This document shows positions 1-64,000 of a stretch of DNA of 64,000 nucleotides, one piece after another. Origin of the DNA: Fusibacillus kribbianus (lineage in GTDB: Bacteria; Bacillota; Clostridia; Lachnospirales; Lachnospiraceae). Every line of letters starts with the position of its first letter. The stretch's first letter is position 1. The notes beneath the pieces were generated by a model, which made no database searches, was not told where the DNA came from, and was given only the letters and a program-made list of their open reading frames with translations. The position numbers and the translations under genes are program-made. The stretch is taken from assembly GCF_030053595.1 (NCBI RefSeq), contig NZ_JASGBQ010000006.1, positions 1 through 64,000 on the forward strand, read 5' to 3'.

Positions 1-32
1 TGTACTTGACATACTTAATTATACCACGGATG

Positions 33-63
33 CGGGTCCTTTTGGGGCCCGTTTTCTGTTTTC
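33..63 (+). terminator. Rho-independent terminator of an upstream gene
   Basis: A 7-base-pair GC stem (33-39 with 45-51, one G-U pair) is followed by a T-rich run on the + strand. It would end a + strand transcript that enters from outside the window. Confidence 0.6.
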
Positions 64-67
64 GTAC

Positions 68-120
68 AAAAAAGGAGCTGCTGCTCCGTAGATTATTACT
101 CTACTTTTGCAACAGCCCCT
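68..120 (-). terminator. Terminator of the LtaS-like gene
   Basis: Read on the minus strand, bases 109-120 pair with 73-84 (12 pairs, two of them G-U), with a possible smaller hairpin inside, and the stem is followed by six Ts. It lies about 50 bases past the stop codon of the minus-strand LtaS-like gene. Confidence 0.75.
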
Positions 121-172
121 TCTGGATTTTTATAGAAGGTCTGCCTTGGCTGGAGTGATAAACCGGACGCTG

Positions 173-2113
173 TCAATCAGAGCTTAAGAAGATTTCATTC
201 TTCCGGTGCTCGTTGTCGAATAAATGATAATACTGAATGATCTCATAATCCTCCAGAACATCGGCGAGCTGATCGTATTCGGAGGAGCTGTAGAAATTTC
301 CGTCCGCATCAATGGCAAAATTGGCGGTGATGACGGGAAGCTTTTCGCGAAGCTCACTCAGGAAGTTCTGGTAGGCGGACTTGGGAAGTCCGGCGGCATC
401 CATCAGAAGGGTGCTCAGGTAATTGGCACTGATGTCCACATTTTCGGCCTCTTCGATGTCGTAATTGGCCCAGAGGACAAAGGGAGTCTGATAGCGGAGC
501 GCCAGCTCCTCAGGTGTAAGCTCATCGTAATCCTTGCCGTAAAGCTCTTCCAGAAAACCGGTTTCCACGTTGGGCTGGTGATCGCCGAACATCAGGATGA
601 TGGTCTTCTCGTCCACAGCTTCATAATAGGAGATCAGATCCCGGAAGGCGTCGTCTGTGACCTTTAAAAGGGTCAGATAAGCATTGATCCTGGAAAGCTC
701 ATCGTCCTCCCGGCCGGAGACGGTGATGGTCCGTTCGAAACCGTTCCATTCCTTGGCGTAGCCGCCGTGGTTCTGCATGGTTACCAGGAAGGAGAAGAAA
801 GGACCCTCCTCGTCTTTCTCTTCGTATGTACGAATGATCTCCTGAAAGGCGGCTTCATCGGTGATATAGCCGCGTAGCCGTTTCTGATAATGGAAGGTTC
901 CATTGTAAAGGAAATCATCGAAGCCCAGAAGGGGATAAACGCTGTCCCGCCGCCATCCGTTGGAATTGTAGGGGTGGAGGGCTGTGGTGGTATAGCCGTA
1001 TTCCCGAAGAAGCTCCGGCAGGGCAGGAAGCTCGTCGGAAATAAACTGCTGATAGGGAATGCTTCCGGTGGGAAGGAAGGCCATGGTGTCGCCGGTGAGA
1101 AATTCAAATTCCGTGTTGGCTGTGTTGCCGCCCAGGACAGAGACGAATACGTTGCCGGAAATGGTGTTCTCGCTTCCGTAAAGGGAGCGGAAGAAGGGCA
1201 TGTAATCCTCAGAGGCCTGGAAATCGCCGATGACCGACAGATCGGAAAAGGCCTCGTTCATGACGACGATGATGTTGGGCATATCCTCATCCCGGGAAAC
1301 GAAGGAGGAGCTAAAGCTGCGGGAAAGAGGTCTGGCTGAGACTGCCGCCGAAGAGCTGCTGCCTGAGGCTGCCCGGTTTCCGGCTTCTTCGTTTCCGGTT
1401 TCTTCACTGCCGGACTTTTCGCTGCTGTCATTATCTGCGTTTTCAAGAATCTCTTCCGCACGCTCGGGCGAATATTCCTCCGGTTTATCCACCTTCAGAT
1501 ATTTGGTGTTGACCAGAAAGCTTACGAAAAAGCCGTTCTGCTCATAGGTGTAATCCTGGGTGAAGGGCATCTCGTAAACATCCAGGGCATTCATAATGGA
1601 ATCGCTCTGGAGGCAGAGTACATAGAGGACGGACAAAGCGGCGGTCAGGCCAAGGCCCGCCGCCCGTTTTTTCCACTGACCTTTCATGCGGACGGACACC
1701 TTCACGGAAAGAAGAAGCATGATCAGCCAGGCAAACAGGATGCCGCCCAGCCGGGCCGTAAACTGAAAGGAAAAATGGTCGGCCACGGAGAGAGCTGTCC
1801 CCGCAGAAGCAATATCCCAGGGAAGAATGGGGGACTGGCGGAACTGGAGCACAAAATAATTGACGGTGCCGAGGACCGCGATGAAAAGCTGCATCAAAAT
1901 CAGCGCCAGATTCATCCTTCCGGTAAAGAAAAACAGAAGCCCTGTGAGAAGATAACAGAACAGCCAGCCCAGAAGCTGAAGCTGAAACGGGATCTCAAAG
2001 GGGTTGTGGGTCATGAGCTCCATCAAATAATAGGAAAGAACAGGAACCACGACGATCAGAACAGCCATAAACCATCGGGGATACCGAGCTTTTTTGATCC
2101 GGGAAATAATCAA
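173..2113 (-). CDS. LTA synthase family phosphoglycerol transferase
   Basis: A membrane enzyme of the LtaS/alkaline phosphatase superfamily, which moves phosphoglycerol from phosphatidylglycerol onto a cell-surface polymer such as lipoteichoic acid. The 646 residues start with about five membrane segments (roughly 14-33, 44-65, 67-89, 115-138, 151-170). A Ser/Glu/Gly-rich linker follows (about 225-272), then an extracellular sulfatase-like domain. GGNTANTEFEF near 329-339 matches the family nucleophile region, with the Thr near 331 as likely nucleophile. NEAFSD near 286, HPYNSNGWRRD and GDHQPN are metal and substrate motifs. The start is a TTG with a GAGGT site 8 bases upstream; no nearby ATG has a better site. 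It is monocistronic and divergent from the DUF2156 gene. The family is clear, but the exact polymer made is inferred. Confidence 0.88.
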   Translation of the reverse strand: MIISRIKKARYPRWFMAVLIVVVPVLSYYLMELMTHNPFEIPFQLQLLGWLFCYLLTGLLFFFTGRMNLALILMQLFIAVLGTVNYFVLQFRQSPILPWDIASAGTALSVADHFSFQFTARLGGILFAWLIMLLLSVKVSVRMKGQWKKRAAGLGLTAALSVLYVLCLQSDSIMNALDVYEMPFTQDYTYEQNGFFVSFLVNTKYLKVDKPEEYSPERAEEILENADNDSSEKSGSEETGNEEAGNRAASGSSSSAAVSARPLSRSFSSSFVSRDEDMPNIIVVMNEAFSDLSVIGDFQASEDYMPFFRSLYGSENTISGNVFVSVLGGNTANTEFEFLTGDTMAFLPTGSIPYQQFISDELPALPELLREYGYTTTALHPYNSNGWRRDSVYPLLGFDDFLYNGTFHYQKRLRGYITDEAAFQEIIRTYEEKDEEGPFFSFLVTMQNHGGYAKEWNGFERTITVSGREDDELSRINAYLTLLKVTDDAFRDLISYYEAVDEKTIILMFGDHQPNVETGFLEELYGKDYDELTPEELALRYQTPFVLWANYDIEEAENVDISANYLSTLLMDAAGLPKSAYQNFLSELREKLPVITANFAIDADGNFYSSSEYDQLADVLEDYEIIQYYHLFDNEHRKNEIFLSSD

Positions 2114-2175
2114 AATCGTTACCTCATTTCTATGTAAGATCCATGTAAAAATTTTTATAATGCTGCATACGCTCT

Positions 2176-2203
2176 ATTCTATAACAAATCTGTGAAAAAT
2201 CAA
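2176..2203 (-). promoter_or_regulatory. Probable promoter of the LtaS-like gene
   Basis: On the minus strand TTGATT and TAGAAT are separated by 16 bases, about 60 bases before the TTG start. It is a reasonable sigma-A match but not a perfect one. Confidence 0.45.
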
Positions 2204-2254
2204 TGAAAGAATTGATGGAATTAACAGGGAATGTCCGCGTGCGCCGGCCTTACC

Positions 2255-2283
2255 TTGACAGGTTTTTGGCAAAGTTATATAAT
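2255..2283 (+). promoter_or_regulatory. Consensus sigma-A promoter of the DUF2156 gene
   Basis: TTGACA and TATAAT, both perfect, are separated by 17 bases. Transcription would begin near 2290, at the base of the hairpin at 2289-2328. Confidence 0.85.
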
Positions 2284-2288
2284 AATAG

Positions 2289-2331
2289 AGGCACTTTTTG
2301 TAATGACTGGGTTGTTGCGAAAGTGCCTTTT
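2289..2331 (+). promoter_or_regulatory. Leader hairpin, possible attenuator
   Basis: AGGCACTTT (2289-2297) pairs perfectly with AAAGTGCCT (2320-2328) and is followed by TTTATT. The hairpin sits at the expected 5' end of the mRNA and could act as an attenuator or a 5' stabilising stem. Its role is not shown by the sequence. Confidence 0.5.
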
Positions 2332-2371
2332 ATTGCTGGATATGACAGAGAAAAGAGGAAGATACGATACC

Positions 2372-3280
2372 ATGAAATGGGATTTTAAGAAAATATCGGC
2401 GGAGGATGTGGAGATTCTGCCAAGGTATTTTGCAATGCGTTCCAATAAGACCTGCGACAGCGTATTTCTGGACAGCTTTTTATGGAAGGATTATTATCAT
2501 GTGGAATACTGTATCTGTGACGGGGGCAGAGCAGTCGAGTGGAAGATGAGGATAAACGGAGAGCCCTTCGCAGCGCTTCCCCTGTGCAAAGCAGAAGATC
2601 TGCGCCATTATTTTTTCGATACAAAGCAGTATTTCAATGAAGTCCTCGGGCAGAAGCTTAAGATCTATCTGGCGGACGAGGCTGCAGTGGAGCTTCTCAA
2701 GCTGGACCCGTCGGAGTTTGATGTGATAGAGCAGCCGGATGCGGCAGATTATCTGTATGACGGGGAGGCCCTTCGGACTCTGGCCGGAAAGAAATATCAT
2801 AAAAAGAAAAATCACGTCAATGCCTTCATGAAAGAATATGAAGGCCGTTATGAATACAGGACTCTGTGCTGTTCCGACAGAAGCGATATGTGGCGGTTTT
2901 TGGACCGTTGGAGGAGCATGAAGGGAACCCAGGTGGAGGGAACCCTGGATCCGGAGGTGGAAGGGATCCACAGTATCCTGAATCAGTGCAGCATGCTGGG
3001 CGTGCGGATGGGCGGCGTCTATGTGGACGGGCAGATGGAGGCCTTCTCCATGGGAAGCTACAATGCCGCCGAGGATATGGCGATCATTCACATTGAAAAG
3101 GCAAATCCCGACATCCGGGGAATGTATCCTTTTATCAATCAGCAGTTTTTGATCCATGAGTTTCCTCATGTGAAGCTTGTAAACCGGGAGGATGATGTGG
3201 GACTGCCGGGACTCAGAAAGGCAAAGCAGTCCTATAATCCCATTGGCTTTGCGAAAAAATATAAGATCAGGGAGCGGTAA
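2372..3280 (+). CDS. DUF2156 (LPG-synthase C-terminal-like) protein
   Basis: The 302-residue protein resembles DUF2156, the acyltransferase-like (GNAT fold) domain also found at the C-terminus of phosphatidylglycerol lysyltransferases. No membrane segment is seen, so it is probably a cytoplasmic stand-alone form. Recognisable parts are the conserved N-terminal block around SNKTCDSVFLDSFLWKDYY, a basic KYHKKKNHVNAF stretch near 150 and a C-terminal LVNREDDVGLPGLRKAK block, both typical of the family. The frame is open further upstream, but the ATG at 2372 has an AGAGGAA site and starts the family match; longer starts would lie inside the leader hairpin. The stop codon abuts the next ATG, so the two acyltransferase-like genes are translated together. 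The substrate is unknown. Confidence 0.82.
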   Translation: MKWDFKKISAEDVEILPRYFAMRSNKTCDSVFLDSFLWKDYYHVEYCICDGGRAVEWKMRINGEPFAALPLCKAEDLRHYFFDTKQYFNEVLGQKLKIYLADEAAVELLKLDPSEFDVIEQPDAADYLYDGEALRTLAGKKYHKKKNHVNAFMKEYEGRYEYRTLCCSDRSDMWRFLDRWRSMKGTQVEGTLDPEVEGIHSILNQCSMLGVRMGGVYVDGQMEAFSMGSYNAAEDMAIIHIEKANPDIRGMYPFINQQFLIHEFPHVKLVNREDDVGLPGLRKAKQSYNPIGFAKKYKIRER

Positions 3281-4465
3281 ATGTCGGACAGACACGATGC
3301 AGGGAAAGAAGCATATGAATTTGGCTCTCCGCGTCTTCTTTGCGGAGAGGAGAAGCGGGAATGCAGGAGTCTCTGGGAAAAGATCTTTGCGGAGGACTCC
3401 GCCTCCTTTCTGGATTATTATGACAGATGGAAATATACGGACAATGAATGCTACGGCATTTATGCCGGGGATACGCTGATTTCCATGGTTCAGCTGAACC
3501 CTTACCGGATGGAGGTAAGGCCCTGGGGAACGGCGGGACATACGGTGGAGAGCCGCTATATCATCGCGGTGGCGACCCGTGAGGAATACCGCCATCGGGG
3601 ACTGATGAGGAGACTGCTCCACAGAAGTCTGGAGGACATGAGGAAAAAGAACATGCCCTTTGTATTTCTGATGCCGGCCAGCGAGGCGATTTATTATCCC
3701 TTTGGCTTCCGTTTCTTTTATGAGATGAATACCGGTCGGCTGAAAACAGAAGAGCCTGTTCCATGCAGCCGCCTGAAGGCCCGCCTGGCGGAGGCTTCGG
3801 ACATTCCGGCACTGGTTCGGCTTGCAGAAAAGCTGCAGGACGGACAGTTTGATTTTTATACAAAGCGTGATAACCATTATTTTGAGATGCTCTTTGATGA
3901 GCTTGCCAGCGAGGGCGGCGGCCTTCTCCTTTTGGAACGGGCGGCGGCAGAGGACGACGGACCGGAGCAGACGGGAAACATCGGAAGGATGGATAGGATG
4001 ATGGCGGCAGTTCCCTTCTGGGGAAGGGAGCCGGTGGAGATCCGGGAGATCCTGTGCAGGGCAGAAGACAGGGAGGACATTCTGAGGGCTCTTCGCCGAT
4101 GGTTTTTCAATGGGCAGGAGGCAGAGCTTCCTGTTTCCGGCGCAGCCTTTTCTATGGAAGGAACGAAACCGATCATTATGGGCCGGATCACAGATGCGAA
4201 GGCGTTTCTGGAGCTTTTTTCGGCAGAGAAGGTCATGGAGCTTTGCATTTCTCTCACCGACAGCTTTCTGGAGGAGAACAGCGGCCTTTACCGGTGGAAG
4301 CTCGGGCCGGAAGGAAGCAGGGCAGAGCGTCTGGAGGACGGTCATGCGGATGTAAGCTGTACGGCGGAGGAGCTTTTTCTCTGGCTTGCCTGCGGAAAGC
4401 GGGCAGCGGGGTTTCCGGAGGACGTGCGGATGTGCAGGCGGCCTTTTATCAATGAGATCGTGTGA
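3281..4465 (+). CDS. Eis-like GNAT family N-acetyltransferase
   Basis: The 394-residue protein has the Eis-type layout: an N-terminal GNAT domain (about 20-170) followed by a second GNAT-like segment and a C-terminal SCP2-like domain (about 290-394). The acetyl-CoA loop region reads VATREEYRHRGLMRRLL (around 96-112), matching the GNAT signature of hydrophobic strand followed by R-x-x-G-x-x. YPFGF near 140 is also typical. Eis proteins acetylate amines on aminoglycosides or proteins; the substrate here cannot be told. The ATG directly follows the upstream TAA, with GGGAG in the end of the DUF2156 gene, so the pair is translationally coupled. Confidence 0.85.
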   Translation: MSDRHDAGKEAYEFGSPRLLCGEEKRECRSLWEKIFAEDSASFLDYYDRWKYTDNECYGIYAGDTLISMVQLNPYRMEVRPWGTAGHTVESRYIIAVATREEYRHRGLMRRLLHRSLEDMRKKNMPFVFLMPASEAIYYPFGFRFFYEMNTGRLKTEEPVPCSRLKARLAEASDIPALVRLAEKLQDGQFDFYTKRDNHYFEMLFDELASEGGGLLLLERAAAEDDGPEQTGNIGRMDRMMAAVPFWGREPVEIREILCRAEDREDILRALRRWFFNGQEAELPVSGAAFSMEGTKPIIMGRITDAKAFLELFSAEKVMELCISLTDSFLEENSGLYRWKLGPEGSRAERLEDGHADVSCTAEELFLWLACGKRAAGFPEDVRMCRRPFINEIV

Positions 4466-4493
4466 GCTTAAATCCCCGGGGGCATTCGTCAAT

Positions 4494-4522
4494 GCATGAC
4501 CTGCGGGCTGCGCACGTCATGC
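4494..4522. repeat. Intergenic inverted repeat
   Basis: GCATGAC (4494-4500) and GTCATGC (4516-4522) form a stem that continues inward by four more pairs after one mismatch, with a five-base loop. There is no T run, so it is not a normal terminator. It lies just before the sirtuin ribosome binding site. Confidence 0.55.
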
Positions 4523-4543
4523 GATAAGGAAGGGAGGAATAAA

Positions 4544-5263
4544 ATGAACCAGGTTGAAATCTTAAGGGAATGGGTTTTGAACAGCAATAACATTGTGTTT
4601 TTCGGTGGGGCCGGTGTGTCAACGGAAAGCAATATTCCGGACTTTCGCAGCGTGGACGGCCTCTACAATCAGGAGTATGCGTATCCTCCCGAAACGATTT
4701 TAAGCCACAGCTTTTATCAGAGGCATACCGATGAATTCTATCGCTTCTATAAAAAGAAGATGATCTTTAAGGAAGCGAAGCCCAATGCGGCCCACTTGGC
4801 TCTGGCGCGGCTGGAGGAGCAGGGAAAGCTTAAGGCGGTGATCACCCAGAATATCGACGGCCTTCATCAAATGGCCGGAAGCAGAGAGGTGCTGGAGCTT
4901 CACGGCTCCGTCCACCGGAATTACTGTACCAGGTGCGGAAAATTTTATGATGCGGATTATATTCTGGAATCGAAGGGGATTCCGCTCTGCGAATGCGGCG
5001 GGATCATCAAGCCGGACGTGGTCCTTTACGAGGAAGGGCTGGATTACGGGACCATGCAGAAGGCGATCTCCTATATTGCGGCGGCGGATGTGCTGATCAT
5101 CGGCGGGACCTCCCTGACGGTCTATCCGGCGGCCGGACTTGTGGATTATTACCGGGGAAGGAAGCTGGTGCTCATCAACAAGGGAGCGACGCCCATGGAC
5201 AGCCGGGCCGATCTTGTCATTGCGGAACCCATTGGAAAAACACTGCAGATATTTCTTGAGTGA
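4544..5263 (+). CDS. cobB: Sir2 family NAD-dependent protein deacylase
   Basis: A 239-residue bacterial sirtuin that removes acyl groups from lysines using NAD, giving nicotinamide and O-acyl-ADP-ribose. Visible motifs are GAGVSTESNIPDFR near 23-36 (NAD binding), TQNIDGLH near 102, the catalytic His in ELHGSV near 124, a zinc-binding set of four cysteines (CTRC then CEC) near 130-152, and GTSLTVYPAA near 188. The ATG at 4544 is preceded by GGGAGG; the upstream in-frame ATG at 4496 lies inside the inverted repeat and adds an unrelated sequence. It is followed 10 bases later by a DUF951 gene. Whether it prefers acetyl or succinyl groups cannot be read with confidence. Confidence 0.93.
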   Translation: MNQVEILREWVLNSNNIVFFGGAGVSTESNIPDFRSVDGLYNQEYAYPPETILSHSFYQRHTDEFYRFYKKKMIFKEAKPNAAHLALARLEEQGKLKAVITQNIDGLHQMAGSREVLELHGSVHRNYCTRCGKFYDADYILESKGIPLCECGGIIKPDVVLYEEGLDYGTMQKAISYIAAADVLIIGGTSLTVYPAAGLVDYYRGRKLVLINKGATPMDSRADLVIAEPIGKTLQIFLE

Positions 5264-5273
5264 GGAGGTCTTT

Positions 5274-5447
5274 ATGGAGTTTGAAATCGGCAATATCGTA
5301 AAGCTGAAAAAGCCTCATCCCTGCGGCAGCAGCGAGTGGGAGATCCTTCGGGTCGGCATGGATTTCAAATTAAAATGCATGGGCTGCGGCCACCTGATCA
5401 TGGTACCCCGGAAGCTGGTGGAAAAAAACTGCCGGGGCATCCGGTAA
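5274..5447 (+). CDS. DUF951 (YyzM-like) small protein
   Basis: A 57-residue DUF951 protein, similar to YyzM of Bacillus. It is basic, with the conserved VKLKKPHPCGSSEWEI block and a CMGCGHLI motif, so three cysteines could bind metal. An SH3-like nucleic-acid-binding fold has been suggested for such small proteins, but the function is unknown. The start at 5274 has a GAGGAGG site. In Bacillus the yyzM gene is also near rpsF-ssb-rpsR, which supports the call. Confidence 0.85.
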   Translation: MEFEIGNIVKLKKPHPCGSSEWEILRVGMDFKLKCMGCGHLIMVPRKLVEKNCRGIR

Positions 5448-5482
5448 AAGAGGAGAAAGCCGCAGAAAGTCTGCGAAAACAC

Positions 5483-5511
5483 TTGCAAACCTTGAAAAAA
5501 CATGGTAGAAT
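5483..5511 (+). promoter_or_regulatory. Promoter of rpsF-ssb-rpsR
   Basis: TTGCAA and TAGAAT are separated by 17 bases, with a TG two bases before the -10 element. About 80 bases of leader follow before rpsF; ribosomal protein leaders are often autoregulated, but no known motif is claimed here. Confidence 0.7.
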
Positions 5512-5593
5512 CTTGATTTGTGACAGTATTTCATATTTCCTTGCTCCCTGATGGAAAAGCGGGGGGCCAGAGACCAAAAGGAGGTAAAACAGC

Positions 5594-5881
5594 ATGAACA
5601 AATATGAATTAGCGCTTGTGCTGAGTGCAAAGCTGGAAGAGGAAGAGAGAGCAGCCGCATTGGAGAAGGCGAAATCTTACATTACCCGTTTCGGCGGCAC
5701 CATCACAAATGTGGACGAGTGGGGCAAGAAGAGACTTGCTTACGAAATCCAGAAGATGAAGGAAGGATTCTATTACTTCATCCAGTTCGAGTCTGATTCC
5801 AACTGCCCTAACGAAGTGGAAAGCCATGTTCGTATTATGGAGCCCGTAATCAGATATCTGTGCGTAAGACAGGACGCGTAA
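5594..5881 (+). CDS. rpsF: 30S ribosomal protein S6
   Basis: The 95-residue protein matches bacterial S6, which binds the central domain of 16S rRNA together with S18. It starts MNKYELALVL and contains the typical GGTITNVDEWGKKRLAYEI block and VIRYLCVR end. The AAGGAGG site lies 9-10 bases before the ATG. It heads the widely conserved rpsF-ssb-rpsR operon. Length and sequence are normal for Firmicutes. Confidence 0.97.
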   Translation: MNKYELALVLSAKLEEEERAAALEKAKSYITRFGGTITNVDEWGKKRLAYEIQKMKEGFYYFIQFESDSNCPNEVESHVRIMEPVIRYLCVRQDA

Positions 5882-5902
5882 TCGGAGAAAAGAGGGGATC
5901 GC

Positions 5903-6367
5903 ATGAATAAAGTTATACTCATGGGAAGACTGACCAGAGAGCCCGACATTCGCTATTCTCAGGGTGAGAGAGCGACGGCGGTTGCCAGATATACGCTGGC
6001 TGTTGACAGACGTTTCAGCAGAGGCGGGGACAATGGCGGAGAGCAGACAGCAGATTTCATTTCCTGTGTCGCATTCGGAAGAAGCGCTGAATTTGCGGAG
6101 AAATATCTGCACCAGGGCACGAAGATCGTGGTTACAGGCAGGATCCAGACCGGCAGCTATACCAACAGGGATGGCCAGAAGGTCTATACCACAGATGTGG
6201 TAGTGGAGGATCAGGAGTTTGCGGAGAGCAAAAATGCGTCTGCACAGACGCAGAATGCCGGCGGCTTCTATCGTCAGGAGTCCAGACCTCAGCCCAGCGC
6301 GGCTGTGGATGACGGCTTTATGAATATTCCCGATGGAGTAGAGGATGAGGGTCTCCCGTTTAACTAG
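5903..6367 (+). CDS. ssb: Single-stranded DNA-binding protein
   Basis: A 154-residue SSB with an N-terminal OB fold (about 1-105; [36 protein letters not shown]), a disordered Gln/Ala-rich linker and the acidic C-terminal tip EDEGLPFN, close to the DDDLPF peptide that recruits replication and repair partners. It covers single-stranded DNA during replication and repair. It sits between rpsF and rpsR with short gaps, so its level is tied to the ribosomal proteins. Confidence 0.97.
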
Positions 6368-6396
6368 ACAATATTCGGAATAAGGAGGTTTTAACC

Positions 6397-6660
6397 ATGG
6401 CTTACACAAAAGGTGACAGAGCAGATTCTCCCATGAAGAGAAGAGGCGGACGCAGAAGAAAGAAAGTCTGCGTATTCTGCGGTGATAAAAATGGCGTCAT
6501 TGATTACAAGGACGTAGCAAAGTTGAAGAGATACGTATCTGAGAGAGGCAAGATTCTTCCCAGAAGAATCACCGGAAACTGCGCAAAGCATCAGCGCGCA
6601 CTGACCGTTGCCATCAAGAGAGCAAGACATCTTTCCCTGATGCCTTACACAATGGAATAA
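6397..6660 (+). CDS. rpsR: 30S ribosomal protein S18
   Basis: The 87-residue basic protein matches S18, partner of S6 in the small subunit. It has the [12 protein letters not shown] stretch and the [20 protein letters not shown] signature. Two cysteines (CVFC) and the later Cys and His suggest the zinc-binding form. An AAGGAGG site precedes the start. It is the last gene of the rpsF operon and is followed by a terminator. Confidence 0.97.
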
Positions 6661-6695
6661 AGACTCTTTGTCAGAAATTGAGAGTCCTGCATAAA

Positions 6696-6752
6696 TTCCC
6701 CTTTTTCGGTAATCCTTCTGTATAGAAGGAATCGGAAAAGGGGGATTTTTTT
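6696..6752 (+). terminator. Terminator of the rpsF operon overlapping the next ribosome binding site
   Basis: The arm TCCCCTTTTTC pairs with GAAAAGGGGGA, with an inner TCCTTC/GAAGGA stem, and is followed by seven Ts. The next ATG (6753) follows directly, and the GGGGGA of the 3' arm is the only good ribosome binding site for it. A smaller hairpin (6662-6686) lies just after the rpsR stop. Confidence 0.85.
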
Positions 6753-7478
6753 ATGGAACGACTGGGGAAAAAGCCGGGGCTCAGACAGAAGCTTCTTCTG
6801 GCCTTCCTGCTCCTTGTCATCATGTGTTTCCTTGCAGTGCTGCAGGCGGTGGGACGGATGGAGGAGCCCGGAGAGACGGTGTTTACCGCCTTCGAGAAGG
6901 CCAATTTTGCGGAGCTTTCCTGCTATATTCACCGGGAAGGGTATCTGGACGACGCCTTTTATCTGCAGGAGGAAAAGGACGCGTTCCTTGAGAATGCTTA
7001 CCGGAGCTGGGAGGACGGAGGACTGACCCTTTCCTTCCTGACGAAGGAAGAGCCGGCGGGGGAATGTGAGGTCAGGCAGAAGAATTACATCCGGGCGGAG
7101 CTTCAGATCGGGGATCTGACCGGACAGGGCGGCGCAGAGCGGGCTTTGGAGGAGCGGCAGAGGCTTCTTGCGTTTACGGACCGCTTGGGCATCGGCGGAA
7201 CTGTTTATCTGGAGCTTACCGGCAGCTTTGCGGGGCAGCTTTCCGGGGAGGAGAAGCACATCGCGGCGGAGTCCCTGCTGGAAAGCATGGGGGCAGAGCA
7301 GATCGCCTCTGTGGACGTAGAGGACCTTTACACGGTTTACGCCTATGCCGGGGGAGCAGGGGAGACGAGAGAGCTTCCGGAGGGAGCGGTCAACCTGAAT
7401 CTGGCAGTATCCTACGACGAGGTCCTGGACCGGACCGTATTCCATCTGGGCTGTCCGATGATCGCAGTCGATTACTGA
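6753..7478 (+). CDS. YwmB-like membrane-anchored protein
   Basis: The 241-residue protein has one N-terminal membrane segment (about 13-33) and an extracellular remainder. Length, architecture and the block around LESMGAEQIASVDVEDLYTVYAYA resemble the YwmB family (named TATA-box-binding-like for its fold). In Bacillus ywmB lies just before murA; here murA is the third gene downstream, which agrees. The function of YwmB is not known. The start follows the T run of the rpsR terminator directly, with the terminator stem supplying the ribosome binding site. The family call is from pattern and context and is moderate. Confidence 0.6.
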   Translation: MERLGKKPGLRQKLLLAFLLLVIMCFLAVLQAVGRMEEPGETVFTAFEKANFAELSCYIHREGYLDDAFYLQEEKDAFLENAYRSWEDGGLTLSFLTKEEPAGECEVRQKNYIRAELQIGDLTGQGGAERALEERQRLLAFTDRLGIGGTVYLELTGSFAGQLSGEEKHIAAESLLESMGAEQIASVDVEDLYTVYAYAGGAGETRELPEGAVNLNLAVSYDEVLDRTVFHLGCPMIAVDY

Positions 7479-7537
7479 ACCTTTGGCTGCCGTTTTGCAT
7501 ATGCTGTAGTATAGTATGAGAATAAGGTGGCAGTCAG

Positions 7538-8005
7538 ATGGCAGAACGATACAGTGATTTTATTTGGGACTATTACGGGGGCCGTCCCTTCCGGCATTCC
7601 TATCCCGGGACCCTGGCCGGCCCGGCCGCCTGGATGCGGGCATCGGAGCTGGCCGGAAAGAACAGGCGGTCCGGTGATGTCGTCGGGCTTTGGGACGATA
7701 ACCGGGAAACCGGTCGGGATATGGAGTATTTTCAGGCTATGTATCCGGAACGGATGAAGCGGCTTCAGATGAAGGTTGGGGATCTGTGTGATACCATTGA
7801 CTATGAGGGAAGCATTCTGTATGACGAATATCCCGACCGGATCGGACTCAGAAAGCTTTGCGACGAGCTTTACCGCACCGAGATCACCGAGGACACTGAC
7901 GAGAGGGAGGCGGAATGGCTCCGGGCTGCCATCGAGGTGCTCTTGTATCACGAGGTGTGCAGACGCCGGGTCCACCGCAGGGGCTTAAAAAGAAAATACT
8001 GGTGA
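7538..8005 (+). CDS. Uncharacterised basic protein
   Basis: A 155-residue soluble protein that I do not recognise. It is rich in Arg, Tyr and acidic residues, with no membrane segment or signal peptide. It opens MAERYSDFIWDYYGGRP and ends with the basic HRRGLKRKYW. A helical region near 60-140 contains several E-R-M and R-L pairs. The GGTGG site lies 8 bases before the ATG. It is between the YwmB-like gene and a large membrane-anchored protein, on the same strand. Codon use looks like that of its neighbours, so it is probably a real resident gene. Confidence 0.7.
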   Translation: MAERYSDFIWDYYGGRPFRHSYPGTLAGPAAWMRASELAGKNRRSGDVVGLWDDNRETGRDMEYFQAMYPERMKRLQMKVGDLCDTIDYEGSILYDEYPDRIGLRKLCDELYRTEITEDTDEREAEWLRAAIEVLLYHEVCRRRVHRRGLKRKYW

Positions 8006-8052
8006 GATCTTAAGAAAAAAATCAGTTGTGGTTTCAGAGGATTGCTTTTACA

Positions 8053-8084
8053 ATATAGTCATGGTAAACTTGCCATGGCTATAT
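8053..8084. promoter_or_regulatory. Long inverted repeat before the 847-residue gene
   Basis: ATATAGTCATGG (8053-8064) and CCATGGCTATAT (8073-8084) form 12-base arms with one T-G pair around an eight-base loop. It ends 22 bases before the ATG at 8107 and has no T run, so an operator or mRNA stem is more likely than a terminator. Confidence 0.6.
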
Positions 8085-8106
8085 TTGATAAACAGGGAGT
8101 GTACCC

Positions 8107-10650
8107 ATGAAAAAAATACTGAGACGCATCATGATTCTGGTTCTGGTTTTCGTGGCTGCAGTGGCTGCAGTCCTTTTTCTGACCAGAAAAAAGGAACAGG
8201 AGGTCGTATACGCGGTGATGGACGGCGCCACCCTGCCGGTGGTGGTTATGGATTTTGAGGGAAGTGCCGTCAATACCCTGCACGGCTATACTGCCGCCAT
8301 GGATATTCCGTCCATGAGAGATACGATTACCCCCATTCCGGCCGACAGGAAGCTGCCTTTTTGCATAAAGACCTATGGAAATAAGATCAAATCGGTGGAA
8401 TACGACGTGCGCAGCCTGGACGGAACGAATCTCATCGAGTCCAAGGCGGTGGCAGCTCTTTCCGGCGACAGTGAAACGGTCCGGGGAGAACTGATTCTTC
8501 AGGATCTTCTGGCAAAAGATACCGAGTACGTTCTGGTCATAAAGGTCACCACAGAGAAACGGGACGATATCTGTTATTATACCAGGATCCGTTATTATGA
8601 GGACACCCACATCGGTGATCAGATCGCCTTTGCCCAGAATTTCAGCGAGCTGGCATTTTCCAAGACGGTCAACGAGGAGCTGACCATTCAGCTGGAGAGC
8701 AGCAATGACTCCGACGACAGTTCCCTCGGGTATGCGGACATCCGGTCCAGCTACCGCCACGTGACCTGGGGAGATCTGGATCCCAAGCGTTCCGGCGAGA
8801 TCCGTGTGGACATCAAGGAAATGAATGAAATGGTCGGCTCCATCCAGCTTTCCTATAGCGTGACGGCGGAGGGAGATTCCGGAAAGGTGGAGACCTACCG
8901 GGTCAAGGAGTTTTTCTGCGTCCGTTATGTGGACGGCAAGCTGTGGCTGATCTCCTATGAGAGGACCATGGACCAGGCCTTTGAGGCGTCCGATGCCACC
9001 GTGCAGGACGGAAGCATTGATCTGGGAATTATAAGCCCCTCCAATCTGCCCATTGAGCTTCAGAGCGCCGGAGATTACACGGCCTTTGTGGCCGACGGCG
9101 AGCTGTGGGGCTACAACAAAAAGGAGAATGAGGCGTCGAAGCTGTTTTCCTTCGAGGAAAAGAATGACGATGGCATCCGGACTCTTTATGATCAGCATAA
9201 ATTCCGCATCATCAATGTGGATGACAGCGGAAATGTGGCTTTTACCGTATACGGCTATATGAACCGGGGCAGCCATGAGGGTGAGTGCGGCCTGGCTTTT
9301 TATCAGTATACGAGAAATGACAATGCCATCAATGAAATTTTCTATATCCCGTCCGATAAGCCTTATCAGGTTATGAAGGAGGAGATCGGTACGCTGTCCT
9401 ATGTGGGCAATAACCAGCTGTTTTACCTTATGTTCGGAAACAGCATTTATGCCATCGATTTTTCCGGAGAGGAATACGTGGAGCTGATCAGCGGCATGAG
9501 GGAGGATTCCTTTGTCATCAGCGGCGATTCCAGCGCTGTGGCATGGCAGGAGGAGGAAGACATTTACGGCGGGAAGACGATCCATGTCTTTTATATGGAC
9601 GACGGTACGACTTATACCATTGAGGCGCCGCAGGGAGAGGTCATCCGTGCCCTGGGCTTCATTGACGGGGATTTTATCTACGGCAGAGCAAAAGAGGCGG
9701 ACATCGAAAGAGGAAATCTGGTGGTCAATTATCCCATGTATGCCATTGAGATCATGGGGAAGGATCAGAAGCTCCAGACCACCTATCACAGAGACGGAAT
9801 CTACATTCGTGATATTCAGGTGGAAGAGGGAAAGATCCAGCTGTTCCGGGAGGTGCGTGATGGGGACGGCGCCTGGGTGGCGGCGGAGGATGACGCTCTG
9901 ATCCAGAATCAGATCAATGAGGAAGAAAAGTCGGTGGTGGTGACCCGGGTCTCAAAGATCAAAAAGACCACCTACGGGCTGGATCTGGCTTCCTCCGACA
10001 ATAAAACGAAGACTTTGAGCATTACCACGCCCAAGGAGGTGGCCGGAAACGACAGCCGTGTGCTGAAGCTTACGTCTACGGCAGACGCGGGAAAAACAAC
10101 GGAAAAGTATTACGCGTATGCCAATGGAAGGCTGGAGGGCGTTTATTATTCGCCGGCAGAGGCCATCGACAGCATTTATGATTCCATGGGAGTGGTGATC
10201 GGCAGCAGGCAGAATTACGTCTGGACCAGGGCAAACAGAAAAACGGAGGCGCTTATTGATATGGAAAGTGCGCCCACGGCAGCGGCAGAAGGAGACCGGC
10301 TGGCAGTCTGCCTTTCGGCGATGCTGTCTCTGGAGGGCCGCACGGCAGATACAGTCGGGGAGCTTCAGGCGGGAAAGAGTGCCTGGGAGATCCTTAATGA
10401 GACCATGCCGGGCCAGGCGGTGGACCTGGAGGGCTGTATTCTCAACCAGATGCTCTACTATGTGGACCGGGGGTATCCGGTGCTGGCCGTGACACAGGGC
10501 GATAAGGCGGAGCTGATCGTTGGCTACGATATTTACAAAAATCTGATCATCTACGATCCTCTTGCCGGCGGAACGTATCTGATGTCTGAGGAGGATGCGG
10601 AGGAATATTACGGCTCCTATGGGTATCCTTTTGTCAGCTGGGTCCGCTGA
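8107..10650 (+). CDS. Large membrane-anchored protein with propeller-like and C39-like parts
   Basis: The 847-residue protein has an N-terminal membrane anchor (about 5-24) and is otherwise extracellular. I do not recognise it as a named family. Residues about 280-560 contain repeated strand pairs such as DGKLWLISYE, DGELWGYNK, NSIYAIDFSGEEY and TIHVFYMDDGTTY, typical of a beta-propeller. The last 130 residues resemble a C39-type peptidase fold: a helix with a Cys (AVCLSAMLSLEG), a YPVLAVTQG strand, then VGYDIYKNLIIYDPLAG. The family His before the VGYD motif appears replaced (AELIVGYD), so the domain is probably inactive and may bind peptide or sortase-type partners. It may work at the cell envelope, next to murA. 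These domain readings are inference from pattern. Confidence 0.75.
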   Translation: MKKILRRIMILVLVFVAAVAAVLFLTRKKEQEVVYAVMDGATLPVVVMDFEGSAVNTLHGYTAAMDIPSMRDTITPIPADRKLPFCIKTYGNKIKSVEYDVRSLDGTNLIESKAVAALSGDSETVRGELILQDLLAKDTEYVLVIKVTTEKRDDICYYTRIRYYEDTHIGDQIAFAQNFSELAFSKTVNEELTIQLESSNDSDDSSLGYADIRSSYRHVTWGDLDPKRSGEIRVDIKEMNEMVGSIQLSYSVTAEGDSGKVETYRVKEFFCVRYVDGKLWLISYERTMDQAFEASDATVQDGSIDLGIISPSNLPIELQSAGDYTAFVADGELWGYNKKENEASKLFSFEEKNDDGIRTLYDQHKFRIINVDDSGNVAFTVYGYMNRGSHEGECGLAFYQYTRNDNAINEIFYIPSDKPYQVMKEEIGTLSYVGNNQLFYLMFGNSIYAIDFSGEEYVELISGMREDSFVISGDSSAVAWQEEEDIYGGKTIHVFYMDDGTTYTIEAPQGEVIRALGFIDGDFIYGRAKEADIERGNLVVNYPMYAIEIMGKDQKLQTTYHRDGIYIRDIQVEEGKIQLFREVRDGDGAWVAAEDDALIQNQINEEEKSVVVTRVSKIKKTTYGLDLASSDNKTKTLSITTPKEVAGNDSRVLKLTSTADAGKTTEKYYAYANGRLEGVYYSPAEAIDSIYDSMGVVIGSRQNYVWTRANRKTEALIDMESAPTAAAEGDRLAVCLSAMLSLEGRTADTVGELQAGKSAWEILNETMPGQAVDLEGCILNQMLYYVDRGYPVLAVTQGDKAELIVGYDIYKNLIIYDPLAGGTYLMSEEDAEEYYGSYGYPFVSWVR

Positions 10651-10694
10651 TGCACAAAAAATATTAAGGAATTCTTACAAAAAGTAAAAAAGAT

Positions 10695-10723
10695 TTTACA
10701 AATTGGAAAGAGATTGCTATAAT
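10695..10723 (+). promoter_or_regulatory. Promoter of murA
   Basis: TTTACA and TATAAT are separated by 17 bases, ending about 80 bases before the murA start. Confidence 0.8.
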
Positions 10724-10804
10724 AGACCACAAGGTAATAGTGCAAACTGGAACTAAGACGAGTTTTCGTTGTTTGAATAAAGGAAATGTAGATGAGGTGT
10801 CATC

Positions 10805-12094
10805 ATGCAATATGTGATTAAGGGCGGAAACCCGCTGGTGGGCGATGTCGTGATCGGAGGCGCAAAAAATGCGGCGCTGGGAATTCTGGCGGCTGCCATC
10901 ATGGCGGATGAGGATGTGACCATAGAGAATCTTCCGGATGTGCGGGATATCAATGTACTTCTGGAAGCTATCGAGGGGATCGGTGCAAAGGTCTGCCGGC
11001 TGGATGCCCACACGGTTCGCATCAATGGTTCTTCCATAACAGCAGTTCGTGTAAATGATGATTTTATCAAGAGGATCAGAGCGTCCTATTATCTTCTGGG
11101 AGCGCTTCTCGGAAAATACAGGAAGGCGGAGGTATCTCTGCCGGGCGGCTGCAATATCGGCAGCAGGCCCATTGACCAGCACCTGAAGGGCTTTCGCGGC
11201 CTGGGCGCCAGCGTGGCGGTTGAGCACGGCATGGTGGTGGCTGAGGCAAGACAGCTGACAGGCGGCCATATTTATCTGGACATGGTGTCCGTGGGCGCTA
11301 CCATCAATATCATGCTGGCGGCAGCTTTGGCCGAGGGCAGTACGATTCTGGAGAATGCGGCCAAGGAGCCCCATATCGTGGATGTGGCAAACCTGCTCAA
11401 CAGCATGGGTGCCAATATCAAGGGCGCCGGTACCGATGTGATCCGCATCAAGGGTGTGCCGAAGCTTCACGGAACGACGTATTCCATTATCCCCGACCAG
11501 ATCGAGGCGGGGACGTTCATGTTTGCTGCAGCGGTCACCATGGGTGACGTGACTGTAAAAAATGTGATCCCGAAGCATCTGGAGGCTATCTCTGCCAAGC
11601 TTAAGGAGATGGGCTGCGAGGTCATCGAATTTGATGATGCGGTCCGCGTGGTCTGCAAATCAAGACTGAAATATACCCATGTAAAGACGCTTCCCTATCC
11701 CGGTTTCCCCACGGATATGCAGCCTCAGATCTCTGTGGCCCTGTCTCTGGCTGAGGGTACCAGCATGGTGACTGAGAGTATTTTCGAGAACCGGTTCAAG
11801 TATGTGGATGAGCTGGCACGCATGGGCGCCAATATCAAGGTAGAAGGCAATGTGGCTGTTATAAGCGGTGTGCGCCGCCTGATGGGAGCCGATGTGAGCG
11901 CACCGGATCTTCGTGCCGGGGCAGCGCTGGTTCTTGCCGGACTGGCTGCCGAGGGGCACACGGTGGTAGATGAGACCAAATATATCCTGAGAGGCTACGA
12001 GCGCTTTGATGAAAAGCTTCGCGCCCTGGGAGCCTGCATTTATCAGGCGGAGGACGATAAGGATATTTCCCGTCTGAAGCTGGAAGTGGTCTGA
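10805..12094 (+). CDS. murA: UDP-N-acetylglucosamine 1-carboxyvinyltransferase
   Basis: The 429-residue enzyme makes the first committed step of peptidoglycan synthesis, adding enolpyruvate from PEP to UDP-GlcNAc in the cytoplasm. The N-terminal GGAKNAALGILAA block, the active-site loop PGGCNIGSRPIDQH (the fosfomycin-target Cys near residue 117) and the C-terminal DLRAGAALVLAGLAA block are all intact. Length is normal. The start at 10805 has a GAGGTG site and an own sigma-A promoter upstream. Firmicutes often have two murA genes; which paralogue this is cannot be told, though a ywmB-like neighbour points to the main form. Confidence 0.96.
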   Translation: MQYVIKGGNPLVGDVVIGGAKNAALGILAAAIMADEDVTIENLPDVRDINVLLEAIEGIGAKVCRLDAHTVRINGSSITAVRVNDDFIKRIRASYYLLGALLGKYRKAEVSLPGGCNIGSRPIDQHLKGFRGLGASVAVEHGMVVAEARQLTGGHIYLDMVSVGATINIMLAAALAEGSTILENAAKEPHIVDVANLLNSMGANIKGAGTDVIRIKGVPKLHGTTYSIIPDQIEAGTFMFAAAVTMGDVTVKNVIPKHLEAISAKLKEMGCEVIEFDDAVRVVCKSRLKYTHVKTLPYPGFPTDMQPQISVALSLAEGTSMVTESIFENRFKYVDELARMGANIKVEGNVAVISGVRRLMGADVSAPDLRAGAALVLAGLAAEGHTVVDETKYILRGYERFDEKLRALGACIYQAEDDKDISRLKLEVV

Positions 12095-12137
12095 AGAATT
12101 AAGACCGGACTGCAGACCGGGACGGCAGATGGCATTT

Positions 12138-12163
12138 TCTGACACTTTTTCAAATGTGTCAGA
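12138..12163. repeat. Inverted repeat after murA
   Basis: TCTGACAC and GTGTCAGA form a perfect 8-base-pair stem with a ten-base loop. It lacks a T run on the + strand, and sits just before the -35 of the metK promoter, so it may be a weak terminator or an operator. Confidence 0.5.
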
Positions 12164-12169
12164 AATCCC

Positions 12170-12198
12170 TTGACACAGCCGGAAAACTGCGTTATTTT
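12170..12198 (+). promoter_or_regulatory. Promoter of the SAM riboswitch-metK transcript
   Basis: TTGACA and TTATTT are separated by 17 bases, about 55 bases before the riboswitch P1 stem. Confidence 0.65.
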
Positions 12199-12249
12199 AG
12201 AGGAGCAGCTAGCCGTGAAAACGGTTGAAATTTCATATGGAGTCCGCAA

Positions 12250-12352
12250 TTCCCTTATTCAGAGTGGTGGAGGTACAGAGGACCTGTGAAGCCACGGCAA
12301 CCCCCTTAGTGGAAGGTGCCAACCTGAGCGAGCTATCGAACAATAAGAGGAT
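12250..12352 (+). ncRNA. SAM-I (S-box) riboswitch aptamer
   Basis: The P1 stem pairs CTTATT (12254-12259) with AATAAG (12342-12347). Between them are the hallmark AGAGTGGTGGAGG start, the TGTGAAGCC segment, the GGCAACC motif and GGTGCCAACC. This is the class that binds S-adenosylmethionine and usually shuts off transcription. It lies upstream of metK, the SAM synthetase, as expected for feedback control. Confidence 0.95.
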
Positions 12353-12368
12353 TAGATACGATCATATC

Positions 12369-12399
12369 GAGTCCGCTTATGGCGGACTCTTACTTTACG
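12369..12399 (+). terminator. Expression-platform terminator of the SAM riboswitch
   Basis: GAGTCCGC (12369-12376) pairs with GCGGACTC (12382-12389) and is followed by a T-rich but broken run (TTACTTTAC). An identical GAGTCCGC at 12240-12247, before the aptamer, could compete for the 3' arm. Confidence 0.7.
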
Positions 12400-12418
12400 C
12401 GAAAGCTACAAGCCGTGC

Positions 12419-12478
12419 ACCAGGAAGCTCCTAGTGCAGCGCGTGCTTGCACGCTGATGCATCCGGGGGCTTCCTGGT
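12419..12478. repeat. Large hairpin between riboswitch terminator and tandem array
   Basis: ACCAGGAAGCTCC (12419-12431) pairs with GGGGCTTCCTGGT (12466-12478) with one G-U pair, and an inner CAGCG/CGCTG stem caps it. No T run follows, so it is not a classic terminator. Confidence 0.6.
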
Positions 12479-12483
12479 ATAGG

Positions 12484-13050
12484 GCGCCAGCCCGCGACCG
12501 ACAGGCCGGAGGCGTGGAGGGCGGCACGGCGTGAAGCAGGCGTGGCGCGCACGTCGCAGAGGAAGCGGAAGCGCCAGCCCGCGACCGACAGGCCGGAGGC
12601 GTGGAGGGCGGCACGGCGTGAAGGGCGGCGTGCACGTCGCAGAGGAAGCGGAAGCGCCAGCCCGCGACCGACAGGCCGGAGGCCTGGAGGGCGGCACGGC
12701 GTGAAGAGCGGCGCGCACGTCGCAGAGGAAGCGGAAACGCCAGCCCGCGACCGACAGGCCGGAGGCCTGGAGGGCGGCACGGCGTGGAGAGCGGCGCGCA
12801 CGTCGCAGAGGAAGCGGAAGCGCCAGCCCGCGACCGACAGGCCGGAGGCGTGGAGGGCGGCACGGCGTGAAGAGCGGCGCGCACGTCGCAGAGGAAGCGG
12901 AAGAGCCAGCCCGCGACCGACAGGCCGGAGGCGTGGAGGGCGGCACGGCGTGGAGAGCGGCGCGCACGTCGCAGAGGAAGCGGAAGCGCCAGCCCGCGAC
13001 CGACAGGCCGGAGGCCTGGAGGGCGGCACGGCGTGAAGAGCGGCGCGCAC
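12484..13050 (+). repeat. 83-base GC-rich tandem repeat array in the metK leader
   Basis: Seven copies of a unit holding CCAGCCCGCGACCGACAGGC start at 12487, 12574, 12657, 12740, 12823, 12906 and 12989. The period is 83 bases except for the first unit (87), and the last copy is cut short at about 13050. One unit counted by hand is 63 G+C of 83. Units differ at a few sites, for example GGCGTGG versus GGCCTGG. There are no unique spacers, so it is not CRISPR. Since 83 is not a multiple of three, each copy shifts the reading frame, and the open frames through it look artefactual. The array fills the stretch between the SAM riboswitch and metK. Confidence 0.95.
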
Positions 13051-13077
13051 GGAGTGTAGAAAGAGAAAGGAGAAACC

Positions 13078-14265
13078 ATGGAAAAGTACTTATTTACTTC
13101 TGAATCCGTTACCGAGGGACATCCCGATAAAATGTGTGACGCGATCTCCGATGCGATCCTTGATGCTCTTCTGGAGCAGGATCCCATGAGCCGCGTTGCC
13201 TGCGAGACCTGCTGTAATACAGGCTTTGTTATGGTAATGGGAGAGATTACAACAAATGCGTATGTGGATATCCAGAAGATCGTCCGCGATACGGTTCTGG
13301 AGATCGGTTACAACAAATCCGAATATGGATTTGACGGCAACACCTGTGCGGTGCTGACTGCCATCGATGAGCAGTCCGCCGATATCGCCATGGGAGTAAA
13401 CAAAGCGCTGGAGGCAAAGGAAAACAAGATGTCCGACGAGGAGATCGAAGCCATCGGAGCCGGCGATCAGGGAATGATGTTCGGTTATGCCACCAACGAG
13501 ACGCCGGAATATATGCCCTATCCTATCGCTCTGGCCCACAAGCTGGTCCGCCAGCTCACAAAGGTGAGAAAGGACGGTACCCTCAGTTATCTCCGCCCCG
13601 ACGGCAAGAGCCAGGTGACAGTGGAGTATGAGGAGAACGGAAAGCCTATCCATCTGGATGCAGTCGTTCTTTCCACCCAGCATGATCCGGATGTAACGCA
13701 GGAACAGATCCATGAGGATATTAAGAAATATGTATTTAAGCCGGTGCTTCCGGCGGAGCTGGTGGATGATAACACCAAATTCTTCATCAATCCGACCGGA
13801 CGCTTTGTGATCGGAGGCCCCCACGGCGACAGCGGTCTCACCGGACGAAAGATCATTGTTGACACTTACGGCGGCTATGCAAGACACGGCGGCGGAGCTT
13901 TTTCCGGCAAGGACTGCACGAAAGTGGACCGCTCTGCAGCCTATGCGGCGCGCTATGTGGCGAAAAACCTGGTAGCAGCAGGACTGGCAGACAAATGCGA
14001 GATCCAGCTCTCCTACGCCATCGGTGTGGCACAGCCCACCTCCATCATGGTGGACACCTTCGGAACCGGAAAGCTGTCCGATGAACGTCTGGTGGAGATC
14101 ATTCGGGAGAACTTTGATCTTCGGCCTGCCGGAATCATTAAGATGCTGGATCTGAGAAAGCCCGTTTACAAGCAGACAGCGGCTTACGGACATTTTGGAA
14201 GAAATGATCTGGATCTTTCCTGGGAGCGTCTGGACAAGGCGGAGAAACTGAAAAAGTATCTGTAA
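13078..14265 (+). CDS. metK: S-adenosylmethionine synthetase
   Basis: The 395-residue enzyme joins methionine and ATP to make SAM. All family marks are seen: [15 protein letters not shown] near the start, the [15 protein letters not shown]-binding motif near 121-132, and GGGAFSGKD near 275-283. Length is normal. The ATG has an AAAGGAG site 6 bases upstream. It is preceded by its own SAM-I riboswitch and, oddly, a 567-base repeat array, giving an untranslated leader of nearly 900 bases from the predicted promoter. A glk gene follows after 38 bases without a clear terminator. Confidence 0.97.
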
Positions 14266-14303
14266 AGAACAAATAGATCCGTTAAGGGAGAGGGAGGTTT
14301 TTT

Positions 14304-15260
14304 ATGGGAAAGGTATACGCAGGAGTGGATTTAGGCGGAACAACAGCGAAGCTGGGGCTTTTTAAGGAGGACGCTTCTCTGATCAGAAAGTGGGAGATCC
14401 CCACCAGAAAGGAAGACGGCGGGAAACATGTAACGCCCGATATTGCCGATTCCATAAAGAAACATATGGAAGAGGCAGGAATTGCCATGGAGGATCTTGC
14501 GGGAGCCGGCATCGGTGTCCCCGGTCCTATTCGTCCCGACGGATATGTGGAAGTTATTGTAAATATCGGTATGCGGGACTGGAATCCGGTGAAGGAGCTC
14601 TCTGAGCTTTTGGGCGGAATCCCTGTAAAAGGCGGAAATGATGCCAACGTGGCTGCCCTCGGTGAGATGTGGCAGGGCGGCGGCAAGGGATATCGCGACG
14701 TGGTGGCAGTTACCCTGGGAACAGGTGTCGGCGGCGGCGTGATCCTGGACGGACGTATCGTGGCAGGCAGCAAGGGGATGGGCGGCGAGATCGGTCATAT
14801 GGTCATGGACTGGAACTGGCCGGAGCCGGAGGCCTGCAACTGCGGAAATTACGGCTGCCTGGAGCAGATCGCTTCGGCGACGGGCATTGCCCGCATTGCC
14901 AGACGGTTTATGAAGGAAAGCGACAAGCCGTCTGTTCTTCGTGAGAAGGAAAACGTAACAGCCAAGGATGTGTTTGATGCGGCCAAGGCGGGAGACGAAC
15001 TGGCGGAAGAAGTGGCGGATTACTGCATGCTGTATCTGGCAAGGGCTCTGGCGTACATATCTCAGGTCATCGATCCGGAAATCTTCGTAATCGGCGGCGG
15101 CGTGTCCAAGGCAGGACAGTATCTGCTGGATCTGATCCGGAAGCATTATGACCCGCTGATCGTTCTCACCAAGGAGAAGGCAAAGCTGGCTCTGGCCACC
15201 CTTGGCAACGATGCCGGCATTTACGGGGCAGCGAAAATGGTCATGGATTCTCTTGAATAA
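14304..15260 (+). CDS. glk: ROK family glucokinase
   Basis: The 318-residue protein is a ROK-family sugar kinase that phosphorylates glucose with ATP. It shows the phosphate-binding GVDLGGTTAKLGLF start, VNIGMRDW and GNDANVAALGE substrate motifs, LGTGVGGG, and the zinc-type ROK signature CNCGNYGCLEQIAS near 179-192 with the preceding GEIGHM. No DNA-binding domain is present, so it is an enzyme and not a ROK repressor. It follows metK closely with an AGGAGG site. Specificity for glucose is inferred from resemblance to Firmicute GlcK. Confidence 0.9.
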   Translation: MGKVYAGVDLGGTTAKLGLFKEDASLIRKWEIPTRKEDGGKHVTPDIADSIKKHMEEAGIAMEDLAGAGIGVPGPIRPDGYVEVIVNIGMRDWNPVKELSELLGGIPVKGGNDANVAALGEMWQGGGKGYRDVVAVTLGTGVGGGVILDGRIVAGSKGMGGEIGHMVMDWNWPEPEACNCGNYGCLEQIASATGIARIARRFMKESDKPSVLREKENVTAKDVFDAAKAGDELAEEVADYCMLYLARALAYISQVIDPEIFVIGGGVSKAGQYLLDLIRKHYDPLIVLTKEKAKLALATLGNDAGIYGAAKMVMDSLE

Positions 15261-15281
15261 TACGGCGATTTGTGTTATGAT
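15253..15281 (+). promoter_or_regulatory. Promoter of the small membrane protein gene
   Basis: TTGAAT and TATGAT are separated by 17 bases, with TG before the -10 (extended -10). The -35 overlaps the end of glk. Confidence 0.65.
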
Positions 15282-15335
15282 AGCGGAGTACCGGCAGAAA
15301 TCCGGTCCAATGATGTGTAGAAAGGGACTGTCATT

Positions 15336-15671
15336 ATGAGTCAGCAGAAAGTAGATAAGTATAAAGAGCAGAAGGCCAAAAGAAAGGAACTGGTTGAAAA
15401 GGAGCGCAAACAGAAAAAGCTCATGAGACTGGTGACCATTCTTATCGCAGTGGTGGTGCTGGCCGGGATCGGAACCGGAATCGGAATTACCGTGCGGAAC
15501 CAGTACATCAAGGCACAGAACGCCAAGCCGGATTACTCCAGCAGCTCGCTGGTGGTTCAGGATATGGCCGGGATCCTGACGGAGGAAACTGCGGCAGACG
15601 AAGGCGAAGAAACAGAGGCTCAGGAAACCGAAGGAGAGACAGAGGCTTCCGAAGAGACCAAGGCAGACTGA
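15336..15671 (+). CDS. Small single-pass membrane protein
   Basis: The 111-residue protein has a very basic cytoplasmic head (1-29, many Lys/Arg/Glu), one membrane segment (about 30-51) and an acidic, Glu/Thr-rich tail (about 70-111) that repeats the pattern E-T-E-A. I do not recognise a family. The layout suggests a membrane-associated accessory protein with a disordered outer tail. It has its own promoter and is followed by a hairpin. The start has a GAAAGGGA site. Confidence 0.7.
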   Translation: MSQQKVDKYKEQKAKRKELVEKERKQKKLMRLVTILIAVVVLAGIGTGIGITVRNQYIKAQNAKPDYSSSSLVVQDMAGILTEETAADEGEETEAQETEGETEASEETKAD

Positions 15672-15682
15672 CAGAAAGAAAG

Positions 15683-15722
15683 CGGAGGGTGCTAGGATAC
15701 GCCCTCCGCTTATGTGCGTTAT
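15683..15722 (+). terminator. Probable terminator after the small membrane protein
   Basis: GCGGAGGG (15683-15690) pairs perfectly with CCCTCCGC (15703-15710) around a 12-base loop. Only a short, broken T run follows, so it may be a partial terminator. Confidence 0.6.
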
Positions 15723-15904
15723 CGGGAAGAAAAAGAGCAGGGTACCTGTTTGTGCAGATTATCCAAAAAAGAAAACACTTTCCCCTAAAACGAGGAGTTC
15801 CCGGAGCATACGCCCCGGGATAATTATGAAAAATCTATATGCATTTTGACGAAAAACCTTTTTAATTCGTTTCTTTTTTATATAAATAGCATAACAACGA
15901 AATG

Positions 15905-15943
15905 TGAACAAAATATGAACACACAGTGAACAAAAAGTAAACA
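15905..15943. repeat. Helically phased TGAACA repeats
   Basis: TGAACA at 15905, 15916 and 15927 and TAAACA at 15938, each 11 bases apart, about one helical turn. They lie 65-105 bases before the start of the pyrophosphatase gene and look like an array of protein-binding sites or a bent A-rich segment. Confidence 0.6.
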
Positions 15944-16008
15944 ATACCCGCCGGATAAAAAGACGGGACAAGCCCGCAGATGACCGTAAAGGGTGAGGAG
16001 GAAGAGGA

Positions 16009-17661
16009 ATGATACAGGAAAAAGGGCGGAAAATTATCGTGGTTGGCCACAGGAATCCGGATACGGACTCCATTTGCTCGGCCATTTCATACGCGAGACT
16101 GAAACAGGCACTGACCGGAAACGAGCATGTGGCATGCCGGGCGGGCGTGGTGAATCCTGAGACCCAGTACGTGCTGGAAAAATTCAACATTCCGGTGCCG
16201 GAGCTTATTGAGGATGTCCGCACTCAGGTGAAGGATATTGAGATCCGGAAGACAAAGGGGGTGCGTTCCAATATTTCTTTAAAGAAGGCCTGGTCTTTGA
16301 TGAAGGAGCTGGGAGTGGTCACTTTGCCCATTACCAGGGACAATCATCTGGAAGGCCTGATCACCATTGGTGACATTGCCAATTCCTATATGAATGTGTA
16401 TGACAGTGCGATTCTGTCGGCGGCCTGCACCCAGTATGTCAACATCAAGGAGACGCTGGAAGGAATTGTGATCGTCGGTGACGAGAACGCGTATTTTGAT
16501 AAGGGAAAGGTACTGGTGGCGGCAGCCAATCCGGATCTGATGGAATCCTACATTGAGGAACACGATCTGGTGATCCTGGGGAACCGGTATGAATCCCAGC
16601 TCTGTGCCATCGAAATGAATGCAGGCTGTATCGTGGTCTGCGACGGAGCGCCGGTATCCATGACCATCAAGAAGCTGGCAGAGGAGCATCAGTGTACGGT
16701 GATCTCCACGCCCTTTGATACCTTTACGGCTTCCAGACTGATCAATCAGAGTATGCCCATCGGGTATTTTATGAAAACGAAAGATATTATCAGCTTTGAT
16801 ATTGAGGATTATACGGATGATATCAAAGATGTTATGGCCAGCAAGCGCCATCGGGATTTCCCGATCCTGGATAAGGACGGCCATTATAAGGGGATGATTT
16901 CCAGACGAAATCTGCTGGGCATGAAACGGAAGCAGGTGATCCTGGTGGACCACAATGAGCGGGCTCAGGCGGTGGCCGGTATTGAGAGTGCTGAGATCCT
17001 GGAGATCATTGATCATCACAGGCTGGGAAGCCTGGAAACCATTTCCCCGGTGTTTTTCCGCAATCAGCCTCTTGGCTGTACCGGAACCATCATTTATCAG
17101 ATGTACCGGGAATCCGGGGCAGAGATCGGACCGGAGGTGGCGGGCCTTCTCTGCAGTGCCATTGTGTCTGACACTCTTCTGTACCGTTCTCCTACCTGTA
17201 CTGAGGTGGACCGGCAGGCGGCAGAGACGCTGGCATCCATTGCCGGAATCGACACGAAGCAGCTGGCCCGGGAAATGTTTGCTGCCGGCAGCGATCTGAA
17301 GCAGAAAACGGAAAAGGATATTTTTTATCAGGATTATAAGGTCTTTGACATGGATGGTACGACCGTGGGAATTTCTCAGATCAGCTCCATGGATGAGGAG
17401 GAGCTGGAAGACCTGAGGGGGCGAATGATCCCTTTTCTGGAGCAGATGAAGGCAAAGCACAAGGTGGACCTTTTGTTCTTTATGCTGACCAGCATTCTGG
17501 ACGAGTCCACGGAGGTGCTCTGCGACAGCATAAGCGGCGGACAGCTCTTAGAGCAGGCCTTCCCCGGCTGCAGGCCCCAGAACCAGGCGGTGGTACTGCC
17601 CGGAGTGGTGTCCAGAAAGAAGCAGTTTGTACCGGCACTAATGATGGTACTGCAGGGATAG
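16009..17661 (+). CDS. CBS/DRTGG-containing manganese-type inorganic pyrophosphatase
   Basis: The 550-residue protein is a family II inorganic pyrophosphatase of the DHH class with a regulatory insert. The N-terminal VVGHRNPDTDS motif and the later IDHHRLG motif are metal ligands of the active site. CBS domains (about 70-125 and 250-305) flank a DRTGG-like domain (about 140-240). In this group the CBS pair binds AMP, ADP or ATP and tunes activity, and the DRTGG part is linked to diadenosine polyphosphates. It hydrolyses pyrophosphate in the cytoplasm. An AGGAGG site precedes the ATG. A shikimate kinase gene follows after 12 bases, so the two are probably cotranscribed. Confidence 0.93.
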   Translation: MIQEKGRKIIVVGHRNPDTDSICSAISYARLKQALTGNEHVACRAGVVNPETQYVLEKFNIPVPELIEDVRTQVKDIEIRKTKGVRSNISLKKAWSLMKELGVVTLPITRDNHLEGLITIGDIANSYMNVYDSAILSAACTQYVNIKETLEGIVIVGDENAYFDKGKVLVAAANPDLMESYIEEHDLVILGNRYESQLCAIEMNAGCIVVCDGAPVSMTIKKLAEEHQCTVISTPFDTFTASRLINQSMPIGYFMKTKDIISFDIEDYTDDIKDVMASKRHRDFPILDKDGHYKGMISRRNLLGMKRKQVILVDHNERAQAVAGIESAEILEIIDHHRLGSLETISPVFFRNQPLGCTGTIIYQMYRESGAEIGPEVAGLLCSAIVSDTLLYRSPTCTEVDRQAAETLASIAGIDTKQLAREMFAAGSDLKQKTEKDIFYQDYKVFDMDGTTVGISQISSMDEEELEDLRGRMIPFLEQMKAKHKVDLLFFMLTSILDESTEVLCDSISGGQLLEQAFPGCRPQNQAVVLPGVVSRKKQFVPALMMVLQG

Positions 17662-17673
17662 GGGAATCATACG

Positions 17674-18204
17674 ATGAAAAACAACTGGAATAACATTACC
17701 ATGATCGGTATGCCCGCATCGGGGAAAAGTACGGTGGGCGTGCTGCTTGCAAAGCGGATCGGGTATAAATTTATCGATTCAGACCTGCTGATTCAGGAAC
17801 AGGAGGAGCGTCTGCTGAAGGAGATCATTGCAGAAGATGGCCTGGAGGGCTTCCTCGCCATCGAGGAGAGGGTAAACCGGGAGATCCATACGAACCGGGC
17901 GGTCATTGCACCGGGAGGAAGCGTGATCTACGGGCCTTCGGCCATGGAGCATCTTAAGCAGATCGGAACGGTAGTCTATTTGAAGATCAGCTATGAGGAG
18001 CTTAAACGGCGGCTGGGAAATCTGGTCGATCGGGGTGTGGCCCTGAAGGACGGCATGACCCTGCTTGATCTGTATCGGGAACGGGTTCCGCTCTATGAAA
18101 AATATGCAGATATTACCATCGATGAAACAGGAAAGCAGAGCGGCCAGGTGGTCGATGAGCTGCGGGCATTGGTGGAGCAGCAGAGAGGTAACCGGATTTC
18201 GTGA
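17674..18204 (+). CDS. aroK: Shikimate kinase family protein
   Basis: The 176-residue P-loop kinase has the Walker A motif GMPASGKST, the substrate-binding FIDSDLLI, the GGSVIY glycine pair, and an R-x-P-L-Y-E-K-Y-A-D motif near the C-terminus (lid and adenine region). Shikimate kinase phosphorylates shikimate in aromatic amino acid synthesis. It lies 12 bases behind the pyrophosphatase gene, far from other aro genes, so a role on another small substrate is possible. Length is normal. Confidence 0.85.
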   Translation: MKNNWNNITMIGMPASGKSTVGVLLAKRIGYKFIDSDLLIQEQEERLLKEIIAEDGLEGFLAIEERVNREIHTNRAVIAPGGSVIYGPSAMEHLKQIGTVVYLKISYEELKRRLGNLVDRGVALKDGMTLLDLYRERVPLYEKYADITIDETGKQSGQVVDELRALVEQQRGNRIS

Positions 18205-18205
18205 C

Positions 18206-18234
18206 TTGCATTTAAGCTTTACTTATGGTATAGT
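18206..18234 (+). promoter_or_regulatory. Promoter of the preQ1 riboswitch-queT unit
   Basis: TTGCAT and TATAGT are separated by 17 bases, just before the riboswitch. Confidence 0.75.
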
Positions 18235-18240
18235 AATACC

Positions 18241-18284
18241 TCGGTGAGTTCGAGACCTTCCTCACCTAAAACAAAACTAAAGGA
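18241..18284 (+). ncRNA. PreQ1-I riboswitch
   Basis: GGTGAG (18243-18248) pairs with CTCACC (18261-18266), the loop begins TTCGAG, and an A-rich tail AAAACAAAACTAAAGGAG follows in which CTAA precedes the ribosome binding site. This small H-type pseudoknot layout is typical of preQ1-I. The tail holds the Shine-Dalgarno sequence of queT, so control is probably at translation. Confidence 0.85.
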
Positions 18285-18294
18285 GAACTGAATT

Positions 18295-18801
18295 ATGAAG
18301 AGAAACACTGTATCCTCCAGAGCCGTTTCGTACACGGTTCAGGGCGCGATGATCGCAGCCATTTATGTGGTGCTGACCATGGTATTTGCCCCCATTGCTT
18401 TTGGACCGATCCAATTCCGGATATCGGAAGCCCTTGTCATCCTGCCGTATTTTACTCCGGCAGCGGTGCCCGGTGTGTTTGTGGGCTGTCTGTTGTCCAA
18501 CATTTTAGGCAGCTGCGTGGTTCTGGACGTTGTCTTTGGAAGTTTGGCAACATTGATCGGCGCCGTTTGCTCCTGGCTGCTCAGAAAGCACAAGCTGCTT
18601 GTCTGTGTACCGCCGATCGTTTCCAACACGCTGATCATACCGTGGGTGCTTCGTTATGGTTACGGAGCTCCGGACCTGATTCCCTGGATGATGCTTACAG
18701 TGGGGATCGGAGAGGTACTGGCCATCGGCGGCCTCGGAAATATCCTGTTGTTTGCTCTTGAAAAATACAAGCATGTCATTTTTCGCACACAGACAGCATG
18801 A
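18295..18801 (+). CDS. queT: QueT family queuosine precursor transporter
   Basis: The 168-residue hydrophobic protein has about five membrane segments and fits QueT (COG4708), the substrate-binding membrane unit of an ECF-type transporter for queuosine precursors. The FGPIQFRISEALVILPYF block and the GNILLFALEKYKH end are typical. A preQ1 riboswitch directly before it, covering its ribosome binding site, supports this role strongly. The energising ECF module is not in this window. Confidence 0.93.
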   Translation: MKRNTVSSRAVSYTVQGAMIAAIYVVLTMVFAPIAFGPIQFRISEALVILPYFTPAAVPGVFVGCLLSNILGSCVVLDVVFGSLATLIGAVCSWLLRKHKLLVCVPPIVSNTLIIPWVLRYGYGAPDLIPWMMLTVGIGEVLAIGGLGNILLFALEKYKHVIFRTQTA

Positions 18802-18823
18802 CATTGCATAAGGAAGACGCTGA

Positions 18824-18852
18824 AAGACAGTATTGGAAGATACTGTCTTTTG
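18824..18852 (+). terminator. Terminator of queT, holding the murC promoter
   Basis: AAGACAGTAT pairs with ATACTGTCTT around a TGGAAG loop, followed by TTGTG. The -35 of the murC promoter (TTGGAA) lies in the loop. Confidence 0.7.
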
Positions 18853-18861
18853 TGTTATACT
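18833..18861 (+). promoter_or_regulatory. Promoter of murC
   Basis: TTGGAA and TATACT are separated by 17 bases and overlap the queT terminator hairpin. Confidence 0.65.
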
Positions 18862-18894
18862 GGATAAAATGAAAAACGAAGGAAGGACATCGGC

Positions 18895-20277
18895 ATGTAT
18901 CAGATAGATTTTCAGAAACCCATAGCAGTGCATTTTATCGGAATCGGCGGCATCAGTATGAGCGGCCTGGCGGAGGTACTGCTTTCCAGAGGCTTTCGGG
19001 TAAGCGGCTCCGATTCGGTTGTATCGCCGCTCACCGAACACCTCCAGCAGGATGGAGCGGTAGTCTATGAGGGGCAGAGAGCGTCCAATATCACCGATGA
19101 CATTGACGTGGTGGTTTACACGGCGGCAGTCCATGAGGACAATCCTGAGTTCGCGGAGGCGGTCCGCCGGGGAATTCCCATGATGACCAGGGCAGAGCTT
19201 CTGGGACAGATGATGAAAAATTATCAGGATGCGGTGGCGATTTCCGGAACCCACGGTAAGACCACGACCACCTCCATGGTGGCGGAGATCCTGCTGGCGG
19301 CTGAAGCAGATCCGACCATATCCGTGGGCGGCATCCTTCACAGTATCGGCGGAAATATCCGCATCGGTCATTCGGGCTGCTTTGTGACGGAGGCCTGTGA
19401 ATATACCAACAGCTTCCATTCCTTTTTCCCGACCATTGCTGTGATCCTGAATATCCGGGAGGATCATCTGGATTTCTTTAAGGATATTGATGATATCCGG
19501 GATTCCTTCCACACCTTTGCGAAGCTTTTGCCGGAGAATGGCCTTCTGATCATCAATGCCGATATTCCTGACTACAGGAAGCTGATGGGAGATATTGCCT
19601 GCCGGATGGTGACCTTTGCCCTGGAAAATGAGGAGGCTGATTACCGGGCGGCAGACATTGTGTATAATGAAGCGGGCCATGCCTCCTTTGACGTGATGAA
19701 GCGGGGAGAAAAGCTGGTTCATCTGGAGCTTGAGGTGCCCGGCGAGCACAATGTGGACAACGCGCTGGCGGCGGTGGCTGTGGCAGAGGCCCTTGGAGTG
19801 ACCGGGGAGGCCATTGAAAAGGGACTGGACGGCTATACGGGGACGGAGCGCAGGTTCGAACTGAAGGGAGAGCTGGGCGGCGTGACCGTGGTGGATGATT
19901 ATGCCCATCATCCCGATGAGATCCGGGCGACTCTTCTGGCGGCGAAAAAGCTTCATAAGAAAAAGATCTGGTGTGTATTCCAGCCCCACACTTATACCAG
20001 AACGAAGGCTCTCATGAAGGAGTTTGCGGAGGCTCTTGCTCTGGCAGACGAGGTGGTACTGGCAAAGATCTATCCGGCCAGAGAGACCGATACCCTTGGT
20101 ATCAGTTCGGCGAATCTTGCTGTCGAATTGGAGAAACTGGGAAAAAAGGTTCATTATTTTGAATCCTTTGATGAAATAGAAAATTTTCTGCTGGAAAATT
20201 GTGTCCCCAATGAATTGTTGATAACTATGGGGGCGGGAGACGTTGTAAAGATTGGAGAAAGCCTGTTAGGCCTGTAG
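18895..20277 (+). CDS. murC: UDP-N-acetylmuramate-L-alanine ligase
   Basis: The 460-residue Mur ligase adds L-alanine to UDP-MurNAc in the cytoplasm using ATP. It shows the Rossmann-like IGIGGISMSGLAE start, the P-loop SGTHGKTTTTSM near 115-126, the EACEYTNSFHSF block and DDYAHHPDEI near 337-346 typical of MurC. Length is normal. It has its own promoter and is followed by a strong terminator that overlaps DnaA-box-like sequences. Confidence 0.97.
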   Translation: MYQIDFQKPIAVHFIGIGGISMSGLAEVLLSRGFRVSGSDSVVSPLTEHLQQDGAVVYEGQRASNITDDIDVVVYTAAVHEDNPEFAEAVRRGIPMMTRAELLGQMMKNYQDAVAISGTHGKTTTTSMVAEILLAAEADPTISVGGILHSIGGNIRIGHSGCFVTEACEYTNSFHSFFPTIAVILNIREDHLDFFKDIDDIRDSFHTFAKLLPENGLLIINADIPDYRKLMGDIACRMVTFALENEEADYRAADIVYNEAGHASFDVMKRGEKLVHLELEVPGEHNVDNALAAVAVAEALGVTGEAIEKGLDGYTGTERRFELKGELGGVTVVDDYAHHPDEIRATLLAAKKLHKKKIWCVFQPHTYTRTKALMKEFAEALALADEVVLAKIYPARETDTLGISSANLAVELEKLGKKVHYFESFDEIENFLLENCVPNELLITMGAGDVVKIGESLLGL

Positions 20278-20286
20278 TTATCCACA

Positions 20287-20337
20287 AAATCCACATGCTT
20301 ATCAACAATTAGTGGAAAAAAGCATGTGGATTTTTTT
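20287..20337 (+). terminator. Terminator of murC
   Basis: AAATCCACATGC pairs with GCATGTGGATTT around a 26-base loop, followed by a run of Ts. Both arms contain DnaA-box-like sequences. Confidence 0.85.
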
Positions 20338-20352
20338 GTGGAAAAACTGAAA

Positions 20353-20381
20353 TTGACAATTCTGTAACTATCCCGTAAAAT
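20353..20381 (+). promoter_or_regulatory. Promoter P1 of the DnaD/DnaC-type operon
   Basis: TTGACA and TAAAAT are separated by 17 bases, in the middle of the DnaA-box cluster. Confidence 0.75.
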
Positions 20382-20483
20382 CGACATTTTTAGGGATTTT
20401 TGGAGGGGAATGTCGAACCTTGTCCACAATATCCACATTTTCCACAAGGAGGTCACTGAGGAGGGGGCTCACGGAAAAACAGG

Positions 20484-20512
20484 TTCTCTTTTCATTTTTC
20501 CTATGTTATAAT
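20484..20512 (+). promoter_or_regulatory. Promoter P2 of the DnaD/DnaC-type operon
   Basis: TTCTCT and TATAAT are separated by 17 bases, with TGT before the -10 (extended -10). Transcription would begin near 20519, only about 20 bases before the chosen start codon. Confidence 0.6.
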
Positions 20513-20538
20513 GGGAGCGAATGAGAGAGGTGAGAGGC

Positions 20539-21681
20539 ATGGCGGGACTTGTTGTGACGGACCGGCGGGATTGTGGGGTAACTATGGTGTCCAATCGGTT
20601 TATTGACCGGTTCCTTCCGGAGGCCAACGGGGAATTTGTGAAGGTGTATCTGCTGCTCCTGCGGCAGATCTCCGAGGGAAAAGAGGTATCGGTTTCCCAC
20701 ATGGCCGATGGGCTGAACAATACGGAAAAGGATGTGCTTCGGGCACTGAAATACTGGGAAAAGATGAAGCTCCTGAAGTTGGAGTACGGAACAGATAAAC
20801 GGCTTTCGGGCATTGTCCTTCTGGAGGAGGAGCCTGACAGCAGGATGGAGCTGCCTGTAAATGGAATGGCTGCCGCAAAGACAGCTGCGGTTTCGGAGAC
20901 AGCTGCGGCGCCTGAGAGGGCTGCCGTTTCGGAGGCGGCTGTGACTACGGAGGCGGCAGTCGCTTCGGAACGGAATTTTGTTCCTGCATCGGCAGGAAAG
21001 ACAAGAGACCTTCAGGTGCTGGAAAAGGATGAGGATTTCTGCCAGCTTCTGTACCTGGCGGGGCGCTATACGGGCAAAAATCTGACGCCCAGGGACTGTG
21101 ATGTGCTGGCAAACCTTTACGGAAAGCTGGGCATGTCGGCAGAGCTTCTGGAATACCTGGTGGAATACTGTGTTTCCAACGGGCATAAGAGTATGCGTTA
21201 CATTGAAACAGTGGCCCTCAACTGGAATGAGAGAGGGATAAAGACGGTGGAACAGGCCAGGGCAGAGACGGTGAGCGGAGGAAAAAATACCTATGCGGTA
21301 TTGAAGGCCTTTGGTCTCGGCGGCCGGAATCCGGCGGCGGGAGAGCGGGTCATGATTGACCAGTGGTTCCGGGATTACGGTTTTCCGGTGGATGTGGTGC
21401 TGGAGGCCTGCGACAGGACCATGAGGGCAATCCATCAGCCCAGCTTTGAATATGCGGACAAGATCCTTCGGGACTGGAAGGAAAAGGGAGTCCTCAAAAA
21501 GGCGGATATTGCCAGGCTGGACGGAAAGGGCCCGGGAAGAGAGGGCCGGGAACCGCGAAAAGAGCGCGGGGAACAGACTTCGGAGCGAAAGCCCGAGGCA
21601 AAGCGTTCCAATAAATTTCATAATTTCCCGCAGCGGGATTATGACTGTGACGAGCTTGTCAAGGAACTCAACGGATTTTAA
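20539..21681 (+). CDS. DnaD domain protein (primosomal helicase loading)
   Basis: The 380-residue protein has a DnaD-type N-terminal winged-helix part (about 15-95), an Ala/Glu/Thr-rich linker (about 105-150) and two DnaB_2/DnaD C-terminal domains (about 160-235 and 255-325). Each domain ends with the Y-x3-I/V-x3-W signature: YIETVALNW in the first, YADKILRDW in the second. A charged tail follows (EGREPRKERGEQ). DnaD proteins remodel DNA and help load the replicative helicase. The ATG at 20539 is chosen because AGAGAGG lies 8 bases before it; the earlier ATG at 20521 would fall at the start point of P2. A DnaC/DnaI-like ATPase gene follows after 24 bases. Confidence 0.88.
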   Translation: MAGLVVTDRRDCGVTMVSNRFIDRFLPEANGEFVKVYLLLLRQISEGKEVSVSHMADGLNNTEKDVLRALKYWEKMKLLKLEYGTDKRLSGIVLLEEEPDSRMELPVNGMAAAKTAAVSETAAAPERAAVSEAAVTTEAAVASERNFVPASAGKTRDLQVLEKDEDFCQLLYLAGRYTGKNLTPRDCDVLANLYGKLGMSAELLEYLVEYCVSNGHKSMRYIETVALNWNERGIKTVEQARAETVSGGKNTYAVLKAFGLGGRNPAAGERVMIDQWFRDYGFPVDVVLEACDRTMRAIHQPSFEYADKILRDWKEKGVLKKADIARLDGKGPGREGREPRKERGEQTSERKPEAKRSNKFHNFPQRDYDCDELVKELNGF

Positions 21682-21705
21682 AGCAGGGAGAGAAGGGAGG
21701 CAGCC

Positions 21706-22704
21706 GTGGGACTGAACAATTCTCAGTATGACGCGCTGATGCGCGTTTATCAGAAGCGCCAGATGGAGAACCGGCACAGGCAGGAGGAAAGGATCCGGGA
21801 GGTTTACCGGGCGCTGCCCCAGCTTGAGCAGTTCGACCGGGAGATGGGAGCGGTCTCGCTGGAGCAGGCGAAAAAGCTTCTGGCCGGGGATACCGGGGCC
21901 ATGGAGCAGCTCAAATTCAAGCTGAAGGAGCTTCGGGAGAGCCGGGAGGCCCTTCTTGCTGTGGGAGGCTTTTCACCGGATTATATGGAACCGACCTATA
22001 CCTGTGCGGCCTGTCGGGATACCGGTTATGTGGACGGAAAAAAATGCAGATGTCTGCGGCAGGCGGAGATCCGGATCCTTTATGGACAGTCCAATCTGGA
22101 ACAGGTCCTGGAACGGGAAAATTTCGACCGGGTCCGGTATGATTTTTATGACCGGGACCTGATCGTAAATCAGAAAAAGGGCATCAGTCAGTATGAATAT
22201 ATGAAGGCGGTCATTGAAGAGTGCAGATCCTATGCGGAGCATTTCCGGGAAAAGGGAGGCAACATTCTTTTCACAGGCCCTGCCGGTACGGGCAAAACCT
22301 TCCTGACCAACTGCATTGCCAAGGAGCTTCTGGATCAGGCGGAGGCAGTGCTTTACCTGACTGCGGCAGACCTGTTTCAGATCCTGACGGACAAGCGGTT
22401 TGACCGGGGAGATGAGGCTCGGGAAGAACGGTACCGGGGCATTCTGGAATGTGACCTTCTGATCATTGACGATCTGGGAACGGAGCTCAACAACAGCCTG
22501 GGAAATTCAGAGCTTTTCTACTGCATCAATGACCGGGGATTAAAGGGACGGGCTACGATGATCTCCACAAACCTGCCGATGAATGAACTGAGAGACAATT
22601 ATTCTGAGCGGATCTTTTCCAGGATATTCAGCAGCTACCGCATTATTCCTCTGTTTGGAGAGGATATCCGCATAAAAAAGAAAATGGGGGAAAGAAGGGC
22701 TTGA
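21706..22704 (+). CDS. DnaC/DnaI-like helicase loader ATPase
   Basis: The 332-residue AAA+ protein resembles DnaI/DnaC loaders that place the replicative helicase on DNA. A helical N-terminal region (1-90) is followed by a zinc-type cysteine cluster (CAACRDTGYVDGKKCRC, about 99-115), Walker A GPAGTGKTFL (about 190-199), Walker B LLIIDDLG (about 250-257) and an arginine-rich SERIFSRIFSSYR box. The start is GTG with a GGGAGG site. It is coupled to the DnaD gene, and both are under a DnaA-box-rich promoter. Its stop overlaps TTGACT, a possible -35 for the next gene. Confidence 0.9.
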   Translation: MGLNNSQYDALMRVYQKRQMENRHRQEERIREVYRALPQLEQFDREMGAVSLEQAKKLLAGDTGAMEQLKFKLKELRESREALLAVGGFSPDYMEPTYTCAACRDTGYVDGKKCRCLRQAEIRILYGQSNLEQVLERENFDRVRYDFYDRDLIVNQKKGISQYEYMKAVIEECRSYAEHFREKGGNILFTGPAGTGKTFLTNCIAKELLDQAEAVLYLTAADLFQILTDKRFDRGDEAREERYRGILECDLLIIDDLGTELNNSLGNSELFYCINDRGLKGRATMISTNLPMNELRDNYSERIFSRIFSSYRIIPLFGEDIRIKKKMGERRA

Positions 22705-22791
22705 CTTTCCGACGGCCGGATGATACCCTACATAACGTACAGAGGAATGAAAATACCGAAACACGCTGATAAGCATGAGGAGGAAAAAGGA

Positions 22792-23970
22792 ATGCGGGAA
22801 GAGCATGAATTGAATACGATACCGGTTGGCCCTCTGGGGCTGATACCCATTGACGGCTGCCAGGAGCTGGGACGGAAGGTGGATGCCTATCTGGTAGAGT
22901 GGAGAAAAGAACGACAGAATGAAAATAAGGCCTCCGTGCTGTTTTCCGAATATGAAAAGGACAGCTATATCATTGACTGTCATGTACCCAGGTTTGGCAC
23001 CGGCGAGGCCAAGGGTGTGATCGACAAATCGGTCCGCGGTGACGATCTGTTTATTATGGTAGATGTATGCAATTACAGCCTGACCTATTCTCTCTGCGGA
23101 CGTGTGAACCATATGTCCCCGGACGATCATTTCCAGAATCTGAAGAGGATCATTGCCGCAGTGGGTGGCAAGGCAAGAAGAATTACGGTGATCATGCCTT
23201 TCTTATATGAAAGCAGGCAGCACAGAAGAACCGGAAGGGAATCTCTGGACTGCGCGCTGGCTCTGCAGGAGCTGGTCCACATGGGAGTGGATCATATCAT
23301 TACCTTTGATGCCCATGATCCGCGGGTGCAGAATGCGATCCCCCTCAAGGGCTTTGAGACGGTTCAGCCCATTTACCAGTTTATCAAGCATCTTCTGCGC
23401 CATGAAAAGGATCTGCAGATCGACAGCGATCACATGATGGTCATCAGCCCCGATGAGGGCGGAATGGGAAGAGCCATTTATTTTGCCAACGTGCTGGGAC
23501 TGGATGTGGGCATGTTCTACAAGCGCCGGGACTATACGAGGATCGTCAACGGGAAGAATCCCATCGTGGCCCATGAGTTTCTGGGAAGCTCCGTGGAGGG
23601 TAAGGATGTGGTCATCATCGACGACATGATCTCCTCCGGCGACAGTATGCTGGATGTGGCCAAGGAGCTGAAGCGGAGAAAGGCAAGGAAGGTCTTCATC
23701 TGTGCGACCTTCGGTCTGTTTACCGGCGGCCTGAAGAAATTTGATGAGTATTATGAGAACGGCCTCATCGACCGGATGCTGACCACCAATCTCGTCTATC
23801 AGACACCGGAGCTTCTGTCAAAGCCGTATTACATTGATGTGGACATGAGCAAATATATTGCGCTCCTGGTGGATTACATGAATCATGATGTATCCCTCAG
23901 CGTGCTGCTGAATCCTACAGACAGGATCAACCGCCTGCTGGAGCGTTATCGGAACGGGGAAATGAAATAG
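22792..23970 (+). CDS. prs: Ribose-phosphate pyrophosphokinase, long form
   Basis: The 392-residue protein makes PRPP from ribose 5-phosphate and ATP, feeding nucleotide, His, Trp and NAD synthesis. The flexible-loop-like region ESRQHRRTGRESL, TFDAHDPRVQNAIPL and the PRPP-binding motif VVIIDDMISSGDSM near 285-298 are clear. It is about 70 residues longer than the usual 310-320; the extra parts are N-terminal and in the C-terminal half. Many Clostridia carry such a form besides the canonical one. The ATG at 22792 has an AGGAGG site; the in-frame upstream ATGs have none. A terminator follows. Confidence 0.88.
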   Translation: MREEHELNTIPVGPLGLIPIDGCQELGRKVDAYLVEWRKERQNENKASVLFSEYEKDSYIIDCHVPRFGTGEAKGVIDKSVRGDDLFIMVDVCNYSLTYSLCGRVNHMSPDDHFQNLKRIIAAVGGKARRITVIMPFLYESRQHRRTGRESLDCALALQELVHMGVDHIITFDAHDPRVQNAIPLKGFETVQPIYQFIKHLLRHEKDLQIDSDHMMVISPDEGGMGRAIYFANVLGLDVGMFYKRRDYTRIVNGKNPIVAHEFLGSSVEGKDVVIIDDMISSGDSMLDVAKELKRRKARKVFICATFGLFTGGLKKFDEYYENGLIDRMLTTNLVYQTPELLSKPYYIDVDMSKYIALLVDYMNHDVSLSVLLNPTDRINRLLERYRNGEMK

Positions 23971-23990
23971 AATACTGAGACATACAAAAG

Positions 23991-24020
23991 AAGGGACTGG
24001 CGGACAGTCCCTTTTCATTT
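23991..24020. terminator. Bidirectional terminator between prs and the nuclease operon
   Basis: AAGGGACTG (23991-23999) pairs with CAGTCCCTT (24005-24013). T-rich sequence lies on both outer sides when read in either direction, so it can end both convergent transcripts. Confidence 0.85.
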
Positions 24021-24112
24021 TCCTGTTTTCCTGTTGTAACCGAACAGATCCGACGGGATCTGCGCTTTTCCGAAGATCCGATACGCAGCTGCATAAGCGA
24101 ATAGATTGTTCA

Positions 24113-25993
24113 TCAGCTCAGCGCCACCAGATGGTAAGGCATGTTCATCCTTGAGAGGAAAGCAGCCTCCCGTTTGTGGCAGGTGAAGAGAAGCACCTGG
24201 CCGGGGTAATGCTCTGCCAGCCATTTTAACGTGTTGTGAAGACGGGCGTCATCATAATAGGCGAAGGTGTCATCCAGAAGGATCGGCAGGGACAGACCGG
24301 GATAGAGGATATCCACGGCGCTCAGCCGCAGTGCCAGATAGATCTGTTCGATGGTGCCGCGGCTTAAGGAATCGAGAGGAATTGTGCGTCCTCCGCTCCT
24401 CAGTGTGACAGTCAGATTTTCGTCGATGCAGAGTCTGTCATAGATGCCGTCGGTGATGGCAGCTATGATTTCAGAAACCTTGTCATTCAACACAGGGCTG
24501 AAGCTTTCATGAATTTTCGAGGACAGTTTTGCAATGGTATCCTCTGCCAGAGCAATGGAACAGAGCCGTTCCTCCGCCAGCTTGTTTTTCTCTATAATGT
24601 GAGCCAGGGCTTGTTTTTCTTCTTCCAGTTTCGACAGGTGCTTACAGGTCTGCTCAAACTCCCAGGCCTCCTTCTGGCAGCGGCTCATTTCAGTCTGTGC
24701 ATGGCGAAGCTCCTCTTGAAGGGCGACCGTAATTTGGAGGGAAGCGTCTGTCAGTGCGTGGTTTTCTTTCAGTGCCTTCTGAAGCGCAGTATACTGTGCC
24801 AGTTTTTCTTCCATGGCAGCCAGGTTCTCTTCGGTGATTTCAGAGTCGTTCAAATGAAGCTTGAATGCATTCTGTAAGAAAAGTTCAGTCTCTGCGGCCA
24901 TGGCTTCAGAATCGGAATCATCTTTTCTGGACCGGGCGAATAGAATAATAGTGACAAGCAGGGAAATGCCTGCCCCGGCAAAAAAGAGGATCAAAAGGGG
25001 AAGCTTTGGCAGAGGGAACGGTGTATTGGTAAAGGGAAGCTGTTCATAAAACAGGCTGCCCAGACCAAGAAGCAGAAAAAGTACCATAGCTGCCAGTCCG
25101 GAAATTATGTCGCGCGTCCGGAGAGAATGGCGGGCGTGGCGCTTGTTTTCTTCCGCGGCCAGCCGGTGGGCGGCGTAGGCATCGTGGATCCGCTCCTGGT
25201 AAATATCCGCATCCCGGACGAGGAACAAGCTGTGGGATTTGATGGCAGCTTCCGTATCGGCGGCGGATTTTTTGAGGTTTTCCCGTTTCTGCTTTTCTTC
25301 CTCCAGCCGGTTTTCCAGCTCCCGGATCTGCTTTTCCAGCTGGTCGGGCTGATTACCCATGGCCTTCAGCTTATCCTCCGTCTCACAGATCTCCTGAAAA
25401 ACAGTCTGGTATTTGGAGGAAGCCTCCTCGTTGATCTGCTGTTTGAGGGCTTTTTTCTTTTCCCGGAGGGAGGCAAGCGCTTTTGTCACATCCAGCGTGG
25501 AGGTGCCGGAGAGGGCAATGCTGGAAAGATGATTTTTTAAACCGGCAGCAAGGGAACCGTCAGTGGCCGCCTTTAGCTGCTCAATACTGATGGTATTCCG
25601 GTAAGTCTCCTCTGTGATATGGCCTATGAGGCTGTCCAGATCGGCCTGTTCCGTGCCGATCAGCTGACCGCTTCCGGCTTTACGGATCGTCAGAGAACGG
25701 TTTTTGGTGTCCAGACACCGTTCGATGAGGTAATCCTCCTCGCCGTCGGAAAAGGTCAGGGAGCCGCCGTAGGGAGCCTGGGAATTCCAGGGGTAATAAT
25801 GGGAATAGGCGTCGGTATGGGCCGCCTTTCCGCGGCCTCGTTCCATGCCGAAAAGCATGCTCTTCAAATAGGTATGGAGAGTGGATTTTCCTGAGCCGTT
25901 TTCACCGTAGATAATATTGATGCCTTCGGAAAAGGACATGCTTTCATGAGTATATTTTCCGAATCCGGAAATGTCGATGTCTTTTAAAATCAT
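24113..25993 (-). CDS. YhaN/SbcC-like ATPase with membrane segments
   Basis: The 626-residue protein is an SMC-like AAA ATPase. Residues 1-60 carry GFGKYTHESMSF and Walker A YGENGSGKST; a signature motif LSRGTIEQIYLALRLS (about 535-550) and Walker B LPILLDDTFAYYD (about 562-574) close the ATP site. Between are coiled coils (about 170-255 and 390-480) and two membrane segments (about 297-317 and 332-354), a layout known from YhaN of Bacillus. It overlaps the end of the metallophosphoesterase gene region (adjacent, end to start), its likely nuclease partner. The pair probably acts in DNA end processing at the membrane; that role is inferred. Confidence 0.85.
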   Translation of the reverse strand: MILKDIDISGFGKYTHESMSFSEGINIIYGENGSGKSTLHTYLKSMLFGMERGRGKAAHTDAYSHYYPWNSQAPYGGSLTFSDGEEDYLIERCLDTKNRSLTIRKAGSGQLIGTEQADLDSLIGHITEETYRNTISIEQLKAATDGSLAAGLKNHLSSIALSGTSTLDVTKALASLREKKKALKQQINEEASSKYQTVFQEICETEDKLKAMGNQPDQLEKQIRELENRLEEEKQKRENLKKSAADTEAAIKSHSLFLVRDADIYQERIHDAYAAHRLAAEENKRHARHSLRTRDIISGLAAMVLFLLLGLGSLFYEQLPFTNTPFPLPKLPLLILFFAGAGISLLVTIILFARSRKDDSDSEAMAAETELFLQNAFKLHLNDSEITEENLAAMEEKLAQYTALQKALKENHALTDASLQITVALQEELRHAQTEMSRCQKEAWEFEQTCKHLSKLEEEKQALAHIIEKNKLAEERLCSIALAEDTIAKLSSKIHESFSPVLNDKVSEIIAAITDGIYDRLCIDENLTVTLRSGGRTIPLDSLSRGTIEQIYLALRLSAVDILYPGLSLPILLDDTFAYYDDARLHNTLKWLAEHYPGQVLLFTCHKREAAFLSRMNMPYHLVALS

Positions 25994-27142
25994 TTACTGG
26001 TCTCCTGTATCTGCGTCAAAGTTGGAAAGAAGGGCATCCAGACCGTAATAAAAGGCCTGTTTTTTGACAGGGTCCGAAAGAACCACGTCCGGGTCAGGGA
26101 AATTGCTGTCACCCGGGGCATGGGAACCGTCTGCAGACGGGCTGCCCAGAAAGGCGTCGATATAATCTCCGATGATATCATGACGGTGGTTCCGGAGCAG
26201 AGCCTCCATATCATAAGCGGGGACGGTCAGATCCCGGAAAGAGATGATCTTTCCTGCCGTTCGAAGATATGCTTCGTCAAAAATGATGTCAGCGTCCCGC
26301 TTTCCGGTCAGTGTCAGCTTATAGATATTGGAGGAACCGTATTGCTCCATGAATCTGGAGATCGTCTGGAACAGAGACTGGTTGGTGGTCTTTTCAGTCA
26401 CTTTCACCCGGCACGGAATATAAGTACGGGTGGGAAGAGGGACGAAGCGCAGGGAAAGAGCTCCGGGGCCGCCTTCGGAGGACTTGGTCAGTTCTCCCAG
26501 GACATAGCCGTGGCTTCCCGTCTCCGTGAGATCGATGGGGCTTAGGGATCCGGGAAAGGCAAAACGTTCTTCCGGACACAGCTTCGGTTTATGAATATGG
26601 CCAAGGGCTGTATAGGAAAACCCGGACTGGGAAAGCTTTTTCCTGTCGATGGGAATATGCCTTTCGTCACCGCCGTGGGCAAGAAGAATGTGGAATTTGC
26701 CGTCTCTGGGAGCCGTGAGACCGTCGTAAAGCGGTTCGGGGATCTCCCTCGTATGGTAGCTGAAGCCGTGGATCACAGTGTTAAGGGTGGGGAATGAAAC
26801 TTCCGTAAGATCACGTTGCGATAAAAAGGTCACATTGGGAGACCAGGAAAACTCTGCCAGGGAAGAACCGGCACGGACACAGTCGTGATTTCCGGCAATG
26901 AGCACCACCGGGATCTGAGGGATATTGGAGAACAGGGCGTCGGCCTCCTTTAACTCAGCCGGCGTCGGCTGGCGGTGAAACAGATCACCGGAGATCAGCA
27001 GGAGATCTGCCTGTTCCTTTTTGCACGCAGCGATGAGATCACGGAAGGCACTCAGGATATCAAAGGAGCGCTCTCTGGACCAGGGAAAGCCCCGGTCGGG
27101 CTGACAGCCCAGATGAATATCTGCGGTATGGATAAATTTCAT
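25994..27142 (-). CDS. YhaO/SbcD-like metallophosphoesterase (exonuclease subunit)
   Basis: The 382-residue protein is a calcineurin-type phosphoesterase of the Mre11/SbcD group. Metal-binding motifs are HTADIHLG near 4-11, SGDLFHR near 46-52, AGNHDCVRAGS near 75-85 and a later GHIHKPK. The C-terminal part (about 250-382) would cap the active site and contact the ATPase. The ATG at 27142 has an AAAGGA site; the open frame continues 60 codons upstream through a repeat element, but that extension is repetitive and lacks family match. Its stop is next to the start of the YhaN-like gene, with no gap. Confidence 0.88.
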   Translation of the reverse strand: MKFIHTADIHLGCQPDRGFPWSRERSFDILSAFRDLIAACKKEQADLLLISGDLFHRQPTPAELKEADALFSNIPQIPVVLIAGNHDCVRAGSSLAEFSWSPNVTFLSQRDLTEVSFPTLNTVIHGFSYHTREIPEPLYDGLTAPRDGKFHILLAHGGDERHIPIDRKKLSQSGFSYTALGHIHKPKLCPEERFAFPGSLSPIDLTETGSHGYVLGELTKSSEGGPGALSLRFVPLPTRTYIPCRVKVTEKTTNQSLFQTISRFMEQYGSSNIYKLTLTGKRDADIIFDEAYLRTAGKIISFRDLTVPAYDMEALLRNHRHDIIGDYIDAFLGSPSADGSHAPGDSNFPDPDVVLSDPVKKQAFYYGLDALLSNFDADTGDQ

Positions 27143-27189
27143 GGGAAAATCCTTTCTGAAAAGATAATCGTAACGGATGAACTTCTGTC

Positions 27190-27366
27190 CCGGCAAAGCC
27201 AGAAGCTTCTGTTCCGGCAAAGCCGTAACTTTCATTCCGGCAAAGCCAGAAAAGCCTGTCGGCTTTTCCGGCTCGCTTCGCGCGCCGGATACCAATTCAG
27301 CCTCCCGTGTCATCGGATGCAAGCATCCGATGACACGGGAGGGCTGAACTGGTGCCTGGCTTTGCC
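27190..27366. repeat. Hairpin repeat element
   Basis: CCGGCAAAGCC occurs three times (27190, 27214, 27237) and its inverse GGCTTTGCC once at 27358. Between lies a near-perfect inverted repeat with arms of about 29 bases (27292-27320 and 27323-27352, one extra G). Nothing coding is seen. It fills the space between the divergent nuclease operon and glgC, with the rest of 27143-27525 holding only the glgC promoter. Confidence 0.8.
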
Positions 27367-27459
27367 CTTTCCGAACATTATACCATACCTGGAGGGGAGA
27401 ATCAAAACAATGAGTTTTATAAATTGCATAAAATTTATAAGAATATAGTGAAAAAATTG

Positions 27460-27488
27460 TTTATTTATTCCAAAAAGTGTGCTACACT
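27460..27488 (+). promoter_or_regulatory. Promoter of glgC-glgD
   Basis: TTTATT and TACACT are separated by 17 bases with TGC before the -10 (extended -10). Confidence 0.55.
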
Positions 27489-27525
27489 GTTAGTACAACT
27501 AATTATAACAGCAAGAGGTGATAGC

Positions 27526-28800
27526 GTGGTTAAGAAAGAGATGATAGCAATGCTGCTGGCAGGCGGACAAGGCAGCAGGCTGGGAGTGCTGACGGCAAAT
27601 GTGGCCAAGCCGGCTACGGCTTTTGGCGGTAAATACCGTATTATCGATTTTCCGCTGAGCAACTGCATCAATTCCGGCATTGACACGGTCGGCGTACTGA
27701 CGCAGTACCAGCCGCTGCGGCTGAATTCTCACATCGGGATTGGTATTCCGTGGGATCTGGACAGGAATATCGGAGGAGTGACGGTCCTCCCTCCTTATGA
27801 GAAGAGTACAAACAGCGAATGGTACACCGGTACGGCCAATGCCATTTATCAGAACCTGCAGTACATGGAATCCTATAATCCTGAGTATGTTCTGATCTTA
27901 TCCGGCGACCATATTTACAAGATGGATTATGAGGTAATGCTGGATTATCATAAGGCAAACAATGCCGATATTACCATTGCGGCACTCCCGGTACCCATCG
28001 AGGAGGCAAGCCGCTTTGGAGTGGTCATTACCGACGAAAACAACAGGATCACCGAGTTCGAGGAGAAACCGGCTCATCCCAGAAGCAATCTGGCTTCCAT
28101 GGGTATTTATATCTTCAGCTGGAAGGTCCTCAAAGAGGCTCTGATCAAGATGTCCGATGAACCGGGCTGCGATTTCGGCAAGCATGTGATTCCTTACTGC
28201 CACAGCAGAGGAGACAGGATCTTTGCTTACGAGTACAACGGCTACTGGAAGGATGTAGGAACTCTGGGCTCCTACTGGGAAGCCAATATGGAGCTGGTGG
28301 ATATCATTCCTGTATTCAATCTGTATGAGGAATTCTGGAAGATCTATACCAAGAGCGATATCCTGCCTCCTCAATATGTTTCCGCAGATTCGGTGATCGA
28401 GAGAAGCATCATTGCCGAGGGTGCAGAAATTTACGGTAACATTTACAATTCTGTCATCGGTGTCGGCGTTAAGATCGGAAAGGGAGCGGTTGTCCGCGAT
28501 TCCATTCTCATGTCCGGCGTGGTGATCGGAGACGGAACGGTGGTGGACAAGGCCATCATTGCCGACAATGTGGAGGTGGGCGCCAACGTCCGCCTGGGTG
28601 TGGGAGATTTTGCAGTCAGCAAGTTAAATCCCAAGGTCTATGCCTTTGATTTGGTGACCGTGGGAGAGGATTCCTACATTCCCGATGGTGTATCGGTAGG
28701 CAGAAATACCGCAATTTCCGGTGTGACGGAAAGCGCAGATTATCCGGACGGAAAGCTTGACAGCGGAGACTATATTATAAAGGCAGGTGGCGAGAAGTGA
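27526..28800 (+). CDS. glgC: Glucose-1-phosphate adenylyltransferase
   Basis: The 424-residue enzyme makes ADP-glucose from glucose 1-phosphate and ATP for glycogen synthesis. The N-terminal [13 protein letters not shown] nucleotide-binding loop, [15 protein letters not shown], the catalytic [10 protein letters not shown] and the substrate motif ITEFEEKP are intact. The C-terminal third is a left-handed beta-helix. The start is a GTG at 27526 with AGAGGTG five bases upstream; earlier in-frame ATGs lie before the promoter. It overlaps glgD by four bases (GTGA), typical of this pair. Confidence 0.96.
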
Positions 28801-29918
28801 GAGCAGTAGGTATTATTCTGGCAGGCGGAAACAATAAGAAAATGAGGGAATTGTCAGAGAAGCGCGCGATAGCCGCAATGCCCGTTGCCGGCAGCTACAG
28901 AGCCATCGATTTCGCCCTAAGCAACATGACAAATTCCCATATCAAGAAGGTGGCAGTGTTTACGCAGTACAATTCCATCTCCTTAAATGAGCATTTGAGC
29001 TCCTCCAAGTGGTGGGACTTCGGCAGAAAGCAGGGTGGACTTTATGTATTCACGCCTACTCTGTCGGCTATGAACAGCAACTGGTACAGAGGTACGGCAG
29101 ATGCCCTCTGGCAGAATCTGAAGTGGCTGAAGAGCAGCCACGAGCCCTATGTGGTGATCGCTTCCGGCGACGGCATCTACAAGCTGGACTACAATAAGGT
29201 TCTGGAATACCATATCGCAAAGCAGGCAGACATCACCGTGGTCTGCAAGGATATGCCGGAGGATGCGGACGTGAGCCGCTTCGGTCTGGTACGTACCAAT
29301 GAGGACGGCCGGATTGTGGAGTTTGACGAAAAGCCCATGGTGGCAACCTCCCATACGGTGTCCTGCGGTATCTATGTGATCCGCCGCCGTCAACTCATTG
29401 AGCTTATTGAGAAGTGCGCGGAGGAGGATCGTTACGATTTCGTACAGGATATCCTGATTCGTTATAAGAATATGAAGCGGATCTATGCGTATAAGCTGGA
29501 ATCCTACTGGAGCAATATTTCCTGCGTGGATTCTTACTTTAAGACCAATATGGACTTTTTGGATCCCGAGGTCCGCAATTATTTCTTCAATACTTATCCC
29601 GACGTGTATTCCAAGGTGGACGACAATCCGCCGGCCAAGTACAACGTGGGGGCTAAGGTCCGCAACAGTCTTGTCTCCAGCGGCTGTATCATCAATGGAG
29701 AAGTGGAAAATTCAATTCTGTTCAAGAAGGCATATGTTGGAAACAACTGTGTCATTAAGAATTCCATTATCCTGAATGATGTTTACATCGGTGACAATAC
29801 ACGGATCGAGAACTGCATCGTCGAGAGCAGGGATACGATCCGGGCCAATATGACATATATCGGCGCTCCCAATGATATTAAGATTGTTATCGAGAAAAAC
29901 GAAAGATTTGTGCTTTAA
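28797..29918 (+). CDS. glgD: GlgD, regulatory subunit of ADP-glucose pyrophosphorylase
   Basis: The 373-residue protein is GlgC-like but with a changed N-terminal loop ([21 protein letters not shown]), as in GlgD, which lacks full catalytic residues and stimulates GlgC. The [13 protein letters not shown] and IVEFDEKPM blocks and a C-terminal beta-helix are seen. The start is GTG, overlapping the glgC stop. GlgC and GlgD form a hetero-oligomer in Firmicutes. No other glg gene is in the window. Confidence 0.94.
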
Positions 29919-29959
29919 GCTTTGACAGCAGGAGGACAAAGGAAGGGGACTATGTAAAG

Positions 29960-30235
29960 ATGCAGATTACAGATGTGAGGGTTAGAAAGGTATCCAAGGA
30001 AGGAAAGATGAAGGCCATCGTTTCCATTACTCTGGATAATGAGTTTGTGGTACACGATATCAAGGTGATTGAGGGGGAAAAGGGCATGTTTATTGCGATG
30101 CCCAGCAGAAAAGCCGCCGACGGTGAGTACAGAGATATCGCTCATCCCATCAATTCTGAGACCAGAGATAAGATCCAGGCTATCATTCTTGCAAAGTATG
30201 AGACCACGCTTCTGGAAGCAGGGGAAGAGGAGTAG
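29960..30235 (+). CDS. spoVG: Septation regulator SpoVG
   Basis: A 91-residue RNA- and DNA-binding regulator. [20 protein letters not shown], the [11 protein letters not shown] block and the [16 protein letters not shown] helix are diagnostic. In Bacillus SpoVG affects asymmetric division and cortex formation and in other species controls capsule and virulence genes. A GGAAGGGG site lies about 10 bases before the ATG. A clear sigma-H promoter was not found. A terminator follows. Confidence 0.97.
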
Positions 30236-30252
30236 GTTTAAGTATGATAAGG

Positions 30253-30284
30253 GCAGGCGCTGATTTTTCAGCGCCTGTTTTCAT
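30253..30284 (+). terminator. Terminator of spoVG
   Basis: CAGGCGCTG (30254-30262) pairs with CAGCGCCTG (30269-30277), followed by TTTTCATTT. Confidence 0.9.
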
Positions 30285-30331
30285 TTGACTAAAGAGACGG
30301 GTATTTCAGAGGTTAAAATAGCGGGAAAGTG

Positions 30332-30360
30332 TTGCGGTTTCCCGGTTTCATTTATATAAT
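30332..30360 (+). promoter_or_regulatory. Promoter of the trkA operon
   Basis: TTGCGG and TATAAT are separated by 17 bases, 50 bases before the trkA start. Confidence 0.75.
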
Positions 30361-30409
30361 AGAGGGAGTATTACACTGGTGCCCGGAGGGCAGACAGGAG
30401 GAAGGAAAC

Positions 30410-31768
30410 ATGAAGATCCTTATTGTTGGAATCGGCAAGGTGGGCTATACACTGGCAAAGCACCTGTCCGCCGAGGATAACGATGTGGCAGTGATAGATA
30501 AATCTCAGGAAGCAGTGGATCGGGCGGGGGACAGTCTGGATGTTCTTTGTCTGAAGGGAAGTGGGCTTTCCGCCAGTGTTCTTCTGGAGGCGGGGGTCCG
30601 GGAGGCGGATCTGATCATTGCAACTACACCCGGCGACGAAATCAATATGCTGTGCTGCCTGACCGCCAAGCGTTTGGGGGCGAAGAATACGGTAGCCAGG
30701 ATCCGTGACCCGGAATATGCCAGGGAGGTATCGGTGCTGAAGCAGGAGCTGGGGATCAACATGATCATCAATCCGGAGCTGGAAGCAGCCAATGAGATCG
30801 GCAGGGTGCTCCGTTTCCCCACGGCCATCAACGTGGAGACCTTTGCGGGCCGGAAGGTGGAGCTGATCGCCTTTCGTGTGAAGCGGGGGGATAAGCTGGT
30901 GGGCAGACCTCTGTCCCAGGTCATGGGCGAGATCCGACTGCCGGTGCTTTTCTGTACTGCGGTCCGGGGGGAGGAGGTCATCATTCCCGATGGCAATTTT
31001 GTTCCGCAGGAGCAGGATCTCATGTATATTGCGGGCAAACCCTCTGCAATTACGGATTTCTTTAAATATGAGGGAAAATATCAGAAGCGGGTGAAGCATG
31101 CGATCCTCATCGGCGGAGGCAGGATCGCCTACTATCTGGGCCTTGGAATGAGCCAGATGGGTATGAAAATCACCATTATCGAGCAGAATAAAAGACGGTG
31201 CCAGGAGCTTGACGAGCTGCTTCCCGACTGCACCATTATTCACGGTGACGGCACCGATGAACAGGTCCTGGAGGAGGAGCATGTGGAGTCGGCTGGAGCC
31301 GTTGTGACGCTGACCGGAAGAGATGAAGAAAATCTCCTGACGGCTCTGTTTGCCAGCAGACTTCAGGTCCCGAAGGTCGTGGCAAAGATCAACCGGGGAA
31401 ACTATGAGGGTATCATCAAAACCCTGGGTATTGATTCCGTCATCAGTCCGAAAAATATCACGGCAGCCCAGATCATCCGGTATGTGAGGGCTCTCCGAAA
31501 CACTATTGGAAGCAATGTGGAGACGCTTCACCGGATCGCCGACGGCAAGGCCGAGGCGCTGGAGTTTGTTGCAAGAGAAGGAAGCCGGAATCTGAGGGAG
31601 CCTTTCCGAAATATCCGCTTTAAGAAGCATTTTCTGGTAGCGGCTATTGTGCGGAACGGCGCGATCATTATTCCCACCGGTAATGACTGGATCCAGGAGA
31701 ACGACAGTGTCATTGTCATTACCAGATCCTCCAATGTCAATGATCTGAATGACATTTTTGAGAACTGA
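30410..31768 (+). CDS. trkA: Trk system potassium transporter subunit TrkA
   Basis: The 452-residue cytoplasmic regulatory protein has two RCK units, each an NAD-binding fold followed by an RCK_C domain. The nucleotide motifs are IVGIGKVGYTLAKHL at the start and IGGGRIAYYLGLGM near 228. TrkA rings bind nucleotides and open the TrkH channel. The ATG at 30410 has an AGGAGG site; an earlier in-frame ATG overlaps the promoter. trkH follows after 16 bases. Confidence 0.95.
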   Translation: MKILIVGIGKVGYTLAKHLSAEDNDVAVIDKSQEAVDRAGDSLDVLCLKGSGLSASVLLEAGVREADLIIATTPGDEINMLCCLTAKRLGAKNTVARIRDPEYAREVSVLKQELGINMIINPELEAANEIGRVLRFPTAINVETFAGRKVELIAFRVKRGDKLVGRPLSQVMGEIRLPVLFCTAVRGEEVIIPDGNFVPQEQDLMYIAGKPSAITDFFKYEGKYQKRVKHAILIGGGRIAYYLGLGMSQMGMKITIIEQNKRRCQELDELLPDCTIIHGDGTDEQVLEEEHVESAGAVVTLTGRDEENLLTALFASRLQVPKVVAKINRGNYEGIIKTLGIDSVISPKNITAAQIIRYVRALRNTIGSNVETLHRIADGKAEALEFVAREGSRNLREPFRNIRFKKHFLVAAIVRNGAIIIPTGNDWIQENDSVIVITRSSNVNDLNDIFEN

Positions 31769-31784
31769 GGCAGGAGGCTGAGCT

Positions 31785-33239
31785 TTGAATATTTCGTTGG
31801 TATTGTATGTCGTCGGGAACGTGCTCTTCTCTGAGGCGGTCCTTATGCTGCTGCCTGTTTTCGTGGCGCTCCTTATGGGAACCGGCGACTGGATCTATTT
31901 TATTTATACAATCGTTCCGCTGGCCCTTGTGGGCTTCCTTCTGCGTCTGAAAAAGCCGAAGCTTTCCCGGATGCGGACCAGAGAGGGACTGGCAGCGGTG
32001 GCTTTTTCCTGGATCTTTCTGGCGGCCTTCGGCGCACTGCCCTTTTATTTCAGCGGCTATTTTGCAGGCTACGTGGACTGCTTTTTTGAGACCGTGTCCG
32101 GTTTTACCACGACGGGTGCTACGATCCTGACGGATATCGAGGGATTTGGAAACGGCGGCCTTATGTTCTGGCGCAGCTTTACCCATTGGGTGGGCGGCAT
32201 GGGAATCCTGGTCTTTGTGCTGGCGATCCTTCCGAATATGGACGGCTCCACGGTACAGCTTCTGCGGGCGGAAAGCCCCGGACCGGAGCCGGGTAAGGTG
32301 GTGCCGAGGCTGAAGGAGACGGCCAGGATCCTGTATCTGATCTATTTTGGATTGACGATTTTACATATTCTGTGCCTTCTGGCTACAGGTATGCCCCTTT
32401 TCGATTCGGTGATCCATTCCATGGGAAGTGCCGGAACCGGCGGCTTTTCCAATATGAATGCCAGTGTGGGTGCTTATCAGAATCCGGCGGCAGAGTGGGT
32501 CATTGCCGTGTTCATGCTGCTGTTCGGCGTGAACTTCAGCCTCTATTATCTGCTTCTCAAAAAGCAGGTGAAGGATGTGCTTAAGAACGAAGAGCTGAGA
32601 CTTTATCTGGGGATCATTGTGGCTGCGGTGGTCTGCATCACCCTGAATGTGGCAGGGAAATATTATGAAGGCTCCTGGCCGGATGCTATCCGCACGGCCT
32701 TTTTCCAGGTGTCCTCCATCATTACCACCACCGGCTACAGCACGGCAGATTTTAATCTGTGGCCCACCTTCAGCAAAATGATCCTTGTGGCACTGATGAT
32801 CGTCGGCGCCAGCGCCGGTTCCACCGGCGGCGGCATCAAGATCAGCAGACTTCTCGTGCTGGCAAAAACCGTGAAGGCGGAGTTTCGCCGTCTGATCCAC
32901 CCCCGTATGGTTCGGGCGCCCCGGATGGACGGGCGGATCATTGAGAGCAGTACCGTGAAGGGAATCTTGATTTTTTTCTTTACCTATATTATGATTGCCG
33001 TGTCGGCCATGATCGTCATTTCTGTCGACGGTTATGATTTTGAGACGACGGTGACGGCAGTGCTTTCGGCACTGGGGAATATCGGTCCCGGTCTTTCGGC
33101 TGTGGGCCCTATGGGAAATTTCAGCGGATTTTCCGTTTTGAGTAAGCTGGTGCTTTCCTTCTGTATGCTGGCCGGCAGGCTGGAGCTTTTCCCCATGCTG
33201 ATTTTGTTTATTCCTTCCACCTGGAAGAAATCCTATTAA
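31785..33239 (+). CDS. trkH: TrkH family potassium uptake protein
   Basis: The 484-residue membrane protein has around ten membrane segments and the four pore-loop repeats of the Trk/Ktr family, for example SGFTTTGATIL near 105, SAGTGGFSNMNA near 215, TTTGYSTADFN near 315 and SALGNIGPGLS near 427. It forms the potassium-conducting part with TrkA. The start is TTG with an AGGAGG site 7 bases upstream. pth follows after 14 bases, so the operon is trkA-trkH-pth-mfd. Confidence 0.94.
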   Translation: MNISLVLYVVGNVLFSEAVLMLLPVFVALLMGTGDWIYFIYTIVPLALVGFLLRLKKPKLSRMRTREGLAAVAFSWIFLAAFGALPFYFSGYFAGYVDCFFETVSGFTTTGATILTDIEGFGNGGLMFWRSFTHWVGGMGILVFVLAILPNMDGSTVQLLRAESPGPEPGKVVPRLKETARILYLIYFGLTILHILCLLATGMPLFDSVIHSMGSAGTGGFSNMNASVGAYQNPAAEWVIAVFMLLFGVNFSLYYLLLKKQVKDVLKNEELRLYLGIIVAAVVCITLNVAGKYYEGSWPDAIRTAFFQVSSIITTTGYSTADFNLWPTFSKMILVALMIVGASAGSTGGGIKISRLLVLAKTVKAEFRRLIHPRMVRAPRMDGRIIESSTVKGILIFFFTYIMIAVSAMIVISVDGYDFETTVTAVLSALGNIGPGLSAVGPMGNFSGFSVLSKLVLSFCMLAGRLELFPMLILFIPSTWKKSY

Positions 33240-33253
33240 AGGCGGGAATTTTT

Positions 33254-33823
33254 ATGTTTGTGATTGCAGGTCTTGGGAATCCGGGTCTTAAATATGCCGG
33301 TACCAGACACAATGTGGGCTTTGGAGCCCTGGATGAGCTGGCGGAGGCGTATCGGATCAGTGTGGATACCGGGAAGCACAGGGCACTCATCGGAAAGGGA
33401 GTTATTGAGGGGCAGAAGGTAATTCTTGTGAAGCCTCAGACCTATATGAATTTAAGCGGGGAGAGCATCCGTGAGGTCATGGAATACTACAAGCTTTCTG
33501 TGGAAGAGCTTTTGGTGATCTACGACGACATTAATCTGGATGTGGGACAGCTCCGGATACGGGAGAAGGGAAGCGCAGGCGGCCACAATGGCATGAAGAA
33601 TATCATTGCCTGCCTCGGCTCCGATCATTTCCCGAGGATCCGGGTGGGGGTCGGTGCAAAGCCGCCCCGTATGGATCTGGCTGATTATGTGCTGGGACAC
33701 TTTCCTTCGGAAGAGCTGCCTTCTGTGAGAGAGGGAATCAAACATGCAGCTGAGGCGGCAGCCATGATCGTAAAAGGGGAGATGGCTCCGGCGATGAATC
33801 AGTTCAATGCAAAAAAGAAATAA
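33254..33823 (+). CDS. pth: Peptidyl-tRNA hydrolase
   Basis: The 189-residue enzyme frees tRNA from stalled peptidyl-tRNA. The GLGNPGLKYAGTRHNVGF start includes the catalytic His, and KPQTYMNLSGES, VIYDDINLDVG and GSAGGHNGMKNI are family blocks. Length is normal. It is in the same order as in Bacillus (pth then mfd), here behind trkH. The gap to mfd is 28 bases. Confidence 0.97.
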   Translation: MFVIAGLGNPGLKYAGTRHNVGFGALDELAEAYRISVDTGKHRALIGKGVIEGQKVILVKPQTYMNLSGESIREVMEYYKLSVEELLVIYDDINLDVGQLRIREKGSAGGHNGMKNIIACLGSDHFPRIRVGVGAKPPRMDLADYVLGHFPSEELPSVREGIKHAAEAAAMIVKGEMAPAMNQFNAKKK

Positions 33824-33851
33824 ATCGTACAGGAATGACAGAGGTGATTGA

Positions 33852-36800
33852 ATGGCAGGTTCATTTCGCAGTCCGCTGCCGGAACTGAAGGAATTTGTGG
33901 ATACAAAAGAGGACCTTTGCAGGGGCAGGGGTCCTGTTTCTGTCAGTGGAGGCACCGACTCTCAAAAAGTCCATGAGATGGCAGAACTGGGGCGGGAATT
34001 CCCACTGAAGTTAGTTGTGACTTACAACGACAGCCGCGCAAAAGAGATCTACGATGATTACAGGACCTTTGACCGTGAAGTGTTTCTGTATCCGGCCAAG
34101 GATCTTCTCTTTTCCGGGGCCGACGTCCAGGGACGGCTTCTGACGGGAAAACGGCTTACGGTACTGAAGCAGATCCTGGAGGAACGGCGGGGAACGGTCA
34201 TTACCACGGTGGACGGGTGCATGGACCATCTGATGCCCCTTTCCGCCTTTGCTGACAGCGTCATCCTTTTGGAGGAGGGGCAGGAGCTTAAACTGGATGA
34301 ACTGAAGGAACAGCTGGTGGACATGGGCTACGAGCGGTGCGCCCAGGTGGAACAGGGCGGACAGTTCTGTATCCGGGGCGGGATTCTGGATGTATTTCCC
34401 CTGACGGAGGAAAATCCGGTCCGTATTGAGCTTTGGGGCGATGAGGTGGATTCCATCCGGTCCTTTGACGCAGAGAGCCAGCGCTCCACCCAGAGGCTTG
34501 CGGAGATCCATCTGTATCCGGCCAGAGAGGTGACTCTGTCTCCGGACAGACTGAAAAAGGGTCTCGAGAAAATGAAAAAGGAGCAGGAGGCTTCCGTTCA
34601 AAAGCTGAAGAAGCAGGGAAAGCTGGAGGAGGCTCATCGGCTTGATACGGTGGTAAACGAAATGACGGAGGAGCTGTCGGAAGGGTGCTTTCTGGGTGCT
34701 CTGGAGGGATGCATCCGGTATTTCTGTCCGGAGACGGTGGCCTTTACCGATTATTTTGGACCGGATGTCCCGGTCTTTCTGGATGAGCCGGCCAGAATCA
34801 CAGAGCGGGCGGAGGTCCTGGAGGCGGAATTTCGGGAAAGTATGCAGACAAGGCTGGAGAAGGGGTATCTGCTTCCCGGCCAGACCGATATCCTGTATTC
34901 GGCGGGCCAGACGGAGGCGGCGCTTTCAGGGGCCAGGAGCGTTTTGTTTTCCGCCCTGGAACAGAAGGCCATTCCCGTAAAAAAACGGTACAGCAGGACT
35001 GTGAAAAACGGGAATTCCTATAAAAACGGATTTGAGCTTCTGATCAATGATCTGAAAAAATGGAAGCGGGAAAAATGGCGGGTGGTTCTTTTCTGCGGTT
35101 CCAGAACAAGGGGGGCAAGGCTTGCCGGGGACCTGCGGGAACAGTACGATCTCAGAGCCTACTATACAGAGGATGAGAACAAGGAGATTTTGCCCGGTGA
35201 GATCTGCGTGCTTTACGGAACGCTGCACCGGGGATTCGAGTATCCCATGATCAAATTTGTGGTGCTTCCCGAGAGCGACATGTTTGGCGCGGAGAAGAAA
35301 AAGCGGCGGAAGCGGACCCATTATGAGGGACGGAAGATCCAGAGCTTCTCAGAGCTTTCCGTGGGAGATTACGTGGTTCATGAAAACCACGGACTTGGCA
35401 TTTACCGGGGGATCGAGAAAATCGAGGTGGATCGGATCGTCAAGGATTACATCAAGATCGAGTATGCGGGAAACGGGTGTCTGTATCTGCCGGTGACGCA
35501 GCTTGACATGATCCAGAAATATGCGGGCTCGGATGCGAAGGCGCCAAAGTTGAACCGTCTCGGCGGCCAGGAGTGGGGAAGGACCAAGGCAAAGGCCAAG
35601 GGGGCAGTCAAGGAGATCGCGAAGGATCTGGTCAGGCTATATGCAGCCAGAGAGCGGGGAGAAGGGTTCCGGTACGGTCCGGATACCGTGTGGCAGCGGG
35701 AGTTTGAGGAGTTGTTTCCCTATGAGGCGACTGAGGATCAGGAGGCGGCCATTGAGGCCACCAAGCGGGACATGGAGAGCGGGAAGATCATGGACCGGCT
35801 GATCTGCGGGGATGTGGGCTACGGAAAGACGGAGATCGCCATTCGGGCGGCCTTCAAGGCGGTTCAGGAAAACAAGCAGGTGGTTTATCTGGTGCCCACC
35901 ACCATCCTGGCCCAGCAGCATTACAATACCTTTGTCCAGAGAATGATGAATTTCCCGGTGCGGGTGGATATGCTGTCCCGATTCCGAACACCGACGGAGC
36001 AGAAAAAGACGCTGGCGGATCTGAAAAAAGGGCTGGTGGACATTCTCATCGGAACCCACCGGGTCCTTTCGGACGATGTGACGTTTAAGGATCTGGGGCT
36101 TTTGATCATTGACGAAGAACAGCGATTTGGCGTAGCCCACAAGGAAAAGATCAAAAAGCTCCGGGAAAACGTGGATGTACTGACCCTGACGGCAACCCCC
36201 ATTCCCAGGACTCTTCACATGAGTCTGGTGGGGATCCGGGACATGAGTGTTCTGGAGGAACCACCCATAAACCGGGTGCCTATCCAGACGTATGTCATGG
36301 AATATAATGAGGAAATGGTGCGGGAGGCCATCGAACGGGAGCTTTCCAGAGGCGGCCAGGTCTATTATGTGTACAATCGGGTAAAGGATATTGAGGAGAT
36401 CACCGGAAAGATCGCCGCATTGGTCCCGGAGGCCGTGGTGGTCTATGCCCACGGGCAGATGCGGGAGCAGCAGCTGGAACGGATCATGCTGGATTTTATA
36501 AACGGGGACATTGATGTTCTGGTGTCCACTACCATCATTGAGACGGGACTTGACATTTCTAATGTCAACACCATGATCATTCATGATGCTGACCGGTTTG
36601 GGCTGGCTCAGCTTTATCAGCTCCGGGGGCGGGTGGGACGTTCCGGCAGGACAGCATATGCCTTCCTCATGTATAAGCGGAACAAGCTTCTGAAGGAGGA
36701 GGCGGAAAAGCGGCTGGCGGCCATCCGTGAATTCACGGAGCTGGGCTCCGGTATCCGCATCGCCATGCGGGATCTGGAGATCCGGGGGGCGGGAAATCTT

Positions 36801-37370
36801 CTCGGAGCCGAACAGCATGGCCATATGGAAGCCATTGGCTATGACCTTTACTGCAAGCTTTTGAGCGAGGCTGTGAAGGCCCTGAAAGGAGAGGGGGAGG
36901 AGGAAACCTTTGAAACGGTCATCGACTTTAACATCGATGCCTATATCCCCCCTGCTTATATCAGAAATGAGGTCCAGAAGCTGGAGATCTACAAGCGGAT
37001 TTCCTCCATTGAGAATGAGGAGGAGGCCATGGATATGCAGGATGAGCTCATTGACCGGTTTGGAGATCTGCCGAGGCCGGTGGAGAATCTTCTTGACATC
37101 TCCCTGCTCAAGGGGCTGGCCCACAGCGCCTATGTGACAGAGCTTTCCGGCAGCATGCGGGAGGCCCGTCTTATTATGTACAGCAGGGCTCCTTTCCGGG
37201 TGGAGAATATTCCGAAGCTGGTGTCGGATTACGGCGGCGCCCTGAAATTTACCGGAGCTGATCAGCCGTATTTCACTTTGACAGACAGGAAGAAGGAAAA
37301 CAAGGAGCCAAGGCAGATGCTGGAAAAGGTGAAAATCCTGTTAAATACCATAAAAGAGTTGCTTGTTTGA
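33852..37370 (+). CDS. mfd: Transcription-repair coupling factor
   Basis: The 1172-residue Mfd removes RNA polymerase stalled at DNA lesions and recruits UvrA. The UvrB-like N-terminal part (about 1-340), the RNA-polymerase-interacting domain (about 490-560, starting GDYVVHENHGLGIYRG) and the RecG-like motor (about 600-950) are visible. Walker A is CGDVGYGKTE, the DEAD-type box is DEEQRFGV, and motif VI is QLRGRVGRSGR. The C-terminal TRCF domain (about 1010-1120) is present. The start at 33852 has a GAGGTG site. A promoter for the next gene overlaps its end. Confidence 0.97.
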   Translation: MAGSFRSPLPELKEFVDTKEDLCRGRGPVSVSGGTDSQKVHEMAELGREFPLKLVVTYNDSRAKEIYDDYRTFDREVFLYPAKDLLFSGADVQGRLLTGKRLTVLKQILEERRGTVITTVDGCMDHLMPLSAFADSVILLEEGQELKLDELKEQLVDMGYERCAQVEQGGQFCIRGGILDVFPLTEENPVRIELWGDEVDSIRSFDAESQRSTQRLAEIHLYPAREVTLSPDRLKKGLEKMKKEQEASVQKLKKQGKLEEAHRLDTVVNEMTEELSEGCFLGALEGCIRYFCPETVAFTDYFGPDVPVFLDEPARITERAEVLEAEFRESMQTRLEKGYLLPGQTDILYSAGQTEAALSGARSVLFSALEQKAIPVKKRYSRTVKNGNSYKNGFELLINDLKKWKREKWRVVLFCGSRTRGARLAGDLREQYDLRAYYTEDENKEILPGEICVLYGTLHRGFEYPMIKFVVLPESDMFGAEKKKRRKRTHYEGRKIQSFSELSVGDYVVHENHGLGIYRGIEKIEVDRIVKDYIKIEYAGNGCLYLPVTQLDMIQKYAGSDAKAPKLNRLGGQEWGRTKAKAKGAVKEIAKDLVRLYAARERGEGFRYGPDTVWQREFEELFPYEATEDQEAAIEATKRDMESGKIMDRLICGDVGYGKTEIAIRAAFKAVQENKQVVYLVPTTILAQQHYNTFVQRMMNFPVRVDMLSRFRTPTEQKKTLADLKKGLVDILIGTHRVLSDDVTFKDLGLLIIDEEQRFGVAHKEKIKKLRENVDVLTLTATPIPRTLHMSLVGIRDMSVLEEPPINRVPIQTYVMEYNEEMVREAIERELSRGGQVYYVYNRVKDIEEITGKIAALVPEAVVVYAHGQMREQQLERIMLDFINGDIDVLVSTTIIETGLDISNVNTMIIHDADRFGLAQLYQLRGRVGRSGRTAYAFLMYKRNKLLKEEAEKRLAAIREFTELGSGIRIAMRDLEIRGAGNLLGAEQHGHMEAIGYDLYCKLLSEAVKALKGEGEEETFETVIDFNIDAYIPPAYIRNEVQKLEIYKRISSIENEEEAMDMQDELIDRFGDLPRPVENLLDISLLKGLAHSAYVTELSGSMREARLIMYSRAPFRVENIPKLVSDYGGALKFTGADQPYFTLTDRKKENKEPRQMLEKVKILLNTIKELLV

Positions 37371-37387
37371 CAGTTTGGTACTATAAT
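37359..37387 (+). promoter_or_regulatory. Promoter of the PrsA-like gene
   Basis: TTGCTT and TATAAT are separated by 17 bases; the -35 is inside the last codons of mfd. Confidence 0.7.
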
Positions 37388-37445
37388 AACAAGTGCCTGC
37401 GGTCTGCAGGTATCAGAGGAAATGTTATAGGAGGATACCGTTATT

Positions 37446-38513
37446 ATGAAGAAAATTACGAGGCGGCTGGCCGCCCTTTGTGCTGTGCTTCTTATGGTTG
37501 GGGCTCTGGCAGGCTGCGGACGCACCAGGGTGACTCTGGAGAAATATCCGGACACTGTCGTGGCGACTCTGGGAGATCAGAAGGTTTATCTGGATGAGGC
37601 AAATTTCTTTGCCATGACCAGCCAGTACACCACGGAGCTTTATTACACCATGTATGGCATGGATATCACCGACATGTGGAGCGCTGACATCGGAACAGGA
37701 GCCACCATGGAGGATTACACGAAGGAAAGTGTGATGAAGGGCATCTGCCAGACCTATGTGCTGAAGGCCAAGGCAGAGGAGCTGGGCCTTTCCCTGGATG
37801 ACAGCGATCTTGCCAAGGTGGAGGAGGCTGTGAGCCAGACCATGGAGCAGATGGATGAGACTGTGAAGGAGGCGACCAACATTACCGAAGAGCGTCTTCG
37901 TGAGATCGTGACCACCAATGCCCTTGCCATGAAGGCATATCAGTATGCGGTGAAGGACGTGGATACAGAGGTCAGCGATGAAGAGGCAGCTCAGCGTACC
38001 ATCCGTTACATTCTGGTAAAGGACGGTGAGGATGCAGAGGCAGCCAAGACTCTGGCAGAGGAGATCAAGGGACGCGTGGAGGCCGGCGAAAACAGCGAGG
38101 AAGCAATGCAGGCCATCGCGGATGAGAACGAGAATGCCAGCTGCGTTACCAATACATACGGTGCGGGCGATTTCGACAATGCAGTCGGTGATCTCGGTAT
38201 GACCTTAAAGACCGGAGAGATCGGCAGCACTTACGATTCTGGCTACGGCTGGTATATCGTATACTGCGTGACCGATTTTGACGAGGAAGCAACAGAGAAT
38301 GAGAAGCCTTCCATTGTGGAACAGAGAAAGAGTGAGCTCTTCCAGACTGTTTACGCAGAGTGGCTTGGAGATATGCCGGACTTTAAGGTAGACGAAAAGG
38401 TATGGGCTGTCGTTACCTTTGATAAGACCCTGTTCGAGGTGCCTGAGACGACTGCTGCAGAGACGGAAACGGCTGCAGAGGAGACAAGCGCAGCTGAAAC
38501 TGCTGCTGACTGA
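37446..38513 (+). CDS. PrsA-like foldase lipoprotein
   Basis: The 355-residue lipoprotein has a signal peptide ending in the lipobox LAGC (Cys near 24). An N-terminal chaperone part (about 30-180, SurA/PrsA-like helices) is followed by a parvulin-like peptidyl-prolyl isomerase domain (about 183-285; IRYILVKDGEDAEAAKTLAEEI, then FDNAVGDLGMTLKTGEIG). The tail is rich in Glu, Thr and Ala. It should help fold exported proteins outside the membrane. The position after mfd fits the prsA-like genes of related Clostridia. Some typical parvulin active-site residues are not obvious, so the enzymatic activity is uncertain. Confidence 0.82.
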   Translation: MKKITRRLAALCAVLLMVGALAGCGRTRVTLEKYPDTVVATLGDQKVYLDEANFFAMTSQYTTELYYTMYGMDITDMWSADIGTGATMEDYTKESVMKGICQTYVLKAKAEELGLSLDDSDLAKVEEAVSQTMEQMDETVKEATNITEERLREIVTTNALAMKAYQYAVKDVDTEVSDEEAAQRTIRYILVKDGEDAEAAKTLAEEIKGRVEAGENSEEAMQAIADENENASCVTNTYGAGDFDNAVGDLGMTLKTGEIGSTYDSGYGWYIVYCVTDFDEEATENEKPSIVEQRKSELFQTVYAEWLGDMPDFKVDEKVWAVVTFDKTLFEVPETTAAETETAAEETSAAETAAD

Positions 38514-38547
38514 GAAGCGGAGTTCGATGAAACAGCTGATAAATAGT

Positions 38548-38588
38548 GAAGAGAGACTTCTTCTGTAAAGGAGCCTCTCTTTTTTCAT
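38548..38588 (+). terminator. Terminator of the PrsA-like gene
   Basis: AGAGAG near 38551 pairs with CTCTCT near 38575, with an imperfect inner stem, followed by six Ts. Confidence 0.6.
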
Positions 38589-38666
38589 TGTGCTTTCTCA
38601 TCTTCCCGATTGGAGCTTGGAGGACTTCGGACATCTGTGTCAACAAATTTTTTTCATGCACAGGTA

Positions 38667-38695
38667 GAGACAACCGTATGAAAATTGTATATAAT
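38667..38695 (+). promoter_or_regulatory. Promoter of the XpaC-like gene
   Basis: GAGACA and TATAAT are separated by 17 bases, with a leader of about 100 bases before the start codon. Confidence 0.5.
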
Positions 38696-38803
38696 AGGGG
38701 AGAAGAAGGAAGTCGCTCTCTGTGTTCTGTTATATGCATGAGGAGAGGCAATGGTGAGACGCAGGTTTATAGCGGTATAAAATGTCTGCGTCAGGAGGAA
38801 AAT

Positions 38804-39469
38804 ATGAAAAATAAATCTTCAGGAGTACCGGGTATTGTTGTGGCAGTGGGGCTGGTCATTCTGTTTCTTTTTTCACGGCGCTTTTTCCCATCGCTTTCCA
38901 CGATTCTTCTGGTCGGTTTTGGTATCATACTGGCACTGGTGGTGCTGATCGTGGTGCTGGTGATCTATTTTTCCAGAAAAAAGCCGGATAATAAGGATGG
39001 AAGTCAGCCTGCGGAAAATGTCAATGCGATCCTTTCCAAAGGCCGGGCAAATCTTATGGAGCTGAGGCGGCTGGGAATGCGTATCAAAAATCCGGAGGTC
39101 CGCGGATTGGGAGAAGAAATCTGCAGGATCATTGACAGGATCCTTCGGACACTGAAGGATCAGCCGGAGGACATAACCCGGGTGCGCCGGTTTTTTAATT
39201 ATTATCTGCCGACATTGGGAAATATTCTTCTGAAATATGTTCGGGTGGAGGAGAGCGGGATTTCTGCTCCGGAAATGACAGAAAGCACGGTGGCCTGTCT
39301 GCGGGACATCCGGACGGCCATGGAGAAGCAGTATCAGAATCTTTTTGAGGATGACATTCTGGATCTTTCGGTGGAGATGGAGACCCTGACCCGGATCTGC
39401 AGGCGGGACGGTCTGCTGAGTGACGAGGAGCTGAAGAATGGAGACAGCAAGATCAATCTGATCTTATAG
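38804..39469 (+). CDS. XpaC-like (5-bromo-4-chloroindolyl phosphate hydrolysis) protein
   Basis: The 221-residue protein has two N-terminal membrane segments (about 8-26 and 29-51) and a cytoplasmic helical domain (about 70-221) resembling the XpaC family. The family was named from hydrolysis of an indolyl phosphate but its real role is unknown; it often lies next to TelA toxic-anion-resistance genes, which is not the case here. The ATG at 38804 has an AGGAGG site. The frame is open further upstream, but that part has no ribosome binding site and overlaps the promoter. A very strong terminator follows. Confidence 0.8.
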   Translation: MKNKSSGVPGIVVAVGLVILFLFSRRFFPSLSTILLVGFGIILALVVLIVVLVIYFSRKKPDNKDGSQPAENVNAILSKGRANLMELRRLGMRIKNPEVRGLGEEICRIIDRILRTLKDQPEDITRVRRFFNYYLPTLGNILLKYVRVEESGISAPEMTESTVACLRDIRTAMEKQYQNLFEDDILDLSVEMETLTRICRRDGLLSDEELKNGDSKINLIL

Positions 39470-39497
39470 AAACTGATGGAAGAGGCTGCGTGCATAA

Positions 39498-39550
39498 CAA
39501 AGCCTCCCATTTCGCAGGGGCACTGAATTCCTGCGAAATGGGAGGCTTTT
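39498..39550. terminator. Strong bidirectional terminator after the XpaC-like gene
   Basis: A perfect 20-base-pair stem (39499-39518 with 39530-39549), ending in TTTT on the + strand and AAAG on the other side. It closes the conserved block and marks the beginning of the accessory stretch. Confidence 0.9.
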
Positions 39551-39869
39551 CTATAGGTAAAGTGTTGGGAGATAAGTTGCATATTTTAACAGACAACCGG
39601 TTTTCCTTCCGCTCCCGTAAAGCTCCTGCAGCTGCGGAAATTTTGGGAAAAGGACGTTACAAGCTGAAAACCGTATGAAATCGTTGTCATTATTATAGAA
39701 CAAAATGTTTAAAAACGCAATAGTTTTTTTTGATTTCGATTTCATAAAATGAAAAAGCAGGGAAAAGGCCGGAAAACGGCGGTTTTGGGGCTTTTCTGAG
39801 AAAAAATCATGGGTCAAGCCGTCGGAAGAGTGTGTTTTATCGGAATAGTTTTTTTGAATGAAAATGATT

Positions 39870-39883
39870 TGCAAACGTTTGCA
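39870..39883. promoter_or_regulatory. LacI/GalR-type operator O1
   Basis: TGCAAACGTTTGCA is a perfect palindrome with the central CG typical of LacI-family sites. Confidence 0.75.
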
Positions 39884-40046
39884 TTATATGAGAAAAAGAC
39901 ATTTTTACGCCCACTCAGAGGAAATACAGAGACAAAAAGGAGATTTGGTTCGGGATAAATCATAATTTAATTGAGCTATGAACGAAATTCTATGTGCAAA
40001 AAGGATATAAAAAAAATATAATGAGACAAAAATTTAATGGGAGATA

Positions 40047-40075
40047 TTGACAAATGATAACGTTTGCAATATCAT
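40047..40075 (+). promoter_or_regulatory. Promoter with LacI-type operator O2 in its spacer
   Basis: TTGACA and TATCAT are separated by 17 bases. The spacer holds ATAACGTTTGCAAT (40057-40070), sharing AACGTTTGCA with O1. A repressor there would block polymerase directly. Confidence 0.75.
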
Positions 40076-40270
40076 ATGACATGTATAGGCAAGAACGATA
40101 AAAAAGCACGACAGAGATCATAAGGCTTCCAGTGTATTCAAAGCTGTAACAGAGATCCCCGCTCTGTATTCGGCTGTCAGGGGCTTTCTGCGGACATGTG
40201 GCATGAGATCGGATTTGGGGTGCCTCCAAACAGGTCTGCAGGTTCTTCCAGCTGTGCAGGGGATAAAATA

Positions 40271-40302
40271 AAGGGGCTGCCGTTTTGTCGGCAGCCTTTT
40301 TA
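40271..40302 (+). terminator. Terminator inside the leader, before the SDR gene
   Basis: GGCTGCCG (40275-40282) pairs with CGGCAGCC (40289-40296) and is followed by five Ts. It lies about 200 bases after the promoter and 38 bases before the SDR start, so it either ends a small RNA or attenuates the gene. Confidence 0.85.
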
Positions 40303-40339
40303 CCAGAAAATTTTCTATATTTTTCGGGAGGGAATGGAA

Positions 40340-41128
40340 ATGGATTTAGGATTGAAAGGGAAGGTAGCAGTAGTATTCGGCGGAACCACCGGAATCGGGG
40401 CGGCAGCAGCGCTCCGCTTTGCAGAGGAGGGCTGCCAGGTGGCAGTATGCAGCCATAATCCTGATAAGGTGGAAGCATTTAAGGTTCGGGCAGCACAGGC
40501 CGGATATCCCGATGTGGTTGCAGAGCAGGTGAATGGTACCGTTTATGCGGAGCTTGAGGAATTTGCAGACAGAGTTGTAAAGAAATTCGGCAGGATCGAT
40601 ATCTGGTTGAACTGTGCAGGCGGAAACAAGCACGGCCCTCTGCATACGCTGCCGGAGGAGACCTTCCGTGAGATCATCGATCTGAATCTGACCAGCTGCT
40701 TCTTTGGCATCAAGGTGGCTGCTAAATATATGGTTCCTCAGAAGAGCGGCTCTATCGTCAGCATCTCTTCCCTGGCATCCAAACAGCCGGTGGATTACAG
40801 AGTCACCTATGGCGCTGCAAAGGCCGGTGTAAATCTTCTCACCATCGGAGCTGCAGCCGAGCTGGCGCCCTACGGTATCCGGGTGAATGCAATAGCCCCC
40901 GGTGTGATCGATACGGCATTGATGACAAAGGCCATCCATGAGCAGGCGGATTATATCAATTCTCTGATCCCTATGCACCGCGCCGGTGAACCGGAGGAGG
41001 TCGGTGATGTTATGGTCTGCATCGCAAGCGACAGGTTCAGCTATATGACAGGAACTCTGGTTTCTGTGGACGGCGGAAAAGGAACTGTGGAGGACGCTGC
41101 CCTGGTATGGAACAAGCCCTGGGAATAA
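40340..41128 (+). CDS. SDR family NAD(P)-dependent oxidoreductase
   Basis: The 262-residue protein is a classical short-chain dehydrogenase. It has the cofactor motif GGTTGIGAAAALRF near 13-26, NCAGG near 91 (usual N-N-A-G form changed to N-C-A-G), and the catalytic Ser, Tyr and Lys in SIVSISS and TYGAAKAG near 139-162. The C-terminal part has VNAIAPGVIDT and VDGGKGT. The start is the ATG at 40340, 8 bases after GGGAGG; the ATG six bases earlier is too close. LacI-type operators upstream and a kinase gene downstream hint at sugar or polyol catabolism, but the substrate is unknown. Confidence 0.88.
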   Translation: MDLGLKGKVAVVFGGTTGIGAAAALRFAEEGCQVAVCSHNPDKVEAFKVRAAQAGYPDVVAEQVNGTVYAELEEFADRVVKKFGRIDIWLNCAGGNKHGPLHTLPEETFREIIDLNLTSCFFGIKVAAKYMVPQKSGSIVSISSLASKQPVDYRVTYGAAKAGVNLLTIGAAAELAPYGIRVNAIAPGVIDTALMTKAIHEQADYINSLIPMHRAGEPEEVGDVMVCIASDRFSYMTGTLVSVDGGKGTVEDAALVWNKPWE

Positions 41129-41195
41129 GGAAGTCCATTTGTAAATGACGGACGGCATCTGGCCGCCGCAGATTTTGAATCAGCAGAAAATAATT

Positions 41196-41243
41196 ACAAC
41201 CGCTTTGTTTCGGCAGCCCGCCGGGGTAAAGCGGTTGTTTGGC
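41196..41243 (+). terminator. Probable terminator between the SDR and kinase genes
   Basis: ACAACCGCTTT (41196-41206) pairs with AAAGCGGTTGT (41228-41238), followed by TTTGG. The short T run suggests partial termination. Confidence 0.65.
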
Positions 41244-41334
41244 TGTTTACACCTTGACGGACACTGGTGCCCTGTGGCAGAATATGGAAAGAGAACGATC
41301 TGCCGTAAGAAAATGGCAGAGAAAGGAGAAGATT

Positions 41335-42111
41335 ATGAAACGTGCTATGGAAATAAACGGACTTCACATAGAAGCAGAATATTCCGACCGGGCGATGGAA
41401 ACCATATTTTTACCGATGCTTCGTCATCTGACAGAACTGCAGAAGGAAGCCGGCAGGAGGATCCTGGTGTTTCTTGCGGCACCGCCTGCAACGGGAAAAA
41501 GTACTCTGGTGAAATTTCTTACGGATCTTTCCGGGGAGATGCCGGGACTCACTCCCATTACTGCCGTGGGTATGGACGGCTTCCACCATTATCAGGATTA
41601 TCTTCTTTCTCACAGGGTCATTCGGGACGGACAGGAGATTCCCATGACCCTCATCAAAGGCGCGCCCATCACCTATGATCTGGATGCTTTCCGGGAGCGG
41701 CTTTTGCGGGTACGGAAGGAACGGGTCTGTCCCTGGCCGGAATACAGCAGGAAGCTTCACGATCCGGTGGACAATGCGGTGGAGATTACCGGTGATATCG
41801 TTCTGATCGAGGGAAATTACCTGCTCCTTGATGAGGAGGGGTGGCGGGATCTGAAGTCTCTGGCCGATTATACGGTACGGATCCTGGCCGACGAAAAAGA
41901 TGTGAGGGACAGGCTGATCTGGCGCCGGGCCAGCAATGGTACCCCCATGAAGGAGGCTGAATATATGGTCGACAGCAATGATATTCCCAATGTGCGCCTC
42001 TGCATGGAAAAATCCATGGACGGGGATGTGACTCTGAGGCTTACGCCGGAAGGAGATTATGTGTATGAAAAGCAAAGTATGGAAAAATCGGATTCTGGAT
42101 CTTGTCTGTGA
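41335..42111 (+). CDS. Nucleoside/nucleotide kinase family protein (FrcK/uridine-kinase-like)
   Basis: The 258-residue P-loop kinase has Walker A LAAPPATGKST near 47-57 and the substrate region VGMDGFHHYQDYL near 81-93, then KGAPITYDLDAF and VLIEGNYLLLDE, all as in the phosphoribulokinase/uridine kinase group that includes FrcK-type sugar kinases. It probably phosphorylates a sugar or nucleoside. The ATG at 41335 has an AAAGGAG site. It overlaps the next gene by about 47 bases, so the two are translated together. Confidence 0.85.
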   Translation: MKRAMEINGLHIEAEYSDRAMETIFLPMLRHLTELQKEAGRRILVFLAAPPATGKSTLVKFLTDLSGEMPGLTPITAVGMDGFHHYQDYLLSHRVIRDGQEIPMTLIKGAPITYDLDAFRERLLRVRKERVCPWPEYSRKLHDPVDNAVEITGDIVLIEGNYLLLDEEGWRDLKSLADYTVRILADEKDVRDRLIWRRASNGTPMKEAEYMVDSNDIPNVRLCMEKSMDGDVTLRLTPEGDYVYEKQSMEKSDSGSCL

Positions 42112-42916
42112 CATTGTCGGAGGGCTTTTGTATGCTACGGCTATCTACAGCTTTGCCAAAATGGCCGGCTTTGCACCGGGAGGAATCTCCGGTCTGGCCA
42201 TTATCATCAATCATCTCTGCGGTGTGCCCATCGGCGTTATGACACTGCTCTTAAACATTCCGCTGATTCTTGTCAGCTACCGGGTGTTGGGAAATCGGTT
42301 TTTGCTAAAATCCGCCAGGACCATGATCATATGTACGATTTTTGTGGATACAGTGTTTCCCTATACGCCGCCCTACACCGGCTCGCCCCTTCTGGCGGCT
42401 CTGTATTACGGCGTGTGTCTCGGAGCCGGACTGGCAATCTTTTATATGCGAGGGACCTCGTCGGGGGGAGTGGATTTCCTGACGCTGTCGATTCGGGCAA
42501 AAAAACCGCATCTTTCCATGGGAAAGCTGATGATGGCCATCGATTTTCTGATCGTCAGCCTGGGATGGCCGGTATTCGGCAATATTGATTCCATTCTTTA
42601 CGGTCTGTTGGCCACCTTCGTGACCTCCGCGGTGGTCGACAAGATCATGTACGGTATGGGGGCCGGGACTCTGGCTGTTGTAGTTACAAACAGAAGCGCA
42701 GAGGTGGCGGAACGAATCTCCCGGATCATTGACCGGGGCTCTACGGTACTGGAAGGGGTAGGAAGCTATACAGGCGAGCATCGGGATATCCTGCTGTGCG
42801 CCTGTTCCAATTCTCAGTCCTATATGGTGAAAAATTCAGTGCTGGAGGTGGACCCGGCAGCCTTTGTCATGATGACGGAAACCAGTCAGGTGTTTGGTGA
42901 GGGATTTTTGCGATAA
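42065..42916 (+). CDS. YitT family membrane protein
   Basis: The 283-residue protein has about five to six membrane segments (first 190 residues) and a C-terminal DUF2179 domain (about 200-283). GFAPGGISGLAIIINH and GTSSGGVDFLTLSIR are typical of the family. The role is unknown; transport or sensing is suggested. The ATG at 42065 has AGGAG 9 bases upstream and lies inside the end of the kinase gene. Confidence 0.9.
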   Translation: MKSKVWKNRILDLVCDIVGGLLYATAIYSFAKMAGFAPGGISGLAIIINHLCGVPIGVMTLLLNIPLILVSYRVLGNRFLLKSARTMIICTIFVDTVFPYTPPYTGSPLLAALYYGVCLGAGLAIFYMRGTSSGGVDFLTLSIRAKKPHLSMGKLMMAIDFLIVSLGWPVFGNIDSILYGLLATFVTSAVVDKIMYGMGAGTLAVVVTNRSAEVAERISRIIDRGSTVLEGVGSYTGEHRDILLCACSNSQSYMVKNSVLEVDPAAFVMMTETSQVFGEGFLR

Positions 42917-42951
42917 AAAGAAAAGGCTGTCACAGGAGAGACTGGACAGCC
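42916..42951 (-). terminator. Terminator of the LysR gene
   Basis: On the minus strand GGCTGTC (from 42951) pairs with GACAGCC (to 42925), followed by TTTTCTTTTT. Confidence 0.8.
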
Positions 42952-42957
42952 GCAGTT

Positions 42958-43851
42958 TCAGGGCGTTTCCGGCAATGGAAATTCCCACTTTTGAATCGAT
43001 TTCAGATGGTTTAAGAAGGCCTGGAGGAGGGGAGAGTTTGTTTTTGCCTTCCGCCAGGCAATGGCGATCGTGCGCTCGGTGTTTTTCAGAGGAATACCGA
43101 GCACTTCGTCGGAGGTGAAAAGGTCGGTGAAGAGTTCCGGGAGAATGGTGATTCCCAGATTCTGCCTGACCATGGATACGGCTGCGTAATCATTCCGCAT
43201 GATCATCCGTATCTGGGGACAGATTTTTGCTTCCCGGAAAATGTAACCGATATTGTAATCGCTTCCCTCTGCGGGAAGGATAAAATCCTGGTTCTCCAGC
43301 ATGGAAGGCGTAATTTCATGCTCTTTCGAGAGCGGATTCTGCGGGTTCACGATCACCATCATCCGCTCTTTGAACAGCGGAATGGCGGAAAATTCTCTGC
43401 GGGCCGGAAACGTTACAAAAGAACAATCGGTTGCATCATTTAAAAGCGCCTGTTCCACGTCATAGTAAGATCCATTGTTCACCGTAATGGTTATCTGGGG
43501 GTGGAGCCTGCTGAAGTCCTTGAGGATCTGGGGCAGATAGTTTATGGCAATGCTGGAAATGGTGCCGATCCGGAGACTGCCGGTCTGAGCGTCCAGCAGG
43601 GTGGACACCGTGTCCCGCAGCGCCTGTTCGGTATCTACAATTTTTTGAATATAAGGGAGCAGCAAACGGCCCTCGGGGGTCAGTTGCGCTCCTTTTTTGT
43701 TTCGCACCAGCAGACACAGACCGGTTTTCGATTCAAAGGAAGCAATCAGATGGCTGATGCCGGACTGTGTATAACCTAATTGAGTGGCGGCGGCGGTCAG
43801 GCTTCCCAGCGTGGCAACTGACAGGAAAGCCCGATATTCATTCATTGACAT
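42958..43851 (-). CDS. LysR family transcriptional regulator
   Basis: The 297-residue regulator has an N-terminal winged helix-turn-helix (about 3-62; FLSVATLGSLTAAATQLGYTQSGISHLIASFE) and a LysR substrate-binding domain (about 88-290). It is divergent from the membrane protein gene at 44056 and probably controls it, as LysR genes usually act on a divergent neighbour. The start at 43851 has GAGGA five bases upstream; the next Met, two codons later, is possible. The ligand is unknown. Confidence 0.92.
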   Translation of the reverse strand: MSMNEYRAFLSVATLGSLTAAATQLGYTQSGISHLIASFESKTGLCLLVRNKKGAQLTPEGRLLLPYIQKIVDTEQALRDTVSTLLDAQTGSLRIGTISSIAINYLPQILKDFSRLHPQITITVNNGSYYDVEQALLNDATDCSFVTFPARREFSAIPLFKERMMVIVNPQNPLSKEHEITPSMLENQDFILPAEGSDYNIGYIFREAKICPQIRMIMRNDYAAVSMVRQNLGITILPELFTDLFTSDEVLGIPLKNTERTIAIAWRKAKTNSPLLQAFLNHLKSIQKWEFPLPETP

Positions 43852-43903
43852 GAGAATCCTCTTTGTATGAGAAAATGTAATGTAAAAATGCAAAAACCTT
43901 TAG

Positions 43904-43932
43904 TTTACACGATAATTATACTCGTCTATACT
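43904..43932 (+). promoter_or_regulatory. Promoter of the gate-domain membrane protein gene
   Basis: TTTACA and TATACT are separated by 17 bases in the LysR divergent region. The surrounding bases are AT-rich, as in LysR-controlled promoters. Confidence 0.7.
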
Positions 43933-44055
43933 GAAATTGTAAAGAAAATATACGGAAAACTACGAGGTTTATCCGTACAAATTGAGGGGTTCCTATAAAA
44001 AAGACGATAAAATTCAGAATGAAACCGTCGGAAGGAGCATAGCGGGGGGAGCAAT

Positions 44056-45219
44056 ATGCAAAGATATGCGAAAGTTTCTCATGGATTCAGGTCTGTGGCG
44101 GAACCGGTAATCACCATTGTGCTGATTATTGGTTTTTTTGCGGTTTTTGCGGTGCCTATGGGTATTGCAAATATGATGAATACATTGATGAATACGGCCT
44201 TTGACCTGTTAATGAATACTGTGTTTTATATTATGGCAATTGCGGTGATCGCAGGTGCCCTCTCGGGGCTTATGACGGAGTTTGGCGTGTGCGCGTTGCT
44301 GAACCGCCTGCTGTCGCCTTTGATGAAGCCGCTGTTCGGTATGCCGGGAGTGGCGGCGCTTGGTATCGTCACTACCTATATATCGGATAATCCTGCGATT
44401 CTTGCGCTGGCAGAGGACAAACGCTACTGCAGTTATTTTAAAGCGTATCAGATTCCTGCCCTGACCAACCTGGGGACGTCCTTCGGGATGGGATTGATCG
44501 TGACGACTTTCATGCTGGGACTTTCCGGAATGCTTGGCAAAGGAGCATCCCTTGCAGTTCTGTGCGGAAACCTGGGCGCAGTGGCGGGGAGCATCGTGAG
44601 TACCCGTCTCATGCTCCAGTTTACGGCAAAGGCGCTGGGAAAGGAAGCAGCGGTCGTTCTGGAAGCACCGGAAGCAGAGCAGAAGGCGAAGGAGCAAAAG
44701 GGCGGTATGCTGCGGGTCATTGATGCTCTGATGCACGGCGGGAAAGCCGGAGTAGAGGTGGGGCTTGCTATCATTCCCGGCGTACTGGTATTCTGTACGA
44801 TTGTAATGATGCTGACCAACGGAGCTTCCGCTGACGGAACTTATACAGGTGCCGCCTATGAAGGAATCGCACTTCTGCCAAAGCTGGCAGCCAGGTTTCA
44901 GGGAATTTTAAAGCCCTTGTTCGGATTTACCAGCGCGGAAGGAATCGCGGTTCCGATCACGGCGCTGGGTGCTGCCGGAGCAGCCATGGGAGTGGTGTCC
45001 AAGCTGGTGTCTGTAGGAATGGCAGGCTGCGTGGATATCGCCGTATTCACGGCCATGTGTATGTGCTGGAGTGGTTATTTAAGTACTCACGTTTCCATGA
45101 TGGATGTTCTGGGCTGCAGCCGCTTTACGGGAAAGGCGATCCTGTCTCACACGGTCGGAGGGCTTTTTGCCGGAATCTTTGCTCATTGGCTGTTTGTCCT
45201 GCTGCAGATGATTTTTTAA
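44056..45219 (+). CDS. Gate-domain membrane protein (CD0519/CD1768-like)
   Basis: The 387-residue protein has about nine to ten membrane segments and two nucleoside-recognition (gate) like halves. The first covers about 45-185 (TTYISDNPAILALAEDK in the loop), the second about 225-385. A charged loop (about 195-222, EAPEAEQKAKEQKGG) separates them. It resembles the Clostridioides CD0519/CD1768 membrane family; the substrate is unknown. The divergent LysR gene is the likely regulator. It ends in a very strong terminator. Confidence 0.8.
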   Translation: MQRYAKVSHGFRSVAEPVITIVLIIGFFAVFAVPMGIANMMNTLMNTAFDLLMNTVFYIMAIAVIAGALSGLMTEFGVCALLNRLLSPLMKPLFGMPGVAALGIVTTYISDNPAILALAEDKRYCSYFKAYQIPALTNLGTSFGMGLIVTTFMLGLSGMLGKGASLAVLCGNLGAVAGSIVSTRLMLQFTAKALGKEAAVVLEAPEAEQKAKEQKGGMLRVIDALMHGGKAGVEVGLAIIPGVLVFCTIVMMLTNGASADGTYTGAAYEGIALLPKLAARFQGILKPLFGFTSAEGIAVPITALGAAGAAMGVVSKLVSVGMAGCVDIAVFTAMCMCWSGYLSTHVSMMDVLGCSRFTGKAILSHTVGGLFAGIFAHWLFVLLQMIF

Positions 45220-45234
45220 CCACTGGTTTCACAG

Positions 45235-45295
45235 AAAAGAGGGATGCTGCAAAAGCAGATTCGTGCGATCTGCTTTTGCAGCATCCCTCTTTTTT
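45235..45295. terminator. Strong terminator after the gate-domain gene
   Basis: Arms of about 26 bases (45235-45260 and 45268-45293) are perfectly complementary around TCGTGCG and followed by TTTTT; A-rich sequence on the other side allows use in both directions. Confidence 0.92.
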
Positions 45296-45300
45296 AGCAT

Positions 45301-45605
45301 GCAACCGTACACTTCAGGGCGGGTCCAGGCAGGAGTACGGCTGCAGATCCCGTTTCTCCCACTGCAGTCGTACAGTTCAGCGAAGGACTGCCGCCGCTCA
45401 TAAAACAGCTTGCTTATTTCTTCGGTCCAAACTTGGATAAAGGATTCGGTTTGCAGGGCAGCATCTGCAAAACGGACACATATACATAAAAAAAGAACCT
45501 ATATGAAGCCGCAATCTTTTTGTAGAATATAGGGTGTAAGCTGCTGTATGAAGGAATGAGAATAAGATGGAAGCTGCATCAAAAAGGAAACTCGGGGTGA
45601 AGACA
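45301..45605. other. Intergenic region without a recognised gene
   Basis: About 300 bases. It contains a 23-base sequence (45328-45350) that recurs with two changes at 56073-56095, a GCAGTC/GACTGC inverted repeat (45363-45390), and TAGAAT at 45523 as a possible -10 for the next gene. No coding gene is supported. Confidence 0.55.
45328..45350. repeat. Copy 1 of a 23-base direct repeat
   Basis: Matches 56073-56095 at 21 of 23 positions and shares TACGGCTGCAGATCC exactly. The two copies bracket about 10.7 kb of accessory genes. Confidence 0.6.
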
Positions 45606-45995
45606 ATGACGAAAAGGAATAAAGCTGTTTTGGCCGTGCTTGGACTTCTGGTTTTAGCGGGGATTTTCGTGTTCCGGTTCTGTTCCGATCGGGAGGGTTT
45701 CACGGGCAGCCGTGTCAAAAATCCGGACGCCTATTTGCTGGATATTAAGAAGATGAACGGAACTGATCTGCACACCCTTGAGCTGCATAAGGAGGATGTT
45801 CTTCAGATCCGATTTGAAACGGTGAAGGGCGAACTGTATATGGAGATCAAAGCGCCGGACGGAACCGCAATTTATCGTGGAAACGGAAAAGAAACCACTG
45901 ATTTTAACATAAATATTCTGGAAAGCGGCGTCTACACGATTGTTGTGGAAGCACGGCACGCAAAAGGAACCATTTATATTCAGCTAAAGGAGTAA
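45606..45995 (+). CDS. Small membrane-anchored or secreted protein
   Basis: The 129-residue protein has an N-terminal membrane segment (about 7-25) and an outside domain of about 100 residues that looks all-beta (ELYMEIKAPDGTAIYRGNGK, SGVYTIVVEARHAKGTIYI), resembling small jelly-roll modules. I do not recognise a named family. The start at 45606 has a GGGGTGA site; an ATG at 45567 in the same frame is possible and adds 13 residues. It opens the accessory stretch bracketed by the 23-base repeat. Confidence 0.65.
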   Translation: MTKRNKAVLAVLGLLVLAGIFVFRFCSDREGFTGSRVKNPDAYLLDIKKMNGTDLHTLELHKEDVLQIRFETVKGELYMEIKAPDGTAIYRGNGKETTDFNINILESGVYTIVVEARHAKGTIYIQLKE

Positions 45996-46068
45996 TACAA
46001 CAGGAAAGAACCCATTGACAAAGTCTGCCTGATAAAAATGAAAAGATCAGAATTTCAGGAGAATGCCT

Positions 46069-46542
46069 ATGAAGTTTGAAATTTTCCCTTTTAATACCTT
46101 TCAAAGCTATTTTTCCGCAGACGTTATGGCTTTGTATAAAGGAAAGTGGTTATTCTGCATGCACAAAGAGCGTACCGCCTGGGAACATCCAAGCGGATGG
46201 ATTGAAGAGGGTGAGACACCTTTAGAAGCCGCAAAAAGAGAATTGTATGAAGAAACAGGCGCAGTTGCGTTTGATATAGAACCATTATGCGACTACTTTA
46301 TCGACGGAGAACTGGGGGGTTATCACTATAACGGAAATGGACAGGTGTATTTTGCAATCGTGCATGCTTTAGAGGAAATCCCGTCAAACAGTGAAATGGG
46401 AAAGATTGGGCTGTTCGATTCGCTGCCGGATGAATTGACATATCCGATTCTGCGTGACTGTTTTGAAATTGCAGTTCAAAAGAAACAGTCGAAGTTTCTT
46501 ATGTATGGCGATACAGATTCCTTCTCGCCTGCATTAGAATAA
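46069..46542 (+). CDS. Nudix hydrolase
   Basis: The 157-residue protein has a complete Nudix box, G(x)5E(x)7REUxEExGU, read here as GWIEEGETPLEAAK then RELYEETGA (near 43-65). It hydrolyses a nucleoside diphosphate linked to another group; the substrate is unknown, with 8-oxo-dGTP or a related nucleotide possible. The ATG at 46069 is 8 bases after AGGAG; the ATG six bases earlier is too close. The base composition is more AT-rich than the core genes, suggesting transfer. Confidence 0.9.
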   Translation: MKFEIFPFNTFQSYFSADVMALYKGKWLFCMHKERTAWEHPSGWIEEGETPLEAAKRELYEETGAVAFDIEPLCDYFIDGELGGYHYNGNGQVYFAIVHALEEIPSNSEMGKIGLFDSLPDELTYPILRDCFEIAVQKKQSKFLMYGDTDSFSPALE

Positions 46543-46578
46543 TTGGCACACAATTGGTATTTTGGAATGGAGGTTAGC

Positions 46579-47067
46579 ATGAAAAAGAAAGCTTTGGTCG
46601 TGATCGACCTTCAGAATGACATCACAAAAAACTACAAAGAGATCATTGAGGCTGTTAATCAGGCAATTGATTGGGCTTTTGCAAACAATATGGATATTGT
46701 TTACGTGCGCCATCACAATCTGTCTGCCGGAACGAGGACCTTCAAGCCAGGCACTCGCGGCGCAGAGCTTGTTCCGGAACTGAAAATCGCATCAGAACAC
46801 ATTTTCACAAAAACAAAGAGCAACGCTTTGACCAGCGAAGAATTTGCCGCCTTTGTCCAGACACGCGACATCTCCGAATTTTTTATTGCCGGAGCAGATG
46901 CCACAGCTTGCATTAAATCCACCTGTTACAATATGAGAAAAGCCGGCTTTACCGTCCATGTGCTGTCCGACTGTATCACCAGTTATGATAAAAAGAAGCT
47001 TCCTGAGATGCTTGAATACTATGCAGGCAAGGGCTGTCGTGTTGAGGGAATCAAAACGGTGTTCTGA
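46579..47067 (+). CDS. Isochorismatase family cysteine hydrolase
   Basis: The 162-residue protein belongs to the isochorismatase-like superfamily. The catalytic Asp is in VVIDLQND near 6-13, a Lys lies in the FTKTKSNAL region, and the nucleophilic Cys is in GADATACIKST near 106-116. Nicotinamidases and N-carbamoyl hydrolases share this triad; the exact substrate is unknown. The ATG at 46579 has a GGAGG site. It follows the Nudix gene by 36 bases and shares its lower G+C content. Confidence 0.88.
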   Translation: MKKKALVVIDLQNDITKNYKEIIEAVNQAIDWAFANNMDIVYVRHHNLSAGTRTFKPGTRGAELVPELKIASEHIFTKTKSNALTSEEFAAFVQTRDISEFFIAGADATACIKSTCYNMRKAGFTVHVLSDCITSYDKKKLPEMLEYYAGKGCRVEGIKTVF

Positions 47068-47161
47068 GTTTACAAAATAAGCTGCCATAACACATAAAAT
47101 AGAAGGGCAAGGGACTAATAAACCTGCGAGAAGTCCTTTTGCCATTCCCATTGATTCCACA

Positions 47162-47190
47162 TTGAAAAGGGGATGTACATCTGTTATAAT
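47162..47190 (+). promoter_or_regulatory. Promoter of the large surface protein gene
   Basis: TTGAAA and TATAAT are separated by 17 bases, with TGT before the -10 (extended -10). A leader of about 140 bases follows, with a possible TCCCCGG/CCGGGGA stem near 47272-47296. Confidence 0.85.
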
Positions 47191-47339
47191 TGGCATATAA
47201 ATCAATCTGGGAGATGGCAAGTCTGTCATGGAGGAAATGTTCCACCGGCCTGCCATGCACTATGAATTTTCCCCGGACGGATTTCTGCCCCGGGGAGAAA
47301 AGCAAACAAAACGGAGAAGCAAAAAGGAGAGGAATGAGT

Positions 47340-50300
47340 ATGAAAAAACGGTTTTTAGGTATTCTGCTGTGCCTCTGCATGGTGCTGTCCCTTATGCCGG
47401 CAACGGTATTTGCTGAGGAGACAATGTATGATCTTTGGATCGGAAGCGAGAGGTTCACGTCCGGCAAAAAAACCATATCTGTCGGCGGCGGCACGGCCAC
47501 CTTCGATCCCGACAATTCGAAATTAACGCTGAACAATATCACTCTGACTTATAATGCAGAAAGTATGTCTGCGATTCAAAGCGATATCTCAGATATTCAG
47601 ATCGAACTTATCGGGACGAATACCATTAACATAGCCCGTGACGGAATGGCCGGCATCTGGCTGGACAGCAGCAGTAAGGCGACGATTACGGGAACCTCCG
47701 GAAGCAAGCTGATCATCAACTCCAGCGGTAAAGAAAATGTGGGCATTACCACGAGTTCGGGCGTTAGTCTGACGATGAATAACACGAACCTGACAGTCAA
47801 TGACAATACGACGACCGCAACCGCAAAGGGATATATGGTTGGTCTCAAGCTGGGCGGTGATTTGACGATGACCGGCGGCAGCTATACAGCGGTCGGCGTC
47901 CAGAACGGTATTGAAATGTACACGAATTGCGCCGCAAATCTGTCCGGTGTGAGCTTCAATATCTCGTGTACGCCCCGCCAGAGCTTTAACAGCACCATCC
48001 CCAATGAGATGTCGATCGGTTTGTGTCTGGCGCCGCTTTCGACAGGCAGACAGAACGTGATCACAAACTGTTCGGGAAGTATTTCCGCTCACTATCCTTT
48101 GTATACAGACGGTTTGACCGCGCTGAATACCAGTAATAATCTCACACTGACGACGGACAATTATGACGCAGTATATGCAAATGCCGATCTGACGGTTTCC
48201 GGCGGTATACTGAATCTTACCTCAACGGGTTCCTCCGGCAGCGGATTCAGCGTTTTGAAAAGCAGCAGGCTGGTATTTGATGGGGCTCCCAATGTGACCG
48301 TGAATGTGGGCTATGTGGCTGTTTACCTGGTCGGCGATACTGCGTCTGCAAAGATCAACAGCGGTACGCTGAATACGACAGCCAGGGCGGGTGTGCTTCT
48401 CAGCAAAGCCGGCAATACCTTTACCCTTGCAGGCGGCACGCTGGAGATGACGCCGAAGGCCGGCGAATCTCCGTCCCTCGGTATCCAAAGCTATGGTACG
48501 GTCAGCATTGAGGGCGGCAGCCTGAAAACCGCGGCAGGGATGTATAGCGCCATCCAAAACGTCGGTACAAAACCGTTCAGTTTTTCCGGCGGTACGCATA
48601 CACTGAGCAACAGCGCCGGCACCGGCTCCGGCTACCTGGATACCGCGGATGGCACCTTAAACATCAGCGGAACCGCTGATGTGACATTCGACGGCTGGAG
48701 CGACGGCATGGATGTGCATGGAGCGCTGAATCTCAGTGGAGGCAAACTGACTGTCAGCAACGCCCAATACGGCATCGATACATACGGGACGCTGAACCTG
48801 ACCGGAGGCACGCTGAACACCAGCGGTACGCTGGTCGGTGTTTTGACAGAAGACGGCGGCCTGGTCAAATTCGCCGGAACCGACGCGACTCTCGCAGGGG
48901 AAACAGCGGGCTGGGCGAAAACAAGTGGTACCGGCGCCTATAGTGTCACGGGCGGCAAAGTGGTTTTCAAAGGCGGCAGCTACGCAGCCGGCACCATCTA
49001 TTCCTCCCTTGCTGCAGGCTACAGTGTCTATGCCGGCACCAGCGAAAGCGACGCGACGCGGATCGTCTCTCCCTCGGGTGCTACCTTTGTGAATAATAAA
49101 TATGTTCGAATAGAAGCCAACGTAGCGGTTACGGGCGTCACCATCGACGAAACGCTTTCGGTTATTACCGGTGAAACTAAAACTCCCTCTTACACCGTTA
49201 CCCCCGCCAACGCCACGAATAAAGCAGTTTCGTTTACATCCAGCGATCCAACCGTTGCCACTGTAAACGCGGCAACCGGTGAAGTCACCGGTGTTAAGAA
49301 AGGTACTGCCACGATCACTATAACAACGGAGGAAGGAAACTTCACCGATACCTGTACGGTAACGGTGTCCTGCGGACACACGAACAAGACTGATATTTCC
49401 GAAAAGCCTTCTACCTGTAAAGAACAGGGCTGGGATGCCTATTCCGTGTGCGACGACTGCGGACAGCTCTTAGACAAGGACGGCAATGAGATCAGCGCCA
49501 TTCCTTATCTTCCCCTTGCGGAACACACCGAGTCCGGCTGGCAGGGCGATGCGGAAGGTCATTGGAAAGTCTGTACAATATGCGGCGCGATCACTACTGC
49601 GAAGGAAGAACATGTTCCGGATCATGAAGGAAATGCCACTGAGGAATACGCCATCAAGTGCAAGGAGTGCGGCTGGGAAATGGAAGCGCAGCTTGGCCAT
49701 ACCCACAGCCTGAGCAAGGTTGAAGCAACAACGCCTACCTGCACAGAGGACGGCAACATCGAATACTATAAGTGCTCCGTCTGCGGCAAGCTGTTTGCAG
49801 ATGCCGACGCTGAATCTGAAATCAAGGAGGCCGACGTCGTTGTTAAAACGGACGGTCACCAATACGAATGGATCGTGGACAAGGAAGCTACGGAAACCGA
49901 GGCGGGTTCCAAACACGAGGAGTGCAAGGTCTGCCACGATGCGAAGGATCCTGTTGAAATACCGCCTGTCGGAACACAGACCGAAAAGCTGCAGAACCTG
50001 CTGAACGCCGGCGGCAAAGTGACACTGGATCAGGACTATATCCTCAGCAAGACGCTGGAGATTTCCAAAGACGTCACCCTTGATCTCAACGGTCATGTCA
50101 TCAAGATGACCGGCAGCGGCAGTGTGCTTCAGATCAACTTCAAAAAAAGCCTGACTTTGGAAGACAGCAACACGACCGCAGCACACTCTGGGCTGCCTGA
50201 CGGCGGTGTGATAACCGGCGGCAATGCCTCAATAGGCGGCGGCTTATATATCGCCCACTCTGGCAGCTTTACCATGAACGGCGGCACCATATATAACTGC

Positions 50301-52715
50301 GCCTCCTCAATAGGCGGCGGCGTGTACTGCGATGCCTATTCCAACTTTACCATGAACGGCGGCACCATAGATAACTGTACTGCCACGTCCAACGGCGGCG
50401 GCGTGGCTATCATGGAGAAGAATAGTCTGTTTACCATGAACGACGGCGCCATCCGGAACTGCAGCGGCGGCGGTGTGTATGGCGGGACTGGCAGCACCTT
50501 TACCATGGAAGGCGGCATCATTGAGGGCTGTACTTCCGGAAACAAGCAGGCAAACGGTATCATGGTCGGCAAGGTCATGAACGCCAACGGCGGTATAGTC
50601 AAAGATACTGTGGCTGGCGGCACGATCGAGAGCACAAGCTCCGATGGCGGCACCAGATTCTACGGCGCGGTTTTCAATTCCGGTACCATCAACGGCGGTA
50701 TCTACTACGACAAGCTCCTGAATTTTTACGGCACGATCAACGGCGGTATTTTCTACAGAGGAATTGTGAATAAAAACGGTACGATCAACGGTACGTATTA
50801 CACCGTCAGCTTTGATCTGAACGGCGGAAGCGGTTCCGTCACGTCCCAGTTGTTTGTCAATATCAGTACGGGAACGGCACTGCAGCCCGATGATCCCACA
50901 TGGTACGAGCATGCCTTCGCCGGTTGGTACAACGGTGATACCAAATATGATTTTACTGAAGCTGTTACGGGGGATATCATGCTGAAAGCGAAATGGATCT
51001 CCGGCAACGTTTCCTCCGAGGCCGGGCTGCAAGAAGCTCTGGACGCAGGAATTACCTCTCTCAGGCTGAGCGGCGATATTCAGCTTGCAACCCCCCTCGA
51101 CCTGAGTGACAAGAGCCTGACTCTGGACCTTAACGGCCATACACTTGCAGGCAATATCAAGCTGTCTGATACTTCTGCGGATCCGGATTCCATACTGACC
51201 CTGGTCGACAGCAATCCCGCCGGAGGCGGTGTGCTGGACGGCAGTATCGAACTGACCGGAGAAAGCGGCAGCGTAAGCCGCCTCTACGCCAACGGTGGTA
51301 CGGTAACGGGAATGGTATCCATGACCGGAAATGCCGGCGGCATTTTCTGTACGAGCGGTACCCCTACGGTCTTCAAGGGCTATGCCGGCGATCTTGGCGA
51401 GATCCATGGCGGTATCTTCTACGGCGGTATTCAGAAGAACAGCATCAGGGAAAACAGCGTGACCTTCCTGAAGGACGACCAGGCCTACGCCATTGAGGTC
51501 GTGGCAGCCGGAAGCAAAGTGGCCGCGCCCATCGAACCGTCCGTGCCGGAGGGGATGAAGTTCACCGGCTGGTACACGGACGATGCGTTCACTGAACAGT
51601 ATGAATTAGGCGCCGACCTGCACGAGAGCATCACCCTCTACGCAGGCATCATGCCGATCACCTACACCATAACCTATGATCCCGGCGAATACGGCGAGGG
51701 CGACGTCAAGACGGACGTCAAAGTCCACGGCGTGGATCTCACCCTGCCCGGCGAGACCTTCACCCGCGAGGGCTACGTCCAGACCGGGTGGTCGTATACA
51801 GACGGCGGCGATCTGGCCTTTGAGCCTGGCGAAAATTATTCCATGGACGAGGCTGTGACCCTGTATCCTGTGTGGGATGAGATCGTTACCCTGACTGTGG
51901 ACTTCACCACTTCGGTGACCCTGGGCGATAACGGCGTTCCCGGAGAGACTGTGTTTACGCTGGAGATCATGGATGCCAACGCGGGCGAGGAGACCTACGC
52001 GGACGTGACCGTCTCCGGTTCCGTCGCCACCAACGGTGCGGGCAGCTATGAAGGCGTCATGACCTTCACCGGCCCCTTTGGGCAGCTTAAGAAGATGCTC
52101 TGCGAGGGCGCGTTTGTGCAGCAGGTGGACGCAGGTGAGGAAGGCTGGACCTATGACGATACGGTTTGGGGTCTGTGTCTGGAGGAAAATATAATTGCTT
52201 TGTTATCTCTGGAAGATGTGCCGGAATATATCCTGAACATCTACCCGACGATCTGCGAGGAAACGGATGACGGTACAGCATACTATCATCTGGATCAGAA
52301 CGCTGAGCCACTGGATGAGATGAGCTTTGTAAATGTCTACACCGCCCACGTCCACGACTACACCCAGAAGCACGACGAGACCGACCACTGGGATGAGTGC
52401 GGCTGCAACGATGTGCAGAACAAGGAAGCCCACAAGTACGGAGACTGGAAGGTAACGAAGGAAGCCACCGAGACGGCCAGGGGCGAAAAGGAGCACACCT
52501 GCACGGTCTGCGGCTATACGGAGACGGCAGAGATCACAAAGCTTCCCGCCGCGGATACGCCCAAGCCGACGGAAAGTAATCCAGACACTGGGGCAGCGAA
52601 AAGCCCGCAGACCGGTGACAACAGCATGATGTGGATTTGGTTTGTTCTGCTGTTTGTATCCGGAACAGGGATTGCCGAAGCAGCTGTTTACAGCAAAAGA
52701 AAAAAGGCTGAATAA
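47340..52715 (+). CDS. Giant multi-domain sortase-anchored surface protein
   Basis: The 1791-residue protein is exported and attached to the cell wall. A signal peptide (1-25, cut after VFA) is followed by a long Gly/Thr-rich beta-helix-like region (about 26-595), a bacterial Ig-like Big2 domain (about 596-678), a region with repeated CxxC pairs such as CDDCG, CTICG, CKECG and CSVCG (about 679-877), a second beta-helix with TMNGGTIYNC-type turns (about 881-1150), three InlB-type/Flg_new repeats (about 1153-1220, 1372-1440, 1441-1516), a third beta-helix (about 1222-1367), an unnamed domain (about 1516-1670) and a second Cys-pair segment (about 1675-1735). The C-terminus has the sortase motif SPQTGD (near 1755), a membrane helix and KRKK. 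The ATG at 47340 has an AGGAGAGG site. It may bind carbohydrates or host or bacterial partners; the role is inferred. Confidence 0.9.
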   Translation: MKKRFLGILLCLCMVLSLMPATVFAEETMYDLWIGSERFTSGKKTISVGGGTATFDPDNSKLTLNNITLTYNAESMSAIQSDISDIQIELIGTNTINIARDGMAGIWLDSSSKATITGTSGSKLIINSSGKENVGITTSSGVSLTMNNTNLTVNDNTTTATAKGYMVGLKLGGDLTMTGGSYTAVGVQNGIEMYTNCAANLSGVSFNISCTPRQSFNSTIPNEMSIGLCLAPLSTGRQNVITNCSGSISAHYPLYTDGLTALNTSNNLTLTTDNYDAVYANADLTVSGGILNLTSTGSSGSGFSVLKSSRLVFDGAPNVTVNVGYVAVYLVGDTASAKINSGTLNTTARAGVLLSKAGNTFTLAGGTLEMTPKAGESPSLGIQSYGTVSIEGGSLKTAAGMYSAIQNVGTKPFSFSGGTHTLSNSAGTGSGYLDTADGTLNISGTADVTFDGWSDGMDVHGALNLSGGKLTVSNAQYGIDTYGTLNLTGGTLNTSGTLVGVLTEDGGLVKFAGTDATLAGETAGWAKTSGTGAYSVTGGKVVFKGGSYAAGTIYSSLAAGYSVYAGTSESDATRIVSPSGATFVNNKYVRIEANVAVTGVTIDETLSVITGETKTPSYTVTPANATNKAVSFTSSDPTVATVNAATGEVTGVKKGTATITITTEEGNFTDTCTVTVSCGHTNKTDISEKPSTCKEQGWDAYSVCDDCGQLLDKDGNEISAIPYLPLAEHTESGWQGDAEGHWKVCTICGAITTAKEEHVPDHEGNATEEYAIKCKECGWEMEAQLGHTHSLSKVEATTPTCTEDGNIEYYKCSVCGKLFADADAESEIKEADVVVKTDGHQYEWIVDKEATETEAGSKHEECKVCHDAKDPVEIPPVGTQTEKLQNLLNAGGKVTLDQDYILSKTLEISKDVTLDLNGHVIKMTGSGSVLQINFKKSLTLEDSNTTAAHSGLPDGGVITGGNASIGGGLYIAHSGSFTMNGGTIYNCASSIGGGVYCDAYSNFTMNGGTIDNCTATSNGGGVAIMEKNSLFTMNDGAIRNCSGGGVYGGTGSTFTMEGGIIEGCTSGNKQANGIMVGKVMNANGGIVKDTVAGGTIESTSSDGGTRFYGAVFNSGTINGGIYYDKLLNFYGTINGGIFYRGIVNKNGTINGTYYTVSFDLNGGSGSVTSQLFVNISTGTALQPDDPTWYEHAFAGWYNGDTKYDFTEAVTGDIMLKAKWISGNVSSEAGLQEALDAGITSLRLSGDIQLATPLDLSDKSLTLDLNGHTLAGNIKLSDTSADPDSILTLVDSNPAGGGVLDGSIELTGESGSVSRLYANGGTVTGMVSMTGNAGGIFCTSGTPTVFKGYAGDLGEIHGGIFYGGIQKNSIRENSVTFLKDDQAYAIEVVAAGSKVAAPIEPSVPEGMKFTGWYTDDAFTEQYELGADLHESITLYAGIMPITYTITYDPGEYGEGDVKTDVKVHGVDLTLPGETFTREGYVQTGWSYTDGGDLAFEPGENYSMDEAVTLYPVWDEIVTLTVDFTTSVTLGDNGVPGETVFTLEIMDANAGEETYADVTVSGSVATNGAGSYEGVMTFTGPFGQLKKMLCEGAFVQQVDAGEEGWTYDDTVWGLCLEENIIALLSLEDVPEYILNIYPTICEETDDGTAYYHLDQNAEPLDEMSFVNVYTAHVHDYTQKHDETDHWDECGCNDVQNKEAHKYGDWKVTKEATETARGEKEHTCTVCGYTETAEITKLPAADTPKPTESNPDTGAAKSPQTGDNSMMWIWFVLLFVSGTGIAEAAVYSKRKKAE

Positions 52716-52817
52716 AACATAAATGCGAATATTTGCAGAACATTGCGGCTGTATCCGTCTGGGTATGGCCGCTTCATTTTGAAGTCAATCTTTAATTTGA
52801 GAGAAGGATGTGTGTAT

Positions 52818-53084
52818 ATGAACAAGAAAATTACAATTCGCCCGGAAGAACATAAAGATTATAAGAGTATTGTTTCTCTGATTTTGCGTTCGTTTCAGGA
52901 AGGGACAGATTATTCTGATGGAAGCGATATTATTGCATTGGTAGAGGAAATCAGAGATTCAAAATATAATAAAGTCGGATTTCAAACATCATCAGAGTAC
53001 AATATTTTTCCGACGAGTGGAAGGCCAATGGAAGAACCGCGATGCATGATGTGTCAGGAAACGTATGAAGGAGAGAGACAATGA
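52818..53084 (+). pseudogene. Internally deleted GNAT acetyltransferase
   Basis: The 88-residue reading frame begins like a normal GNAT protein (ITIRPEEHKDYKSIVSLILR, then a YSDGSD segment) and ends like the C-terminus of one (KVGFQTSSEYNIFPT). The middle, with the acetyl-CoA-binding strand and R-x-x-G-x-G/A loop, is missing; about 80 residues of the family length are gone. The frame is kept, so a short protein may still be made, but it cannot be an active transferase. It lies right behind the surface protein gene and before a terminator. Confidence 0.7.
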
Positions 53085-53092
53085 AAAATATG

Positions 53093-53132
53093 TAAGCCGC
53101 CGTTTATAGCTGATACCATAGCGGCGGTTTTT
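53093..53132 (+). terminator. Terminator after the GNAT remnant
   Basis: GCCGCCGTT pairs with AGCGGCGGT (with G-U pairs) around a 15-base loop, followed by TTTTTT. Confidence 0.8.
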
Positions 53133-53180
53133 TGATGTCTGAGTTACCTCATTCTCTCAAAGGATTTTCTGAAAAACCTC

Positions 53181-53211
53181 TTGACTCTCACGTTACGTTA
53201 TAGTGTATCAT
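53181..53211 (+). promoter_or_regulatory. MerR-type promoter with a 19-base spacer
   Basis: TTGACT and TATCAT are separated by 19 bases, the over-long spacing typical of MerR-activated promoters. The spacer holds a dyad around ACGTTACGT. It lies right before the MerR gene, so autoregulation is likely. Confidence 0.75.
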
Positions 53212-53257
53212 AAGACTATGTTCGGACATGAGAAAACAAAACGGAGGATTTGGGGCA

Positions 53258-53986
53258 ATGAAGATCAGCGACGTGGCAAAGCTGACAGGTGTTACTGTCC
53301 GCACTCTGCATTATTATGACGAGATCGGTCTGCTGAAACCCGGTGAAGTCACAGAAGCAGGCTATCGGGTTTATAACGACATGGATCTGGATGTTTTGCA
53401 GCAGATTTTGTTTTTCCGGGAGCTTGACTTTCCATTGGAAGATATCAGAAAAATCATGCAGAATCCCGATTATGAGAAAGACAGTGCTTTGCGAAAGCAA
53501 AAAGAACTCCTTCTGCAAAAGCGAAGCAGGCTCGACAGCCTGATAACCCTTGTGGATAAGACCCTGAAAGGAGAACAAGATATGAGTTTCCGGCAATTTG
53601 ATACGACAGAGTTTGAAGAAACGAAAAAGAAATACGCCGAAGAAGCGAAGGAGCGCTGGGGCGATACGGCTGCCTACGCCGAGTATGAAAAAAAGGCGGA
53701 CCGTTACAGAGACGCACAGAAAAAAATGATGGATGGTGAGGGGGCAGGGATTCTGAGTGAGTTTAGCAGGAATCGTTCCCTTGCCCCGGACAGTGCAGAG
53801 GCACAGGCACTTGTGAAAAAGTGGCAGGCATATATCACTTCCAATTACTATACCTGCACGAAAGAAATCCTTTCCTGCCTCGGCCAGATGTATATCGCCG
53901 ATGAGCGCTTCACGCAGTACATTGATGGATACGGCGAAGGCACAGCGGCGTTTATGGCGGCGGCGATCGAGATTTATTCCCGCTGA
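53258..53986 (+). CDS. MerR family regulator with TipAS-type domain
   Basis: The 242-residue protein has a MerR winged helix (about 1-70; SDVAKLTGVTVRTLHYYDEIGLL), a dimer coiled coil (about 75-110) and a C-terminal TipAS-like helical domain (about 115-242) of the type that captures thiopeptide or other drug-like molecules. It activates its promoter by twisting the long spacer. The start at 53258 has a GGAGG site. No obvious efflux gene is directly coupled, but TetR and MFS genes follow. Confidence 0.9.
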   Translation: MKISDVAKLTGVTVRTLHYYDEIGLLKPGEVTEAGYRVYNDMDLDVLQQILFFRELDFPLEDIRKIMQNPDYEKDSALRKQKELLLQKRSRLDSLITLVDKTLKGEQDMSFRQFDTTEFEETKKKYAEEAKERWGDTAAYAEYEKKADRYRDAQKKMMDGEGAGILSEFSRNRSLAPDSAEAQALVKKWQAYITSNYYTCTKEILSCLGQMYIADERFTQYIDGYGEGTAAFMAAAIEIYSR

Positions 53987-53994
53987 ACCGTGGC

Positions 53995-54023
53995 TTGACA
54001 AAGCGGATGAAAAAATGTATATT
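53995..54023 (+). promoter_or_regulatory. Promoter of the TetR gene
   Basis: TTGACA and TATATT are separated by 17 bases. The operator at 54027-54043 directly follows the -10. Confidence 0.85.
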
Positions 54024-54026
54024 GTA

Positions 54027-54043
54027 ACCGACAGATAGTCGGT
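54027..54043. promoter_or_regulatory. TetR-family operator copy 1
   Basis: ACCGAC and GTCGGT flank AGATA in a 17-base palindrome directly after the -10 of the tetR promoter. One base differs from the copy at 54788-54804. Confidence 0.85.
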
Positions 54044-54072
54044 AATCAGCCTGGCGGTAAAGGAAAAGGGTT

Positions 54073-54729
54073 ATGCGGATCGTAAAGGAAGCGGAAGAAA
54101 GAAGAGAAGAGATTCTGGATGCGGCGGAAAAGCTGTTTGCCGCGAAGGGCTTCGATAACACCAGCACCGGCGACATCCTGGATGCGGTGGGAATCGCCAG
54201 AGGGACGCTCTATTATCACTTCAAGTCGAAGGAGGATATCCTGGACGGCGTCATCCAGCGGGTCACAGAACGGCTGATGCAGGATGCGGGCCGGATTGTC
54301 CGGAAGAGGGAGCTGCCTGTGCTGGAGCGTCTGATAAAGGCGATCATGTCTCTGAACGTGGAGTCAAAGATCGGCTATGAGATCATGGAGCAGGTACACC
54401 GCCCGCAAAATGCGCTGATGCATCAGAAGATGCAGACGATATTGCTGGCGGGGATCAATCCGATCCTGACAGAGCTGGTGGAAGAAGGAATCCGGCAGGG
54501 GATCTTCCATACGCAGTATCCGGAATCGATGGTGGAAATGGCAATCCTCTATGCCAATGTCGCCTTTGACGAATTGAATATGGCCGGTCTCAGCACCGAA
54601 CAGCGGGAGCGGAAGATCTCCGGGTTTATCTACAATCTGGAGAGGCTTATGGGAATGGAGGAAGGGAGCCTTCAGGAAGCGATCATGGCAATCTTTTGCG
54701 GAAGCAGACTTGGAAGCGGCGAAAATTAA
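54073..54729 (+). CDS. TetR family transcriptional regulator
   Basis: The 218-residue regulator has an N-terminal TetR helix-turn-helix (about 8-55; ILDAAEKLFAAKGFDNTSTG, RGTLYYHFKSKEDIL) and a helical ligand-binding remainder. Two matching palindromes lie before its own gene and before the MFS gene downstream, so it probably represses both, with release by a compound that the MFS pump exports. A weak AAAAGG site precedes the ATG. The ligand is unknown. Confidence 0.92.
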   Translation: MRIVKEAEERREEILDAAEKLFAAKGFDNTSTGDILDAVGIARGTLYYHFKSKEDILDGVIQRVTERLMQDAGRIVRKRELPVLERLIKAIMSLNVESKIGYEIMEQVHRPQNALMHQKMQTILLAGINPILTELVEEGIRQGIFHTQYPESMVEMAILYANVAFDELNMAGLSTEQRERKISGFIYNLERLMGMEEGSLQEAIMAIFCGSRLGSGEN

Positions 54730-54743
54730 GCATATACAAATGT

Positions 54744-54780
54744 AATAGAAAGCACGAAAGCAAGCTTTCTATTATATTTT
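54744..54780 (+). terminator. Hairpin between the TetR and MFS genes
   Basis: AATAGAAAGC (54744-54753) pairs with GCTTTCTATT (54764-54773), followed by ATATTTT. A partial terminator is likely. Confidence 0.6.
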
Positions 54781-54787
54781 AATACGA

Positions 54788-54804
54788 ACCGACAGACAGT
54801 CGGT
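54788..54804. promoter_or_regulatory. TetR-family operator copy 2
   Basis: ACCGAC and GTCGGT flank AGACA, 22 bases before the MFS start. It matches the site before the TetR gene with one change. Confidence 0.85.
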
Positions 54805-54826
54805 CTAAAAAGAAAGGAAAAACGAT

Positions 54827-56077
54827 ATGGACAGAAAATATAAATTTCATCGGTTTCTTTTGTTATGGGCAGGAGAATTGGTATCCTCCGTCGGAAGTGG
54901 GCTGACCAGCTTCGGCCTTGGTGTCTATGTGTTCCGGCAGACGGGCAGCGCTGCGGATATGGCGCTGGTGAGCCTGCTGGCCTTTCTTCCTACTCTGCTT
55001 TTAAGCGTTCCGGCAGGCGTGCTGGCCGACCGCTATGACCGACGGATCCTGATGATGGCGGGAGACGGCTTCTCCGCCCTTGGAATCCTTTATATCTTCT
55101 TCTGCATGCAGACAGGCGGCGCCAGCCTGACGCAGATCTGCATCGGTGTGACCGTCAGCTCCGTGTTCTCCTCCCTTCTGGAGCCGGCCTATCGGGCCAC
55201 CGTGTCGGACATTCTGGAAAAAGAGGATTATTCCAGAGCCAGCGGCCTTGTCAGTCTGGCCGGCAGTGCCCGATACCTGGTCTCGCCGATTCTTGCGGGG
55301 ATACTGCTGACGGTTTCGGATATCCGGCTGCTGTTGATTCTGGATATGGGGACTTTCTTTTTGACGGTGACCTGCACCGGCGTGGTGCGGCATGGACTTG
55401 AATCGAAAGCGGCAGAGAGCAAAGAAGCGTTTTTCACGCTGCTGAAAGAAGGATGGCAGGCGGTTGCGGAGAAAAGAGGAGTGCTTCTGCTGATTTTAGT
55501 ATCCTCCGTTATAACCTGCTTCATGGGCGCGTTTCAGATTCTGGCCGAGCCGATGCTCCTTGCTTTTTCAGACAGCGCCACATTGGGGATCTGCGAGACC
55601 ATCTGCGCCAGCGGGATGCTTTTTTCCAGCCTGTATCTGGGCATTCGGGGCATCCGCAAAGGCTATGTGAAAACCTTGTCCCTTTCTCTGATGATTGCCG
55701 GCGTGATGATGGTGGGCTTCGGGCTTCGGGAAAACCTGGTTTTGATCTGTGCGTCGGGCTTTGGCTTCTTCGCCATGCTGCCCTTTGCTAACAACAGCCT
55801 GGATTATCTGGTGCGGACCAACATTGCGGAGGAGCTGCAGGGACGGGCCTGGGGACTGATCGGCTTTTTGAGCCAGATTGGGTATGTGGTCGCCTATAGT
55901 CTTTCCGGTCTTTTGGCAGACGGAATGGGCAATCGGCTCCAGACCGGCGTCGGGCGGGGAGCCGCCGCTGTCATCATGGTCTCCGGGGCGCTGCTCGGCG
56001 TCATCGCGCTGGCAATTTATCCCATAAAAGCAGTACGTGAGCTGGAGAAGGGAACCTCCGGCACCGGCGAAAGGTAG
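54827..56077 (+). CDS. MFS transporter
   Basis: The 416-residue membrane protein has about twelve membrane segments and the MFS loop motif GVLADRYDRRILM (near 65-77). It resembles MFS exporters of drug or macrolide type (MefA-like group). A TetR gene with matching operators precedes it, which points to inducible export of a toxic compound. The ATG has an AAAGGAAA site. Its stop lies inside a 23-base repeat (56073-56095). Confidence 0.9.
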   Translation: MDRKYKFHRFLLLWAGELVSSVGSGLTSFGLGVYVFRQTGSAADMALVSLLAFLPTLLLSVPAGVLADRYDRRILMMAGDGFSALGILYIFFCMQTGGASLTQICIGVTVSSVFSSLLEPAYRATVSDILEKEDYSRASGLVSLAGSARYLVSPILAGILLTVSDIRLLLILDMGTFFLTVTCTGVVRHGLESKAAESKEAFFTLLKEGWQAVAEKRGVLLLILVSSVITCFMGAFQILAEPMLLAFSDSATLGICETICASGMLFSSLYLGIRGIRKGYVKTLSLSLMIAGVMMVGFGLRENLVLICASGFGFFAMLPFANNSLDYLVRTNIAEELQGRAWGLIGFLSQIGYVVAYSLSGLLADGMGNRLQTGVGRGAAAVIMVSGALLGVIALAIYPIKAVRELEKGTSGTGER

Positions 56078-56095
56078 GACTACGGCTGCAGATCC
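56073..56095. repeat. Copy 2 of a 23-base direct repeat
   Basis: Matches 45328-45350 at 21 of 23 positions. It includes the stop codon of the MFS gene. Confidence 0.6.
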
Positions 56096-56138
56096 ATGCC
56101 TTCTTTAAGGCTGCACGATGGATATTCTACCGGTATTC

Positions 56139-56172
56139 GACACTTCAGCATTGCCGTGGAGTGTCTTTTTTT
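56139..56172 (+). terminator. Terminator of the MFS gene, holding the next promoter
   Basis: GACACTTC (56139-56146) pairs with GGAGTGTC (56158-56165) and is followed by seven Ts. The -35 of the next promoter (TTGCCG) lies in its loop. Confidence 0.85.
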
Positions 56173-56179
56173 ATATAAT
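56151..56179 (+). promoter_or_regulatory. Promoter of the XRE-kinase-CYTH gene
   Basis: TTGCCG and TATAAT are separated by 17 bases; the -35 is inside the terminator hairpin of the MFS gene. Confidence 0.7.
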
Positions 56180-56207
56180 AGGATTGACGGAAAGAAGGTG
56201 GGATTTC

Positions 56208-57512
56208 ATGAATGATTACACTTTCGGAAATAAAATTTCAGAGCTGAGAAGGGGTCTTAATCTTTCCCAGAGAGAACTTGCCGAAAAGGTTGGTGTCACC
56301 AATAAGGCAGTATCGAAATGGGAAACGGGGAAATCAAAGCCGACAACGAATGTAATCAGAAAACTGGCATCACTTTTCAATCTTGATGTTGAAGAACTGT
56401 TGTGCATGAGAGAAGAGGGAAGAGAGATGAAAATTTCAAAGATTGTGATTACTGGTGGTCCGTGTGCAGGTAAATCCACAGCAATGAGTTGGGTGCAGAA
56501 TGCATTTACTCAAATGGGATATACCGTTTTGTTTGTTCCGGAAACGGCAACGGAACTGATTACCGGAGGTGTGGCACCATGGACTTGCGAAAGCAATGTT
56601 GAATATCAGAAGTGCCAGATGAAATTACAGATTGAAAAGGAAAAGATTTTTGAGCAGGCAGCACATACGATGCTGAATGACAAAGTCCTTATCGTATGTG
56701 ACCGCGGCATGCTTGATAATAAGGCTTATATGAATGATCTTGAATTTTCTGAAGCAGTCCGGTTTATCCAATCAAATGAGGTGGAACTCAGAGACAGCTA
56801 TGATGCCGTATTTCATCTTGTTACTGCAGCAAAAGGTGCAGAAGAGTTCTATACTACGGCAAACAATTCTGCAAGAACCGAAACTGTTGAGGAAGCTGCA
56901 GCATTAGATGATAAACTGATTTCTGCATGGACCGGGCATCCGCATTTCCGTGTGATCGATAATACAATGACTTTTGAAGATAAAATGAAGAAACTTGTTG
57001 CAGAGATCGCTTCTTTTCTGGGAGAACCGGAACCGTATGAAATTGAGAGAAAATACCTGATTGAATATCCGGATATCAAATGGCTGGAAAATCATCCTTC
57101 CTGCCAGCGGATTGAGATTATTCAGACATATCTTAACAGTGCTGCTGATGAAGAGGTTCGTGTGCGTCAGCGCGGCATCGGCGGAAACTACATATATTTC
57201 CAGACTGTCAAACGAAAGGTATCAGATGTAAAACGTGTCGAAATTGAACGGCGTCTTTCGCAGGCAGAATATCTCAAACTTCTGATGGAGGCAGATACAA
57301 CCAGACGTCAGATTCGGAAGACCAGATACTGTCTTACCTATGAAAATCAGTATTTTGAAATTGATCTTTATCCGTTCTGGAACGATAAGGCGATTGCTGA
57401 AATCGAACTCAGCGACGAGAACACCAGCATTGTGTTTCCTGAGCAGATTAAAGTGATTAAGGAAGTCACGGATGATGATGCATACAAGAATGCGGCGTTG
57501 GCCAAATTATGA
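56208..57512 (+). CDS. XRE-AAA-CYTH fusion protein
   Basis: The 434-residue protein joins three domains. Residues 1-65 are an XRE helix-turn-helix (ISELRRGLNLSQRELAEK, VTNKAVSKWE). Residues about 74-265 are an AAA_28-type P-loop kinase (ITGGPCAGKST Walker A; VCDRGMLDNKAYM in place of the usual Asp-Arg helix; related to NadR kinases). Residues about 277-430 are a CYTH triphosphate-tunnel domain, with the E-x-E-x-K motif in YEIERKYLIEYP. The kinase-CYTH pair also exists in the animal TTD14 protein. An internal ATG at 56427 with a GAGGGA site could give a kinase-CYTH protein without the XRE part. Function is unknown; sensing or processing a nucleotide or triphosphate is inferred. It is AT-rich and followed after 9 bases by another gene. 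Confidence 0.88.
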   Translation: MNDYTFGNKISELRRGLNLSQRELAEKVGVTNKAVSKWETGKSKPTTNVIRKLASLFNLDVEELLCMREEGREMKISKIVITGGPCAGKSTAMSWVQNAFTQMGYTVLFVPETATELITGGVAPWTCESNVEYQKCQMKLQIEKEKIFEQAAHTMLNDKVLIVCDRGMLDNKAYMNDLEFSEAVRFIQSNEVELRDSYDAVFHLVTAAKGAEEFYTTANNSARTETVEEAAALDDKLISAWTGHPHFRVIDNTMTFEDKMKKLVAEIASFLGEPEPYEIERKYLIEYPDIKWLENHPSCQRIEIIQTYLNSAADEEVRVRQRGIGGNYIYFQTVKRKVSDVKRVEIERRLSQAEYLKLLMEADTTRRQIRKTRYCLTYENQYFEIDLYPFWNDKAIAEIELSDENTSIVFPEQIKVIKEVTDDDAYKNAALAKL

Positions 57513-57521
57513 GGTGAAAAT

Positions 57522-58109
57522 ATGGGATTATTGGATGTGATATTTGGAAAGAAGGGAAAGGGGACAACACCAGCCCAGCCTGCAGTTTTCACGGAGAAAA
57601 TGATGACATCTCAGCTGCCGGCCCTGTATTTACAGGAGAACCAAACGGTTTATCGCAACAATTATGTCAGACGCCTGGAAAGCATTGGCTTCAAACAGAA
57701 AGATGCAGAAAAGATGTTTGATTTTGAATGTGAAGTGATCCGTAAGTTTAATAAGCAGTATTTATTACATCCCCAGTTTACGAAAATGTGGTTTTTCGGT
57801 CTTAAGCAGCCATTTTTCCGGCAGTATCCCAAAACGAAGGCGGATATTCTGAAGGAACGATATTTGACTGTGAGCGAATTGTGTAAGATCATTGATGAGG
57901 CGGAATGGCATTTCTGGAATAGCCATGAACAAGAGCTTCCGGATGGTGTATGGGGAGAAATCTGTGAATGGCGCCTGAAAGGACCGGGAGCGGCTTTTGC
58001 AATCCGGTATTTTGAGATGATTGAGAAAGAGACTGGTATTCCGGGAGAAAGTATTGCAAAATTATCTTCAGAGCAGGGAAAACATTTAAATCTGTATAAA
58101 TGGCATTAA
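57522..58109 (+). CDS. Uncharacterised protein coupled to the XRE-kinase-CYTH gene
   Basis: The 195-residue soluble protein is not recognised. It starts MGLLDVIFGKKGKG, has a Lys-rich head, a region with many aromatic residues (HPQFTKMWFFGLKQPFF near 83-99) and a helical rest with W and Y residues. The gap of 9 bases and a GAGGTG site inside the end of the previous gene suggest cotranslation. It shares the low G+C character of its partner. Structure prediction would be the best way to name it. Confidence 0.75.
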   Translation: MGLLDVIFGKKGKGTTPAQPAVFTEKMMTSQLPALYLQENQTVYRNNYVRRLESIGFKQKDAEKMFDFECEVIRKFNKQYLLHPQFTKMWFFGLKQPFFRQYPKTKADILKERYLTVSELCKIIDEAEWHFWNSHEQELPDGVWGEICEWRLKGPGAAFAIRYFEMIEKETGIPGESIAKLSSEQGKHLNLYKWH

Positions 58110-58188
58110 TCTGCGGGTGCATAAAATCCCCCTGTTTACAGATACTATTTCCAGCGATGGAAAGTACAGTAAATGGAGGAATTTTAAT

Positions 58189-58737
58189 ATGAAAGCTACA
58201 GGAATTGTGCGCCGCATCGACGACCTCGGCCGGGTGGTCATTCCCAAGGAAATCCGCCGTACCCTGCGGCTCAGGGAGGGAACTCCCCTGGAGATATTCA
58301 CCGACAGGGAAGGAGAGATCATCCTGAAGAAATATTCGCCCATGGCGGAGCTTTCGAGCTTTGCAAAGCAGTATGCCGATGCGCTGGCTCAATCCACCGG
58401 ACTTGCGGTGTGCATTACGGACAGGGATCAGGTCGTTGCGGTAGCCGGCGGTCTGAAAAAGGATCTGCTGCAGAAAAGCATAAGCAAAACACTGGAACAG
58501 TCCATCATGGAGAGGAACAACGTGGTGGCGGATGGGACCGATGGACGTCTGATTCCCATTACCGATGAGGATGCAGACGGGTATTCCGGTCAGGTGACGG
58601 CGGTCATTTTGTGTGAGGGGGATGCCATCGGTGCCGTGATCCTTTTGTCGAAGGATCCCCAGTACAGGGTAGGGACCCTGGAGCAGAAGCTTGCGCTGAC
58701 GGCGGCCGGTTTTCTGGGAAGGCAGATGGAAAGCTGA
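58189..58737 (+). CDS. spoVT: Stage V sporulation protein T
   Basis: The 182-residue regulator has an AbrB-type DNA-binding head (about 1-50; GIVRRIDDLGRVVIPKEIRR) and a GAF-like C-terminal domain (about 55-178). In Bacillus SpoVT tunes sigma-G genes in the forespore. Here it restarts the conserved order (mfd-spoVT-mazG in Bacillus). The ATG at 58189 has a GGAGGA site; upstream in-frame Met codons have none. A sigma-G promoter was not clearly found. Confidence 0.95.
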   Translation: MKATGIVRRIDDLGRVVIPKEIRRTLRLREGTPLEIFTDREGEIILKKYSPMAELSSFAKQYADALAQSTGLAVCITDRDQVVAVAGGLKKDLLQKSISKTLEQSIMERNNVVADGTDGRLIPITDEDADGYSGQVTAVILCEGDAIGAVILLSKDPQYRVGTLEQKLALTAAGFLGRQMES

Positions 58738-58813
58738 GTGAAAAGCAGAGGGAAAGGCTGAGGGAAACGAGGACAAAGAGATAAAGCATGCCGAAGGGCA
58801 GGAGGATAAGAGG

Positions 58814-59224
58814 ATGGAGACAAAAGAATACTATACCTTTGAGGAACTGGAAGAGATCATTGCAGAACTCCGATCGGACCATGGCTGTCCCTGGGACAGG
58901 GCTCAGACCCATGAATCTCTGAAAAAATGCCTTCAGGATGAATGCGATGAGGTACAGGCAGCCATTGATAATCAGGATATGGAAAACCTCTGCGAGGAGC
59001 TGGGAGATATTCTCCTGCAGGTGATGCTCCACAGCAGGATCGCGGAGGAGGCGGGAGACTTCACGGTGAGGGATGTGATTTCCGTGCTGTGCAGGAAGAT
59101 GATACGGCGCCATCCCCATGTTTTTGGTGGGGAAAGCTGCGGAACTCCGGAGGAGAGCAAGGCACGGTGGGATGAGATCAAACGTCAGGAAAAGGAAGCC
59201 AGAAAAAACGGGGTTAAGCTTTAG
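58814..59224 (+). CDS. mazG: MazG family nucleotide pyrophosphohydrolase
   Basis: The 136-residue all-alpha enzyme hydrolyses nucleoside triphosphates to monophosphates. The [20 protein letters not shown] start and the [17 protein letters not shown] metal-binding helix (E-E-x-x-D) are diagnostic. It is the single-domain form; Bacillus YabN also has a methylase domain, which is missing here. Its position between spoVT and the rqcP/yabP block is as in Bacillus. The start has a GAGGATAAGAGG site. Confidence 0.93.
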
Positions 59225-59240
59225 GAATGAAGGAATTTCC

Positions 59241-59269
59241 TTGACAAATCGCCTGTATGAGTTTATAAA
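59241..59269 (+). promoter_or_regulatory. Promoter of the HU gene
   Basis: TTGACA and TATAAA are separated by 17 bases. Confidence 0.85.
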
Positions 59270-59324
59270 TAATTGGAGAGCAATATTGATTTCCATGAAC
59301 AAAACCGTAGGAGGAACAGTTACT

Positions 59325-59600
59325 ATGAACAAAACTGAGTTGATTGCAGCCGTAGCTGAGAAGGCTGAGCTGTCTAAGAAGGACGCAGAGAAGGCAGTTA
59401 AAGCTTTGACTGAGGCTGTTGCAGAAGAGCTTAAAAAGGGTGGAAAGGTTCAGCTGGTTGGCTTCGGTACCTTCGAAGTATCCGAGAGAGCTGCCAGAGA
59501 GGGAAGAAATCCGCAGACCGGCGCTGCCATGAAGATCGCTGCTTCCAAGATGCCCAAGTTTAAGGCTGGTAAGGCTCTGAAGGACATGATCAACGCATAA
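59325..59600 (+). CDS. hup: HU family DNA-binding protein
   Basis: The 91-residue nucleoid protein bends and compacts [44 protein letters not shown] and the C-terminal [10 protein letters not shown] are diagnostic. The ATG at 59325 has an AGGAGG site. An in-frame ATG at 59295 starts with the same 11 bases (ATGAACAAAAC) and would add [10 protein letters not shown], but it has no ribosome binding site. Own promoter and strong terminator make it monocistronic. Confidence 0.97.
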
Positions 59601-59629
59601 TCTGCACAGATAGATGAAACGCAGAGAGT

Positions 59630-59663
59630 AAGGCTGCCGCAGGCATTGCGGCAGCCTTTTTTT
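59630..59663 (+). terminator. Terminator of the HU gene
   Basis: AAGGCTGCCGCA (59630-59641) pairs with TGCGGCAGCCTT (59647-59658), ending in seven Ts. Confidence 0.92.
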
Positions 59664-59676
59664 CGGAGGAACAGGC

Positions 59677-59916
59677 ATGAGACTGGATAAATTTTTAAAG
59701 GTATCCCGCATTATCAAGCGCCGTACCATTGCCAACGAAGCGTGTGACGGCGGCAGAGTGCTTGTCAATGACAAGCCGGCAAAGGCATCTCTCAACGTCA
59801 AGGTGGGGGATATCATTGAGGTACAGTTCGGGAACCGTTCGGTGAAGGCGGAGGTGCTGAAGGTTCAGGAAAGCACCAGGAAAGAGGATGCCGGAGAAAT
59901 GTTCCGTTATCTGTAA
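59677..59916 (+). CDS. rqcP: S4-domain RNA-binding protein RqcP
   Basis: The 79-residue protein is almost only an S4 RNA-binding fold (MRLDKFLKVSRIIKRRTIANEACDGG). It matches YabO of Bacillus, now called RqcP, which works with RqcH and tRNA-Ala to tag stalled nascent chains on 50S subunits. The place after mazG is as in Bacillus (yabN-yabO). The start has a GGAGG site. Confidence 0.9.
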   Translation: MRLDKFLKVSRIIKRRTIANEACDGGRVLVNDKPAKASLNVKVGDIIEVQFGNRSVKAEVLKVQESTRKEDAGEMFRYL

Positions 59917-59990
59917 CAGGAGGCCCTTCATACCAGACGCTTTTTTTGCATAGAATCCCAATAGGAGCTTGTGCAGAAGGGAGCGGTAAA

Positions 59991-60278
59991 ATGGAGGAAC
60001 AGAGACAGCGGATCAAGGCTCACAAGATGATGGTGGATAAACGTTCCAATGCCATGATAAGCGGTGTGGACGATGTGGTTTCTTTTGATGAAAAGACTGT
60101 GATCCTGGAGACGACCCTCGGGCTTCTTACCATCAAGGGCGAGGAACTGAAGGTGAACCGGCTGACGGTGGAGCAGGGTGAGGTGGAACTGGGAGGACGG
60201 ATGGACAGCTTTGTCTATACGGAGGGTCATGGAAGAAGGGGCCAGGGAGAATCCATCTGGAGCAGGCTGTTTAAATGA
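59991..60278 (+). CDS. yabP: Sporulation protein YabP
   Basis: The 95-residue protein resembles YabP, a sporulation protein of unknown biochemical role. The block SGVDDVVSFDEKTVILET and TIKGEELKVNRLTVEQGEVEL are typical. The ATG at 59991 has a GGGAG site; an in-frame Met at 59946 has none. It overlaps yabQ by four bases (ATGA). Confidence 0.9.
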   Translation: MEEQRQRIKAHKMMVDKRSNAMISGVDDVVSFDEKTVILETTLGLLTIKGEELKVNRLTVEQGEVELGGRMDSFVYTEGHGRRGQGESIWSRLFK

Positions 60279-60931
60279 TGAGCATGATGATCCGCGAAGA
60301 AGCAGATTTTCTGCTGGTATCGGTGCTGTGGGGCGTTGGCCTGACGGTTCTTTATGACGGTCTTCGGATCCTGCGAATCGCGGTGAGACACGCCGCCTTC
60401 ATGACGGCCATCGAGGATCTTCTGTATTGGATCGTGACTTTCTTTGCGGTTTTTCTGCTGCTCTTTTCCATGAATGACGGAAAAGTCCGCTGGTATGCCC
60501 TGGCCGGAGCCCTGGCGGGAATGTGGCTTTACCATATTACCGTGAGCCGTTTCCTTGTAAAATGGCTGGGGACGGCTCTTGGATTTGTTCTCAAATATCT
60601 GGGAAAGCTTCTGGCCTTTGCCGTAAAGGGACTTGCCTTTCCGGTGAAATCCGTCGGGAGGCTATTGAAAAAGCCGGTGAGATGGCTTACAATAAAAAAA
60701 AGAGACATAAAAAAAGACAGAGCAGCAGGGGAAAGGAGCCGTGAAGGAAAGGGTGGCAGCAGGCGGAAGAAGAAAAAAGTACCGGAAACAAAACAAAAAG
60801 GTCCTTCTGGGGATCGTACTGGTGGCGGCGCTCTTCGGCGGGATCCTTCTTTACAGGACAAAGCTTCTTCAGGCCAGAGACGCCGACTACGCGGCCAGAG
60901 AGGCCGAGCTTCAGGCTCAGATCGACGATGA
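60275..60931 (+). CDS. yabQ: Spore cortex biosynthesis protein YabQ
   Basis: The 218-residue membrane protein has about five hydrophobic segments in its first 130 residues (around 12-30, 45-62, 70-90, 100-125). In Bacillus YabQ sits in the outer forespore membrane and is needed for the cortex. Residues about 155-218 are very basic and low in complexity and overlap the DivIC-like gene by 191 bases in another frame, which is unusual. The start overlaps the yabP stop (ATGA). Confidence 0.85.
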   Translation: MMSMMIREEADFLLVSVLWGVGLTVLYDGLRILRIAVRHAAFMTAIEDLLYWIVTFFAVFLLLFSMNDGKVRWYALAGALAGMWLYHITVSRFLVKWLGTALGFVLKYLGKLLAFAVKGLAFPVKSVGRLLKKPVRWLTIKKRDIKKDRAAGERSREGKGGSRRKKKKVPETKQKGPSGDRTGGGALRRDPSLQDKASSGQRRRLRGQRGRASGSDRR

Positions 60932-61067
60932 GCAGGAAAAATCGGAGGAGCTTAAGGAGCGGGAGATCTTTGTGCAGACAAAACAGTATATCGAGGAGAT
61001 CGCAAAGACAAAGCTGGGGCTTGTAAAGCCGGGCGAGATTTTGATAAAACCAAAGAGCGAGGAATAA
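60741..61067 (+). CDS. Septum formation initiator family protein (DivIC/FtsB-like)
   Basis: The 108-residue protein has a basic head, one membrane segment (about 21-39) and an outer coiled coil (about 40-85), then a short conserved end (AKTKLGLVKPGEILI). It matches the DivIC/FtsB group of division proteins. The start is GTG at 60741 with AAAGGAG. It lies inside the end of yabQ. In Bacillus divIC also follows yabQ. A terminator follows. Confidence 0.88.
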   Translation: MKERVAAGGRRKKYRKQNKKVLLGIVLVAALFGGILLYRTKLLQARDADYAAREAELQAQIDDEQEKSEELKEREIFVQTKQYIEEIAKTKLGLVKPGEILIKPKSEE

Positions 61068-61071
61068 GACG

Positions 61072-61135
61072 AGGAGTGTTGTACAATGATCTGAAATCTG
61101 AATGATTTCGGGTCAGGCGCAGCGCTCCTTTTTTG
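61072..61135 (+). terminator. Terminator after the DivIC-like gene
   Basis: AGGAGTGTTG (61072-61081) pairs with CAGCGCTCCT (61120-61129) with some G-U pairs, with an inner GATCTGAAATC stem, followed by TTTTTT. Confidence 0.8.
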
Positions 61136-61147
61136 TGCGGATTTTGC

Positions 61148-61186
61148 CGTCGAAATATTTTCATGAGGGGCTCTTACGTTTCGACA
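61148..61186. promoter_or_regulatory. Spo0A boxes before spoIIE
   Basis: TTCGACA (61180-61186) is the exact reverse of the 0A box TGTCGAA and overlaps the -35. CGTCGAA (61148-61154) matches six of seven. Spo0A phosphate binding here would activate spoIIE. Confidence 0.75.
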
Positions 61187-61213
61187 GTCTTCCCGCAGGA
61201 GGAACGTTATAAT
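61181..61213 (+). promoter_or_regulatory. spoIIE promoter with a 21-base spacer
   Basis: TCGACA (61181-61186) and TATAAT (61208-61213) are separated by 21 bases, as reported for Bacillus spoIIE and similar Spo0A-activated promoters. The 0A box covers the -35. Confidence 0.75.
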
Positions 61214-61235
61214 AGTTTCTCAGGGAGGTATTGTC

Positions 61236-62894
61236 ATGAAAAAAGAGACATTTATCCGTGCGGTCCTGGCCCTGCTCACGGGCTTTGTGCTCACTGCCTT
61301 TCTTGTCCAGGGGAAGACGCTGGCAGCGGTGGTGAGGATCGCCATGTATTTCAGCGTTTTGTTTGTGGGCTACAAGTACGGCGCAGGGGTCGGGGCTGTA
61401 GCCGGGACAGGCTGCGGAGTGATAGAAACGATTCTGCAGGCGGATGTTTCTGCCATGGGGATCCTGTGTCTGACGGGGGTTCTGGCCGGAGGATTCCGAA
61501 GCCTCGGAAAGATGGGAAGCACCCTGGGATTTCTGGCCGGTGCAGCGGCTCTGGGGATACTGTATCTTCCGGCGCGCGGCGTCGGGGAAATGGGAGAGCT
61601 TGTGACGGCGGCGGCAGCATTTCTTCTGGTGCCGGGAAGCCTGTGCCGGCAGACCCGGGTAAAAAAAGAAACGGTACGCCCGTTTTCCATATATATGCCG
61701 GGAAAGGAACGAACAGCGGCCCAGAGGATCCGGTCTGTTTCTGATTCCATGGAACGGCTGGCAAAGACCTTCTGTCAGAGCGGCGGAGCTTATGAGGAAC
61801 AGGATGAAAATGTTGTGGAGGAGGGAATACCTGTGATTGCGGGAGATACGGCGGCGCTTCCTTTGGAGGAGCTTGTGTGGAAAAACCGGTATGAGGAGTG
61901 TCGGGGAGTCATGGCGGAAAGCTTTCGGGAGATGGAACGGATTCTGGAAGAGCTGTCTACGGATATTGATGCCACCGGAGATGTTTCCGGGCAGTATCGG
62001 GACAGGCTTAAAAGAGAGCTTAAGCTTCGACGGGTAAGGCTGGACAACCTGATGCTTTTGGAAAAGGAAGGAGAGAAACGGGAAATTTACCTGACACTTC
62101 ACGCGGCGGGCAACCGCTGCATGACCGTGAGAGAGCTTGCCGAGACCGTAAGCCGGGTCATGGGAGAAAAATTCATTCCCTCTCTGGACTGCAGAAGGAT
62201 CGTTACGAGGGAGAGCTGTACGGTGCGGCTGATCAAGGCACCAAAATATATGATGCTCCACGGGATCGCCAGGGCGTCGAAGGAAAGCCGGGAGCCGTCC
62301 GGAGATAATTTTACCTTCTGCCAGCTTCCCGGTGGCAGGATGCTCTTCGGCGTGGCCGACGGAATGGGCTCCGGAAGCAGAGCCTTCCGGGACAGCGAGG
62401 TGGTCATGGAGCTGGCGGAGCAGCTTCTTTCCAGCGGCTTCGGCCTGACGCAGGCGCTGAGACTGGTCAATGCAGTTCTGCTTCTGAAGGAACAGGAGCA
62501 GAGGCCCATCACCGTGGATCTGGCTGTGGCTGACCTTTACACCGGCTGCTGCCGGTTTGTAAAGGCGGGCGGAGTCACCACCTTTATCAAAAAGGGAAAA
62601 CGGATCGAGGCCATCCGGGCCGAGGGGCTGCCGGCGGGAGTTCTCAAAAATGCCCGGCCGGAATATGTGGAGAAGGATCTGGAGGACGGGGATAAGATCA
62701 TCATGGTGACCGATGGAGTGCTGGACGCCCTTACCGGAGACGACAAGGAGGAAACCATGCGGGAGATCCTTTCCTGTATGTCCGGCGAGAATCTTCAGGA
62801 CACAGCCGATGAGATCCTGCATTATGCCAGACTTTCCGAGGAAAACTGCCGGGATGATATGACTGTGCTGGCAGTGGGAATCTGGAAGGCCTGA
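61236..62894 (+). CDS. spoIIE: SpoIIE family protein phosphatase, short form
   Basis: The 552-residue protein is shorter than Bacillus SpoIIE (827). Four to five membrane segments (about 8-130) replace the usual ten. A middle domain (about 150-300) is followed by the PP2C phosphatase (about 330-548), with SGDNFTF, MLFGVADGMGSG and VTDGVLDA metal-binding blocks. SpoIIE dephosphorylates SpoIIAA and so starts sigma-F activity in the forespore; it also marks the division site. A 21-base-spacer promoter with Spo0A boxes precedes it. The order divIC-spoIIE-tilS is as in Bacillus. Confidence 0.93.
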   Translation: MKKETFIRAVLALLTGFVLTAFLVQGKTLAAVVRIAMYFSVLFVGYKYGAGVGAVAGTGCGVIETILQADVSAMGILCLTGVLAGGFRSLGKMGSTLGFLAGAAALGILYLPARGVGEMGELVTAAAAFLLVPGSLCRQTRVKKETVRPFSIYMPGKERTAAQRIRSVSDSMERLAKTFCQSGGAYEEQDENVVEEGIPVIAGDTAALPLEELVWKNRYEECRGVMAESFREMERILEELSTDIDATGDVSGQYRDRLKRELKLRRVRLDNLMLLEKEGEKREIYLTLHAAGNRCMTVRELAETVSRVMGEKFIPSLDCRRIVTRESCTVRLIKAPKYMMLHGIARASKESREPSGDNFTFCQLPGGRMLFGVADGMGSGSRAFRDSEVVMELAEQLLSSGFGLTQALRLVNAVLLLKEQEQRPITVDLAVADLYTGCCRFVKAGGVTTFIKKGKRIEAIRAEGLPAGVLKNARPEYVEKDLEDGDKIIMVTDGVLDALTGDDKEETMREILSCMSGENLQDTADEILHYARLSEENCRDDMTVLAVGIWKA

Positions 62895-62914
62895 ACTTTC
62901 ACATCCGCCGTTAT

Positions 62915-62943
62915 TTGACGAATATTTCAATATAGAGTATGAT
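62915..62943 (+). promoter_or_regulatory. Promoter of tilS
   Basis: TTGACG and TATGAT are separated by 17 bases, about 48 bases before the tilS start. Confidence 0.75.
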
Positions 62944-62990
62944 AGAATCATAAAAAACGGTGGACAGCCGGTGGAAAATGAGGGAGCGGC

Positions 62991-64000
62991 ATGCTTCAGA
63001 AGGTATTGGATATCATAAAACAGGAAGAGCTGATACAGGCAGGGGAGACCGTTGCCGTCGGGGTGTCCGGCGGGGCGGATTCCATCTGCCTGCTTTCCGT
63101 ACTTTGGGAGCTTAAAGAACGGCTTGACATCCGGGTGGCGGCCGTTCATGTCCATCATGGGATCCGCGGGGCGGAGGCAGACCGGGACGAGGCTTTTGTG
63201 CGGCGCTTCTGCCAGGAGAGAGACGTCCCCCTTCTGGTATATCACCGGCAGGTGCCAAAGCTGGCGGCCGAGCTTGGGCTTTCTGAGGAGGAAGCGGGGC
63301 GCATGGCGCGCTATGAATGCTTTCGTCAGGCAAAAAAAGGCCTGCCGGCAGATCGGATCGCTGTGGCTCACAATCAGAATGATCATGCGGAGACAGTTCT
63401 CTTTCATCTGTTCCGTGGGAGCGGCCTGACAGGACTTTCCGGCATGGCGGCGAAGGCGCCGCTGCCTTTTGACGGTACAGAGAAGTGCCTGATCCGTCCG
63501 CTCCTCAGAGTCACCCGCAGGGAAATAGAAAACTATCTGGCAGAGAAAGGGCTGTCCTGCTGTCAGGACAGTACAAATGCCTCAGAGGAGTATGCCAGAA
63601 ACAGGATCCGAAACAGGATCCTGCCGGAGGCCTGTCGGATCAATGAGGAGGCTGTACAGAATATTGCCAGGGCGGCGGAGATGATCGCTGCCGCAGACCG
63701 ATGGGTGAACCGGCAGGCCGGGGAATGGATAGGGAAGCATGTGATATTCGGGGAAAACCGGGCAGAGTTTCCCTGTGAGGAGCTTCTTGGCCTGGAAGAG
63801 CTTCTGTCAGGATGTGTGCTTCGCAGCATTCTCGAGAGGCTCACCGGAAGTCTTAAGGACATCACAAAACGGCACACGGACAGCATTCTTAAACTGGCCG
63901 GACAGCAGACCGGGCGAAAGCTCACGCTGCCGGGCGGTCTGGAGGCAGTGCGGGTGTATGAGAAGCTTCAGATTTCCCTCAGAGAAAAAACGAAGGCCGG
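62991..64000 (+). CDS. tilS: tRNA(Ile)-lysidine synthase, 3' end cut by the window
   Basis: About 336 residues of TilS are present; the frame is open to the window edge. The N-terminal PP-loop motif SGGADS (about 24-29) binds ATP, and NDHAETVLFHLFRGSGLTGLSG, RPLLRVTRREIENYL and DSTNASEEYARNRIRN follow, as in the family. The enzyme changes the wobble C of tRNA-Ile(CAU) to lysidine, so the tRNA reads AUA. The ATG at 62991 has an AGGGAG site. The C-terminal domain lies beyond the window. Confidence 0.93.
   Translation, partial: MLQKVLDIIKQEELIQAGETVAVGVSGGADSICLLSVLWELKERLDIRVAAVHVHHGIRGAEADRDEAFVRRFCQERDVPLLVYHRQVPKLAAELGLSEEEAGRMARYECFRQAKKGLPADRIAVAHNQNDHAETVLFHLFRGSGLTGLSGMAAKAPLPFDGTEKCLIRPLLRVTRREIENYLAEKGLSCCQDSTNASEEYARNRIRNRILPEACRINEEAVQNIARAAEMIAAADRWVNRQAGEWIGKHVIFGENRAEFPCEELLGLEELLSGCVLRSILERLTGSLKDITKRHTDSILKLAGQQTGRKLTLPGGLEAVRVYEKLQISLREKTKA

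Follow-up and report, generated by a model that had tools for sequence, protein, structure and literature searches.

What a dense run of DnaA boxes is doing directly in front of genes for helicase loading is the question raised by the interval between murC and dnaD in Fusibacillus kribbianus. DnaA is both the replication initiator and a transcription factor, and a sequence-only reading of this DNA had proposed that it directly controls helicase-loader expression here. Family matches in the window, meaning the whole stretch of 64,000 nucleotides that was analysed, upheld the gene identities given in that reading: an open reading frame for murC, encoding UDP-N-acetylmuramate--L-alanine ligase (18895..20277, + strand; TIGR01082, 481.5 bits against a cut-off of 335.1), a dnaD-like gene with its DnaD domain in two stretches (20539..21681, +; PF07261, E 4.2e-38; TIGR01446, E 1.1e-22) and a gene for a DnaC/DnaI-like helicase-loader ATPase (21706..22704, +; NF005304 (PRK06835), 368.6 bits against a cut-off of 215). 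The assembly encodes one protein above the DnaA family cut-off; it retains GGKDHSTV, which we take to be the signature of DnaA domain IV, and DnaA boxes flank its gene on both sides. Upstream of murC, a PreQ1 riboswitch-like match at 18239-18286 (24.3 bits, E 0.12, under the Rfam gathering score) lies directly 5' of a queT transporter gene (18295), a fitting position, and the murC-dnaD gap itself gave no match to Rfam up to E 1. Overall, the comparisons described here favour DnaA as an upstream regulator of dnaD-dnaC, probably an activator, that would act through phased arrays of boxes in the murC-dnaD gap, and we regard this reading as likely. The sites, their conservation, orientation and phasing, the terminator and the taxonomic limit within our sample are established; DnaA binding, regulation and its positive sign are what we infer.

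Within 20278-20446 there are nine sites that agree with TTATCCACA at 7-9 of its 9 positions: one is exact, five have one mismatch and three have two. The six with at most one mismatch fall within 169 bp in which about 0.03 would be expected, given that 11.25 such sites are expected per 64 kb. The cluster reported by the sequence-only reading therefore stands, being above chance and, as described below, strongly conserved, with the count corrected from eight sites to nine. Array I (20278..20307, +) begins immediately 3' of the murC stop codon and comprises boxes at 20278-20286 (exact), 20287-20295 (two mismatches) and 20299-20307 (one mismatch). Array II (20420..20446, +), located upstream of dnaD, consists of three head-to-tail boxes starting at 20420, 20429 and 20438, each with one mismatch, at a 9-bp period with a gap of 0. 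Reverse-strand boxes sit between the two arrays, at 20311 and 20325-20333 (two mismatches each) and, as TTTTCCACA, at 20337..20345 (one mismatch). The strict pair TCCACAnnnTCCACA occurs 10 times in the 2.9-Mb assembly, three times in the murC-dnaD gap and twice upstream of hpf on contig C6. Also between the arrays, in 20378-20413, are ATCGACAT and AATGTCGAA in opposite orientation, which we take to resemble Spo0A boxes.

Conservation of the boxes in other Lachnospiraceae, a check suggested by the sequence-only reading, was followed through 150 genomes of the family, of which 148 matched and 143, nearly all from different genera, were read (matching genomes G061, G068, G073, G089 and G091 were left unread). 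Of the 143, 132 had murC and a murC-dnaD gap of 80 bp or more, seven (L118 included) had a shorter gap, and in four loci (L019, L114, L116 and L147) the fetched stretch did not contain murC. Between murC and dnaD, 128 of the 140 genomes having murC in the stretch retained two or more boxes, each with one mismatch at most. Across the 132 gaps, TTATCCACA is the most widespread 9-mer (116 of 132 genomes; dinucleotide shuffles, mean 0.7 and maximum 4), and boxes with at most one mismatch number 620 versus 17.3 in shuffles, 542 of them co-oriented with dnaD. Successive boxes on the same strand are spaced 9 bp apart in 199 pairs and 12 bp apart in 35, and the first + box starts 0 or 1 base past the murC stop codon in 83 of 132 gaps. 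The 620 gap boxes, 297 of them exact, occupy 37.7 kb; the last 600 bp of murC hold 193 (18 exact) in 79 kb, which we attribute to coding, and the first 600 bp of dnaD hold 33 (2 exact). No box was found in the 400 bp upstream of murC in any of 17 regions from the same family.

The limits of the association were drawn by a second search, in which 194 of 196 genomes matched and 69 loci, picked to cover families rather than at random and excluding the window's genome, were read. Seven of these belong to the family (one, G022, is a repeat), and all carry at least four boxes; three or more were likewise present in 13 of the 14 named loci taken from another search, in which L341 of Lachnotalea glycerini had six. 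The remaining 62 loci, from 51 other families of the same class, include none with at least three boxes upstream of dnaD and one with two boxes within 350 bp of it, and in all 62 murC was absent from the fetched dnaD stretch. The boxes are also not a property of murC alone, as none of 28 murC 3' ends from other families had two boxes in 350 bp; three carry one box, and two of the 28 stretches ended at a contig end (after 132 and 23 bp).

Within the family, the cluster is missing from 12 of 140 genomes, scattered such that about 10 changes are required on a midpoint-rooted MurC tree that includes 11 of the 12. From this tree we infer that the boxes are ancestral, and the circuit would be dispensable in some genomes since these 12 lack the cluster. 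In six genomes dnaD lies at most 70 bp from murC with a gap free of boxes, and in none of the six do boxes appear in front of murC instead, which tells against the model. L118 (G077) is not one of the six and carries an array directly 3' of murC; L147, whose stretch contains no murC, has three one-mismatch boxes in front of dnaD, a point in favour; and G075 has no boxes at the 3' end of its murC hit, a weak one (35% identity) that may not be its murC. In G030 (L252) an inserted gene parts murC from dnaD; the five boxes there lie with murC and none with dnaD, which again tells against the model and offers a natural test case of box function.

Array I has a second role at the end of murC. Folding of 20289..20337 (+) with RNAfold gave -17.9 kcal/mol and an outer stem of 12 bp (20289-20300/20320-20331) running into a T run (20331-20337), so that a stable hairpin followed by a T run, as in an intrinsic terminator, marks the murC 3' end; a simple terminator scan reported none there, and the hairpin was shown by folding. 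Box 2 of array I supplies the 5' arm, and the 3' arm overlaps the reverse box at 20325-20333, in agreement with the earlier statement that the arms (left 20289-20300, right 20320-20331) are built from boxes. Scored as TGTGGA plus a T-rich tail after the second box of array I, this design recurs in 60 of the 63 genomes that combine array I with a gap of 190 bp or more (shuffled expectation 0.12); the 38 that were folded gave a mean of -19.5 kcal/mol. Such regularity would suit a reading in which the boxes serve purely as an AT-rich terminator or repeat that DnaA does not bind. However, array I stands without a terminator in 16 of 17 short gaps that contain it (one of the 17 has one), just 2 of 76 genomes pass the terminator test 3' of array II, the box consensus is retained though any stem would terminate, and an identical tandem occurs upstream of hpf; we therefore hold the terminator-only reading to be very improbable. 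Because array I doubles as the terminator stem, DnaA bound there could act as a roadblock, insulating dnaD-dnaC from murC read-through.

A further conserved element, GTTTACATAA, directly follows the murC terminator in 43 of 132 gaps when one mismatch is allowed (L026, L039, L122, L131 and others), usually at 63-67 bases from the stop codon of murC; the window lacks it. We take it to resemble the Xer arm of dif. TTATGT occurs shortly before array II in 12 of 29 cases, and a role for GTTTACATAA as a promoter -35 was discarded when an anchored consensus showed no consistent -10 downstream.

The promoter on which the arrays could act lies 3' of all boxes. An extended -10, TGTTATAAT, at 20504..20512 (+) is invariant in 9 of 9 columns in close relatives, and its pattern TGnTATRMT is found in 118 of 132 murC-dnaD gaps (shuffled gaps, mean 5.2 and maximum 9). 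A weak -35-like TTCTCT (20484..20489, +) lies 17 bp before TATAAT; GTTCTC is invariant in all five aligned sequences, from the window and four close relatives, and -35 regions agree with TTGACA at 2-4 of 6 positions in 113 of 118 genomes. The sequence-only reading had instead placed the promoter amid the boxes, at a TTGACA-17-TAAAAT (20353..20381, +). These promoter-like letters are present, but 12 of 132 gaps, counting the window, contain a pair of TTGACA/TATAAT type, and the window's copy has 33% invariant columns in the alignment with the four close relatives, where the extended -10 reaches 100%, the boxes 69% and the rest of the gap 21%; we therefore reject it as the conserved dnaD promoter. 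The extended -10 also appears in 37 of 62 outgroup dnaD regions and so is not tied to the boxes; on this distribution it is probably older than they are. Loss of the boxes under a conserved promoter had been named beforehand as telling against DnaA control; this check did not refute it, with boxes in 128 of 140 genomes and the promoter motif in 118 of 132. The boxes are thus above chance, kept with the promoter across relatives and missing from outgroups, as would be looked for at a DnaA-regulated promoter.

The relation between boxes and promoter was quantified in 98 genomes where an extended -10 follows a strict tandem pair; in 86 of them the pair starts less than 130 bp before the TG, and the other 12 distances (134-240 bp) were left out of the main sample. 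Pair-to-TG distances among the 86 fall at 64 (10 genomes), 73-75 (9), 81-87 (43) and 93-94 (9), with 15 strays at 61, 63, 70, 71, 78, 96, 103, 106, 109, 114 and 116. In a scan of periods from 7 to 15, the best was 10.5 with R = 0.65 (n = 86), versus a maximum of 0.27 under a jitter null. Collapsing by clusters of the MurC tree, which holds 83 of the 86 genomes, gave R of 0.51-0.69 (p <= 0.0006), and R was 0.54 with all 98 distances. Control distances carry no 10.5-bp phase (murC stop to -10, R 0.07, n = 101; -10 to dnaD, R 0.06, n = 118), and from array I to the -10 in long gaps the signal at 10.5 was not significant (R 0.23; best period 11.2, R 0.52). Gain or loss of a 9-bp box also shifts the distances, though R for period 9 is lower, at 0.36, and several differences between sister pairs (such as 6, 14, 24, 25 and 50) do not lie close to multiples of 10.5. 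In the window, the last pair of array II starts 75 bp before the extended -10.

If transcription starts, as predicted, about 7 nt downstream of the -10 (20519 in the window), the main pairs are centred at about -70, -81, -91 and -101, a geometry of class I type (one helical face, about 60-100 bp upstream of the predicted start) from which 12 of 98 distances depart at 130 bp or more. Class I activators occupy similar upstream positions, CRP sites being an example, and activator-dependent promoters often pair a good extended -10 with a poor -35. We propose that the murC-dnaD gap is a DnaA-binding regulatory region retained through most of the family, on which DnaA would assemble cooperatively over head-to-tail arrays of 9-bp boxes. 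Array II, or the lone array in short gaps, would act on the extended -10 from a fixed face of the helix, with DnaA touching RNA polymerase as an upstream activator of class I type for dnaD-dnaC. If DnaA acts on this promoter, helicase-loader supply should follow the level of active DnaA, a prediction of the model. The phasing of boxes and -10 at 10.5 bp thus lends circumstantial support to the earlier claim of DnaA control over loader expression, but the promoter which that reading named was the wrong one.

The opposite sign was also considered. DnaA could repress dnaD-dnaC, giving negative feedback at high free DnaA, for example by forming a filament or by looping array I to array II. Looping is possible in the 52 of 132 gaps with two strict arrays 88-189 bp apart (most commonly 155 or 165 bp), and among the B. 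subtilis targets named in the available text of PMC4447404, sda is activated and five others are apparently repressed. However, the phased box pairs start 61-116 bp upstream of the TG, off the -35/-10 core, and 16 of the 27 genomes with one strict array keep to a similar range (61-83 bp). Given a poor -35 and boxes placed upstream of the core promoter rather than across it, activation appears likelier than repression, which we rate as unlikely.

A further possibility is that the locus titrates or inactivates DnaA, like DnaA-box clusters of B. subtilis or datA of E. coli, with dnaD a bystander. Ten genomes were searched for the distance to dnaA, and in three of them the locus and dnaA were on different contigs. 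Separation of the locus from dnaA is about 240, 290 and 520 kb in the three single-contig genomes. In G102 it is 256 kb, provided that the main contig is circular, and in three multi-contig genomes with both on one contig it is about 100-280 kb, these last three values being biased towards nearness. Boxes near oriC have been linked to titration in E. coli, according to the part of PMC12371093 available. Yet a titration site needs neither a set orientation nor linkage to a gene, nor any helical phase relative to a promoter, and a few boxes would presumably add little beside oriC. Titration may occur as a side effect; as the main function it seems rather improbable.

Tandem boxes and an A+T-rich spacer adjoining loader genes could also suggest a secondary replication origin or helicase-loading site, and a secondary assembly site had been raised by the sequence-only reading. 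This part of the reading was not sustained: GC skew is positive in all 16 blocks of 4 kb in the window, with no change of sign, and the elements of a basal unwinding system (a box, a short G+C stretch and DnaA-trios) were found in 0 of 132 gaps by a scan that is insensitive, being positive at 2 of 11 dnaA loci. The run of box and trios is present beside the dnaA of the window's own genome. We regard an origin here as extremely improbable.

Tandem boxes of the same kind occur elsewhere in these genomes. An 18-mer tandem with at most one mismatch was found in 45 of 60 genomes at 1-6 copies each, versus 4 hits over 60 genomes for a reversed control. Twenty second tandem sites, mostly exact matches, were fetched, and 13 of them lie upstream of hpf, which encodes an S30AE ribosome hibernation factor, all 13 co-oriented with it. 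In the window's genome the corresponding boxes are at 22305-22397 of contig C6 (G000; L048, 1500-1592). The boxes go with hpf, because secA is upstream in some of these loci and downstream in others. Of the best 30 loci among 58 genomes matching hpf, 20 carry three or more boxes within 450 bp upstream of the gene and eight carry none; TTATrCACCrAG directly precedes the tandem in seven hpf loci, and no phasing was detected for the hpf-upstream boxes (R 0.22, n = 13). In other Lachnospiraceae, tandem boxes at about position 1500 of L290, L296, L297 and L301 lie beside mecA and/or NlpC/P60-SH3 genes, the gene names in L290 having been assigned by eye.

More tentatively, and with somewhat less than even confidence, these loci might together form a small, ancient DnaA regulon of the Lachnospiraceae, characterized by gapless 9-bp tandems, class I activation of the loader operon, hpf as a target in many members and re-use of an array as a DnaA-sensitive murC terminator stem. 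If this is true, initiator activity would set loader supply, and replication initiation would be linked to translation shutdown via hpf. How DnaA activates transcription is described as poorly understood in the available portion of PMC11317965, and the 86 genomes with 24 different spacings, mostly in helical phase, would provide a direct handle on the mechanism. For comparison with what is known, DnaA boxes in Lachnospiraceae returned no publication in the open-licence literature, and murC, dnaD and DnaA box searched together there returned B. subtilis work only, as far as the retrieved text goes.

In B. subtilis, dnaB-dnaI expression is said to respond to replication status through DnaA, a finding credited to Goranov in 2005. 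DnaA-controlled promoters and DnaA-box clusters are known in that organism from the sections of PMC4447404 and PMC5295017 available: sda is activated, and ywlC, vpr, yyzF-yydD, trmE-noc and ywcI-sacT are apparently repressed by DnaA (PMC4447404). The Lachnospiraceae locus resembles these in having intergenic arrays of DnaA boxes near promoters. However, the ten strongest DnaA-binding regions shown in the accessible text of PMC4447404 include no promoter of dnaD, dnaB or dnaI, and gapless arrays phased to one promoter over many genera are unlike B. subtilis as described there. The DnaA regulon of Caulobacter, in excerpts of PMC8203912, includes the replicative helicase gene dnaB with predicted boxes upstream, and the two cases are alike in placing predicted DnaA boxes before a helicase-stage gene; the Caulobacter target, in another phylum, is the helicase itself, whereas in Lachnospiraceae it would be a loader operon of DnaD-DnaC type. 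E. coli DnaA binds paired boxes as a unit, at 2-3 bp apart in the portion of PMC11317965 seen, whereas the main gap in Lachnospiraceae is 0 bp (199 pairs), with a second mode at 3 bp (35). DnaA bound within the transcribed region of E. coli asnC promotes termination, as cited in the same part of PMC11317965; in Lachnospiraceae, unlike asnC, the box is itself part of an intrinsic terminator stem, and any effect of DnaA on that terminator is putative. As judged from these comparisons, what appears to be new is the linkage of gapless, phased arrays to the loader operon through most of the Lachnospiraceae.
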